Shown one piece after another: positions 1 to 64,000 of a DNA stretch of 64,000 nt (the first letter of the stretch is position 1; each line of letters opens with the position of its first letter). The notes below the pieces were generated by a model, which was given only the letters and a program-made list of their open reading frames with translations, was not told the DNA's origin and did not search any database. A program made the translations under genes and the position numbers. Origin of the DNA: Telopea speciosissima (Eukaryota > Streptophyta > Magnoliopsida > Proteales > Proteaceae); contig NC_057925.1 of assembly GCF_018873765.1 (NCBI RefSeq), positions 57,300,970 to 57,364,969 on the forward strand, read 5' to 3'.

Positions 1-862
1 CTTGAAGCCATTTAAGAGTCCAGTTCCCCGTCCCCTTTTTCCTTGTTTAACCACCAGTTTCTGCCAAAAATATGGGGTTTGAATGGAAAACCAGGAATAA
101 TTCTGTTGACTGAGTCTGGTCTAGTCCAGTTTGACCAGCCCAGCTGATCCAGGAAAGTTATACTTTCGGGCCTATAATGTTTTTCTCCGAATTTTACTTT
201 CATATCAACAGTATTCGTCTTCTTACTTGGTGGCTATGATCTTACATGAAGATCATTTTCATCCACTAGATGTTAGGCTGCAAAAGTACAGCACTTTATG
301 TACTTATCTGTTTGTGCCTGTTATTACTACAGTCGTCAAGTCATGGACATTTGAAAGTGCTACGTCTTTGTTATGTGAACTGACCTAAGAGATGGAAGAT
401 GAATGTATACAGGATTTTTAAGAATTTCAAGCCTCATTAATTCTGAGATTCATTTCTTTTCTGAATATCCTTGGACTAAAATTCCCTTGTGAGGAACTTA
501 GAATGAATCAAATGGTTACTCAGTCAACTATTAATCCAGTTATTTGTCAGAGATTAGTAAAAAGAGAATGACATCTTCTTGCGTCTTGGTTTGAGATCAG
601 AATCCTAGTTCATCTATTGAGATATTGATGGAAATATTTGAGTGTTCCCATTTGAATTTGTAAAATAACTACAGAATCTCTATGGTGCACTCAAATTATA
701 ATTCTATCATATGGAGTTGAAAGAATTTTTGTTCCTGGATTATAATTCTGAACATTTTCCAATTTGAATGCATTGCCAACTTATGAGATGTTGCTTCAGT
801 TAATGCTAATTATTTGTCTCTGATTATATGGTTTATTGCTCATATATGCTCATTTGTTGCAG
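1..862. other. Intron sequence upstream of the first visible NAGLU exon
   Basis: No part of this stretch matches the NAGLU protein in any frame, and the exon at 863 is preceded by a normal acceptor (TTTGTTGCAG). The simplest reading is that it is the intron before that exon, with the 5' two thirds of the gene left of the window. The open frames at 131-388 and 12-203 look like chance; neither has recognisable protein similarity. Confidence 0.6.
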
Positions 863-2119
863 GATCATAACAAAGATTACATTGTTGAATTCCCGGATTG
901 GGATCCTTCAGTGAGACCTGATTTAAACATGTCAGCAAAAGGGAAGATGCACCTTGCACTGGATTTAACTAGAAGATTCTCCTTTATAGAAGTGATCGCT
1001 TCTTTGCCTCAGCCACATTTATGGTACTCCACCAAAGAGGTCATTCATGCTTTGAGTCTATTCCTTAATGCAGGAAATGATCTTTCAGGAAGCCTCACAT
1101 ATAGGTAGAAGGCCCTAGATTTTGATTACACATAATGATTTTTTGCATATGTTACTTCCGTGTTATCTCCAGAATTACTTGATATATTTAATATCAAATG
1201 ATATTTGCATTTGTCCTGCCATTTTTCGTCTTTATTGGCCATATTCTCTATTAATTGTCTTTTTTTCTCCCAAGCATTTGTGCTGAACTATCATCATCTC
1301 TTTTTATGTTTTGTTTTTTCAATACATTACGAAACCCCTACGGAGCAGGTAGAAAATATAAGGATGGCATACTGATTGTAAATTATGACAGATATGACTT
1401 GGTCGACTTAACTCGACAAGTCCTATCAAAGCTTGGAAACCAGGTATATATGGACGCAGTGATTGCTTTTCAACAGGAGGATGTGAAAGCTTTAAGTGTT
1501 CAAGGTGAAAGGTTCATTCAACTCATCAAAGATATCGATACTCTTCTGTCTTCTGATGATAATTTGCTACTGGGAACGTGGTTAGAAAGTGCAAAAGGTC
1601 TTGCTGTAACTCCAAACGAGTTGAGGCAGGTAAGAACAAAGAATTGATTTAGTTAGTTGTCTTCTTTATGTAATTTCTTGGAGAATTTAGATTATTGAAA
1701 ATTTTCTTATTTCTCAGTATGAATGGAATGCAAGAACACAAATAACAATGTGGTTTGATAACTCAGAGACCAATCAGAGCAATCTTCATGACTATGGTAT
1801 TTTTTCTTGGTACTTGCTTTATTATTATTATTATTATTATTATTATCATTGATTATGGTATATTATCTATTGCTTATGGACAGCCAACAAGTTCTGGAGT
1901 GGGCTTTTGCAAAGTTACTATCTGCCAAGGGCTTCCACTTACTTCAGTCATTTATTAACAAGTTTGAGGGAAAACAGAGCCTTTCAGCTGGAAGAATGGA
2001 GAAGAGAGTGGATCTCTCTTTCAAACAAATGGCAAGAAGGGACAGAGCTTTACCCTGTAGAAGCTCAGGGAGATGCCCATGCAATTGCTGAAGCATTGTT
2101 CAAGAAATACTTAAGCTGA
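863..2119 (+). CDS. NAGLU: Alpha-N-acetylglucosaminidase (NAGLU family), C-terminal exons only
   Basis: GH89 enzyme that removes terminal alpha-N-acetylglucosamine; the Arabidopsis member is CYL1 (At5g13690), needed for reproduction. Exons joined by phase: 863-1104, 1392-1629, 1718-1796 and 1884-2119, with the stop at 2117-2119. The 1104/1392 junction gives ..[14 protein letters not shown].. and the 1796/1884 junction gives ..[13 protein letters not shown]... Family landmarks are [50 protein letters not shown] and the end [12 protein letters not shown]. Only the C-terminal domain is present; the catalytic glutamates of GH89 lie upstream of the window. An (ATT)n tract sits in the last intron near 1821-1850. 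The gene converges on STELLO. Confidence 0.93.
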
Positions 2120-3110
2120 GATTTGAATTGATTCGTCGAGAATCAATTAAAGATGTATAGCGGATTTGTTTGTCGATTTATACAGGTGATAGTGAGCCCT
2201 TCATATCTGGGTTCCTTATTAATCGACTCCAGTGATCAATATTTTTAAGTCATTGATTTAATAGGAAAGATTCAATTTTAAGCCTTTCACTAAAGAATGT
2301 ATTTGTGCTCATCTATCAAAGTAGCAAACAATATTCAGGCTGTTATCACAATCTATAAACAGCTCAAATGGATATTCTCTGTTGGCCTCGGTGCTTGGCC
2401 TTCATTTATCATTTGAGTCACACATTTAGAATCCAGTTACAACTCAATAATGGTTGGAGGATCTCAACTATTTAACAATGATATATATGGAGATTTCTTG
2501 ATGTAGTCAACAAAAATTATCTTGGGTAGGAGATCATTCAAATGGAAAAGCTGAAAGGGTATGTATCTCATGGGAAAAGGCTGGGTATGCTAGCGGTACC
2601 GTATGCTAGCACAACTAAAGATAAGGAAGGTGGAAAAATTCTTCTTATATTTAATATGTTTTTGAGTTATACAATTATTCTTGGTCATGATTGGAAATTT
2701 TTTAATTTATTCTTGTTTTACTTCTCTAACTTCCAACTGAACAGGACTTAGGCCTGCAATTAATATATTAAATTTGGGAAAAGTTTTTCTAATTTGCAGA
2801 GCAAAGGTGGTCGGGAGTAATCAACACTCATAAATCACCCCCCTCCCCTATTGTTTGTAGTGCCTGAAATGCCCTTGCCAAGAATCTGATGGACTGTCTT
2901 TTTGCTTTGCCGACTAAAGAACCTCCCCCCATTAAATATAAATATAAAAAAAAAAAAAAAAAAAAACTAACTTATGTACATATTATTAATTTTTAATATA
3001 ATTGTATAAAATCTATATGATATATTGAGTCTAATATGGAAAAAATTACATGCTTTATAATTGTTATAGATTTTAAAATTGCGATACTAGTTACAATTTG
3101 AATGTTGAAT
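2120..3110. other. Intergenic, 3' flank of NAGLU
   Basis: AT-rich DNA with a poly-A tract near 2947-2966 and no convincing coding frame. The small open frame at 2542-2751 has no family resemblance and is not called. The first few hundred bases probably hold the NAGLU 3' UTR. Confidence 0.5.
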
Positions 3111-3118
3111 TAGAAACT

Positions 3119-3465
3119 GCAATCCAAAGGTATGACCAAGTGGTCCGAGTCTCTGGAAACAACCTCTCCGTGAAGTGGAGGTAAGGCTGTAAAAAAATCC
3201 TCTGCAGTGTAGGCCTGAGAGCTCAACAAGTGGAAGATGCAACATCCAACGGTGCCAAACTTGAGAAGAAAGAAAAAAAAAAAAAAAAAAAAAAAAAACT
3301 GCCTTGCATTGAGCTTGCACCGTTGGGTGAAGCTTCTTCCACATGTCAAGCTCTGAGTGCCGCACTGCAAAGGATTTTAATCCGAGTAAGACTGTGTACA
3401 CTATGACCCTCCCTAGATCCCGCAATAATGGAACCCTCGTGCATCGGACAACCTTTTGTGTAACT
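3119..3465 (+). repeat. Au-like SINE split by a MITE
   Basis: The left part (about 3119-3190) has the SINE-style middle GTGGAGGTAAGGCTG. The right part (about 3387-3465) continues with ACTATGACCCTCCC, GATCCCGCAAT and CCTCGTGCAT, which are landmarks of the plant Au SINE 3' half. The two halves join once the element at 3191-3386 and its target duplication are removed. A better-preserved relative lies at 6204-6335. Confidence 0.65.
3191..3386. mobile_element. Mutator-type MITE inserted in the SINE
   Basis: A 196-bp fold-back element. Its left end AAAATCCTCTGCAGTG is the inverse of the right end CACTGCAAAGGATTTT, and the arms continue through GAGCTCAACAAGTGGAAG / CTTCCACATGTCAAGCTC to an A-rich centre. 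It is flanked by a 9-bp duplication, TAAGGCTGT (3182-3190) and TAAGACTGT (3387-3395), with one mismatch. Nine bases is the Mutator superfamily size. A second copy lies at 22375-22620. Confidence 0.82.
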
Positions 3466-4283
3466 CACTTGCATGTGACTTTGACACATTGAAATCAAAA
3501 AAGGGAAAACAAAAATAAAAAAAATATTTTCAGAGCTTTTGGTTCAGTCTCTTGGGTGCAATAAATTGAAAAATGGCCCACCCCCTTGTACTTAATTGAA
3601 AGTGAAACTCGACCATTTCGATGGGATGCAGAGTCTTCTATCACATACATCCATGATATCATCACATGGTTTATGTTTAAGATATACTAGTCTTAAACTT
3701 TTGCCAGATGAGTTTAACTCTTGTGACCTCCCAACATGTGAACTTTCAACTAAAATAGAGTAAGAAAGTTCAGGTCTGTGGAGAACGCTCAAGAGTGGTC
3801 AGAATACCACGGAAATGCAGGGAAATGAATGGGGATTTCTGTTTCTTAGTTAGGTTAAGGCTTTGATTAACTGGAGTTCTCAAAGCCTATTATCAACCAT
3901 ATTTATACTCTGATATGTATAGCCTTAGATATTAAATCAAGAGGAAGAAAAGAGAAATAGGGGGCTAGAATTGTGTCATTGGAGGTTTTCTCTTCTTCTC
4001 TTCTCATATATCCTTGATCCAATTAATTTGATGAGGCATTTCTGTTTTTTTTTTTTTTTGGGGGGGGTGGGGGATGGGAACTATTCCAGCCAGTAAATGA
4101 ATAATACAACATAAATGTACAAAAAAATATATAAAAAAAAAGAAGAAGGAAATAAAAACCAACACCCCCTTCACAAAATTTTACAAAAATAAAAATAAGA
4201 AAAAAAATACAGAATGTGGTATGACAGCAACCACAGTGGTACATATTTCTTCCATCGTGTCCAAAATGGAAGACTTCCCACCA
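3466..4283. other. Intergenic region between NAGLU and STELLO 3' ends
   Basis: AT-rich with homopolymer runs (poly-T and poly-G near 4045-4072, A-rich 4120-4210). The part just below 4284 is probably the STELLO 3' UTR. No coding signal is seen on either strand. Confidence 0.5.
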
Positions 4284-7200
4284 TTAAACCAGCTCCATTA
4301 GAAGTGGATCGCCTGTTGCCATGATTCTGACCAGCTTTATAAAATCAGGCTCATTGGACACATTCCATGGATGCACTGCGGGTACTTGAGCAGAATAAAA
4401 GCTCGAATAATTGTTAGATGGTGCTTCTGTTTTGTAAATCATTGTACTTAACACAGAATCAAAATTACGTAGTGAATCCATTGCCATGAAGAACATGGGT
4501 ACTGCAACCTTTTGATGGATTTCTAAATCGCCGACCAGACCTACAAGATCCACAAAGTCCCCAACAAAGCGCTGAGGAACATAAAAAACCTCGGAACTGC
4601 AGAGGATCAGGTTCTGCTTGCCCATGCTGCTCTCCTTGTAACTAACCTGAAAGTGGACTGGCATCATACTGACAACTTTCTTCACCATGTCTGCCTGTCT
4701 TGAAAACCATGCCGAGTCGTTCCCAATGGTTGAGACAGTGACCCAAGACTCGGGAACCTGAGAACAAAAGTTACAAAATTTAGAACTCATGAGCAGTGAG
4801 AGGAAGTGATAGGAATTTGATCAGGGTGCTCAAGGGCCACGATTGGAGTTTACCGTCTCGGTAATCCAAAGTTTAGTCTTGTCTGCTTGTAGCAGATTCC
4901 AGTAGTTAAGAACGGTATCATCCTGGAGGAACAGAAATCCTTCTGCACTTGTGAACCTATTGAAGATCTTGGGTAGAAACCTGTAATATAAGAGTAAAAG
5001 ATTGGAAAATAAATCTTGGGGAAAAGAATGAAGAGAATGGGTATCTCTACTGTATTATATAAAAACAGACGAGGGTGACATTGTACGGTAAGTAATGCTT
5101 TTCCAGTGGTATCGTATTGCTTTCAATTAGGACCGACAGTAAAATATTGTCTCCATGTTATGATGATGATTACGGAAGTAATAGCTAACACACTACAATG
5201 AAATTATTGTGGGGGGAGGGGGAGCGACTGCAACAGCATGAAATACTAAGCATGGTGAAGTCTATATCAAATAGATAATTTCAGGTTCGAGTTCATATAG
5301 AACCAACATGATACAAGAATTGAGATATCTCCTTAAACAAGCTTATATTTTTTATTTATTACTTACATAGAAGTGTTACACAACTTTGTTAACCACCTAC
5401 AGAAAAATATAAAAATAACCAACTGATGCTACACCGACTGTGGCATCAACTACAACATCACATAACAATCACCTTCCCAACACTGGAAAACAGAATAGAT
5501 AAGGAAAAAAAATCCAAATTATCGAAAAGTATTAAAAGACTAAAGTACCACTATATGCATAGTCAAGACTCAAGATATGGTTTCAAAGAAATAAAAGACC
5601 AAACAAATTTATCACATTAAAACTACGAAGCTAAAAACAGATTGCCACTTACGAAACACATAAAAGATTTGACAATTAAAAGATAAACTTCAAGTACTCA
5701 TACAATCACCAAAAATACATCAAAACATACAAAACTGAAAACTCATTAACAGTCTCAAGGTTGTCCTGGAAACTCTATTTATAGTTTTGATTATCAAGCC
5801 CACAAACCATAGCTCAAACTAGAGTATGAAGTCCATCATCCCAACTTCACAACAACAACAACAACAACAACTCAGCCTTATCCCAGTGCATTTGTTGTAC
5901 TAGATGTACTTACATTTTAGAGCATGTCCTTCTTCAGTTCTTTGGTACAAAAGGCCTATAGAAAAGAACTGCATTTGTCTTTGATATCAACTAACTATCA
6001 ATACACCAATAGAAAGGAATGATGCAAGCATGTGACCTTCAATTCCAGTACCACGGATATATCAATTTTTTTCTATTGGCTCTATCATATGACCATTTAG
6101 TACACCAACAACAAAAGGTCCAGCGGACCAAAGAAAAACAAATTTTGCATTTTGAGAGTGTATTGTGTACTGAGGTACAGAAATGAGACAAGGTCTAAAA
6201 GTGACCATTTAGCTCACTTGCTGAATGCTTAGTCACGGATTCAAGTCCTGGAAACAGGGGTAAGGCTGCGTACATTTGACCCTCCCCAGACCCTGCTAAA
6301 CGCGGGAGCCTTGTGCACTGGGTAAGGCCTTTTTTAGAGTGTGTAGTGTGTACTGAGGTACAGAAATGAGACAAGGTTTAAAAGTGTCAAAAACATGGAC
6401 AGGTGAGAGAGATTTTCTAGCCAGTCACTTAACAGAAAAAAAAAACAAAAAACAAAAAACTCTGATATTAGTGGGTACACCATGGTAATTATCCTGACTA
6501 AATGTCTGGACAAGAAGCCCCTTTAAAAGCTTCATAATCTTTGGGGCATCCACGATCAAAAAGATTTGCACAAGTGAACAGCAATACTTATAGTAGGGAC
6601 ATCAGTAAGACACTAGTATTGCATTTTGTATTTGTGAAACAAATCTAAAAAATTCATCACTACTGTCCCAAGGAATAAACAGCTCAAATTATGAAAGATG
6701 GAACAAGGGCAGCTGTTCAAAAGAAATTCTCATAGAAAAATCCGAATAGTTATTCACAAGAAACCCAATTTATGCCCCCTGAACCTTGTCAAAGAGAGTA
6801 GATTATATCAGAGAAATTTTCCAGTTCAATGAGGACCCTTATATAAGGTGTTGCTTTTAATGACCAGTGTGTCCAAGGGGATTCATGCCATAACAAGCTC
6901 ATATATGATTATAACTTACTTCTAACTTGAAATTAATGGAAAATGACTTGCCTGCCCAGATAATGAAATAGTTTGCAGACAAATGAAAATCGAAAGGAAA
7001 AAATAACTTATGTTAGTAACTCACTTGTATGTCTGCCACAATTGGCTCTGTTCAACTGCAAGATCTGCGTTGCTCTGCTCTGACAGAATAACTACAGTCT
7101 TGAATATCCGACCATAAAGCAATCTCCATTCTAAAGCAGTGCGTTCCACAGGTCCATTACAGAACATGATGAGCACAACATTGCCAAAATTTTTCCTCCA

Positions 7201-8715
7201 TTTAATCAGGTTTCCTATCTCGTAATTTACGGTCCCCACTTCCTCAACACCAAGGTGCACTGATGGAAGCTTTCGAGGGATGAACTCCTTTCGATCTCCA
7301 TGACCAATGGTTGGCCGTGGCCGATCCAATTCCAGCGACATCAACCTCGGTTGCTGGTACCCAACAGCCAGCAAGTCTTGAAGCCAAGCTGCAGTGAACT
7401 TCACATCCAACTCAGTCCAGAACCCCTCCTCTGCCATCGCATAACTTAATTGCAAGATCTTCTCAAACAACCTATGCTTCGAAGACCTCCATGAAATCAA
7501 AAACTTAATCAAAGGACCCACATTCACATGGAGATCCTTCTCCTCTGAAAATGGGTATGCCTCAATCCTATCATACCGATGAACCGTGGGAGGATAAACC
7601 ACAGCGTAACCACCGATTTCCCACAAAAGCCTCTGAGCCCAGTAACCTCTCAACACATCGGAAGCCATCGTACTAACAGAAACTGGAAGCATCATAGCCC
7701 AGAATGCAGGAGAGTGAAAAATCGTATTGAACGAATTCAGAGGAACCATCATACCTTGTGGCAAAGCCACTTTCGGTGCATGTTCATCAAATCTGACATC
7801 AAATGCCTCCAAACCGGCCTTTCGCGTGAAATAGAAAATTGAATCAACATCAGGGAGGCCATTCGATATGCCTTGTTGAATGAACTGCTTACCACCATAG
7901 ACTTCAGTGTAGAACTCCTCGTGTGCGAGTTCTCCAACATTCTCCAATGGCAGACCCCTCGGCCAAACCGATCGTTGCCCGAAATGAGTATAAGGGTTCA
8001 CAACCGTTCGATTTGGGTTCTCGTGGCTGTACTGCAAGATCGGCTCCTGCCTCGCTTCCTCACCAATCAATTCCAAATCAAAATGTTTGCCAAGATCACC
8101 ATCGATTACTTCTCCACGGTCATCAGCATCGAAGATTTTCTTGGCTCCGTGTTGGATTGCAAAGAGGTACCCAACAGTCTTCCTGACATAGGAATCATAA
8201 GGAAGATGATCGACAACTCGGAACCCTAGATTGGCCTGCTGCTCTAGAGACAGAAAGATCGCACCTTTGAGGCTCCAATCCGAGGGGGTCTTCGAAGTGC
8301 CGACGGCGAGGACCTGCCAACCTCCCTTGATCTTCACAAGATTGCGAAGCAAATCGGTTGGGTAATTGGAGACTGAGACGACGATCCATCGTTCTGAGCG
8401 GAAAGATGCGTAAGGTGTGGATTGATCTTTAATGGGTTGGATATTATTCCAATTAATTCTAGGGAATGATATCTTCTCAAGCTCTCTCACTCTGGTTTGG
8501 AGGAGAGCAGCTGAGTTGCCCACGCTGTTGAGGAAGAACAATGTGGCGACGGTAGCAACAAGAACGATAAACGCGAGGATTTTGCAAAAATTCTCAGACA
8601 CCCATGTGGAAAAATCGAGGTTTTTAGGATCAGAAAAGCGATCTGGAGGGAGAGATGGATGTGCTCTGAGTTGGGGTTTTGATGGTTTTGGCGATGAACG
8701 GTCTTGGACCAACAT
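4284..8715 (-). CDS. STL: STELLO-type Golgi membrane protein (DUF288 family)
   Basis: Arabidopsis STELLO1/2 (At2g41770, At3g57420) are Golgi glycosyltransferase-like proteins that interact with cellulose synthases and promote complex assembly. Exons: 8715-7025, 4980-4854 and 4757-4284; phases join cleanly and give 763 aa, the family length. I chose the start MLVQDRSSPKP at 8715, which matches the family N-terminus, rather than the in-frame ATG at 8769. One transmembrane segment (LAFIVLVATVATLFFL) near residues 47-62 follows a short cytosolic tail. Family blocks are DADDRGEVIDGDLGKHF, YSHENPNRTVVNPY, FGQRSVWPRGLPLE, KQFIQQGISNGLPD, GHGDRKEFIPRKLP and FLQDDTVLNYWNLL, ending GDPLLMELV. The first intron is about 2 kb and holds a SINE. 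No break is seen. Confidence 0.95.
5846..5890 (-). repeat. (CAA)n tail, possible RTE-type LINE 3' end remnant
   Basis: In STELLO intron 1 a run of CAA repeats is followed by CTCAGCCTTATCCCA. Read on the minus strand this is the TGGGATAAGGCTGAG plus (GTT)n tail of plant RTE LINEs; compare the plus-strand copy ending near 47253. Only the terminal few dozen bases remain. Confidence 0.45.
6204..6335 (+). repeat. Au-like SINE in STELLO intron 1
   Basis: It has a tRNA-like head with box A-like TTAGCTCACTTGCTG and box B-like GGATTCAAGTCC, followed by GGTAAGGCTGCGTACAT, GACCCTCCCCAGACCC and GGGAGCCTTGTGCACTGGG, which are Au SINE landmarks. It is bounded by nearly identical direct repeats of about 50 bp (6155-6203 and 6336-6386). 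It lies opposite to the host gene. Confidence 0.8.
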
Positions 8716-10360
8716 TGAATATAGTAGACCAATCCAGGCCCAAACTCCAACGTAACTGAACTGAACCACTTCTTCTTCTTCTTCTTCACTCCCTCAACAG
8801 AAAATTTTCAGATTCTCTCTCTCAAATTGAGCTGAACTGCAATCTCTTCGCTCCCCCAGCTTCTCTCTCCTCTGGGTCTGATGAGTGTCGGCCGACGGGT
8901 GTGGTTGCTTAGTCTTGAATTCAACAACTACTGGTAGTTGGCGTCTTGGAGATGTGGTATTGTACTGGTAGAGTGAGGTGGGATTTCCTTGTTTAATTTA
9001 TTTTTTTAAAAATATGTTTTTATTTGGACACGTTTTATACTGTGCAAGTAGGGTTATAAAAAGTGGAAATGGATCGAATCGGTGTTAATCGGATTAGAAA
9101 ACAAAAACCCTAAAATCCACACATTTTATCAAAACATGTCCTAAAATCATACCGTTAAAGCGTTGTTTTCAAACTATTAGATGAATGCACTGAAAACAAA
9201 CGAAGGACCAAGTGATTTAGAGTTTCAATGGCGTTAGGGCTGAAAAAACGACAGATCTAGAGAGAGAGAGAGAGAGAGAGAGAGTTACCTTCATCGATTG
9301 CGAGTGAGAGACCTGAAGGAGAGTGACAATCGATAGAGAGCTGAGCATTGTTGTGGCGTTGGGTCGCGATTTTTAGAAGCCACGAGAATCCATTTTTAGT
9401 CACAATATATATACCTGGGTGGAGAAACTTGGATTTTTTTAGAATTCGCCCCTTGGGGTGAATTCTAATGGATTCTAAAATTACATAGAAAAATGGATTC
9501 ATGTGGATTCTTAGAATCCAACATGGAACTGTGTTTCGAGCAACCAAATACGAAAAAAGATAAGGAATCTAGATCCCGTCAAATCTGTCTCCGAAGAAAC
9601 CTTTAACCAAACCCGCCCTGAATAAGTCGATTAAGACAATTCCAAGTTATTTTCGGATAGAAGTGGGATCAACCCTGAAATCGGCTTCCGATTTAGGGGT
9701 AGGCAATCAAAATATGATCGAGTATAGGGATTGAATGATGAAGAAAAACAATCAAATTGGTGAATTATTATTGTTAACTAGTTAGAAACATTTTTATAAA
9801 AAAAATAAAAATATGCACGTTCTTTGTCTAGGAGCAGCGCATCTGGATACATTTTGTTGTTTGCCGTTTTTTCTCGCAAGAAAACGTGTTTAAAACGATA
9901 ATTACTAAGAGAGGACGCAACAAGGGTGACATATTGGGCATTCAGGGGGGCCATACCGATTATTTGTGCTTCCGGTGCAAGAACTTCATCCCAAAAAAAA
10001 AAAACATGTTAGCATCCTGAAGTGAAGTTTGCTATTGTAGTCCTATTGTGTGATCACTTCCAAAGGAGACCTTTTTCTCTGTTAATAATTATTTAGTAGG
10101 TAGGAGTTGGGCACGTCGCCCACTCAACTAGCTAATGGGCGAGCTAGATGGGAAGGGGTAGGGGATTTTTTAGGTGCGGATAGGAAGGGGTGGCTCAGCT
10201 GGCCAATGGACGAGTTGGTTGAAGAGGCGATGGGGTCTTTTCTATGGGGGTGAGGAGACAGAGATATCTTATCAAAAAAAAAAAGAAGAGAGAGAGATAG
10301 ACTTAGTAGTTCAGCAACGTGCTCAGTCTTTTCCCTTATTTACTAAATGAAAAATAGTTT
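8716..10360. other. STELLO 5' leader/promoter side and intergenic DNA
   Basis: The first 200 bases hold pyrimidine/TTC-rich sequence typical of a plant 5' leader read on the minus strand. A (GA)n microsatellite lies at about 9260-9285. A short inverted repeat centred near 9448 (GAATTC..GAATTC) sits among diverged GAATCCA-type inverted motifs at 9380-9510 and may be an old MITE. No coding sequence is supported; the frame at 9257-9547 is low-complexity. Confidence 0.5.
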
Positions 10361-10395
10361 TCTGTCCGAGAGTGTGGTCTAGGCCAGTATCCTCA

Positions 10396-10915
10396 TGGAT
10401 CCAGAGCCTCTACGGCCTATGTATCGCAGTGATCTAACCGGCCCTGTAACATGAGCTTGACAGCTGTAAACTTTTAAAAACTTTGAGTTAACAGTTTAAG
10501 TATATGGCAAACCAAGATAGATCGGTCTGGGTTTACCAAGACGGACCGGTCTACAACTAAAACAAAATAAACGATTTTCTTTTCTTCCTCCCATCGTCCC
10601 ATTTTCACATCTTAAAACCCTAGATTGCATTTTCATGAGCTTTCTCTTCTTCCTCCTCGTTCGAACCCACCCCCATCCTCTTCCTCCTTCGGCTCCTTTG
10701 TGACGAAATCTGCCACTCTTCCTCCACGATTCCTTTTTTTTTTTTCTCAAACCAACGACTGCTCTTTTCCTTTTCTTCCCAGCGAACCCAAACCGAGGAG
10801 CTTTTCTTCCTCCTCTGAAACCAGATCATCTTCCTAGGAAGTAGCTCTTATTCCTCCTCTGAAAAATCTTGAGGTCGAAAGCTGCCTCTCTTCCTCCACT
10901 AGAAATAACCTGCAT
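10396..10915 (+). repeat. Left long terminal inverted repeat of the MULE
   Basis: This arm pairs with 17685-18230. Shared blocks in order are GGCCCTGTAACATGAGC, AACTTTGAGTTAAC, TTTAAGTATATGGCAAACCA, GGACCGGTCTAC, TCCTCCCATCGTCCCATTTT, GAAACCAGATCATCTTCC and AAATCTTGAGGTCGAAA. The right arm has about 25 extra bases after the first block. Confidence 0.9.
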
Positions 10916-11789
10916 TCTCTTTGTTATTTCTCTCTCTCTCACAAACCTAAGTCCTTTCGAACCCACCCATCATCTTCCTCCTCTCACCTCCTCTGGTCTG
11001 TCGAACCTCGAAGGTGGGAACAGAGATACAGATCTGGATCTGGAAAGATTTGGGAGCTCCAAACTGTGAGAAGAATCGTCCACTAACAAGAACCCAATCA
11101 ATGTTAGTCTCTCTCTCTAACAAACACGATCTAGGTTTATCGCCCATCACATGAACTCTGAAATTAATTTGCTGTTGGATCTGAATCTCTGTTATCTCTC
11201 TCGCTCTCTCTGTTTGTGTGTAGATGTGAGGGTTTTGCCACATATTCTGGTTCTCTCGCTCTCTGTTTGTGTGTAAATACACTACAAGAAAAAGCATTTT
11301 TGGCTACGGTTAAAATTTTTACCGTAGCCAAATATATATTTTTAGCAACGGTAGTTTACCATTCGTCGCCTTATTTAATTTATAGCAACGGTAATATATA
11401 ATCCGTTGCCCAATATGATTTATAGCAACGGTAATATATAATCCGTCGTCCAATATGATTTATAGCTACGTGCACCAACATAGAGTCGCCAAATTTCATT
11501 TAGGGCGACGAAAAATATATTAGTGTCGTAAAAAAATATTTAATACAACGGCTATTCTATAACCGTTACGAAAAATACGATTTGTAGCAACGACATAATA
11601 CAAACCGTTGTGTTATATTATTTTGACCAACGGTTTTATAAGAACCGTCGCCTAATATCACTTAAGGTGTAAGAGATTGTATTTATTTTGGCCAATGGTT
11701 TTACAAGAACCGTCGCCTTATATCAATTTTGGCCAACGGTTGTACAAGAACCGTCGCCTTATATCACTTAGGGCAACATATTATTTTTT

Positions 11790-12420
11790 ACTATAAGAGA
11801 TTGTATTTATTTTTTTGGTCTTTCAACATTCCTGCTCTTCTACCAAAAAAAAAAAAAACATTCCCGCGCGCTGTTTCTCTTCGCTATCTATCCCTCTCGA
11901 TCTATCTGACTTTTCTTCTCTTACTCTCCCTCTCGCTTTTGGAAACCTTCTATCTTACTCTGTTCAACCTTAACCCTATCCTCCAAGGATCTACATCTCG
12001 CCTCTTTGAGCTACCCATGCGCCCCATTCTTTGTGGAATCATTGCAAGCCCGTCAGGGAGGCTGGCTGACTCCCATCTTATGCAGTCCTCTCGGCATTCT
12101 TCGACGCCTTTGCAAGGTATGATTTCTGTCTTTATCTTTTATTCTTTACTAGTATTGATTTCTCTCTCTATCTCTCTCTTTATCCTTTTTCTTTTAATCA
12201 GTATAGATTTCTCTCTATCTCTTTATCGATTTTCTCTTTTGACTGTTATCCAGGGAATTAATCAGTCGGTTGAGGAAGGAAGCCGGGTTAGGTATTCTCA
12301 TCCTCTTGATGATCTTCTTCTATTTCTGTGTTTGATTTTCTAGTTGTTTCTCTTAGTATCATTTGTCTTCTTCTTCTATTTCTATGTTCTTACCTCTTGA
12401 TAGGAATGAAGAAATGGTGA
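11790..12420 (+). other. Exon/intron-like segment inside the CACTA element
   Basis: A pyrimidine-rich, leader-like stretch is followed by an open frame around the ATG at 12016, ending at a good donor (TTTGCAAG|GTATGATTTC, near 12116). A CT-rich intron-like stretch ends in ATCCAG near 12254 and is followed by another short open block. This layout suggests a captured host gene 5' end, but I do not recognise the protein (it starts MRPILCGIIASPSGR). Confidence 0.4.
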
Positions 12421-13269
12421 AATTGAAATTAACGGCCTCCACTTGTGTATCTCACTTGTCTCCGCTACTACTGTTCTCCCATTCTTGAAGGCTAGCTCTG
12501 TGTTTATTTTCTGGTAATGTTGTTTTTATTTTTCTTATAAATATATAAATTTGATTAGAAATAAAGATGATTAATGATTCTTGTTTCACTCATTATTGTC
12601 TTTTGATTTCTCCTACCAGTTCTTGTTACAGTTAGGATCTCCTTTAGAAAGATGGAAATATAATTGAAGAAATTTGCTTCACTTTTACGTTTTCCCTTTA
12701 TCCTTTATTTAATGTGTGTAAAACATAATCTGCAATTCACTACTTTACTTTTACTTTGTTCATCACCTTTCTTCTTTTTGATAATGCCTTTTCTCCCCAA
12801 CTAGGGAGATGAGGTGCAAGTTGCAGAAGTGGGCTTATGAATTCTTGTTTTTTATGGGGATGGAAAAAGCCATGTTTGGGAAAGATTGGGAGAGCCTGAA
12901 GGTCACTTGCAATCCAATCCACTGGCCACCCAAAGCTGTAAAAAATGGATTTTTATAGGAGGAACAGCAGAGGAGATATTCTCTTCTTCGTTCTTAGTTG
13001 CATGTGAGTCCAGCTCTGTTTTATGATCCAGCCATTAATTTTAGTGATCAAATGCTTTGAGTAATTCATTTTTAAAGAACAGTAAATTGAGGAAGAAGGT
13101 GCCAAATTCATAGTTGGTTATTAAATGAAGGGTTTCTATTGCAAATCAGTTGGGGCACCCCAACCAACAGTTTATTCTTCAATGGCTCTAGTAATTAGAT
13201 GTCATGGAACAAGCAGGGAAATGGTTGGGGTTGAGTTGGATTGGATTGGATGGTGGAGAATTTCATGGT

Positions 13270-13405
13270 GATGGGAACATGTGGGTATGGTGAGTGTGTA
13301 GGGGCAGCAAGGGCTGGGGTGAGTGTGTATAGGGGTAGCAAGGGGTGGAGGTGAGTGTCTGGGTGTGTCTGTAGGGGCAGCAAGGGGTGGGGGTGAGTGT
13401 GTGAC
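13270..13405 (+). repeat. G-rich minisatellite inside the CACTA element
   Basis: About three imperfect copies of a unit containing GGGGCAGCAAGGG(G/C)TGGGGGTGAGTGTGT. Period varies between about 45 and 60 bases. The minus-strand open frames here are products of the repeat. Confidence 0.75.
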
Positions 13406-13703
13406 TATGTGACTGTTCAATTTAAAGAACAGTAAATTAAAAAAGATGATGGAAGCCAGAAGGTCAATTGGATGCTTTTGTTAATGAACAAAGACAACTT
13501 ATGGTAACTTCAAATAATTGATATAGCTAAAATTGGTAATGGTAGATGTACAAGGGAAGAGCTGGAAAAGAATTGGGTTGACTTGTGAGGAAACATTAGT
13601 AATTATGAGTTAACCTGTGATATAGAATGGAAAAGTGGAATTGCAAGACATTGTCTTGCTAAGAGCTTACATTCAAAATTTTGTCATCTTCCAAGTTCAA
13701 TTG

Positions 13704-13895
13704 GATAAGCTATCATATATTGGATTTTACTGTTTTCATATTTTGATTCATCCTAGCTGTCCTATGTAGTTACATTGAATAAGCTATCATTGGATCTTTT
13801 ACTGTTTTTCATCTTTTGATTCATCCTTGCTGTCCTATGGTAGTTACATTGGATAAGGTATCATTGGATCTTTTACTGTTTTCATCTTTTGATAT
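13704..13895 (+). repeat. Tandem repeat of about 80 bp in the CACTA element
   Basis: About 2.3 copies of a unit with ATAAGCTATCATTGGAT, TTTTACTGTTTTCATC, TTTTGATTCATCC and GCTGTCCTATG. The copies differ by a few substitutions and single-base indels. Confidence 0.8.
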
Positions 13896-15919
13896 GATTT
13901 TGAATCATATTACCTATTAGATCTTTTGCACACAAGTTAATGACAAGGAGGCTGCTTGTTGAGTTGTAATGAATTTGTAGTATCAAGACTAGTCTAAGCT
14001 ATAAGAGATTAAAGCTAGTCATACAAAGCTTTCAATTTTCAGTGCAGATAGATAGATGAAACTTTCTCATTTTATTTTGAAATTTAGTTTTAATGGTACA
14101 CTGACTCTTAATTGATACAGTGATACAATCAGATTGGCTTAGAACTGAAGATGGATTTCTCATATTGATGGGTTCCCACACCAGAGATTGCTATGACCAA
14201 ACCTTTCTTGGATGGCTGGTCTAGGAGATCTCTTGAGAGTTGATTCCCCAGGTGGTGATGCTGTTTTGAAACTACTGTACGTCGCACCATTTTGATCCAT
14301 TGAATGAGTTTTGCAAGATAAACCCAGCTGATGTCTGATGAGGAGTACAAAGTCTATAAAGGTAATACAGTGTAATTAGAGTCATGAGTTCTTTTAATTA
14401 TGATTGTATTACTTTTTTTAAGTGAAGTGTAAGAAATGTATTCTTATTTGGATGTATGGTTAATTTTATTTTTTTTCATATGGACCAGTATATTAATGTA
14501 ATTACAGGAAATATACTGATTTTAATATTTTTTTTTTTTGTTATCTCAGTTTTGGCAACGGTTTTTTTTATACCGTTGCCAAAAAGCCTTACCATATCGC
14601 CCGTAGCGACGGTTTTTTTTTATTTTTTTACAACGGTTAATATCGTTGTTAAAAATATGGTTTTCTGCAACGGTATGTTTTATTTTGTCACCATACTATT
14701 ATCTTCGGCCACGGCTTATTATTAACCGTTGCTAAAGAATGGTTTAGGGCAACGGTATTATTTTAACCGTCGCCAATTACATTTTTTCCAACGGAACCCC
14801 TTATTTCGTAGCCTAATTTTGGCTGCGCCATTTATGCCAACGGTGATTGCAACGGCTCAGAAAACCGTCGCCAACATATTTAGCAACGGATTTGGATTTT
14901 TGGCAACGAAAAAAAACCGTCGCCAAAAATAAGTTTTCTTGTAGTGATATGAGGGTTTGTGTTTTTTTTGCATATTTCGGTTATCTCTCTCTGTGTTAAG
15001 AATAGTTTCTTGTTGACATCTTGTGAGGTATTCCCAATTTCAAATTTAAGTTCTATCAAACAACTAATTTTTTAGTTAGATAAGTGAACCAAGGCATTGC
15101 AAATTTTTAGCTTCCCTTCCCCCCCCCCCCCCCTTTCTTCTCTGAAATCCTATGGACATATTTATTACTCTTCTTAAACCATGTAATGTCCATCATATTT
15201 TAAAGAATTGTTGAGTGTGGTTACATGGATCCTTGAAACACTTGCTATGTGTATATGTAGGTTTGTAGCTCACAGTTTTCTATTCTCGAAATAATGCTGG
15301 TACATTTGGATTGGTTGATTTCTCTCTCTCTAAATCTGGAGTAGTTCTATTTGACTGTGAATCTATCAGTGCTGACAACTCGTTGGTGCTCTAGTTTCTA
15401 TTTCCAAATTTTGTTATCTAGTCCACCATACTCTGTTCTTTTCCAGTTTCTATATTCTGGATATGTTTACCTTGACTTCAAATGTTTTTATGAATCTTAT
15501 TTATCTGTACCCCTCCTTATGTTGAATATTTTTAAATGCCATCAAATCTAGAATCCTTAACTGCTGTGATTTCTTGAAAACTTCAGTTTGGTCTTTGATT
15601 TCAAGTGTTAATTTCAGATTGTTATTCCCCTACTACTGCTGAATTTCTCCTACTGGTTTATCCATCATTAGTTGTTGTTTCATATTACTTAACCTTATCA
15701 ACTAATTCAGCAACATTGGATTTTAGAACAAGAATCCTAGTCTCAACTGAATTTTGTCATATTACAGAATCTACCCATCTTATTCTGATTTAATAGTTTG
15801 CTTTAGTCATACATATTTGAGCTTAAAACCTATATTGGTCAAACAATGATGCTTCTTTTGTTCTTCATCCCTTATTCTCAGCTCAATAAAGCTTAAAATC
15901 CATGTTTATGTAAATAGAT

Positions 15920-15992
15920 GAGTCTTTAGCTCAAACGGAAGAGCACCTGGGTTTGTTCCTAGGCGATGATGGTTCGAGTCCATCAAGATTCA
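15920..15992 (+). tRNA. tRNA-like sequence (probable pseudogene or SINE head)
   Basis: A 73-nt cloverleaf can be drawn: acceptor GAGTCTT/AAGATTC (seven pairs, one G-U), D arm GCTC/GAGC with an 8-nt loop, T arm GATGG/CCATC around TTCGAGT, and discriminator A. Box B GGTTCGAGTCC is perfect. The anticodon arm CCTGG..CTAGG has one G-U pair and an 8-nt loop instead of 7, so no anticodon can be read safely. It lies inside the MULE, between the CACTA and the right TIR. I do not recognise it as a plastid tRNA. Confidence 0.45.
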
Positions 15993-16139
15993 TACAAGCA
16001 TTTTTCCTCTCTACCTTTTTATATAGACTTTGTTTTAACACAACATTTTTATATATGCTTGAAATTTCTAGTTTAGATAACTGAAGAATTGCAGTGAGCA
16101 AAATCAAATGAAGCTAGATTATTATATTAATGATCTTAA

Positions 16140-17680
16140 TTGGCAACAAGAGAAGCATAGGATTTCGTTGGCTACTGAGAAACTGATTGAGAAGTCATGT
16201 TTTAGAGATGTTGTTTCTTGGACTATGACACTTTTCCCCTTCTTCCTAGCGAACCCAAACTGAGGAGCATTCTTATTTCAATCATGTTCATGAGGTACAC
16301 TACTAAATAGAACACAACAATTACCCCAAATGCAAAAAAAAAAATATAGAGCCTCACAAAGGATGAAAGGATGCCCTTACAGTTAAAACTTTGAAACAAG
16401 TGTGGATGCTATTACTGAGGAAAGAATGATTCAAATTGACCTAGTGGGTTCTGTTGAAGTTCCAAATAAAAACATGCAGTAGTTAACTATGAGGGGCTGC
16501 TGTCCAAACAAGGTGAGTGAGATGATTTGCCTGCCCAACCAATCAAGTTTTAAGGTAATGAGGTGAGAGATGATTTACCTGGAAAACGGAGCACATGAGG
16601 GGCTGCTGTCCTAATTTTTTGGCACCACTCTTACAGCTACATGCAATATCCTTGACCCTTTTTAAAAAAATATTTTTCTTAATAGGTTTCTATGGTGAGA
16701 GAGTTGATAGTATCTTGAATGCCCCCTCTCATTATTTAAAGTGTTTTAAGTTATATTAAACAGTATTTAACATTGTAAGCTCCATTGTAGGACCAGATTA
16801 AAGAATTTTGCAAAATTCTATGACTACATATTGATTTAGGTTTGGAGCTTTTGTTAAATGATGTGTGTGGGAGTTTGAAGATTATCTTCTCCCCCTCTTT
16901 TTGATCTTTTTAAATAAACCAAAAAGGGTTTTTTATTTTTTCTAGTTTTATGTTCATAGTTTGACTATGATCTTTTGCCAACCAATTGCACCAGCATATT
17001 GTAAAAGCCTTCCCACCAGCCTCAGAGCACCATAGCACCATCTAATCATCTATATTCTCATCTTCTCATTCTTGAAGAACCCAGATCATATATAGGGGAA
17101 CAATTCATGACTAGTCGCAACTCAAAACACACCAAGCGATCCCTCCAAATACCAGTAGTAAACTTGCATCAGACAAGGTTTCTACCGATTCCTCAGTCTC
17201 CCCACATATCATACAAACACTTGAAGACTCCAACACCTACATGCTAAGTAATCAATTGTCAAAATTTTGTCAATAGCTGCTCCAAACTCTGCCCCTGCAG
17301 GGTGGGAAAAAAAACAAAGACATAGGACAGAGATTACCACCCATAGTTCTAATGGGTCTCACCAAGATGCCTCATATCCCCAGGCCATTAGACAATTGCA
17401 CCAAATGACACTGTTATCATCAGCTCATGCTATAAAAACTATGTAGCTCTTACAACCTAAAAGTAATTTTTATTTACTGGTTTAATTGTTCCAGAGTTCT
17501 ACTGGTTTATACTTCCAACCATACGCACAAATGAAATGATAAGCTGCTTAGTCCAAGACTCCTTAACACCATATTCTTTCATCCCCAACCATACGCATAA
17601 ATGGTACTTCCTAGTTCATGCTCAAAGAACAAAGGACAGAAAGACAACATCAAACTCGACTCACACTAAAAAACAGTCTA
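16140..17680. other. MULE interior, no gene recognised
   Basis: A short echo of the TIR (CTTCTTCCTAGCGAACCCAAAC, in part) recurs near 16240-16265. A repeated phrase GAGGGGCTGCTGTCC occurs at about 16490 and 16600. On the minus strand at 17150-17230 a weak CMICGETEES reading recalls the zinc-knuckle end of LINE reverse transcriptases, but it is too short to call. Confidence 0.35.
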
Positions 17681-17684
17681 AAAG

Positions 17685-18230
17685 ATGCACTGTTGTTTCC
17701 AGTGGAAGAAGAGGGGTAGATTTCGACCTCAAGATTTTTTAGAGGAGGAAGAAGAGCTACTTCCTAGGAAGATGATCTGGTTTCAGAGGAGGAAGAAGAG
17801 CTCCTTGGTTTAGGTTCGCTTGGAAGAAGGGGAAAAGAGCAGTTGTGTATTTGAGAAAGAAGAAAAGGAATCGTGGAGGACGAGAGGCAGATTTCGTCAC
17901 AAAGTAGCCAAAGGAGGAAGACGATGGCGGTGGATTCGAACGAGGAGGAAGAAGAGAAAGCTCAGGAAAATGCAATCTAAGGTTTTGAGATCTGAAAATG
18001 GGACGATGGGAGGAAGAAGAAAAAGTCGTTTCTTGTTTTAGCTGTAGACCGGTCCGGCTTGGTAAACTCAGACCGGTCTATCGTGGTTTGCCATATACTT
18101 AAACCGTTAACTCAAAGTTTTTAGAAGTTTTAAAACCAGACCGTTGGATCTCACACTTTACAGCTATCACGCTCATGTTACAGGGCCGATTAGATCGTTG
18201 CTATACATGGGCCGTAGAGGATCTGGATCC
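17685..18230 (-). repeat. Right long terminal inverted repeat of the MULE
   Basis: Reverse complement of the left arm. Open frames on both strands here (for example 17757-17975 and 17820-18041) mirror frames in the left arm (10496-10829). They reflect the repeat, not separate genes. Confidence 0.9.
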
Positions 18231-18363
18231 GTACTCTCATATTTATATATCTCTTTCCTCTTCAAAACAAGGTTGCAAAAGTGTCTTTACATATGGGTTA
18301 CATATGGGGAGGAGAGAGATAGACTCATGGAAGTGCTGGCGTAGGTCACACTCCTCGACAAAG

Positions 18364-19290
18364 TTCTTTTCATTAATAAATTGATGAAGCTTTTGAGTTT
18401 ATAAAATATAGTACTGGGTACCAAATTGATCACTGTGTATACATCAATATCAGCTGACTTGGATCGGTATTGGATTGGTATCAGACTCCAACAATGCCTG
18501 TATGTATCGGCCGATACTATACCAATACTTAGAACACTGGTTTGAGTCCGTCAACTTGTGGTGCATACGGCCACGGGTCATTGTTGTCCCAAGGATCAGA
18601 ACTGGACCGGGTTTCGTTTTGGGTGGATGCTCGAGTCATGGCCGCTTTTCGAAGAACTACTCATAGTGTCTCTTTTGCAATCTTTTTTATGATTCTTACT
18701 GTTATTTCTTACAACAGTTATATAAATGTGATGCCCTGCAAAAATCTGGATCTGATTCTTGAGATGATTTATGCTTCAAAACTATCATTCCAAAAGAAAA
18801 ACGATTCAGAGAATCAATCTAGATTATCAAAATTTTGCTAAATGTGATTCTAATCAAAATCATTCCAAAGTATGAAAAAACCCTCTAAATCATTCAACAG
18901 AGAGCATGTTGTAGTATTTCTTACAATATTGTCATTACATCTTATGCCTTTGTATTTGAAAAACCGAAAAAACAGTGGAATCCAATCCCATCTTAGCTAG
19001 ACTTCCAAACACTAACAAATAGTGAAAAGCAAAATTACCCTAACAGGCTATTCCTATTTCCTCATTTACAAATTATGAGTTAGTTAATTCCGTTATAGTA
19101 CTTCAGACCCAACCTTAATTATTTGGGCCCAACCCAACCTTCTCCCTCTGTACTCTACGATATGATATTACCTCCTCTTCTTGAAAACTCGATCAAACCG
19201 AGTCTACGTCACTACGCGATCCTGTAACCTGTTTGATATTGAAAAAGAACCAAAAAAAAAAAAAAAGACAAAAAAGATTTTTGGTGAGGA
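18364..19290. other. Intergenic, downstream of the HTH-like gene
   Basis: No gene is seen. Around 18440-18520 lies TCGGTATTGGATTGGTATC-type simple sequence common in plant spacers. The end near 19200-19290 is likely 3' UTR of the gene that follows on the minus strand. Confidence 0.45.
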
Positions 19291-20674
19291 TTAATTCTTG
19301 TCCAGTTTAGAGTGTATACTATACTGGGAGCATAACATTACCGTGTACATGAATGGGTCCATTCGTCCCCCGGTGCCTGATCTCTTGACTTCCTCCATCT
19401 TCAGCAACCTGCAAGCCGTCCATCACCATCATCATCTTCATCATATCATCAATCAACGGTAATTAGATCAGATGCGCTTGGCACATTATAGTTACACACT
19501 ACATGGGAATGTCTCTCGCTTACGTAGTAAAGTACGGGCGATCACACATTTCATTGGAAAAAGAAAGAAACGAAAAGAGCGTGCCAGGTGGCACGTTCCA
19601 GAGAGAGAGAGAGAGAGAGAGTACATTCTGAGAGCTTTACTGGTGTCAGGACTGTCACCAAGAACTCGACGGATCTTAACCTCAGAAGAGCAACCAACAG
19701 AGAGTAACTTCAAGATGGACTCGGCTCGGCGACGCATGGAAGCCGTGCCACTGACCTTTTGTCTCTTCAACGCTTCGCCGTGAGCGTGACTCACTGAATC
19801 TTTAACTTTCCTCACTGCTCCTACCAGACAGCGACTCGGCGAGCCGGAAACTCCACTGGAGGAGGTCGACAGCGATGAAGCCTCCTCTGTAGTAGTTTTA
19901 GATGACCTTGGCACCGGAGCTAATATGATCAGTTTCCTCCAAAGGTCTGAGAGATTTTTCCGATTGTTCAAGTTTCGGAAGTTCTTGGAGCGACTCTTTC
20001 TCACGACCTGTCATAGATTCAATCCTAAGTCTTATCATGATATTCGAACTGTTAGCATGTAAAACCAGATCTGAATTATAGATTAAGTTCCTACGGAAAC
20101 TGCTTTATTTGAAGTTATAGCAAGCGAAGACGAGACACACTAGAGATCGTATTGCAGGATGGACATGAACGATGAACTTCGCAAATCTGAATTTTAAGGA
20201 TGTTATTATAGAGAAACAAGATGAACGTAAATCGTTTCAGGAAAGATTGCCGAAATGTCTGAACTACAAATTAGAGGCAAGAAATCTGAAAATAAGTGAG
20301 AACTTAAAATTCAAATCAAGTGGAGTACTCATACGAATTTCATGCAGAACAGAGTGGTTAGTTTTCAAAAGAAAACAGAATAAATCTTAAAAATCATTTG
20401 ACGATTTCAAATAGGAGGCGATGAAGTTGGAATTCAGAGAACTAGAAAATAAAGGAAGAGAAAAAATCGGATTCAGATTTAACGACTACCAGTCTCATTA
20501 ATTAGAATTCAAATTGCACGAAGATCTACGTGGAAAAATGAAATGTAAAATTCAAATTCAATATCAAATCTTGAGCTATGAAGTATTATAGACAAATCTC
20601 ATCAAATTGAACCTAACAGTTGGAACAAAAAGAGAAGAAAAGAACTGAGTAGATCTGATCACCTTGAGCTTCAT
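19291..20674 (-). CDS. Small winged-helix/HTH-like putative DNA-binding protein, 170 aa
   Basis: Exons 20674-20663 (MKLK), 20007-19625 and 19408-19291 join in phase to 170 aa. The C-terminal half has MRRRAESILKLLS, SSEVKIRRVLGD, SPDTSKALRMLLK and, across the last intron, EEVKRSGTGGRMDPF. This recalls plant proteins annotated as homeodomain-like/winged-helix: a helical segment, then a basic glycine loop and a short strand. The N-terminus is basic (RKSRSKNFRNLNNRK) and the middle serine-rich. I cannot assign a target or pathway. The short first coding exon rests on phase and on the donor at 20662. The leader carries two upstream ORFs. A GA-rich stretch lies just inside the last intron. Confidence 0.72.
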
Positions 20675-20706
20675 CTCATTGCAACGAGCTGCAACTGCGA
20701 GAAGTC

Positions 20707-20802
20707 TCAGCGGACATGGTCGAGTTTCCTTAGAAGAGCCTTCACTTGTGAGAGATGAAGAACACGACTTCGAATCGCTCGGAGACGAGTCATCGTTTCC
20801 AT
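20707..20802 (-). promoter_or_regulatory. Upstream ORF (31 aa) in the leader of the HTH-like gene
   Basis: An ATG at 20802 opens a 31-codon frame, METMTRLRAIRSRVLHL.., rich in Arg and Leu, stopping at 20707-20709. A second short frame (20717-20676) overlaps its end and stops one base before the main ATG at 20674. Such an arrangement would be expected to reduce initiation at the main start. Whether the peptide is conserved cannot be told from one sequence. Confidence 0.45.
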
Positions 20803-21741
20803 TAATACTGTAATTGTGAAAGGATGGATAATAGTGGAAGCAGCTACGTGAGAGGAAATAAAACAGTTAAACGGATCAAGCATTTTAAAAGAAGAACAGA
20901 GCGTGAATTTGGAATTTGAATTTATGTGCAGGATTTGAAACAGATTATCACCTTGGAATTGAAGAATTTGAAGCAAGAGAAGGTGATTTCGATTCAGAGG
21001 TGGCGAGAAGGAGAAGAGCCTCTGCAACCGTACGTTCGAGCGGACATGGAAATGCTTCCATACTTTCTTTCGAAGAATGGGCGCGTTAATTGAAACCGAA
21101 ATCTTTTTTGAATCGAATTTATGGCTGTTCTCTTGTCTAAACACAAAAGCGCGATTGATCACTTTTAAAACTCTATGGAAATACCATAAATAGCCTTCTG
21201 TTTTGCCATTATTGCCAAGAGCTGAGTGAGAGTCGAGAGCGAGATTCGAAATAGCTCCGAGCCTACGCAGACTCAAACGATTGCCTTGGTTGTTTTGTGA
21301 GTAAATACCTGGAATACCTCTCTAGTCCCGGAGAGGCTGGACTTGGCCGTGCTAGATCCGAAACCTAATAGTAGGCTGACTGGTTCAAGAGAACTGGTTT
21401 TTCTACGTAGTGGCACAATCGAAGCTTGTTTGGGTGGGTGTCAAATTGGGATCCGAACTGGAACCGTCCTGAGCTGACCTGTTAAAACCTAAAATTGACT
21501 CGTCTCATTACTAAGTGGAATGCTTCTAGAAGCTGATTTTGGGATTGATTGCTAAATGGAACGGAATGATTCTGGGTCGGATGTTTCATTGGTTCCATAA
21601 CTGAAAGATTGAAGGAACTATCTTGAAATGAAACGTCCAAGACCCATTTAAGATGCATAATTAATCCTAACTAATACTTAGAGAAGATGATCGTTTCCTA
21701 GGCCTCTAAAGCATGCACACGTGCATTGGCCAATGGAAGCG

Positions 21742-21778
<37 letters not shown>

Positions 21779-22374
21779 CCACGAATTGCATCCTTGGACT
21801 GTCCATATTAACTCTATTTATAGAGGAGAATGCACCCCTAACAGGTGCCCCATGATCTAAGGTGGTGGGGTTGTGTCCCTTTGATCCAATGGTTAGAATA
21901 GAAAGATTCCAATCTAAACACTAGGAATGCAGCTGTTTAAATGGTATGTCTATTCAAAGAGATATATCCATTTATGTATAGACACATAACATAGGGCCTG
22001 AGTCCAAGCCCACCATAAACTCAGCCATGTATTAAGCCCAAAAAATAAATAAAATCAGGCCACAATGGGCCCAACCATGAACCAAAAAGAATATTTGGTC
22101 TTGACCACCTCAGCTCACCACGCTTCAGCGCGCGTGTGTGAAAAGCACCCCGGCGATCATGCTTCTAAACAAAATTGGAACCTTCTGCTAAGTGTATGGG
22201 TCTAAAAATTTTCAGCTACTTTGAATCAATTATTGACAATATAGAGTGATGCATGGCAATCATGGTTCTAAATATTGGTATTGTAATTGCCCATATATAT
22301 ATATGATACCGAAACAAATTGAATGAATTGGACAAAAAATGATTCAGTTTTGAAATTACGGCTCATACCCATAC
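20803..22374. other. Upstream flank of the HTH-like gene and intergenic DNA
   Basis: The long minus-strand frame reaching 21276 runs into the uORF region without protein similarity and is probably leader/promoter. A (GA)n tract of about 30 bases lies at 21744-21774. Nothing else coding is seen. Confidence 0.45.
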
Positions 22375-22620
22375 GGAAAAAAAATCTTCTGTAGTGCTCT
22401 AATCTTGCGGTGCACTACAGTGCGGGTTAAAGAGCTCGACACGTGGAAGTTGCAACATCCAAAGGTACCGAGCTCAAGAAGAAGAAGAAAAAAAAACTAC
22501 CTTGCATTGAACTCTCACCGTTGGATGAAGCTTCTTTCACATGTCGAGCTCTCAGGCCCGCACTACATTGTACCGCAAGATGCCCACATTACAGAGGATT
22601 TTGATCCAACCGATCCATAT
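22375..22620. mobile_element. Mutator-type MITE, second copy of the 3191-3386 family
   Basis: The left arm AATCTTCTGTAGTG..ATCTTGCGGTGCACTACA and right arm TGTACCGCAAGATG..CATTACAGAGGATT are inverse copies, continuing inwards through GAGCTCGACACGTGGAAG / ACATGTCGAGCTC to an A-rich centre. The arms are about 95 bp. I see no clean target duplication. The frame at 22405-22755 is produced by this element. Confidence 0.75.
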
Positions 22621-24231
22621 CGATATCGTATTGACATCGAAACTGAAACTTTTACCCAAATGATCGGCTGGATAAATGTGAGTCATCATATAGAGGACCA
22701 ACCTAGGGGCTGGGGTTGCCAGTTGCTACGGCCTACGGGCGACCTGGGCTTCTGATGAGCCCAGAAGTACCCTTTTTGATGGGCTGTCATGGGTTAATAA
22801 GCGGGCCTGATGAATAAAAAATTGACCCTTGTGAAAGCCCAGTAAATCGAATAATTGGGTGTAAGGTTGAAATATGCAATGCATATCTGGTTACTAATAC
22901 AATTAATATTTATGTATGTAGTTACTAATTACTACTTATGTTCTACCAAAAAAAAAAATTTACTATTTTTGTTGATTCTTTATTTATTGATTTTTTTCTC
23001 TCTCTCTCTCTCTCTCTCTTTCCTTTTTACTAATTTGAGTCATCATTAATTCATAATAACATAAGTCTTCCCATCTCATTTGATGCTCTAAATGATTCCA
23101 GCGGAGTCAATCCTAGCTATTCTGGGTATCCAATAAAGCGCAACAAAATTACTCTTATTGAAGTGGACATACTTAAAATCATTAGGCCCATCTATATAAT
23201 CACATCTATTTCTCCTAAAACATGGTAGGCCGAAGACACGGTCTGCCCAAATCCATCTACATCGTCATAATATTATAAAGGGAAAAAGTTTCTCTGAACC
23301 ACTGGAGTAGGATACACTAGCACTTTTGTGTCTATCTCTCTCCTCTCATGAAATGATCTTGTTGCCCTCCTATGAAAGATACTGTTATGTACCTAATCAG
23401 GCCCACTCTAGTGTATGGGCGCTAGATTATGCCACCTAGTATATGTTAGGTTAAAGGGCTTGATTTAATGCGTTCTATCAGCTCTGCAACTTTTAGCGTA
23501 TCAGTCAAGTACCTAACGCTAGGCAAAAACCCTGAAACAGAGTGGAGTCGCTTGGAAATGACTACTATACCTACCTAAAATGGAATCGGTTAAATGCTTG
23601 ATTTAACGCGTTCCATCAGCTTCGAGGATTTTGGCGTATCAGTCAAGTACCTAACAGATACTGTTTTGTTGCACTCCTCTGTGCCGCTTGCTTTGAGTTG
23701 GCACATGAAGCGTATGTTCATATGATTGTATGTGCAGAGGATCTGAACTCAATAAATTTTACATGGAGAACGAAAATTTCATGTGAAAAACTATTTGCAT
23801 AAAAAAAAATTTACTGTGAAAATAAAATCAAGAATCCACCAGATTTGACCAGCTAATTAACTGTCTTCTGGTCGTTCTTTTTATCTAAACTACCTAAATT
23901 TCGTGTCACTTCCACAATAAAAAATTTCTGAGCCCCTACATACAAGAATGTTCAATATTCAATTGGTTGATCTCCGCCATTACCAAGCTTCCATTCTATC
24001 CCCTCTTTCAAGTCATCACCCTTCGCTTCTAAAGGATATTTTTTTCTGTCTTTGGGTCTTTGCTTTGCAAATGTGATTAACTTTCTTTTTTCATTCCTCA
24101 ATTTTGGGACGGGAAGCTCAAGAGGCTTGAACACGAGGGAGACCCAGTGAATCACTCTTCTTGTCACCGTCGTTGAGTTGAGCCTTCTTGGTCAAAGTCA
24201 ATAGATATGTTGCAGTGCAGGGCCAATTTAG
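22621..24231. other. Intergenic, ending in the PAO 3' UTR
   Basis: It holds a (CT)n tract near 22998-23020. About 23285-23390 is half of a MITE (TCTCTGAACCACTGG..TCTATCTCTCTCCTC) that recurs inverted at 52650-52740. Two direct repeats of about 62 bp sit about 140 bp apart (23457-23518 and 23596-23656; shared core CGTATCAGTCAAGTACCTAAC). The minus-strand frame at 23952-24167 is likely 3' UTR. Confidence 0.5.
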
Positions 24232-29050
<4,819 letters not shown>

Positions 29051-29865
29051 AACACGGAAAGTAAGGAGAGAGAGAGAGGGAGAATTGTTTTAAGATTTGC
29101 TCTGGTTTTTGTTTGTGGCAGAAATAGCGGGAGTTTGGGCCTTTTATAAGGTGTATTCTAACGCGGTTGAGGTTTGGGTAAGCAGGGGTTATATTAGTCT
29201 TTTCCAAAGCTCGTGCACAAGCCCCGAAGTGTGTGGAATGGAATGGGTTAGCTTCACCCAACGCTAAAGCGGTTGGGTCTTCGTATGGTCAACGTCGAAC
29301 GTGAAAGGCATTGAATCCGTGGCAGTGACAGCAAAGGGTCCCTCTTCGTATCTTCTCACGTGGCAATTATAAAAGCCGCCGTGTGAAGTTTGAGAAGAAT
29401 ACATTTGTGGGGCCCAGACGAAGGATCAGTTGGGGATTTTGGGCAATGAAGTGGACAGGTGTTGATTAACCAGCTGGGCTTACCTCAACATTTGTGGGGC
29501 CTCTTCCTATTGTTTATTAACCAGCTGGGCTTACCTCAACAAACAACCAATGGGGGCCCAGCAACAGCTAATCGGGATCTATATAGGAGAAGGAAATTGG
29601 GCCAGTTGTTAAGCCACATTCCAAGATTAGAAAGAACAGTTGCAGAGTATTTACTTACAAATGCTGGAGAGGAGGTGAAGAAGCAAAGTAAATTGAACCA
29701 GCCCTGAATTTAAATGACATATATCCTGGATTTGGACCAGGCCCAGCCCATGTCTATCCCAACAAGTTCCAGTTCCAATTCCCTAGCCACAGGAAATTTT
29801 TTTCATTTGAATTAAGTTCATGTCCTCTAAATAGGTCCCCCCCTATATAGGTAGGGGGTGTCAAT
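29051..29865. other. PAO upstream region
   Basis: Promoter side of PAO, with GA-rich leader sequence just upstream of the ATG. A direct repeat of TTAACCAGCTGGGCTTACCT plus CAACA occurs at about 29464-29488 and 29517-29541. No gene is seen; the frame at 29459-29707 spans the repeat. Confidence 0.5.
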
Positions 29866-30181
29866 CGGTCGGCTTGGTCCGGTTTTGATCGGTCTGAATT
29901 GATCTTAGATACATACTTAAGGTGAAGTTCGGTTTTGGTTTTCCTTAACAGATTCTTATAGGCTTGTAGTCCGGTTTATTTTCGGTTTTCGATATTAAGA
30001 AAAAAAAGAAAAACAAATTAACCGTTTTTTTTATCAGTTTTTTGGGTTCTGTTATGCATTTGGTTTACCAGCCGTTTCCATTTCTACTGATTTCTAAAAA
30101 CTAAATCGAAGCCGAACCATTAAGAATTAGGTTTATTTTTTTGGTCTGTTTGACTAGCTCAAGTCAAAATTTGACACCCCA
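29866..30181. mobile_element. Small element with GGGTGTCAA termini
   Basis: It starts GGGGGTGTCAATCGG and ends AATTTGACACCCC, an inverted pair of about 10 bases. Its interior is the CGGTTTTGGTTTT-type sequence very common in plant spacers. Similar interior sequence occurs near 61085-61130 and 52900. Superfamily is uncertain (hAT-like termini at best). Confidence 0.45.
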
Positions 30182-30338
30182 ACGTATAGGCGTGCATGAA
30201 TATACACAAGGATGTATGCCAATATATTAACTGTTGTGAGTAAAAGCTAGTTCCAGGATGTCTAGATAGTCCTACATCGATGAGTGAAAGAAAGACCATG
30301 ATCGATGTAAGGATTGGAGTCAGGACTCCCTCACAAAG

Positions 30339-30489
30339 GGACCTTTATCCGTTGCTGTAACTGAATCGCTGTTGTACATATCATGTGGCCATGTGTGCAC
30401 AATGGGGCTCGCTGTGCACACATGACCGCTATTGTACCGCATGATGCGCACAGCGCACAACACTCCAATTACAACAGCGAATAAAAATT
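30339..30489. mobile_element. 151-bp MITE with 10-bp target duplication
   Basis: The left end GGACCTTTATCCGTTGCTGT is the approximate inverse of the right end ACAGCGAATAAAAATT, and the interior is also palindromic (CTGTGCACACATG, GCGCACAGCGCACAAC). The perfect duplication CCTCACAAAG flanks it at 30329-30338 and 30490-30499. The size is compatible with Mutator-type insertion (9-11 bp). Confidence 0.8.
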
Positions 30490-30499
30490 CCTCACAAAG

Positions 30500-32695
30500 C
30501 CTTTTAAAACTGTGAAGACGAAATTATAATAACTTCGATGGACAGTCCAACCTGCATTTCTCTCCACTGATTTGATTTAAAATTCTAAAGATTGTTTTAA
30601 CGGCAAGTCAACAATGCTTTTCTGACCATCATTTTCCAATGTGGATCTCATGAAATTTTCGAGAAGATAAAAAAAAGGGAAAAGCAATATGAGAATTAGG
30701 TATCACTGGCAGCGGGTAATATGAGAATCAAGTAAAGCACTTTCCAATGTTTAGCCGATAGATATGATTTAAGCTCATCAAGTGGGAAAATTCACCGTTG
30801 GATGTCCAATCTACCATGTGTCGACATCTTTACCAACTATTGTTGCAATGTATATTTTTACGAATTGAAAAGGATTAAAATCCCATCAAATGATCATCGA
30901 TGGCAGTTTTAGGATTTTGTACTATAGGAGCAAGAGATTATGACCATCAGTTACCAATAGGGAATTTCTTCACGTAATGGACACTCAATGGCAGTTTTAG
31001 TATTTCGTACAACAGGAATAAGAGATTATGATTATTGGTTTATTGAGAATTTCTTTGTAGTGCTGTGGGTGAAGAGAAACTTCTTCCTATAGCACATAAT
31101 TTGATATATTGATGCATATAGAATTGTTATAATAGGAAATCTAATATGTAACCATGGCCTAATTTTTCCACGTGGAAGTGTGATGTGGCAATCTTGGCTG
31201 TTAGATATTTAGGGAATCAGCTAGCTTAATTGATCATATATCGAATTTCAACCTCAAATTCAATCATTTATATTTTCATTTAATTTTATACCCTTCCACG
31301 TATATTTATGCACCCTCTTTTAATCATGAATTATATTTTGTGACATGGTAAATTTCAATCGAGTTAAAACTTGACATGTGAATAAGAGACATTGGGATCT
31401 ATACGTTTACAAATTTTCAGCTCCATCTAAACTATTAGAACCATGGAAGAACCAAATGAAAGGCTTGATGACTTTCCTCATAATACCATGGCCAAATATG
31501 CTTCCTTATCATATACAATTAGATAAAGAAAAATTAGTATATAAATAAAAATAAAATTTTAAAATTGAAATTAATTTTCATGAACTTTTTTGTCTTATAG
31601 AAATTGGTTTTTAATATGTATTATAAAAACAAAATTAAATTGGTTTTGTAGTGACTTTAGGATGCTAGACCATTCATGGACTTTATTTTGTGGCCCAAAG
31701 TTGACTTTGGTCCAAACAAGGCCAGATTTGATTCTCTCATCCAACTCTATCCAAGCCTAAGGAATCTCATTTGAAGACACAAAAGGGCTTCACTTAATTC
31801 TCAAGCCATCTTCTAATCTTAGTGAAAGTTTAGTCCAGCAGCCAACCCCTATGTGTTCCTTTGTAGGCAACTTTAAGGGAAGACAGGAAATTTCAGTAAA
31901 AATATTTAGATGAATATTCAAAATTTGGTGATTTACATTTCTAAAGGTGCCCAATTTGATGGGAGGTCAAGATCAGCTACATCATCCAACTTTAAAGTGG
32001 AACCCTTATCGTTTATCACTTATTTGCCCAAGTGTCCTAATTAGAAGCTAAGTTTTGGACTATCCCTTTCATTTTAGGTGGATAAATCAAAAACTTCAGT
32101 TAGTGACTGAAAATTATCAAACAATCTATGTTTGGGTCATCAGTACAATTGGTACTTATCCTTCACAGTTCAGTGCTGAATTTATTTTTTGGGTTTTGAT
32201 TTGACCAATAAACCTTTTGATATTCTTGCATGGTTGAAAATCATTCTTACCAATAAATGTTTTTTTTTTGGGGTGAACATTCTTACCAATAAATTGCTTT
32301 TTTGAAAAAAAAAATTTTAGTTTTAAAGGAAAAATTCCCGACGACGATGCTAGTTTACCAATCTAGGCGGCATTGGTGTAGTGTAGGTTATTCTCTCATA
32401 CTAGCATCGTGGGGAACCCTCTCTCTTTAACAATTTACTTATCATGTAACTTGAACTAAACAACGAATTAGGTAGCTATGGTTGAAATGTTACTTAAGTT
32501 GTTATAGATTCTTTTCCATTGTGCCTTCTTTGTTTTCTGTCTTCTATTTTTATTTGAAGTTAACCACGTATGTTGCAGACACTCCCAATTTAAGGGATAA
32601 CAAGGACACAAGATAAGGAATGGAACCACCGGAGCAATTCCTAATGCATTGATTTAATCAAAGTTAAAATCATATCTAACTTAAACTTACTAACC
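30500..32695. other. Gene-poor AT-rich spacer
   Basis: A diverged tandem pair of about 100 bp lies at 30895-31065 (shared ATGGCAGTTTTAG, AGAGATTATGA, GAATTTCTT). Near 32235-32295 a short phrase (CATTCTTACCAATAAAT) is duplicated around a poly-T tract. An imperfect inverted repeat GATGCTAG../..CTAGCATCGT is at 32347-32411. No gene is supported. Confidence 0.4.
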
Positions 32696-32699
32696 CTTT

Positions 32700-32880
32700 T
32701 TTGTTTTTGTTTTTTGATAGGTCCTACTCTATCTTATCCTATGAGGGGGGCGGGGTGGGGCGGGGTAGGGAAGGTGTGAACCAAGAGATGTGAACCCAAG
32801 ACCTGCTGGTGGGATGAGCTTTAACGCTCTACACTCTACCAAATGCACTAGGCACTTGTTCACATTAACCCACTTTATAA
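32700..32880 (-). repeat. tRNA-derived SINE
   Basis: Read on the minus strand: box A-like TTTGGTAGAGTGTAGAG, box B-like GGGTTCACATCTC about 35 bases on, a GC-rich body, and an A-rich end (CAAAAAACAAAAACAAAA). This order is that of a plant tRNA-related SINE with 3' tail. A relative with box-B-like GAGTTCAAACC lies at 48545-48672. Confidence 0.55.
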
Positions 32881-33636
32881 TTCTCTAGCTGAGAAGGTTT
32901 CAAACAAATGATTCATTCACCCTACTTTGAACTCATGGGGTGGCAAGTAACTATGCCCTACATATGACATTTTGGGTCAGCCATACAGTATGAGCTAAAA
33001 AATGAAGTAGCAAGCATTGATTGTTATCTTCTTTAATCTTTTTATAATCCTTGCCTTTGAAATGTAGGGTTCAATTTTGTGTGAATTCAAATGCCAATTG
33101 GAACAATTTATTTCTATCATTTCTTTATCACATAATGTGTTTTGACAACCCTTGTCTTGAATTTTAGGGTTCTTAGGTAGATCAGTCAAATGGGTCCATC
33201 TTCTTTATATGTGAACAACTGAAATACCCTTCCCATGCTTACAAAAATGGATTCAATTCAATTGCATGCATGATTGCAATAATCAAGTTTCAATCATCCC
33301 TTCAAGACTTTACTCTGTTTTAACTACTCCACTATGAGAAGCTTCCACTTAGCCAAGGGGGGCAGTTCAATCTAATTAGTATAGAAATTTTAGTGTGGAC
33401 CTTTGACCCAAATGTCTTTATAGTCTCCACTTTGAGGTTCTTTTACATATGTCCTCACACGGAGCACTTTGACCTTGCAATTCCACTTTCATAGACCATA
33501 ATAATAGTAAGTTGGATTAAAATGCAATGAGCCGAAAGTTAAGAACCCAATCAAGGTGATGTTGTACAACTTGTGCTTCTAGGTCTTAGAGTTCACATTC
33601 ATAGGGAGGAGGGTTCAACTATTCAATTCAGATTGT
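32881..33636. other. Spacer without recognised features
   Basis: AT-rich. The small minus frame 32995-33189 has no family resemblance and ordinary spacer composition. Confidence 0.4.
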
Positions 33637-33800
33637 CTACGGTGTAGCTGCCCGTAGTGGCCTGTGCAGCACAGACTGGGCTGTGCGTGCAATGACCGCT
33701 TTACCCCTGCTCGGGTAAGGTGTTTGGACAGGATTAAGGTGGTCTTTGCGCACGCAGCTTAGTCTGCGCCGCTCAGGCCGTTATGGGCAGCGCACCATGG
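33637..33800. mobile_element. GC-rich fold-back MITE
   Basis: The left arm CTGCCCGTAGTGGCCTGTGC and right arm (inverse) GCTGCCCATAACGGCCTGAG continue inwards through CAGACT and GTGCG(T/C)GCAA to a centre near 33715. It stands out from the AT-rich surroundings by base composition. Confidence 0.65.
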
Positions 33801-35690
33801 TGGATCTGGATCCTCAACTGTTAGTGTTTATGACTGTCTGAGACCGTAATAATGTAGTAAAAAGCCCAGTTCCTGCATGTTAGGCAAGTGGGTGCAATCT
33901 GATGGGCTACAATGGCTAGCCCATCTAGCTATAAACTGATGAGTGATCACCATGTGAGAAAAGGCCAAATTTTTTTTTTCTGGGTTTTCAGTTAATACAC
34001 AGCCCAGGTCTTAGCCAATATCCTATCTGTTGTGGATTGGGCTTGGTCAGTCAGTGTCCTTGGATCTTCATAAGATTCAGCCAAGCCCATTTGGAAGATT
34101 AATCATTCAAATCCAGCTCAAGCCCAATTGAGCCTTCTTAGTTCTTGGCCATATGATTGAAGAAAACCACAGGTTCTCTATGGTTGCAAGTAAAAGGGGA
34201 AAAGAAGTGAAATTTTAGTTTTGAAAAGAAGGGAGAGGGTAGGGGACCCTGCCTTAGTGCAGTTTTCAGACGAATGAGAGAATCCCCTTTGGAATCTGAC
34301 AATAGGGGGAGTGACATTTATTACATATATATCATCCTCTCATATGAGCAAAGTGATATGTGAGGGATTGTGCAATTTCATTTTTGAGTTGGCGTTGTGC
34401 ACAACTTTTACCCTAAAAAGAAATAGAAATTTTTGTACTTTAACATGATTATATAATCGACTTAAATTTCTTACCATAAGGTTCTCTTCAGTATAATTTC
34501 TGTTTTTTAATGATCTATTTATGAGAAATTTTTGTTTGTTTTTATTAAAGGTCAGCAAAGATTATATTTATAGGAAAAAAGAAAAACAACTATTTATGAG
34601 AAATCATTCCATCAAAATAATGAAATACTTGAGTACCAGTTGCAATCAATTTCATGCCTATTCTACTCTCCGCTTTAATGAGCATGTGTTAATAATAGGG
34701 GTAAATGTGTCATTTGACATGTTTAAAAAGAAATGAAAACAAAATCACTCTATTTCGCTGCCGCCACCACCACCACCTTTCCAACCCCAGCCCTGTCACC
34801 ACCACCATCACCACCACCAAAGAAATATAGAGAATCTATTCTCAAAAATTGAACTACCAAATAGATTTCTTATTCTTGAAATATCTCAGATTGATGCAAC
34901 CAAAACAATTTCTTTCTTAACAAAAATGAAACCGATCCGAAATTGACATTGAAATCAAACCAAATCAGCCCTTGGGCTTATTTGCCAGCTTGTTCTTAGA
35001 ATTCTAGAATAAGAAATCTATATTTCAAGCTTACTACAAAGTCTGGTGGCCTCTTAACTATATAAGCTTATTGCCCATTTAACATGCAATCCTAGTTAAT
35101 CTTATGATTAGGCTTTTTTACAGTTCATAGTAGATCATCTACAATCCCTCTTTGAGTTCATACCAAGAACAATTGAGAAGCTAACCATAAGTTTGATGTG
35201 CTTCTGGACTTTCTTTCCTCTGTCCCTGCCTTGTTAATTGCATTCCCCAACACCTGAAACACACAAACCAGGAGAGAGAGAGAGAGCAACAGATAACTTT
35301 TGTTTGCTTCAAGCAGAAATAGGGTTTTATAGCACATGCTCATTAGAAGAAAAGCGCATCATCATAAACATCAATGATTGGCTCATAGGCACCCCTCTCT
35401 CATAAAGAAAACATAAACATCACCACAATTATTTATGATAAATTGAAATAAGAGTTATAAATCAAATCAAATACATGCAAAGAGTAAAAAATTGTCATAT
35501 AAATAGTTACATAAACCATAGAGAGCATTAATTATAATTTTAAGAATTAATTTTCAGTTGCAAAGTAAATTGAGAATGTTTTGGAGTTACCACACAATCA
35601 TTAAGTAATGATTACTAAAACTTCTTTTTTAGGTTGAAAATTTTCACTTCCCTTAACTCTATTACCAAGTCACAATTACAGATGTAATTG
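33801..35690. other. Gene-poor spacer
   Basis: A CCA/CAC-rich microsatellite lies near 34760-34820. On the minus strand at about 35158-35250 a frame follows a good acceptor (GTGTTTCAG|GTGTTGGGG) and ends in a stop; it could be a terminal exon of an unknown transcript (VLGNAINKAGTEERK..), but nothing upstream supports it. Confidence 0.35.
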
Positions 35691-35699
35691 CGAAATCCC

Positions 35700-35843
35700 G
35701 TTCACCACATAAGGAGTAGAGCTTGCTGGCCTTTTTGAACAACACAACTGGCGCTTCAAGAAGGCAAGATTCTGGGCAGCATCACAGTCAATCCTCTTCA
35801 TCTCTATCTTTTGGTCCCCCATGGTTGTTCTCCTTTCCGCCAT
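35700..35843 (-). pseudogene. Type I MADS-box fragment, frameshifted
   Basis: From the ATG at 35843 the frame reads MAERRTTMGDQKIEMKRID, close to the start of the MADS domains at 38490 and 43652. After LAFLKRQL the MADS reading moves to another frame (VVLFKKASKLYSLCGE), so there is one frameshift. Homology stops after about 48 codons. It is head-to-head with the fragment at 35910-36085. Confidence 0.75.
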
Positions 35844-35909
35844 GATCCAAGGGATTAAAGACCAATCAAGAGAAAAGACTGAGATTGAGGTTGAGACAAT
35901 GGTGAGAGA

Positions 35910-36085
35910 GCTGCAAGCAAGAAGAACAACATGGAGGTTTTATGCTAGTAATTGGAGAAGAGGATGGACTGCGATGCTGTTTGGTAGCTCACCGGCCTTT
36001 TTGAAACGCCGAGTTGGGCTGTTCAAGAATGCCAACCAGTGCTACACCTAATGAGGGAGCGAGGTCATGATCGTCGATTTCAAGA
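35910..36085 (+). pseudogene. Type I MADS-box fragment, truncated
   Basis: Plus-strand remains of the same family: a degraded RRTTMG-like start near 35915, then LKRRVGLFKNANQ near 36003-36040, two stop codons, and GSEVMIVDFKSE. It cannot encode a MADS protein. With the minus-strand fragment it forms an older inverted pair, similar in layout to the intact pair at 43386-44277. Confidence 0.7.
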
Positions 36086-36496
36086 GTGAGAAACTACAAG
36101 AGAATGATAGGTGATAACCATGGCAGTTCAGGGGGAGAAGCCCCCATGGAACATCTCTACTTGGTTGATCTGCAGTAGTTGGAAGGCACAATGGTCAAAC
36201 AGAAGAAATGATTAACCAAGTGATATATAGTCATTTGGGCATTTAATGCGAACAGAAGAAACGCTTAACCAAATGAAGTAGTCATGATGTTTGGAATTTA
36301 ATGCGTAACGCCCATGAACAAGCTCTACTTGACTCATCTCCAGTAGTTGTAAGTCACATTAATGGTCGAACTAAAGAAACGTTTGATCAAATGATGTAGT
36401 CATGAAGTTGGGAATTTAATGCGTAGCGCTCATGGACCACCTTTACTTGATTGATCTCCATTAACTGGAACTCAAGAGGAACTTTATCCCCTCAAG

Positions 36497-36630
36497 TACA
36501 GTACACTCTCAAGTGCACTAAAATGGTACATTTGACGGAGCACATGGACTTAAAGAGTGTTTTAAAACAAAAACACTTTAAGGTGCATCGTAAGAAGTAC
36601 CTTTTTGGTGCACTTGAGGTGTTAATTTTC
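36497..36630. mobile_element. MITE inside the tandem array
   Basis: The left end CTCAAGTGCACTAAAATGGTAC is inverse to the right end GTACCTTTTTGGTGCACTTGAG (19 of 22 positions pair). It interrupts a repeat sub-unit between GGAAC near 36472 and AGATGGCC near 36651. Confidence 0.7.
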
Positions 36631-36696
36631 CAACCCCCCCCCCTCTCTCCAAGATGGCCAAACTAAAGAGACGCTAAACCAAGTATTGTAGTCATG

Positions 36697-36890
36697 GAAT
36701 TTTTATCACCTCTAATTCGCTGCTCGCTCCAATTCCTTTCAATTCCTCATATAGGAGCAGAAATGACCACCCTACCCCACCTTGGGCAGTGTGTTCGGGC
36801 AAGGGGGTAAGGTGGTCATTTTTGCTCCTATGTGAGGAATTGGAGGGAATTGGAGCAGACAGGAATTGGAGGTGATAACGATTCTATAGT
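36697..36890. mobile_element. MITE with TTATCACCTC ends inside the tandem array
   Basis: The left end TTTATCACCTCTAATTC and right end GAATTGGAGGTGATAA are inverse. Long arms follow with CCAATTCC..CAATTCCTCA and GGAGCAGAAATGACCACC / GGTGGTCATTTTTGCTCC. A relative with the same ends lies at 51736-51908. Confidence 0.8.
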
Positions 36891-37804
36891 CATGATGGAA
36901 ATTTAATGTGTAACGCCCTTGGTTAACCAAGTTATGTAGTCATGACGTTGGGAATTTAATGCATAACGCCCATGGACAAGCTCTACTTGGCTGATCTCCG
37001 GTAGTTGGAAGTTTGAATGATCGAACTAAAGAAACGCTTGATCAAGTGATGTAGTCATGAAGTCGGGAATTTAATGCGTAACGCACATGGACCACCTTTA
37101 CTTGACTGATCTCCATTAGTTGGAACCCAAAATGGCCAAATTAAAGAAACGTTAAACCAAGTATTGCAGTCATGATGTTAGAAGATTAATGTGTAACGCC
37201 CATCGTTAACCAAGTTATGTAGTCATGACGTTGGGAATTTAATGCATAACGCCCATGAACAAGCTCTGCTTGATCGATCTCCAGTAGTTGTAAGTCAGAA
37301 TGGTCGAACTGAAGAAACGCTTGATCAAGTGATGTAGTCATGAAGTTGGGAATTTAATGTGTATATCGCACATGGACCACCTTTACTAGATTGATCTCCA
37401 TTAGTTGGAAACCAAGACGGCCAAACTAAAGAAACGCTAAACAAAGTATTGCAGTCATGACGTTGGAAATTTAATGTGTAATGCCCATGGTTAACCAAGT
37501 TATGTAGTCATGACGTTGGGCTTTTAATGTGTAACGCCTCCATGGACCACCTCTACTTAACTGATCTCTAGTAGGTTTTTTTTTTTTTGATGAAAGTATA
37601 ATCACACAAACCACACACCAATCCCAAAAGGTTAACAGATTTTTAGGACCGATCTCTAGTAATTGGAGGTCACAATGGTCAAACTGAAGAAACGCTTGAA
37701 CAAGTGATGTAGTCATGACGATGGGAATTTAATGCGTAACGCCGATGGACCACCTCTACTTGACTAATCTAGTAATATCCAGTAGTTAGAAGTCAGAACT
37801 GTAC

Positions 37805-37945
37805 GGGAGTGTAGCCTACGCCAGCACTCCCATGTGTCTATCTCTCTCCTCCTTAAAACAAGGGGGCAGAGGTGTCTTTTCACATGGGAAGGAGAGAGAT
37901 AGACTCATGGGAGTGTTGGTGTAGACCACACTCCCGGACAGAGAT
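37805..37945. mobile_element. Intact reference copy of the MITE found split at 10361/18363
   Basis: The left ACGGGAGTGTAGCCTACGCC and the right (inverse) CCGGGAGTGTGGTCTACACC are followed inwards by AGCACTCCCATG and TCTATCTCTCTCC on both arms. Total is about 140 bp around TTAAAACAAGG. Confidence 0.8.
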
Positions 37946-38489
37946 CTTTTTCTCTAACATTTATATATGATGAAGGATCATCATATAGACGATTTGAAGA
38001 CTCGTGAATTCCCAATAGAAAACCACCACGTCATCCAATAGGACCCTAAATGGTCAGATAAACAAGTTGGAAACATAATCTTAAATCTTCAACTTAGAAA
38101 TATAAAATTTATGAACGTAGTAAATGTTTACTAAAAATTCAACAAGAACTTAGCAAATTAAAAAACCATCCAATGAAGGACAAAAACAAGAATAGAGAAT
38201 TGACCTCTCTAGGTTACTTTCCTCTAATGTGAAGTTCAACATTAGAAATTCATTAGCCCCAAAAATCCTTGATATAATTGCCAATTATAAACAAGATTCC
38301 ATTCTAAAATATCGTTTACATTGATAAGTAATAGGGCTTATCATTTGGATACTTTGGAGACTTATGAATTCCTTGCAGAAAACCTCTATATAATCATATC
38401 CCATATTTTCCTTCTTGCTTGCATCTTTCACATTTATCTCAACCCCCATTTGTGTCTCTTTTCTTGAATCATCCTCAGTCCTTTGGATC

Positions 38490-38756
38490 ATGGCAAGAAA
38501 GAGAACAAGCATGGGACACCAAAAGAGGGAGATGAAGATGATAGAGGATTGTAATGCTCGGTATGTCACATTTGCGAAACGTCGAGCTGACCTCTTTAAG
38601 AAGGCCAGCGAACTTTGCAACTTATGTGGTGCCGAGGTCGCCATCATCGTTTTCTCCCCGGCCGGAAATATATACACGTTTGGACACCCATCTGTGTATT
38701 CTATTGTCGATAGGTTTCTCAATGAAACCAACCCAGAGGTAGTGGAAGACAGCTAA
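38490..38756 (+). CDS. Short type I MADS-box protein (AGL62-like domain only), 88 aa
   Basis: Single exon, MARKRTSMGHQKREMK.. to ..ETNPEVVEDS. Residues 1-60 form a MADS domain of the type I M-alpha class ([26 protein letters not shown]), the class of AGL62 that acts in endosperm and female gametophyte. The usual C-terminal region of about 200 residues is missing; the stop follows soon after [16 protein letters not shown]. Two relatives at 43386-43652 (same length, 74 of 88 residues identical) and 43963-44277 stop in the same region. An in-frame extension to 38415 lacks similarity and I start at 38490. It may be a MADS-only regulator or an ancestor-truncated gene. Confidence 0.8.
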   Translation: MARKRTSMGHQKREMKMIEDCNARYVTFAKRRADLFKKASELCNLCGAEVAIIVFSPAGNIYTFGHPSVYSIVDRFLNETNPEVVEDS

Positions 38757-39363
38757 GCTGATGGAGGCCCAAGTTCCAATTCTTTCACTATTATTGCCCT
38801 GTAATTCTGTTGGAGCTGCTAAGAATGCTCTTATTGGTCCTTCGGGTTTTGGGTTTCAATAGGGGAATGGGCTTGTTGTACTTGGGCCTTCTAAATTGCT
38901 GTCGGGGTTGCCATACATGTTCTTTTTACCGGATGGAAAAAATGAAGGATGGAACAATAATAAATCTGTTTTGAGTATCTATTCTATTTTTTCAGGTGTT
39001 TTGTATGATTTATGGTTCTTATTTCTTATAAGTGAGAAGATTCGTTGCCTGATAGCATGACCCCTGCACACGAATAACTTTTAAAAATTTTTATAAACGA
39101 TTTTGATTTCACTATCCAAATTACGGTACCCTGTAACCATTTATAAACCATTTATAAACCTTTTAACACCTGCATAGAGGCTAAGAGGGGCAATTTTGTG
39201 GTTTCATACAAAACCAGTGAAAAAAAAATCATTGTTGGAGAGCGGTTTTATCAAACTGATATTTACCCCTTTCTTACTATAAAATTAAAATTAAACTCCT
39301 TTATCAAAAAAAAAAAAAAAACAAAACAAAATACTATTGTTCTATAATAATTGGATTTTTGAA

Positions 39364-39860
39364 TCATGAAATGAGAGACTGAATGATTTCTTCTTTTTTT
39401 CTTTGGTAAGCAAGGAACTTACTGAATAAAAGGGCCATGTGAACAACCTGTAGCTTCAGACAAAGGCCATGAAACCATAGAATGGAACACAGCCAATCTG
39501 TCATATACATGATAGACAGGGCCTTTCGTGCCAGGGCATCTACTACTACATCCAGAGCTTGTGGAATACATTGAAACGAAATCGAAACAAAAGAAGTAGA
39601 GGGACGCTTCACATCATCAATAATAGCAACTACATTTAGCGGTGGGATCTGGTGCGGTTCAAGAATGTAGGAGATGATTTCCTTGCTATCCGATTCAACT
39701 TAAAGTCGGTTGTACCCAGATTTGAGGGCTTGAGGTAACGCATGACGAATCATGGCGAATAGCTAAGGCCTCTCCTTGAGCAACCAAGTTAAGGCAAAAG
39801 GGAACTGAAATGACCTTCTGTTGTCACCTCCTATGATCCCAAAAGATATATCCAGTACCC
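39364..39860 (-). repeat. LINE fragment with RNase H-like (RVT_3) coding remains
   Basis: The minus strand reads ..MRHALPQALKSGYN.., VESDSKEIISYILEP, HQIPPLNVVAIIDD and a C-terminal ALDVVVDALARKALS, the pattern of the RNase H domain at the 3' end of plant L1-type LINEs. The reading frame is broken at least once. A T-rich tract at 39391-39402 fits the 3' tail. It lies just after the first MADS duplication unit. Confidence 0.65.
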
Positions 39861-40256
39861 CGCCTTTTGAACTTGAATGATTTTGAGTTTTTATTGTTTA
39901 ACTCTTCTTGGTAAATTTTGATTGAATTTGTTGAGGATACTGAGTATCCTAGTAAATCGGTTAATCGAAATATGGGGTTCATACAGATTATCCATGATTA
40001 TATTATTATTCATAAAAAATTACAACTTTTAAATCTAGGATTGAGATATTGAGTGATAATTCTTGTGCAGTTCGTTTGGATAAAACTTTGATTGAATTTG
40101 TTTTGAATACATTAACGGGTTTTTGTTGGTTATGGATTAAAATACAGATCGATCATCCGATTATCTATGAGAATGAGTTTTACTTCACGAAATAAATAAT
40201 AAAAGAGATGAATACAAACGATGAGTGAGTGAGTTAGGTAGGTAGGTCACTGAACC

Positions 40257-40372
40257 AGATCCTCTCCACTGCGCATCCAACGGCGAGGCTGGTATGATGT
40301 GCACCTAGGTGCACATCCCAATGTGCATCATACCAGCCCAGCCGTTGGATGCGCTGAGGGTCCCAAGGTTTT
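40257..40372. mobile_element. Palindromic MITE (CAGCCGTTGGAT family)
   Basis: Arms GCGCATCCAACGGCGAGGCTGG and CCAGCCCAGCCGTTGGATGCGC are inverse, continuing through TATGATGTGCAC and GTGCATCATA. Related copies lie at 61696-61836 and 62890-63052, and part of one at 53350-53430. Confidence 0.75.
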
Positions 40373-40917
40373 AAAGATATGAATTGATGGCCGGATCAAT
40401 CCAACCGATTTTGATTCAGATTGGATCAGAATCGGCCGGATTTGGTCGGGACTCGTGACGGATCTGAAATTGATTAGAATTTATATAAAATTACCCTAAT
40501 CCTAGTTATGTACAAGGATCAACTGAGTCAGATCAATCAAAATCAGGATCAGCTTCAGTTGATTCTGATCAAAATCGATCGAAGTAACTGAGTTAATTCT
40601 GATTTTTAAAAGGTTGCATCTAAAACACAGAATTGGGAGAATAAGAGGGTCAGAGAGGAGATGTGGGGGGGGGGGGCTGAAATTATAAAAACATCCCCAC
40701 TGGAAAAAGAAAGTGTAGATAAAATTAAGGGTAATAAGGGAAATAAAAAATTGATACAATTGGTTGTAACCAAGGTGGTTACAAACAGATTAACCCAAAA
40801 GGTACAAGCAAACGTGAAACGATCCCTTACATTAGTTAAAAGACGGGCAGCAGAGACGTTCATACAAAGAGTTGCGAACACTGTTATTCAAAAGTCATGA
40901 CCGTTATTAAGTGTTCA

Positions 40918-40954
<37 letters not shown>

Positions 40955-41557
40955 ACTTAAATGCAATGACTGTTAATAGTCTGAAACAAACAGTCAGTGT
41001 AAAACAGCCCTACCTCCCTCGCAAGTTCGCAACAGTGTGAGCAGTAATAACTCTGGATTCGGATCCTCCTCCGCTGCCGCCTGCCCGTGCGGACGGCGTG
41101 CAGCCTCAGACAGCACAGGCAATTGAATAACTCCCGGTGGAGTACTCGCTCCCTCTGGTACTGGCCGCAGAGGATTAGAAGGAGCACGTATAGAACAACA
41201 GTTTCAAAGAATTCGAACGGTAGAATCATAATTAATCAATCTCTTGAAAGGCTCCAATGGTGGTGAGTTCCATCCGAACTTCTTCTTCTTCTTCAGTTAT
41301 ATATCTCTCTCTTTCTTTATATTATGTGGACTGGAGAGAGTTCTCGAGTCTATTTGAAGAGAAGCAACCATTATCTTATCTTATCTGTGAATATATTCAG
41401 TGAATTTATATATATATATTAGCATATGGTTTGGCTTCAGGTTTGGAGGATTCTGATGCACGATTTTTGAAGCATTGGAATCTATGTAATGCTTAATAAT
41501 AATAGTAATAATAATAATAATCGGTATTTGATTCTAATTGATTCAAATTTTTATAAG
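40373..41557. other. Intergenic region with a GC-rich patch
   Basis: Mostly AT-rich, with poly-G (40663) and poly-T (40919-40942) runs. At 41030-41160 a GC-rich patch gives an open minus-strand frame (40957-41229, LRLHAVRTGRRQRRR..) with no recognised family. On the plus strand an ATG at 41257 sits four bases before GTGAGT, like a tiny first exon. Neither can be called a gene. Confidence 0.35.
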
Positions 41558-41696
41558 GGGTGCTGTTCTCTATGCCGCAGCGTAGGCTGCGCTCAGGCGC
41601 ATGGGGATGGGTACAATGATAACCCTGTCCCCCCTTGAGTGACAGGCTCATGTGCCTGACCGCAGCCTGCGTTGTAGCACAGCAAACATTCTCCTT
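41558..41696. mobile_element. Fold-back MITE
   Basis: The left GCCGCAGCGTAGGCTGCGCTCAG and right (inverse) GCTACAACGCAGGCTGCGGTCAG pair, followed by GCGCATG / GCACATG. The outermost pair is GCTGTTCTC / GAATGTTTGC. Confidence 0.65.
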
Positions 41697-42344
41697 TTTT
41701 ATAAATATCTAGAAGTATTTACATGCATATATAGGATGTAAAGAAATACATAGAACTAGGTATGGTGTTATAGCCTGTTTTTTCATGCAAGTATTTACGC
41801 TCAATTGGATTGTTGATTGTTTTGAATATTTGTTTGCGGAAGGTGCATTGAGATTGATAGATTTTGAAAGAAGACTGTAGGAGTATTGACAGATTTGTAT
41901 TTTTCTTCCATGTTGGGGTCTACTATTAATGCACTAACCAGTGTTCTCTTTTTCATATCTTCCATAAACTCAATGTGATACTGTAGAATTGTTACATGGT
42001 TGGTTGGAAGGAAGCCACCCTTTCATGTTGAGTCATCACGTTTAAAATAGTGACTGATATGCCTTGAGTGGTTGCCATGAAAACGTATGAGATTTCATTT
42101 TATTCTTGATTGTTCACTTGGTATTTCTACATTGAAAGTCGAAAAGTGTACTGGATCAATACTTGCTGAAAGACACATATTTTGATTAAACGATTTACTA
42201 GGATTCTTGGTAAAATTCAATCAAAATTTAACCAGAAGATTTAAACATGAGGAACTCGAAATCATTCAATCTCTCAGTTCATGATTCCAAAAATCAAAAA
42301 TCAGTTTGATAAAAGGATTTGGATCCCCTCTGCGCCATCATGTT

Positions 42345-42497
42345 GTGCGCAACTCTTAGGTTGCCATATTGGCACAGATGTCCATCCAATGGTTGGGCAT
42401 CGAGCTCCTCAAAAATGCTGCTCAAAATTCAAATTTGAAAGGAGTTCAATGCCCAACCATTAGATGGGCATCTGTCCTGGAGGTGGCAACCTGAAAG
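42345..42497. mobile_element. Fold-back MITE (TTGGGCAT family) in the left MADS arm
   Basis: The left TTAGGTTGCCATATTGGCACAG and right (inverse) TTTCAGGTTGCCACCTCCAGG, then CCCATCTAATGGTTGGGCAT, pair closely. The same family is at 45315-45480, in the other arm. Confidence 0.75.
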
Positions 42498-42504
42498 TTT
42501 CCTC

Positions 42505-42535
42505 ACCCGTGTCTAGCATCTCCACGTACTTCCAT
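42505..42535 (-). pseudogene. Truncated copy of the small conserved protein gene
   Basis: ATGGAAGTACGTGGAGATG, then CTAGACACGGGTGAGG, matches the first 33 bases of the gene at 45080 except for two missing bases after the ATG and a few substitutions. The two-base loss shifts the frame and leads to a stop at once. Homology ends next to a MITE. It sits at the mirror position of the intact gene in the inverted duplication. Confidence 0.75.
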
Positions 42536-43385
42536 AAAGTAAGGAAGAGAAGTAAAGAGAAAAAAATTAATTGGAAAGGAATATGGTTGCTAGAACTTAA
42601 AACACATCCCATGTATCATCGCCTATGATCTTAGAAGCAATGCTTGATTTGTTTGGGGATAAGTTGGCAACCCTATTTATAGGCTGCCTTCTCAGCCGAG
42701 CTGGCCAGGAGGGCATCGATTCAAGAAGATGAGTTCGATTTTCGCTGCGACGCCGCGTGTTTGGGAAGGGGTACCAACATACTGTACCTACCAATTGATG
42801 AGCTGTTTGGAGTTTGGACAAAGTCATTAGGAAAGACCCTAGCTTTGTATGAAAATCATAAAATTGCCCCTTTTAGCCTCATTGCGGGTGTTAAAAGGTT
42901 TATAAATGGCTATAACCTTATAGGGTACAGTAATTCGATTTGGGTTGACAGAGTACATTAGATAAAATCAGTACTACTCTTTAACAAACGATTTTGGTCT
43001 TTTAGATAGTGAAATCAAAATCGTTTATAAACAATTTAAAAAGTTATTCATCTGCTGGGGCCATGCTGCCAGTCAGATAATCCTCTCACTTAAAAGATAT
43101 AAGAACCATAAATCATACAAAACACCTGCAAAAATAGACATAGATAACAAAAGTAGAATTCATACCCAAAAGATTTATTATTGTTCCATCCTTTATTTTT
43201 TTCATCCGGTAACAAGAACATCGATCAATTGCAATCTCTACTGCAATTTAGAAGGCCCAAGTACAACAAGCCCATTCCCATATTGGAACTCAAAACCCGA
43301 AGGACCAATAAGAGTATTCTCAGCCACTCCAACAGAATTACTGGGCAATAGCAGTGAAGGAATCGAAACCTGGGCCTCCATCAGC

Positions 43386-43652
43386 TTAGCTGTCTTCCAC
43401 TTCCTCTGGGTTGGTTTCATTGAGAAACCTATCGACAATAGAATATACAGATGGGTATCCAAATGCGTATATATTGTCGGCCGGGGAGAAAACGATGATG
43501 ACGACCTCGGCACCACAGAAGGTACAGAGCTCACTAGCCTTCTTAAAGAGGCCAACTTGACGTTTCGAGAATGTGACATACCGAGCATTATAATCCTCTA
43601 TCATCTTCATCTCTCTCTTTTGGCGTCCCATGCTTGTTCTCTTTCTTGTCAT
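43386..43652 (-). CDS. Short type I MADS-box protein, 88 aa (left arm)
   Basis: [16 protein letters not shown].. to ..[10 protein letters not shown], single exon. MADS core [27 protein letters not shown]. Length and stop position equal the copy at 38490; 14 of 88 residues differ. It is divergently oriented to the gene at 43963, with start codons 310 bp apart. Downstream of the stop a shifted frame stays open ([20 protein letters not shown]..) and is shared with the right arm, so the family C-terminus may once have been read in that frame. Confidence 0.8.
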
Positions 43653-43825
43653 GATCCAAAGGACTGAGGATGATTCAAGAAAGAGACACAAATGGAGGTT
43701 GAGATAACAAACAAGAAGAAAAATATGGGGTATGATTATATAAAAGTCTCCAAGGTATCCAAATGATAAGCCCTATTACCTATCATTCTAAAATATTGTT
43801 TATAAATGAAAATTATATATTTATC

Positions 43826-45112
43826 ATTTGGATACCTTGGAGACTTGTGAATTCCTTGCAGATATGATCATACCCCATATTTTTCTTCTTTCTTGTAGCT
43901 TTCACATCTCTTGCAACCTCATTTGTGTCTCTTTTCTTGAATCATTCTTAGTCCCTTGGATCATGGTAGAAAAGAGAACAAGCATGGGACGCCGAAAGAT
44001 AGAGATGAAGATGATCGAGAATTATTCTGCTCAGTATGTCACATTATCGAGACGTCAAGCTGGCCTATTTAAGAAGGCCAACAAGCTCTGCACCTTATGT
44101 GGTGCCGAGGTCGCCATCATCGTTTTCTCCCCTGTCGACAATGTGTTCTCCTTTGGACATCCATCTGTGGATTCTATTGTCTATAGGTTTCTAAATGAAA
44201 CCAGCCCACAGGGAGTGGAAGAAAGCGAAGTTGATGGAGGCCCAGGTTCCGGTTCCTTCACTGCTGTTGCCCAGTAATTCTGTTGGAACGGATGAGACTA
44301 CTCTTATTGGTCCATTGGGTTTTGGGTCCCAATATGGGAATGGACTTGTTGTACTTCGGCCTTCTAAATTGCAGCAGAGATTGCACTTGATGTTCTTGTT
44401 ACCAGATGGAAAAAAATAAATGATGGATTTATCTATTTTTGCAGGTGTTTTGTATTTGTATGATTTATGGTTCTTATTTGGCCCTTATAGATGAATAAAT
44501 ATTTAAATTGTTTATAAATGATTATGATTTCACTATCTAAAAGACTAAAATCATTTGTTAAATAGTAGTAGTGATTTCTATCTAATTTACTCTGTCAAAC
44601 CAAATCGAATTACGGTATAAGGCTATAACCATTTATAAACCTTTTAACATCCCGCATTGAGGCTAAGAGGGGCAATTTTGTGGTTTTCTTACAAAGCTAG
44701 GGCCTTTCCCAATGACTTCGCCCAAACTCCAAACAACTCAGTTTGTAGGTACGATACGTCGGTTCCCCTTCCCAAACACGCGGTGTTGCGGTGCAAATCG
44801 GACACATTTTCTCGAATCAATTATCTCCCGAAGGCAGCCTAAATAAAGGGTTGCCAACTTCTCCCCAAGCATTGCTTCTGAGATCATGGGCACTGTCTAA
44901 TACATGGGATGTGTTTTAAGTTTTAGTAGATCATATTCCTTTCTAATTAATTTGTTTCTCTTTACTTCTCTTCCTTAGTTTCATCTTTTCTTCCCTTCTT
45001 CAATCTTCACAGTTTTGCTACTTTTTCAAAAGAAAAGCAACAGAGAAGATAGAGTCAGCGGCAAAGAAGGAGAGCAGAGATGGGGAAGTATGTGGAGATG
45101 CTAGACGCAGGG
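43826..45112 (+). repeat. Right arm of the MADS inverted duplication
   Basis: Mirror image of 42505-43772 across a spacer of only about 54 bp. The beginning (ATCATTTGGATACCTTGGAG) also matches the direct copy near 38343, which makes three units in the cluster. Confidence 0.85.
43963..44277 (+). CDS. Short type I MADS-box protein, 104 aa (right arm)
   Basis: [16 protein letters not shown].., core [27 protein letters not shown], ending ..[12 protein letters not shown]. It is more diverged than the other two, and its stop lies 16 codons later because the TAA after the 88th codon is replaced. The first MADS residues are changed (VEKRTS for ARKRTS), losing one basic residue of the DNA-contacting N-terminal arm. 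The ATG at 43963 aligns with the other copies. Confidence 0.75.
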
Positions 45113-45244
45113 GTTAGGATTGCAGCTCACATCCATTCTCACTGCCCTCAGACAGTGAGGATGTACTACCACCCTCCGTCCAACCCTGACAACAATACTG
45201 TGGGCGTCGACACTGATGATTTCATTCTTTATTCCATTGTATGA
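45080..45244 (+). CDS. Small conserved plant protein of unknown function, 54 aa
   Basis: Single exon starting [19 protein letters not shown], then [17 protein letters not shown], and ending [10 protein letters not shown] recognise the pattern ([32 protein letters not shown]...FILYS) from small uncharacterised proteins of land plants; no function is known to me. The usual RFHSHCPQTARMYYHPP core is changed at a few places (HIH, TVR). The leader is pyrimidine-rich, and a TATA-like AAATAAAG lies near 44843. The gene lies inside the right arm of the MADS duplication and has a broken twin at 42505-42535. Confidence 0.8.
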
Positions 45245-45314
45245 CACAATACCCCAGTGAAAGATAAAAATCATTGTTGGAGAGGAGTTTTATCAAGGAT
45301 CGGGCTCTTAGGCC

Positions 45315-45480
45315 TGAGGTTGTGCGGCCATGGTGTTGCGTGCAACTCCCAGGTCACCACCTCAGCACAGATGCCCATCCAAGGGTTGGGCATCCTTTCA
45401 AATTCGAATTTTAAGCGCCATTTTTGAGTAGCTCGATGCCCAACCATAGAATGAGCATCTGTGCTAAGGTGGCGACCATT
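45315..45480. mobile_element. Fold-back MITE (TTGGGCAT family)
   Basis: CTCCCAGGTCACCACCTCAGCA, then GATGCCCATCC.., pairs with GATGAGCATCTGTGCT.. written as ATGAGCATCTGTGCTAAGGTGGCGACC on the right, around two GGTTGGGCAT/GATGCCCAACC motifs. Same family as 42345-42497. The minus-strand frame 45271-45555 is due to it. Confidence 0.7.
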
Positions 45481-45702
45481 ACCCATTGAACCAATGATAC
45501 CAGAGGACCAAAGACCGGGTTCAAGTTGGGTCAAAGCAAACCGAGCTAAATGCATGGTAGATTTATAGTTTTTGGACAGACCTGGGCCTAGTCAAAGTGT
45601 TCAGCTTTAACAATTTGACTGGTTTTCCTCCAAGCTTGGTTCCAAGAATTGAATTAGAATCATCGGAAATGGCTAATTCAAATTCAAATCGAAACAAACA
45701 AT

Positions 45703-45802
45703 TAAATTAGAATTAGTCATGAATGCACTTGGATCTTCATTGTTGCCCATTTTAAATTAGAATTAGTCATGAATGCACTTGGATCTTCATTGTTGCCCAT
45801 TT
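45703..45802 (+). repeat. Exact 50-bp tandem duplication
   Basis: Two adjacent identical 50-base units (45703-45752, 45753-45802) containing GAATTAGTCATGAATGCAC and GGATCTTCATTGTTGCCC. No mismatch is seen, so the event is recent. Confidence 0.9.
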
Positions 45803-46275
45803 TTTCAAAAAAAAAAAAGGCATATAAGGACTTGTTCATCCTCTCCTTAAGGGATAGCTTAGCTTTTAAGGATGAGTTATACCCAAGTCCCTAACAAATG
45901 GGACTTAAAGACTAGCTTTTAAAAAGAGAAGATGGTGATATTTTATATTCAGTACTAAGACAAAACACACAAATTAATACATTAAAAAGAGAATTTAAGA
46001 CTGTTTCTGCAGCTCATGAATCATCAGTTGACTAATCGCTGGTAAATCTCCTTATTGCGATCCATGTTCCATCGCGACCTCCTTTCTATCTTTTTGTGCT
46101 GAAGAAATTGTTGATCGAAATACATTCCAATCGATCACAGCGCTGTCTGAATCTTTCCATCAAAAGCCCTATTTTCTTTTCCTTAGCGCTATTCTTATTT
46201 TCTTTCTCCTAATTGTGATCCTTCAAACTGCTCATCCACTGTCTTCTCGTCTCATCGAGCTGCTCATTCAACACT

Positions 46276-46373
46276 GCTGGAGGCAAATGTACAAATAACA
46301 ATGTCCCAAACCTATCAGATGGCTAATGTATAAGTTGTTGGAGGCAAATATACAAATAATAATGTCCCAAACC
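46276..46373 (-). repeat. Duplicated block in the SMT1 3' UTR
   Basis: GGAGGCAAATNTACAAATAA, then AATGTCCCAAACCT, occurs twice (about 46278-46314 and 46340-46373), the second copy directly after the stop codon. The copies differ by a few bases. Confidence 0.75.
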
Positions 46374-49300
46374 TTAAGAAGCTTCTGCTGAAGTGCTGCC
46401 TGAATGAGGTTTTCGGACCAAGAAGAAGTACATTGGTGTGAAGATCTCTTTCCTATATACAAGCCAATTACAATAGCTATCAGCATCTAATACACAAATT
46501 AGGATACAACATATATATAGCCGTATTATTTTTAATTATTTTGTAATTGAAGAAAAAAATGAGTCTAGCAGAGATGAGGTGCTGCGGAGGATGTGTGGCA
46601 CAACCAGGAGAGATAGAGTAAGGAATGATTGTATTAGAACCGAATTGGGAGGTGCACTAATCCAGGTTAAGCTCCGTGAGAGCTGGGGTGGTATGGTCTT
46701 GTCCAACAGAGAGCTATGGATGCACTAATAAGGAAATGTGGCCAAATTCAATTTGACGGAGCAAAAAGAGAGGGGCAAGCCTAAAATGACCATTGGAGAA
46801 GTGGTAAGAAAGGATATGCATGTGGTAGGGCTCGATCCTAGTATGACCGCGGATAGAGTTGTTTGGAGGACAAGGAACCATGTAGCCGACCCTTTGTAGG
46901 GGAATCCGGATCAGCTACCCACATGGGGACGGGTGGGGACAGATCTGATCCCTCCATGGGACGTGGGTCCCACACCCTAGAGGCGGGTCCCACACTCCCA
47001 TGGAGGGTTCAGATCTGTCCCCACCCGTCCCCATGTGGGTAGCAGATCTGAACTCCTTGTAAAGGGATGTTTCTGGGATACTGCTTTGATTAATGCTTTG
47101 ACTTTTTCCTTTACTTATTTTCTTTTTAACTTCCTTTTACTCCTTTTTACTTCGTTTTACTTCTCTTATTTCTATTATTGTCATAGCCTCTATCGGGTCC
47201 ATGTAGCCGACCCCATTTAGTTGATAAGGTTATGGTTGTTGTTGTTGTTGTTGTATGGGCGTTTTTGCATGAAAAAACTCTAACCTTCCACCAGCGACCA
47301 ATCCTTCTGCAGCTTTCTCAAGAAAGGCTTGAACTCTTTGACTTCCTTCTGGAGCAAGGCGCACATATTCTAAGACCTTAACCTGCAAAAGTAAGGAATT
47401 CACACTTTATAAACTGCTAACAAGATCTAAATAGTATAAATAAGAAATGTACAGCAAAAGCTAGCAATTTATTTCTCATACGACCCTGACAAACAAGATT
47501 TTTTCAAAGTTTAAAATGTTATCATAAACAAACTACAGAACACCGAGACCTTACCAAATTTCTTGTGACGAAACGACCAATAGCTGTTAGACGGAAACTG
47601 CTAAGTGAGAAATGACGAGGATCCAGAGGTGCATACCAAGGCATTGGTGAGTCCAAGGCAAGATCCTTCTCCCATATAACCTTATATGTCAAACATATAC
47701 CAATTCTGACTCAGATCAACCTTATTATTTTGAACTTCCAGGGACAGATCAACATTAATATTTTGAACTTCCAGAGAAAATGGCTCAGTAGAAAGTGCAA
47801 CCTCCAGTTTACTCACCTCAAATCCTGCAAGTTTTAAAGCTTCAAGACATTGCCTTGTTGACCTGACATCTGGTAGGCCATTACCGAGTTCAATTTCTTC
47901 CTGTATCCATAAAGCTAAGTTTGTGTTAGCATGAAATAGAAGTTGAGAAGAAACAGAAGTAGTTTACGGTATTTATAGTACTATATCACCTTTATTTTCT
48001 GGTGCACTTGGTTTTTAGAATCGAAAGAGTCAGTCATACACCACTCGTATGCAGCAAAATGCTGGCCAGGCTTTAATACTCTGTAGATCTCGTTGTAGCA
48101 TCCCAGCTATTTCACCAAATAGAGAGAGGGAGAGATGTCAAACAAATCTGAGCCACAAGATGGATTCAAAAAGTGAAACTGGATGTGCTAACTGCTAATT
48201 GACCCAGGGAAATAACAACAGATAACTAATTAATCGAAATAAATACTTCAAAGGAGCATACCGCATCTGGTGCATGGCAAGTAGCTTCTATAGCATACAC
48301 AGCATCAAAAGTATTGTCCGGAAATGTCATTTTCATGAAGTCAGCCTGCATTGCCATAAAAAATACCATCAAAGAAGTCTGTCAATTAGACATCTTATTA
48401 ATATTGTTTCTACTAATATTATGTTGTTAATAGGTGAAGAAGGGTTTTGAACCAGGTCTTTGCTATGAAACCCAATAGTCTTTGCCAGCTTAAAATCCAT
48501 CACCTTCAGAATGGAACATGATGGAAAATGTTACAGCAACTATTTCCCAGGGGAAAAGAAGAAGGAGGGACCAACTCCTCAAATAAGAGGTCATGAGTTC
48601 AAACCACCTTGGGGACTATCTCCATCCCCTACCCCGCCCCCCCTACTAAAGCTCTCCAATTCCAAAAAAAAAGAAGAAACAGCAGCATTTGCGTACATTT
48701 AGAACAAACTTGGAAGTAAAAAACAAAAACTGAGGAAAATGTCTTTATTCACAAAAGGCTTCACAGCAAGAACACGAACAAAATATATATCAAAGGAATA
48801 CCAACCTTCACAAAGTCACAGGTCTTGTCCACTCTTGTTATGCGATTCAATTCCTGCAAAGTAATTACCAAATGTAAGTAAATTGCTACAGAGATAGGTC
48901 AAATGATATCAGTTTCTGTAAATATGGACTGTAGATTGATGTCATACTATTGAGTCCACAACGGAGTCAGAATATAAAAAACAAACATATAAGGTTAATG
49001 CCACATGAGGTATCATTGCAAAGCAACAAGATAATTACTTACTTTTCCTCTTGATATCTGATACTCATTATTGTTCAACCCCGTAATGGCTGTTGAGCTG
49101 CAACATACAAGTCAAATAATTCTCAGAGCCTTCTCCTGGAAAGGATCAAGTTAAATCATCTGAACTTCCATAAAAAGTTAAATCATTTGAACTTCCATAA
49201 AGGTACAGTTAGTCTGAGGTATGAACTCCCAAACAGAACGACACAGAAATACACAAGGGAGATACAAGCTGGAAGAATTACATAGCGTCTAATTGAATGA

Positions 49301-50986
49301 TATAAAAAAAAAATGCTTACTTTTCTTCTGGAAATTTTCAAAAAAAATAAATCAATCTACAGTTTGACCACTGATCAATACAATTAAGCCCAATTAGTTA
49401 GGCAGTTTTAGGCTTAATATGGAGGGTTTACGATTTTATGATGCAGCAGCAAAGTTCTGCCCTAAAACCTAATTAGAATCAGGGTTTCAGATCTCTGCAT
49501 TAGCTTAAATCTAGTGTAACTGCATCAAAGGTCCAAAGATACCAAGCATTTTCTCTAGTAAAGCTAAATGGTGAGATGTACCTACGAACGGCTTTAAAAG
49601 AGAAAATCGAACAAGTTACCTTGGGCAGTAAGCACCACTTTAAAAACTGAAGGGGTCATATATGGTTGATAGCAATATTTGACAGTTCATAAGACAAGGT
49701 TCAGCAGTTTATTTTAATGACAGTGTCATAATTTATAGGGCAGAGACTAACAATCCCACAATCACATAAACAAGTTACAAGGAATGTATGTTTTCACTAT
49801 CCGTTTATTAATATTAGAATGATTAAGTAACTTTCAGGACTGAGGGTTTTTGATTTCTTAAGTTACCTAAATCGAGCAATTTCTCTTAATGGCCCACCAA
49901 TTCCACAACCAACATCCAACACCTACAGTCACACTCAGAAGCCAAATCACAACTTCGTTTATTTAAAGTCTAATAATTGTCAGATTCTTTATTCACATTT
50001 ACACTGCAAGAACACCGAGTGAAATCAAACCTTTTGTCCAGGTTTCAAACCTAGCTGTAAAGCAAGAAAGTGCTCATGCCGCTTAATGCTCTCTCTAAGA
50101 GACTCTCCTTCCCATCTACAAAATATGGTCTTGGTTAGTACGTTTTCTGAAGTGATGAAATAAACCTAAATCAATTATCTTTGTAGAAGAAATAACTGAA
50201 AAAAAAGGAGGGGGGAGAGGAACTAACCTGGGTGCAAAATGGAAAGACTCGCCCCAGCCAAACTCATAGAAACTAGTTGAAAGATCGTAATATTTGTTAA
50301 CCTGAAACCAAAAAGGGCACAAGAATGCCCTTGAAATCCTTATCCCAAGTCAATGGTATTAATCACACAAATTCTGTTCTACCATTCCACTTCATAGGAT
50401 CATTATCTTTAATAGACTAATGGAATCTATATTTTCCTCTATGCATTACATGATTAAGACAAACAGAAGCAACCAAGAAAACCTGGGTGTGGGGGAGATA
50501 GAGAGAGTTGCTGTTCTCATACCATATCAGAGTAGTTAGCTTTTCTCTGTTCCTCGTTGCCTCCAAAACTGGCATGATACTTCTCATACCTATATTATTG
50601 CACCAAAATTATGTCAAAAAAAAAAAACTCAAGAAATCATATTAGCTAGACAGAAGCAACCCCGGTGGACTGATTACATAGACATTCTTCAAGGGTGTCA
50701 TTGTTTACATCTAAGAAGGCAATATAACAGAGTACAAGAATGCAATCTTCTTGCAGCACAGGATGCAGGTTCTCATAGAGATAAATTTCCAGGTCATTCA
50801 GATTAAGGACTTAGTGTTTGAGATGAATACAAGCTGGATCTCATGCATTGCAAATTCTGTACTAAAAGATTAAAAAAACAGAAAAAGGAAGAAGATAATA
50901 TACTGATCAACAGCAGAAAGAACTTCATTCTTCTCAATCTTTCCACCAACACCAGATGCCAGATCCAATGCTCCTTCTTTCGACAT
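46374..50986 (-). CDS. SMT1: Sterol C-24 methyltransferase 1 (cycloartenol methyltransferase)
   Basis: SAM-dependent enzyme of the endoplasmic reticulum that methylates cycloartenol at C-24, the entry to phytosterols. Thirteen exons join in phase to 351 aa: 50986-50904, 50589-50523, 50301-50228, 50115-50031, 49922-49867, 49097-49043, 48853-48806, 48345-48262, 48106-47990, 47900-47817, 47680-47555, 47382-47285 and 46452-46374. Landmarks are [16 protein letters not shown] (61-76), SAM motif [16 protein letters not shown] (from residue 104), [22 protein letters not shown], and the end [16 protein letters not shown] plus a Ser/Ala tail. The last intron holds an RTE LINE end and a MITE, yet both splice sites are intact. 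A leader exon near 51210-51360 with donor CAT|GTAAGT and an acceptor near 51020 is likely. Confidence 0.96.
46561..47253 (+). repeat. RTE-type LINE 3' end in SMT1 intron 12
   Basis: The plus strand encodes the C-terminal tail typical of plant RTE LINEs: [43 protein letters not shown] noncoding part then ends with TGTAGCCGACCCCATTTAG, TTGATAAGGTTATGG and (GTT)n. The body upstream is degraded. It lies opposite to SMT1, and a MITE at 46903-47052 splits it. Confidence 0.85.
46903..47052. mobile_element. Nearly perfect palindromic MITE inside the LINE
   Basis: GCTACCCACATGGGGACGGG..GGGGACAGATCTGA pairs with the inverse TCAGATCTGTCCCC..CCCGTCCCCATGTGGGTAGC, and the next inner parts CCTCCATGGGA / TCCCATGGAGG pair as well. 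It interrupts the RTE tail between GTAGCCGACCC and the following noncoding part. The high arm identity suggests youth. Confidence 0.8.
48545..48672 (+). repeat. SINE-like sequence in SMT1 intron 7
   Basis: It contains GGTCATGAGTTCAAACC (box B-like), GGGGACTATCTCC, a C-rich body and an A-rich end (CCAAAAAAAAAGAAG), as in tRNA-related SINEs. The 5' boundary and box A are unclear. Confidence 0.4.
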
Positions 50987-51735
50987 CTCGTAATATGCTC
51001 GATCACAAAAATATCTGAAAACGCTTCCAATGGGAATAAAGGGTCAAATCTTTAATCATTTTAAGATTTAAGACAAAAATATATCAAAATAAAGGTCAAA
51101 ATGTTAAAAAAAATTTAAAAAGCATCAAAATACGCTCCACATCAATGGTGGTTCTTCTCAGGGGACAGGGAGAAAGAAACGACGCCATTGATGCAACAGA
51201 GGTACTTACATGAGGAGGAGAAGAGAAATTGAAAAGTCCACACAATAGAAAAGAAACGAGAATGAGAGCTCCTTCGGCGCACAGAAGGCAATTATAGATG
51301 GGTGAGGGGGCGAGAGAGAGAGAGGGAGGGAGAGAGTCTCGGAAGAGTTTAAGAGAAAGAACAGAACCGAAAGAATTTTTTCCCCCTTTTTTAAACCCTT
51401 CTTGAGGTAACGACTAACGACTCTGGTCGTACACAAATCACGGAAGTGCTCTGCCACGTCATCAAGTCACGTACACGTCACGACCCGAAATGTTCCATAA
51501 CGGGTATAAAGTGTAACGTATGGCAAAGATTGATCCGGAGTAGTCGCTCGAGTTTTAAACAGGAGACGGGTGGCTTTGAATTTTATATCCGGCCAAACGG
51601 TTCAGGTTCACGATCCTTGCTGTGGCCCTATGGGTGGACCTTAATCCCTATGACTCTAAGAGCATATATTCCAATCCAGGCTCCAGCGGTTGAGATTTAA
51701 GAATAGGTGGCTGTGATTTTGTTGGAGACCTTAGG
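50987..51735. other. SMT1 leader and upstream region
   Basis: GA/CT-rich leader at about 51200-51370 (AGAGAGAGAGAGGGAG on plus), then promoter-side sequence. No TATA motif could be placed with confidence. The frame at 51446-51700 has no recognised family. Confidence 0.45.
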
Positions 51736-51908
51736 ATCTTTATCACCTCCAGTTGGCTGCCAGGCCCAGTTCCTCAGTTCCTCTAACAAAGGGTGGCTGA
51801 AATGACCTCTCTACCCATTCCCAAACACTCTGCCCAGGTGGGATCCACCATCCCCCTATTAGAGGAACTGGGGAACTGGGCCGGTCAGCAAACTGGAGGT
51901 GATAATTT
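51736..51908. mobile_element. MITE with TTATCACCTCCAGTT ends
   Basis: The left TTTATCACCTCCAGTTGGCTG and right (inverse) TTATCACCTCCAGTTTGCTG pair, followed by GGCCCAGTTCC..CAGTTCCTCTAA on both arms. Same family as 36697-36890, with different arms inside. Confidence 0.8.
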
Positions 51909-52005
51909 TTCGAGACCTTAAAGCGCTTGGAACCTTGGATCAGGAGTTTAGGTACTTTGTGGAGCTAAACCTAGCCTTAGCACATAATTCTAGAAATTAA
52001 CTATG

Positions 52006-52078
52006 TGCCAGGAACCCGATTTGAACTAGTGATACGAGGATTTTTAGTCCTCTGCTCTACCAGCAGAGCTATCTTGAC
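52006..52078 (-). pseudogene. trnF: Plastid-derived trnF-GAA fossil (NUPT)
   Basis: The minus strand GTCAAGATAGCTCTGCTGGT.. to ..CAAATCGGGTTCCTGGCA matches plastid tRNA-Phe over its full 73 nt with about seven substitutions. The plastid 3' flank CATAGTTAATTTCTA follows to about 51986. The anticodon loop reads ACTAAAAATC where the plastid gene has ACTGAAAATC, so GAA has become AAA. Acceptor pairing is weakened. Plastid identity does not extend beyond about 52080. Confidence 0.85.
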
Positions 52079-53378
52079 TATTCCTGACCTCTTACCCAAT
52101 CTCAAGGTCATTCCTTCAAGAATAAGGATGCCTACCTTTGGTTATGGGGGAGATCGAAAGCACGAGGTTCGATCAACCAATGAAGCAAGCCAAGTTTTTT
52201 GGGTCAGGCTCGCTAGGGAATAGAATCATTTTTTTAGGCAGGTAGCCTGATCTACGACCAACCTGCTCCTTCATCATCGGTTTGTTGGAGTTGCAGGGAA
52301 TCTGGTACTAGCAATCCTAGAGGAGATTCAAGAGAAGCCAACCTTGTAGTTTTCTTAGCTTGAGCGACTCACGCGAAAACAACTGATCGTAGCCCATCCT
52401 CCGTTTGCACCGAAGGTACTAAAGAAACAAGAACAACAACTAAAGGGACACATGTTGTCACAAAATTGTAATGAGGAGCTGGTAGGAACTCGTATCAGCT
52501 CCATGTGCCATAAGAGTTCACAGGAGTATTTGTGGAAGAAAAAGGATGTGTTGTCACCAAAATTTACATGATGAAAGGATTCTCTAAGCAAGCGGCATAG
52601 GGGAGTACACCAATGAGGTGCAACAAAAAGATATCGCACATAGAAGAGCAATGACATTGTTTCATGTGAGTAGGAGAGAGATAGACATGGAGATGCTAGA
52701 GTACCTACCCTGGTGGTTCCGAGAACCTTTTCTCATAAAATATATTAGAATGGGAGATCACTGCTAGGTTGGCCCCTACATCAGCACGGGGCTACTAAAT
52801 GTGGAGGCTTCAATAGGGTTGAGTTTTTTGCATTTCGCAGGGGGCGAGGCCTTCATTTCAACCCCACTGTGTTTTGGGGCAGGAGCCAATTGTAAAGGTG
52901 TCAGTCTTGAACCGGAACCAACCAACAATGATGAGAATCGATTATTAATTGATTGGGTCTTGTCTGGCCCTTAAAAGTTACTTGTTTTGGTTTTCGGTTT
53001 CTCACTCAGTGCTCACTCTCTTGGGCTAAGGATAATCATGTTAAAATGGGCCATTGAGAATGGGCTTTACATTATTTGTATGGGCCCAATAAATGGGTTA
53101 AACAAAATTCCCTCCTTGGGTTTAATGCATTGGTGTTTTGCTTTTCGGACTAATTTAGAACTAGGACCAATTAAGGACCAGAACTGACATGAGCAATTAC
53201 TAAGTAGTCAGGGGGTGGAAGGTTTGAGGTCGCAGCGGGGGCCGCAGGGCTGAGATAATAGCAGGAGGTGGGGTGGGGTGGCGGGGAAGCAGGGGGTGGG
53301 GGTTGAGTCGTAGTAGGAGTTTGGGACTAGTGGGATTGGGGGATTCAGTTCCTCTCTAGGGAGCCCAGCGCCCAAGGA
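52079..53378. other. Spacer with a MITE half and MITE-derived sequence
   Basis: 52650-52740 is the inverse of the element near 23285-23390 (AGGAGAGAGATAGACATGG..GGTGGTTCCGAGAACC). Around 52890-53000 lies GAACCGGAACC-type sequence like that at 29900. 53350-53378 is the end of a CAGCCGTTGGAT-family MITE. No coding sequence is supported. Confidence 0.45.
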
Positions 53379-53890
53379 GTGCCCAGGGGGAAATCTAAGG
53401 GTTGGGTTGTGACGCGCACATCCCAACCATAATATGTGAAACATCATATATCCAAATTACAAGTTGTCAAAACATTAGGTATCCTAGATGTCAATTCCCC
53501 CCCCCCCCCCCTCCTTCCCCTGAAAAAACAAAAAAAGGAATTTTATGAAAGTGCCCAGGGGGAAATCTAAGGGTTGGGTTGTGACGCGCACATCCCAACC
53601 ATAATATATGAAACATCATATATCCAAATTACAAGTTGTCAAAACATTAGGTATCCTAGATGTCAATTCCCCCCCCCCCCCCTCCTTCCCCTGAAAAAAA
53701 CAAAAAAAGGAATTTTATGCAAGTGCCCAAGGGGAAATCTAAGGGTTGGGTTGTGACGTGCACATCCCAACCATAATATGTGAAACATCATATATCCAAA
53801 TTACAAGTTGTCAAAACATTAGGTATCCTAGATGTCAATTCCCCCCCCCCCCTCCTTCCCCTGAAAAAACAAAAAAAGAAATTTTATGAA
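53379..53890 (+). repeat. 172-bp tandem repeat, three copies
   Basis: Copies start at 53379, 53551 and 53723 with GTGCCCAGGGGGAAATCT. They run through TTGTGACGCGCACATCCCAA, ATATCCAAATTACAAGTTG, TAGGTATCCTAGATG, a C tract of 12-16 and GAATTTTATG. Differences are few and mostly in homopolymers. The third copy runs straight into the MULE terminus. Confidence 0.9.
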
Positions 53891-55369
53891 ACATCCCTTG
53901 AAAATGGGTCGAAATTCGAATCATCCCTGAAATTTAAAAATATTCAGATCACCCCCTGTATTAGAACCCAATACTCAGATTACACCCTACCGTTAGTTTT
54001 ACAATGTTAACTAATGAAGTCAGATAGTTAATTTTTTTGAAAACCCTAAACTACCCTTGAACATAGTATAGTTACAATTTTACCCTTGATTTTTAAAAAT
54101 CCCAAATTCGTTGATCGTCTTCCTTCCTCACAGTATGAGCTACACCGCTGCCGGAGAAAGTACATATAGCCGCATCTATGCCGGAAAAAGTACACATACC
54201 ACCGGCGTCATAGATCCAACCAGTGGTGGGGACCAGGCAGTGGAACCTCATCAACTCATTTCCATCTGCAACACACCGCGCATCATCATCCTCTCTACTA
54301 CTACTACTACTGCTGCTTCCGCCGCTGCTGGTGACCTATTCCGATTGAGCACGAGACTTCACCATCTCTCTATATCAATCTGACCGGAGAATATCTTAGG
54401 CGACCAGCTCGTGTGGAAGATTATCTCCACAACATTGCAACGCTTATCTTACAAATTCAAGTCGTGGGAGCACATACATGGTAATTGAAGTACAACCTGA
54501 GGTTTCACTACTGATGCTTTTTTTTTGTCTTTTTCTAAAGACAAATACGAAAGAAAAGGAAAAACGTACCATTTCTTGAGCCAAAGGATTTACCAGTGAC
54601 TTTGCATTGCGTTACAAAAATCTTCTGAAGCTGATCGACCTGGCTGTGAAAGAGCTCTTTCTGAGATTCTAAAAACTTCTGAAAGGACTCCCCAGAGTTC
54701 CCAACATCTATTTCCATGAAAGCATCCTTCGAATTCTCCTTTGAAACCTCCATCATCGACCCGAATTGTAAGCTTTTCTTCGTCATATAGCACAAATCGA
54801 CAAAAACGATATAAAATTTCAAGCATTAGGGTTCGAAGAGAGGGATTTTTAAACAGAATGAAAACTTCAAAGCCACCGTTCAAGAAGACGCCTTTGAACC
54901 AAATTCAGCTTTACTAGGTCCTCCTAAATGTCTGAGACTGGATGGAAGGTTGGGCGATCGTGGGTTTGATTTCCTGGTCCTCTTCTTGGTGGTGTCGACG
55001 ACGTCCTTGAGGTTCTGAACGCTCTTTCTGCAACTCAAAGAGGCGAGCAAGTGGTTGAGTTGCTTCGGTTTTAGGTGCTAAACGTCTTCGAAGGCTCTCG
55101 ATTTGCATTGTAAAGGGAAGCAGAGGCGGCGGCGGTGCAACTAGGGCGAAGCAGCGGCGATGGAGTATTTTAGGTTGAAGATGAAGGAAGGGTATTATTG
55201 TAAATTTATTCTAATGATTTAGTACAAGGGTAAAATAGATATTTTACACCAATAACTAACAAAACACTTACACCACCGTTAGTGTAGAGGGGGTGATCTG
55301 AGTATTTTCAAATTTTAATGGGTGATTCGAGTTTTGACCCATTTTCAGGGGGTGTTTCATAAATTTCCC
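53878..55369. mobile_element. Pack-MULE-like element carrying host exons
   Basis: Inverted arms (about 53878-54090 and 55190-55369) start GAAATTTTATGAAACA / GGAAATTTATGAAACA and share CCTGAAAATGGGTC, TCAGATCACCCCCT and AATTTTACCCTTG-type blocks. Both flanks are CAAAAAAA-rich, so a 9-bp duplication cannot be fixed. The interior is not a transposase; it includes the LUMINIDEPENDENS-like exon at 54570-54753 and two further open segments (54114-54383 plus, 54914-55140 minus) that I do not recognise. Superfamily is inferred from the TIR length and the gene cargo. Confidence 0.7.
54570..54753 (-). pseudogene. LD: Captured first coding exon of a LUMINIDEPENDENS (LD) homologue
   Basis: From the ATG at 54753: MEVSKENSKDAFMEIDVG, then SFQKFLESQKELFHSQVDQL, QKIFVTQCKVTG. 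This matches the N-terminus of LUMINIDEPENDENS, a homeodomain flowering-time regulator (..DSQKVLFHSQIDQLQ..QCKLTGVNPLAQEM..). After KVTG the match continues as NPLAQEM in another frame, pointing to a two-base loss, and ends at ATG|GTACG, the original exon end. The homeodomain itself is not present. The leader upstream (to about 54880) seems to have been taken along too. Confidence 0.85.
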
Positions 55370-57484
55370 AAAAAAAAATGATGTAATCTCTTCACTTCAG
55401 TGAGAAAACTCAATCTAGGTTGGACATGTTGCCAGGATGCCCAACATGTATCATCCTCTACTCTGCCTTTGGCAAAAACCTCATTGCCCTCATGTGTCTA
55501 GCTCTAGGATTGGAGACGATTTGGAGTACGTCGCTAATTTACTGAATATTGACGATACATTTTATAAAAGCGTGACCCTTGCACTAGCGTGGGGGCCAAT
55601 CACAGCACGCGTGGGAATATCAACATGGGCAAGATTTTTCTCAATCACGAGAGGCGGGGCGATCATTTCACCTCCTTTTGTGTCTAGGTGTTGGCGTTAT
55701 GCTGTCAAGCAAGGTTCTTTTACGAATGATCAAACATACCCCTAGATTGTGCAATACCCTATGGACACCGATCAAACTCATTGGTCAAGGGGGAGTCCCT
55801 TGACCACGGGTGAAGAAAAACTCAATCCAAATCAAAATAGTTAATTTTTAAAAAAAAACTTGTTAACACAAAATTTGATCAAACCAACTTAATTGGATTA
55901 CAATGGTTGGTAACCATGAAGCTTGACAGTTTCTAGTGTTTTAATAAAGAAAGCAATTCAGTTTGATCACCTACAAATCAAAACTTTAAAACTTTGCTTC
56001 AATTTTTATGGCTTCAATTGACTTTATAGCTGATAGTACAAGAAATAAAAGCATGTTTTCATCCATAAGTAATATTGACAATGTATTATTGACTGTTTTG
56101 AAGGCTCAAATTTCTATTTGAAGGTTCCTTCAAGAAAATAGGTTAGCCAGTTGGAGCCTCTTCATCAATCTTCACCAACTAAGCTCTCAACCAGAAAATT
56201 AATTCTTCTTACGACTGAGTTGTTGTGGAAATGACCAAAAAATAATGAAAATGCAAACTCTATATAAGTGATTCTAAGATTATGAGCATGGGCAGTTTGC
56301 AGTTATGAAAATATTTGTTAGTGTATTCAAAGTGGGACAAAATGGGTACAATTGTCTCCTTGAATTTATGATTTTGTTAAATCTACAACATATACATAAT
56401 TATGAGATAGTCCCTTAGGGTGCACATTAAGATAATACATTTCCTTACACCTTAAAAAAGAATTAAAAAATGTTGCAAAAAAATGGAAACTTTTGATTGG
56501 AAGTGTTTTAATTATGAAGAGCTTGTAGAGGGTTTTTTTTTTCCCCTTCCTTCATTTGGATACTCATGCTTGCCTGACTTGATATCTTGTACCTGGTTAA
56601 GTTTGTAAAGGTAAAGGATTCCATAGAGATCGATACATCCTTGCAAATTGGAAAGGAGCAAATTGTTGCAATTCTCTTTTATGTTCACCTGAGGACTGTG
56701 GTGAAGGAAGAATCCATTTATCATAAGTGATTTGACCTTGTGATTGGATTCTTATGTCATCATAAACTAAGATTGGATTCTTTTTAGTTTTTGGTTTAGA
56801 TAGCTCAATCTCCATTTAATGATATTAATATCTTGTCATTTCACATATAGATTTGAAAAATCATGACCACTAGTAAATCACTTTCAAATTGTTTTGAAAA
56901 CGAATTTTTATCACCGAGTTTTCCTTAAGCTAAGGTGAAGAGGATTCCCTTGACATCGACTTTCGCATATGGGTAAAAGGTGTTACCTAACAAAGAAAAA
57001 TATTTTCGACTTCGTCTAATAAAAGGGGGTTATGTTTTAAGATCCTAGGACAGTGGCTGAACCTTACACTACAGGTGTAAGAAAACTTTCTCAGAGAAAG
57101 TTTTCTAGATGCATTGCTGTTAATTCCTTCCACTCTAATTGAACTGTTGTGTCCGATATCTCATTAAGATCTCTCATTGGGCCATCTTGTGCTATCAATA
57201 GTATTAAAGCTTTTTCAAGTATGGCCTGTTATTAGTTATTTGGATCGGACATTAGCAAGAAACAGACTCGTAGCAGAAAAATATGTAATCTCGTGTATTT
57301 AGAAGATGATAACATAAGTCACATTCTCAAAGAAGTTCATAAATAGATCTCTTTCACTATTAGGCCTCCCTTTGATAGTAGATAACTTAGATACCATAGG
57401 GCAACCAGGAATGAAGTCCCACAAAGGCCAAGTGTACAGAAACAAGACCTAACATGATTTTTGTGTAGATGATGATGATAGCAG
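55370..57484. other. Intergenic, downstream of the DUF642 gene
   Basis: AT-rich, with a GATGCCCAACATGT / ACATGTTGCCAGGATGC inverted motif at 55424-55450. The open frames at 55437-55745 and 56512-56815 show no family similarity. The last 150 bases are likely the DUF642 3' UTR. Confidence 0.5.
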
Positions 57485-60265
57485 CTAATTCTTAACAGAT
57501 AACACCTTAACTTGATCCAAAATGGGACCGCAAAGAGATCCAAAGTCATCAATCCTTGTGTGGTAAAAGGAACTGTAGAATGTAAGCCTTGTCCTTGGTG
57601 CATCTGCTGTGAATTTGAAACTAGCAGTCTTGAAACCACCCTTCCCATGGGATTTGTAGGGGACTTTCAGGGTCTCTTTCCCTGCAAAAGCTTCAACCAT
57701 CATGGATCCATGGCAGCCATTCTTTGCATCTCCAACTGTGAAAGTGACATTGTAGAGCTTGCCCGGATTTGTTCTCAAGATTTGGGCAATTGCACTTTCT
57801 CTTCCTGCAACCAGCTCAACTGCTGCCTGTCCAGAGGGCACACTGAAATGCTGTGAGTCTATGTATTTCACAGCTTTCAGGGATTCAATTATCCACCCTG
57901 GGAGGGGAGATGTGAGGTCTTGCTGCCTGGGGGGAAGGAGAACACCATTGGTGGAGTTATGGAAAAGATGAGGACCCTCTTCGAATTCGCCATTCTTAAC
58001 CAAGTTAACTGCAAGACATTGTGAAATTAGTCAGCAAAATTATCAAATTTGAGATGGAAAAAAGAAAAACCAGATGAAGGAGGACACTGTTGGCAGGTTC
58101 AACCCAAAACCTTGAGGCATTAAGTGAAAATAGTTACTCAAGTATGTAAAGGAACCAAGGACCTAAACAAACCGAATGTAAGACTATAACTCTATGTTAA
58201 CACAAACACCAAGAAACACGAAGAAAAACAAAACAGAGCAAACATGTCAAGAAACACAAAGAAAAACAAAACAGAGCAAGGATGTTACAGATTTAACGTG
58301 GTTTATACACCAATATGATGTGCTAGATCCACAGGCAAAGCTGAAGATGATTCACTATGAGATGGAAGAAAATACAACGGAGATCTCTCAAGAACACCCA
58401 AAGGTTGTAGCAAGAATTCTCACCAGAAACCCTAACTCGAAAAAATCCCCAAATTTAACTTCTTTTCTTTCTAACACAACAAGACAATAAGACAAACAAA
58501 TAATCATCCAAGTCGGGTCGATCCATCGGGTCAGCTCAAGCCCTCAGCTACCATCACATACCTCACAAAATTTCTCTTTTGGGTCGCCACCAAAAATGTC
58601 ATTGGGATACAACAATTCAAGACACAAGTAACACTTTATAACTCCCAATACCCCTTCACATGTAGGTGGAATAGGCAGAAATTGACGTCACTGATAATGC
58701 AAGGAAAAGAACCAACAAACAAAGGGCTCTAATACAATGTTGAAAACTCCCAATAGACCCAAAATGAAAGCAGAATAAACAAGCAGAGTTTGGAAGAACA
58801 AACCCAAAAGGATATGAATTCCGTCTCCTAACACACATAGAAGCTAGATCAAAGATCTAGAAGGAAAAGAAACCAGTAAACATAAAGAAATGTTCACCTA
58901 CCTCTTGTGGGCATGGGAGGATAAAGCTCTTTAATGGCAACCACATCCAAGAGAGGTCCACAAGCAGCATCCTCTTGCATACCTGGGTTGTGGAATATCA
59001 CCTTAGCAACCTTAGAGGTGGCCCTGAATCCCCAGGCATAAGTGTCACCTCCATTGCTGCTGTATAATGTTTGAAGAGGGAGGTCCCCTGTTAGAGGAGG
59101 AACTGAAACCCTCAACACCTCATCCTGAGCACAAGTCCTTGAAGCACCAAATGTGAGAGAGTAAAGAGAGCCTGGTTTTACTGGTATGGTTTGGGAGATT
59201 GAGGCATCATTGCCAAGCCTTACTGCATGAACACCATGAGCAACAGCAAAATACATGCCACCGGGTTGTGGACCACTAGAGATATACTCAACAAGGCCAC
59301 TTATTTCCCATTTGGGCAATGAGTACTTCCCCTTAATGATTGTCTTGTTAAGGTCTGTTGCCTTTGGCCCTTCTTCAAAGTTTCCATTTGGGAGAAATCC
59401 TGAGAAAGATGAATAAAGAGGTATCAGCAATGAGAAAAGTTAGAAAAGCAGCAGAAACGAAGTCAGGAAAAACCCCACAACTCAAAAATGGTCGATAATT
59501 TACTCCAAAATAAATAGTCCATAACATCATAAATGAGAAGAAATATCTGCAAATGACAATACCCGAGTAGAAAAACTGAGCACAAGTGGAGGTGGTGGGG
59601 GGGGGGGGGGATGAGAAAACCAAACTCAATGAGTAGCTTAGCACCTCAAGAACAACTCAAACATGCATAGGAGCCAAAGAAACACAACTGAATAAATGGT
59701 CTAGAACACGCACGATTGACCAAAAAATGAGAAGAGGTCTCCATAAATCACAATACCTAAACAGCAAATCAGAGTGAAAGAAGAAATCAAACTCAAGTAG
59801 CAGCTTAGTAGATGAAAGAACAGAAAAAAATAAATAAATATGAATAAAGAAAAACAAGTGTCTAGAACATCACATATACACCAAAACAGATTAACAGAGT
59901 AGACACATAAAGAAACTGAAAAAACTTAATGAGAGGCTTAGTACACCATCAACAGCTCAAAATGGAGAGGAACCAGAGGAAAACAACTCAAGAAAACAGC
60001 ATTATATGGAGAAAAGTAAAACCCAAGAGAGGCCTAACTCAGCATTACAAGAACTAGAAACAGCACAACAATATAACAAAAAAGGAATATAAAAGAACAA
60101 TAGAGACCACATTGCAACAACAAGAAGAAGCACACATCAAACCAGAGTAACAGATTAAAAATAGGAAAAAAGGACATTACCATCAAAATAAGTCGCTTTA
60201 ACTGCAAGGGCAGGACTTGAGAAGGTTGAAGAGCATAAAAGCAACAGAGAGAGTAGCACCAACAT
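57485..60265 (-). CDS. DUF642 cell-wall protein (BIIDXI-like)
   Basis: Secreted plant wall protein; family members such as BIIDXI (At4g32460) affect pectin methylesterase activity. Exons 60265-60181, 59399-58902 and 58008-57485 join in phase to 368 aa, the family length. A signal peptide (LVLLSLLLLCSSTFSSPALA) is at the N-terminus. Two tandem galactose-binding-like DUF642 halves follow: GFLPNGNFEEGP, LPKWEISGLVEYI, YFAVAHGVHAVRLGNDASIS, then VNLVKNGEFEEGP, LPGWIIESLKAVKYID, FSVPSGQAAVELVAGRESAI, and CGPILDQVKVLSV. Cysteines in TCAQD, AACGPLLD, NGCHG and LCGPILD fit the conserved pairs. No break is seen. Intron 2 contains a probable LTR-type fossil. Confidence 0.95.
58195..58760. mobile_element. 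Possible LTR-retroelement fossil (TRIM/Copia-like) in DUF642 intron 2
   Basis: It contains a direct duplication of AAGAAACAC(G/A)AAGAAAAAC plus AAAACAGAGCA (58211-58241, 58249-58279) and the phrase CAGATTTAACGTGGTTTA, which recurs in many dicot Copia-type LTRs. No coding part is visible, and the ends are not defined. Old and fragmentary. Confidence 0.3.
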
Positions 60266-60357
60266 TTTCTTTCTACACAGAGTGAAGAGAAGAAACCAAG
60301 AAGACCAAGAAGGAAGAAAAGGTTCCAAGGATGGGACAGATTACATCTGCTGAGCTC

Positions 60358-60372
60358 ACATTTATATGTTGG
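60358..60372 (-). promoter_or_regulatory. TATA-like box of the DUF642 gene
   Basis: The minus strand reads CAACATATAAATGTG about 95 bases upstream of the ATG, followed by a CT-rich leader. This fits a plant core promoter. Nothing else regulatory can be placed. Confidence 0.5.
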
Positions 60373-60429
60373 ACAGAGAATGGTTGAAAGGATAAAGAGG
60401 AGAGAAGGTTTGGGAGAAAGTAGAGCTGA

Positions 60430-61690
60430 AATCACGTTGAATTGTTGACTATCCTCTGAGATTGCCCTTGTGATTCTTGTCTGCTTGTCTCAGGTTTTTT
60501 TTTATTATTTTGCTTCCCATAATTCAAGGCAGGGACACGTATACAGTTATAGAAAATTAAATTTCCAAGGTTGGGTCCCACCTCTTTCCGTTCCGGGATT
60601 TTCTCTTTAAGCTGATTCGCTACAGAAATTTAATTATTTAATTGCAGGCAAGGACAACATGCGTCGTGCTCGGTGTTCCAAATCACATAGATCTAGTCCG
60701 TCCAATTTAGGTGGGATCCACATGATGACATGTTTCCCATGTTGATGAGATCAATTGGGGTCCAGTGATTGGACACTCGGTAATTAGACTCTTATCGTAT
60801 TCCATGCAAAGTCTGTGTTTAGGAACGTGGTGGGGTCCCACGCATGTGGTGATATGATTATCTTGGATTTTGTCTAAAAGGATAATAGTGTGAAAAGAAA
60901 AGAACGAATGATTTCATTAAAAAAGGGAATAATGTGGAAAAGGGAGTAATGGGCCCTGTCTGACAAACTTATGAGTTTATAAGTATAGGGCCATGGGCTC
61001 ACAAATCAAACATGAAGTCCATGAACTGCGACCCATATGGAATCTTGAGAATCATTTTCACGAGGCAACAGTGAGAATAATTTAAGGATAAGTTCGGTTC
61101 CTTTTTTTGGTTTGGTTTTAGTTCGGTTTAAGATACAAAATATATAAATTGCAATTGACCCGAAGCCAAAAACTTTTTTCAAAACACTTCTAAATGAAGA
61201 TGGACAACTTTTTTGTTTTTTTGTAATTAAGAATTCTTGCAAAAATAATTTGAAAACTTTCTCCAAGTTTTTATTATAAAAGAATTTTTTTAATCATTAT
61301 CCCATGTAACACCATGTGATAATATATCTAACTCCAAATCATTCCATATTTGGTTATTAAATTTCACTTTACTTTGCATCCATTTCCTTTTGGTTTAAAA
61401 TATAAAATAAATATTACATGTAAAATATATTTTTATTAGATATGGTAAGAAATTTAAATAGTTTATACAATCACATGGGGTAATGATTACAAAAGTTTCT
61501 TTTTCAGGTTTGAAAATTTTTCCTTCCCTTCCCTTCCCTTTAATTTTACTTGCAACCAAACGGAGCCTCGGCTCGCATCAAAGTTCCAATAATTGGAAAC
61601 AGATCTAAACTGGTTTGGGAGATGGCCCATCAAATAAGTGGTGGACCTCAGTTGGGTTGAGATAGAGAGAAAAGTTGGCCCCTAATGGAC
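60430..61690. other. DUF642 upstream spacer
   Basis: AT-rich, with GGTTTGGTTTTAGTTCGGTT simple sequence near 61085-61130 similar to 29900-30060. No coding support. Confidence 0.45.
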
Positions 61691-61695
61691 TTTAA

Positions 61696-61836
61696 GGATT
61701 AAGCTCCTCTCCAAGGAGCCTAGCGCCTAGGGAGTACGTAGGGTGGCATCCAACGGTTGGACTGATGCATCGAAATATGTGTGGCACAGCCCAGCCCTTG
61801 AATGCCCCTGGGCTCAATGGAGAGGAGCCAGATCTA
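61696..61836. mobile_element. MITE (CAGCCGTTGGAT family)
   Basis: The left AGCTCCTCTCCAAGGAGCCTA..CATCCAACGGTTGG and right CCAGCCCTTGAATGCCCC..GGAGAGGAGC are inverse arms. The outer GAGAGGAGC ends are shared with 62890-63052. Confidence 0.7.
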
Positions 61837-62401
61837 AACTTTAATCATATGTGGAACAGGGCACATGGTATGGGACATTAGAACCTACCAGTAGTGTGGA
61901 CGTGGACCCTGTGTTCCCATCTATTAAGATCAACCAATCTATTACCGAAAAAAAAATATATTACCTATAACTTAATATTCATACCTAATAGTAAATGGTT
62001 AATAACTATATGGCGCCATGGGCCATTAAGACCTTGATGGGCCATTAAGGCCTTGTGCGTCTTCTACGGGTGGAGGAAAACATTGAGAGTATAAGTACCG
62101 TCCAAGGCCCTCTAAGGCTATTCACATGGAATCATAGTTAGTTGTAAATTCGCATATTAATTATCGTATTAATATGTGTATCTGACTGTATGAATCAATA
62201 AGTCGATATTTTTTTTTTTGGGTAAATCAATAAGTCGATTATTACCGCATTTTATCAAGTAGTCTAATTTTATACGCAACTTTGAGGAAACACCATATTA
62301 TAAATGTATGAATTTCCGTATTAATCGCGTATTAATTAATACATATATATGAGTTTAATTAAATTTAAAAAAAAAACTAAAACCTAAAAGCCCAAAAGCC
62401 G
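61837..62401. other. Spacer without recognised features
   Basis: A duplicated phrase (ATCAATAAGTCGAT) flanks a poly-T tract near 62196-62240, as left by a small T-tailed insertion. Nothing else is seen. Confidence 0.4.
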
Positions 62402-62519
62402 GTGAGAAAACCCCCAAACTTGAAACCCAAAGAGTCTAGTTCTAACAAATGATCTACTCTGTGAGAAAACCCCCAAACTTGAAACCCGAAGAGTCTAGTT
62501 CTAGCAAACGATCTACTCT
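62402..62519 (+). repeat. 59-bp tandem duplication
   Basis: Two adjacent units starting GTGAGAAAACCCCCAAACTT, at 62402 and 62461, with three mismatches over 59 bases. Confidence 0.9.
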
Positions 62520-62889
62520 CATAGTCACGGAAAGCACTATGGTTCTCTGATCAACCTCGAAGACGTTCTAGTCCATATACATCAAAACTAGGTATCTTTC
62601 ATCTGTGTGTGTGTGTGCGTGTTTTGATAAGATTATATAGATATGCAATTCTTCACGAACTAGGGTTTTTTTAATTTGTGTTAGTTGTTTACGATTCGTG
62701 GTTTTATCATTTTTTATTGGAGGGTTACACACAAACATGAAATTCCAGCTTCCTAATTGAATCAAACCCCTTCATTTCCTTCTCGATCTTGTATTCCCTG
62801 AGAGTGTAGCATCCTAAGGAACCGTAAGAGCTTGTTCCAAATTGGTGTAGGAACCACACAATTAGACAGTGTTCTTCTCTCCTCCTCCC

Positions 62890-63052
62890 TTTCGGATCAG
62901 GCTCCTATCCAACGAGCCCAGTGCCCAGGGAGTGCCAACGGAGCATCCAATGGCTGGGCTGACTGGATGTGTGTTGGAATACATGCAGGCACAATCCCGG
63001 CGCGCATCCAACCAGCCCAGCCGTTGGATGCCCACTGGAGAGGAGCCTGATC
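62890..63052. mobile_element. MITE (CAGCCGTTGGAT family), well preserved
   Basis: The left GGATCAGGCTCCTATCCAACGA..GCATCCAATGGCTGGGCTG and right CAGCCCAGCCGTTGGATGC..GGAGAGGAGCCTGATCC are inverse. The two frames at 62832-63090 fall entirely in it and are not genes. Confidence 0.8.
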
Positions 63053-63069
63053 CCTCTCTCTCCTCACTT

Positions 63070-63520
63070 AAAATTTTTTTTTTTGGATAAGTAAATTATA
63101 TTAAAAAAAAAAAAGAAAAAGAAAAAAATAAATATATAAGAAAACAGGACGCCACCTAGAACCTCTTTAAAATATGCTTAAAGAGGGAACTGGGAGGCCC
63201 CTAATTAAAATGGGGCAGACCCTGTATCAATCAAAGTGCTAAAAACAAACAAGTTACAACCGATAGTAGATACAGAAATCAGCATCCGCCCAAAGATCTT
63301 TAATCTTTTCATTTAACAAGTCCACAGCCAATTTGAAATTTGACCGAATAATTTTACGTAAATTATAAATTTACAACAAGGCCTCCAATTGGGCATTGAA
63401 CTGCAAAAAAATGTTTCTAAACTTGGTATATTCCATTTAAAGAACTCAAGTCCTGCTACTTAGCAAGTTTCTGAAACTTTGCCTAATATCTCTCAAAACG
63501 GGAAAACTGATGGATAGTTT
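63070..63520 (-). repeat. LINE-like 3' remnant
   Basis: Plus-strand TTTTTTTTTTTGGATAAG and A-rich sequence are followed by CATCCGCCCAAAGATC and CCAATTGGGCATTGAACTGC. Read on minus these recall the degraded RNase H tail and poly-A end of plant LINEs. The match is weak. Confidence 0.3.
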
Positions 63521-64000
63521 CAACGTATGGCTCTCCCATATGAGTAGGATTCACAATCCTATTCAATTCAATCATGGTAAGATAGGTGGAATCTAAATCC
63601 ATCTCATGAACCCGGAACCATGCTCTTGGATCCTTGGAGTAGGGGAAAAACGAAAATTTCTTCTATTCTAGATGTAAACTCCTTACAAATGAAAATTCGA
63701 AGCCCTTATACAGGGAAGCTTGCTTATAGAAAAAGAAAACAAAATTCAAAATTCAAAATTCAAAACTTCGGTGGGCAATTTCGCCTTTGGAACACTCGAA
63801 AACAATCAAAAAATGCATACATCGGCATCATGGGTGTTGACCCTAAAAGAACTCGACGAGATCTTCAATTTGATATATAATTCACCCTATATCATTGAAT
63901 ACCTCCGATCAATCCGGATGAACTTCTACTGGTCCAATCAGTTCAAGAACTCATTCGATATCTCTTCTACATCACGATTGAAACCGACATGCCAATTAGA
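63521..64000. other. Window end, no feature recognised
   Basis: The open frame 63620-63880 (..YIGIMGVDPKRTRRDLQFDI) has a basic, slightly organelle-like look, but I could not match it to a plastid or mitochondrial gene from memory. It is left uncalled. Confidence 0.3.

What the first reader, a model, noticed from the sequence alone, without database searches (positions are those of the whole stretch)
42505..45112. Head-to-head inverted duplication of a MADS gene with a 54-bp spacer
Two arms of about 1.2 kb, each with a short type I MADS gene, face away from a centre of about 54 bp (43772-43826). Transcription through the centre would give a long hairpin RNA. Inverted duplication of coding genes is one proposed origin of new small-RNA loci, and the targets here would be sister MADS genes (38490) and paralogues elsewhere.
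Basis: partly seen in the sequence, partly recalled or inferred. Interest (0 to 1): 0.75.

Follow-up and report, generated by a model that had tools for sequence, protein, structure and literature searches.

The report
Back-to-back copies of MADS gene
Two short, diverged copies of a seed-type MADS gene sit back to back in this plant chromosome; this is most likely ordinary local gene duplication, although any RNA read across both copies would fold into a long hairpin.

Summary
Arms 42505-43772 and 43826-45112 are inverted copies (77.7% over the gapped BLAST match, 85-91% per segment with gaps set aside), each with an open type I MADS reading frame pointing away from the centre. They align well beyond the MADS domain, into the start of a second gene, so that refutation test does not refute. 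An RNA spanning both arms would pair about 80% of its bases across the centre. The small-RNA reading has no direct evidence: no expression data were available, the genes are divergent, and no indel has entered the frames while 19 entered the flanks. One ambiguous hint favours silencing: transitions private to the left arm are almost all C>T/G>A (16 to 1), in no preferred context. The arms are not a simple pair: in 5' flank and frame the left arm is closer to the copy at 38490, 3' of the stop codon to the right arm. Best reading: birth-and-death duplication of a two-gene block, with later recombination or conversion. A second inverted MADS pair on the chromosome has arms that are mostly LTR-like. 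By size the genome fits Telopea speciosissima.

The parts
42505..43772 (-). Left arm (copy B unit): MADS gene, 3' region, and a truncated start of a second gene (MGKYVEM type)
   Evidence: Inverted match to the right arm
43386..43652 (-). Copy B: short type I MADS frame, 88 aa plus stop TAA
   Evidence: Open frame; Pfam SRF-TF E 4.5e-23
43773..43825 (.). Centre between the arms; 43784-43802 resembles the upstream of copy A (18 of 19 bp)
   Evidence: alignment; one search score 33 against shuffle maximum 30
43826..45112 (+). Right arm (copy C unit)
43963..44277 (+). Copy C: short type I MADS frame, 104 aa plus stop; lacks the stop shared by A and B
   Evidence: Open frame; Pfam SRF-TF E 9.7e-21
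45080..45244 (+). Second gene of the block in copy C ([12 protein letters not shown]..., 54 aa), shorter than the 83-aa relative at C10:7947430-7947910; no Pfam family over its cut-off
38490..38756 (+). Copy A: third MADS frame, 88 aa plus the same stop as B; downstream, at 39205-39269, it keeps the 3' end of the second gene without its coding part
   Evidence: A 39200-39330 matches the 3' end of the C10:7947 relative, score 83 against shuffle maximum 27
35702..35936 (-). Degenerate MADS copy D
   Evidence: nhmmer E 8.6e-42; its 55-aa peptide scores no Pfam family
35957..36081 (+). Degenerate MADS fragment E, head-to-head with D
   Evidence: nhmmer E 2.2e-12; tblastn shows stops
42334..42499 (.). 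Palindromic MITE-like element at the outer end of the left arm
   Evidence: Repeats D7, I6, I20
45327..45477 (.). Related palindromic MITE-like element beyond the right arm; its start also follows the second-gene copy at C2:17100 kb
   Evidence: Repeats D7, I6, I18; L085 match, score 105 against shuffle maximum 21

Best explanation
This is a local cluster of short type I (AGL62-like) MADS genes produced by birth-and-death duplication of a two-gene block (a MADS gene followed by a small MGKYVEM-type gene). One copy (B) came to lie inverted next to copy C, so B and C are divergent genes with 310 bp between their start codons. B is a mosaic: its 5' flank and frame resemble A, its 3' part resembles C, which suggests recombination or gene conversion among the copies. 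B and C act, if at all, as two short MADS-domain proteins; the hairpin potential is a by-product. Shown: arms, frames, similarity pattern, folding. Inferred: conversion, divergent transcription, lack of a small-RNA role.
For: Five MADS copies or pieces in about 9 kb; 132 SRF-TF matches genome-wide, a lower bound, many in arrays. No gap in 264 ORF columns among A, B, C against 19 gap events in 721 flanking columns; a Poisson estimate from those figures gives about 0.001. A-B distances 0.051 (5' flank) and 0.097 (ORF) against B-C 0.147 and 0.169; 3' near-region A-B 0.131 against B-C 0.096. Breakpoint test: 41:14 against 23:38 sites, 4 of 2000 permutations as extreme; noncoding sites alone p 0.004. 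ORF tree joins A and B at 96/92 with C outside. The two-gene block recurs: MADS hits at C10:7.88-7.92 Mb lie beside second-gene hits at C10:7.93-7.95 Mb, and A keeps that gene's 3' end.
Against: Selection on the protein is not well shown: dN/dS by NG86 is 0.37 (A-B), 0.90 (A-C), 0.71 (B-C), and differences by codon position are 4/9/11, 10/18/13, 11/14/14. The frames end right after the MADS domain whereas the 12 best paralogues have stop-free frames of 196-293 aa, so all three may be decaying. Regional rate differences could mimic part of the mosaic signal, and outgroup polarisation of frame sites is mixed. B-private transitions are 16 C>T/G>A to 1 reverse, against 17:13 in A and 23:13 in C (B against A plus C, p 0.008), which could reflect past methylation of B; the contexts (1 CG, 3 CHG, 12 CHH) follow their supply (38, 49, 262), and the A and C counts are not cleanly polarised. 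No expression data.
Confidence: 0.7

Rival explanations
1. Hairpin small-RNA locus: read-through transcription across the centre gives a long imperfect hairpin that Dicer-like enzymes cut into siRNAs acting on copy A and other type I MADS genes.
For: Strong folding on both strands; 10 exact shared stretches of 21-24 nt between the arms; 81 left-arm and 25 right-arm exact 21-mers to copy A, and at least one 21-mer within 2 mismatches in 12 of 14 paralogue loci; C>T/G>A excess private to the left arm, 16 to 1. Precedents, read as passages: adjacent inverted rice pseudogenes with small RNAs on the duplex (PMC2708354); AGLs including AGL62 as targets of endosperm siRNAs in Capsella (PMC11649575, PMC13293092).
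Against: No transcript or small-RNA evidence; genes point outwards; frames free of indels; CpG o/e of the arms, 0.56 and 0.50, is like the window's 0.53; the C>T excess is weak in the right arm (23:13) and shows no CG/CHG preference; exact 21-mers in only 2 of 14 paralogue loci.
Confidence: 0.14
2. Decaying pseudogene cluster: same origin as the best explanation, but all copies are inert and the frames are open only because of youth. It overlaps the best explanation and differs only in present function.
For: Truncation relative to paralogues; dN/dS 0.7-0.9 with C; D and E already broken; copy C has lost the TATATAA-like motif that A and B keep about 100 bp upstream of the start (reading of the alignment).
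Against: Zero indels in 264 ORF columns against 19 in 721 flanking columns; SRF-TF domains intact with scores far over the cut-off.
Confidence: 0.35
3. Assembly artefact (false inverted duplication).
For: Inverted repeats are a known assembly hazard (general knowledge).
Against: Arms differ at 9-15% of ungapped sites with private indels, which an artefact or a haplotype pair would not be expected to give.
Confidence: 0.02

Closest known systems
Type I M-alpha (AGL62-like) MADS-box gene clusters under birth-and-death evolution (Nam et al. 2004, seen as cited in PMC13293092; passages read)
   Same: Local copies with frequent decay and an SRF-TF domain; paralogues in this genome carry a WWEAPIENMGL-type C-terminal region (that this marks AGL62-like genes is recalled)
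   Different: Window copies end after the MADS domain, and one neighbouring pair is head-to-head with 310 bp between starts
MIRNA loci from inverted duplication of target genes (MIR161, MIR163, MIR1444; PMC5223194 passages read; Allen et al. 2004 seen only as a citation)
   Same: Inverted copies of a coding gene with extended similarity, and a sister gene as possible target
   Different: No small RNA or precursor known here; copies are head-to-head with open frames (the MIR1444 model is tail-to-tail)
Rice inverted pseudogene pair giving small RNAs (PMC2708354, passages read)
   Same: Adjacent inverted paralogous copies that could form a duplex
   Different: There small RNAs were mapped to a 185-nt duplex; here none could be examined and the arms are about 1.2 kb

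Membership tests
Type I MADS (M-alpha, AGL62-like) | SRF-TF/MADS domain | tested here: met
   Three frames, E 1.2e-23 to 9.7e-21
Type I MADS (M-alpha, AGL62-like) | Closest relatives are long AGL62-like genes | tested here: inconclusive
   The 12 best paralogues are 58-65% identical to B with frames of 196-293 aa, and the 8 of them read as L056-L063 all show a WWEAPIENM-type region; the sub-family name is recalled and no plant reference tree was made
Type I MADS (M-alpha, AGL62-like) | C-terminal region after the MADS domain | tested here: not met
   Frames stop at 88, 88 and 104 aa; a downstream out-of-frame match to a paralogue C-terminus is weak (best E 0.080)
Inverted-duplication small-RNA locus | Inverted arms able to form a long duplex | tested here: met
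Inverted-duplication small-RNA locus | Single precursor transcript across both arms | not testable with these tools
   No RNA data; genes are divergent
Inverted-duplication small-RNA locus | 21-24 nt small RNAs from the arms | not testable with these tools
   No small-RNA libraries held
Inverted-duplication small-RNA locus | Near-identical target elsewhere | tested here: inconclusive
   Copy A yes (81 exact 21-mers from B, 25 from C); of 14 paralogue loci 2 have exact 21-mers and 12 have some within 2 mismatches

The most novel reading that the evidence does not exclude
The inverted AGL62-like pair is a siren-type trans-acting siRNA source in seeds of a Proteaceae tree, made from the genes it restrains, so that dosage control of type I MADS genes by siRNAs arose independently of Brassicaceae through inverted duplication.
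Probability: 0.08. Interest if true: 0.7.

Novelty: new member of a known kind. Interest (0 to 1): 0.3.

Why it matters
Type I MADS genes regulate endosperm growth, and several, AGL62 among them, are siRNA targets in Capsella. Inverted copies of such genes are natural candidates for making such siRNAs; this locus gives a concrete, testable case outside Brassicaceae. If the ordinary reading holds, it is one more example of fast turnover in this gene family.

Tried and rejected
A retrocopy origin of the second-gene fragment was considered, because the match breaks near query position 506. Reading the relative shows a continuous coding frame of 83 aa across that place, so the break is a deletion in copy C and not a lost intron; the idea was dropped.

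The shared second-gene tail was first taken as a derived mark joining B and C. One search shows that A keeps the 3' end of that gene, so A most simply lost the coding part; the tail no longer groups B with C. The MITE-like element may still do so (B keeps TTTTATCAA after it, C before it; sequence reading only), but its copy number could not be searched.

A signature of past methylation was looked for. CG plus CHG changes private to each copy are few (8 in A, 4 in B, 11 in C). On recheck B's private transitions are 16 C>T/G>A to 1 reverse, p 0.008 against A plus C, without context preference.

The second inverted MADS pair (C10:11505803-11509634, arms about 1.86 kb, 95.2% identical, 122-bp spacer) first looked like a younger twin of the window pair. 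Only about 150 bp of each arm is MADS; the rest is an insertion of about 1.7 kb in the MADS frame whose ends and an adjoining primer-binding-site-like motif look like a retrotransposon LTR (the motif reading is recalled). It is an analogue, not strong support.

A C-terminal remnant out of frame downstream of the MADS domain was tested and is inconclusive.

Two rows were unusable at first: L069 and L070 lie on the minus strand, so could not read their frames and one search scanned L069 on the wrong strand; they were left out of the tree and scanned on the right strand.

Full report
Where it lies. The window is C10:57300970-57364969 of an assembly of 822,943,500 bases in 1287 contigs; contigs C1 to C11 run from 57.3 to 87.8 Mb. 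A comparison table in PMC13080361 (passages read) gives Telopea speciosissima as 823 Mb, 11 scaffolds, N50 69 Mb. The match is by size only; the name is an inference.

The observation. The inverted arms are real. BLAST of the region on itself gives one inverted match between 42536 and 44981 at 77.7% over 2591 columns; ungapped blocks are 78-94% alike. In the MAFFT alignment the arms run from 43772/43826 to about 42507/45112: about 120 (B) or 137 (C) bp upstream of the starts, the frames, about 500 bp of 3' sequence and the start of a second gene. With gaps set aside, B and C differ by Jukes-Cantor distances of 0.147 (5' flank), 0.169 (frame), 0.096, 0.114 and 0.091 (three 3' segments) and 0.162 (tail).

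What the arms hold. Left (B): 88-aa frame, 43652-43386, minus strand. Right (C): 104-aa frame, 43963-44277, plus strand. Both have intact SRF-TF domains, as has copy A at 38490-38756. The starts of B and C have 310 bp between them and the genes run outwards. The frames stop just after the MADS domain, while the 12 best paralogues in the genome (58-65% identical to B) have stop-free frames of 196-293 aa, so the window genes are C-terminally short. Beyond the MADS gene each unit carries a small second gene: 54 aa in C, a stub in B, only its 3' end in A. MADS hits and second-gene hits lie close together again at C10:7.88-7.95 Mb, so the two-gene block is probably older than this cluster. Two broken MADS pieces at 35702-35936 (-) and 35957-36081 (+) complete the cluster.

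History of the copies. In the frame, a tree with 11 paralogues joins A with B (96/92) and leaves C outside; the C10:7.90-Mb paralogue, on a long branch, is the nearest neighbour of the three (84/84). 3' of the stop codon B is closer to C. A breakpoint test on 116 sites places the change just past the stop (alignment columns 478-492): 41 sites joining A and B and 14 joining B and C on the left, 23 and 38 on the right, 4 of 2000 permutations as extreme; with the frame left out, 13:3 against 24:38, p 0.004. Recombination or gene conversion is the simplest cause; unequal rates along A or C could contribute. Outgroup polarisation of frame sites is mixed: of 21 sites joining A and B, 9 are derived in C, 7 derived in A and B, 5 unclear or other; of 11 joining B and C, 2 are derived in B and C, 7 in A, 2 unclear or other; of 9 joining A and C, 2 are derived in A and C, 5 in B, 2 unclear. 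So the pair B/C should not be read as one clean palindromic duplication event.

Constraint. Pairwise dN/dS (NG86) is 0.37 (A-B), 0.90 (A-C) and 0.71 (B-C), and codon-position counts show no clear protein constraint. On the other hand, none of the 19 gap events falls in the 264 frame columns while 721 flanking columns hold all of them. I take this as moderate evidence that the frames were kept, at least until recently.

Hairpin. RNA folding of 42505-45112 gives -1659.5 kcal/mol (plus) and -1645.9 (minus), with 1048 and 1032 pairs across the centre; six control stretches of equal length give -534.0 to -726.3 and 39 to 245 such pairs. The arms share 10 exact stretches of 21-24 nt. Exact 21-mers to copy A: 81 of 1248 from B and 25 of 1267 from C. 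Of 14 paralogue loci scanned on the right strand (12, L069 and L070), 2 (L056 and L083) have exact 21-mers, 3 each from B and none from C; 12 of 14 have at least one 21-mer within 2 mismatches, and L063 and L070 have none. A shuffled copy of L056 had 5 (B) and 0 (C) within 4 mismatches. CpG content does not single out the arms. B's private transitions are biased, 16 C>T/G>A to 1 reverse against 17:13 in A and 23:13 in C (p 0.008); the contexts follow their supply, and A and C are not cleanly polarised, so this is a hint of past methylation at most. Nothing here shows that the hairpin is ever made.

Other inverted pairs. Among 77 of the 132 SRF-TF matches, chosen by eye as having neighbours, the two pairs within 1 kb are both head-to-head (the window pair and C10:11507 kb); within 10 kb there are 20 same-strand, 3 head-to-head and 1 tail-to-tail pairs. 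The C10:11507 pair has arms of about 1.86 kb at 95.2% identity, but only about 150 bp per arm is MADS; the rest looks like a retrotransposon LTR in a MADS frame.

Literature. Among the titles and abstract starts listed by seven searches of the held library (one search listed 15 of 21 papers and 8 of 14) I saw none on an inverted type I MADS pair as a small-RNA source; this is not proof of absence. Passages were read from five papers (PMC13080361, PMC5223194, PMC13293092, PMC2708354, PMC11649575).

Verdict. Observation confirmed; interpretation partly supported, as a possibility only. The most likely reading is ordinary birth-and-death duplication with an inverted neighbour and some exchange between copies.

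Noticed in passing
35702-36081: Second head-to-head remnant of MADS pieces, both broken.
   Followed up: partly
36138-37790: Array of diverged repeats of about 115-190 bp between the MADS pieces and copy A (families D1-D4).
   Followed up: no
L083 3004-6835 (C10:11505803-11509634): Inverted MADS pair with 122-bp spacer; arms mostly an LTR-like insertion inside the MADS frame.
   Followed up: partly
L085 (C2:17099950-17100450): A copy of the second gene (86% to copy C) followed by the start of the same MITE-like element at the same point as in copy C.
   Followed up: partly
39390-39873: Extra stretch of about 480 bp in copy A's downstream sequence relative to copy B; origin not examined.
   Followed up: no
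45702-45801: Perfect 50-bp tandem duplication (D10).
   Followed up: no
copy B, 42840-43772: Private transitions in copy B are almost all C>T/G>A (16 to 1), unlike copies A and C.
   Followed up: partly
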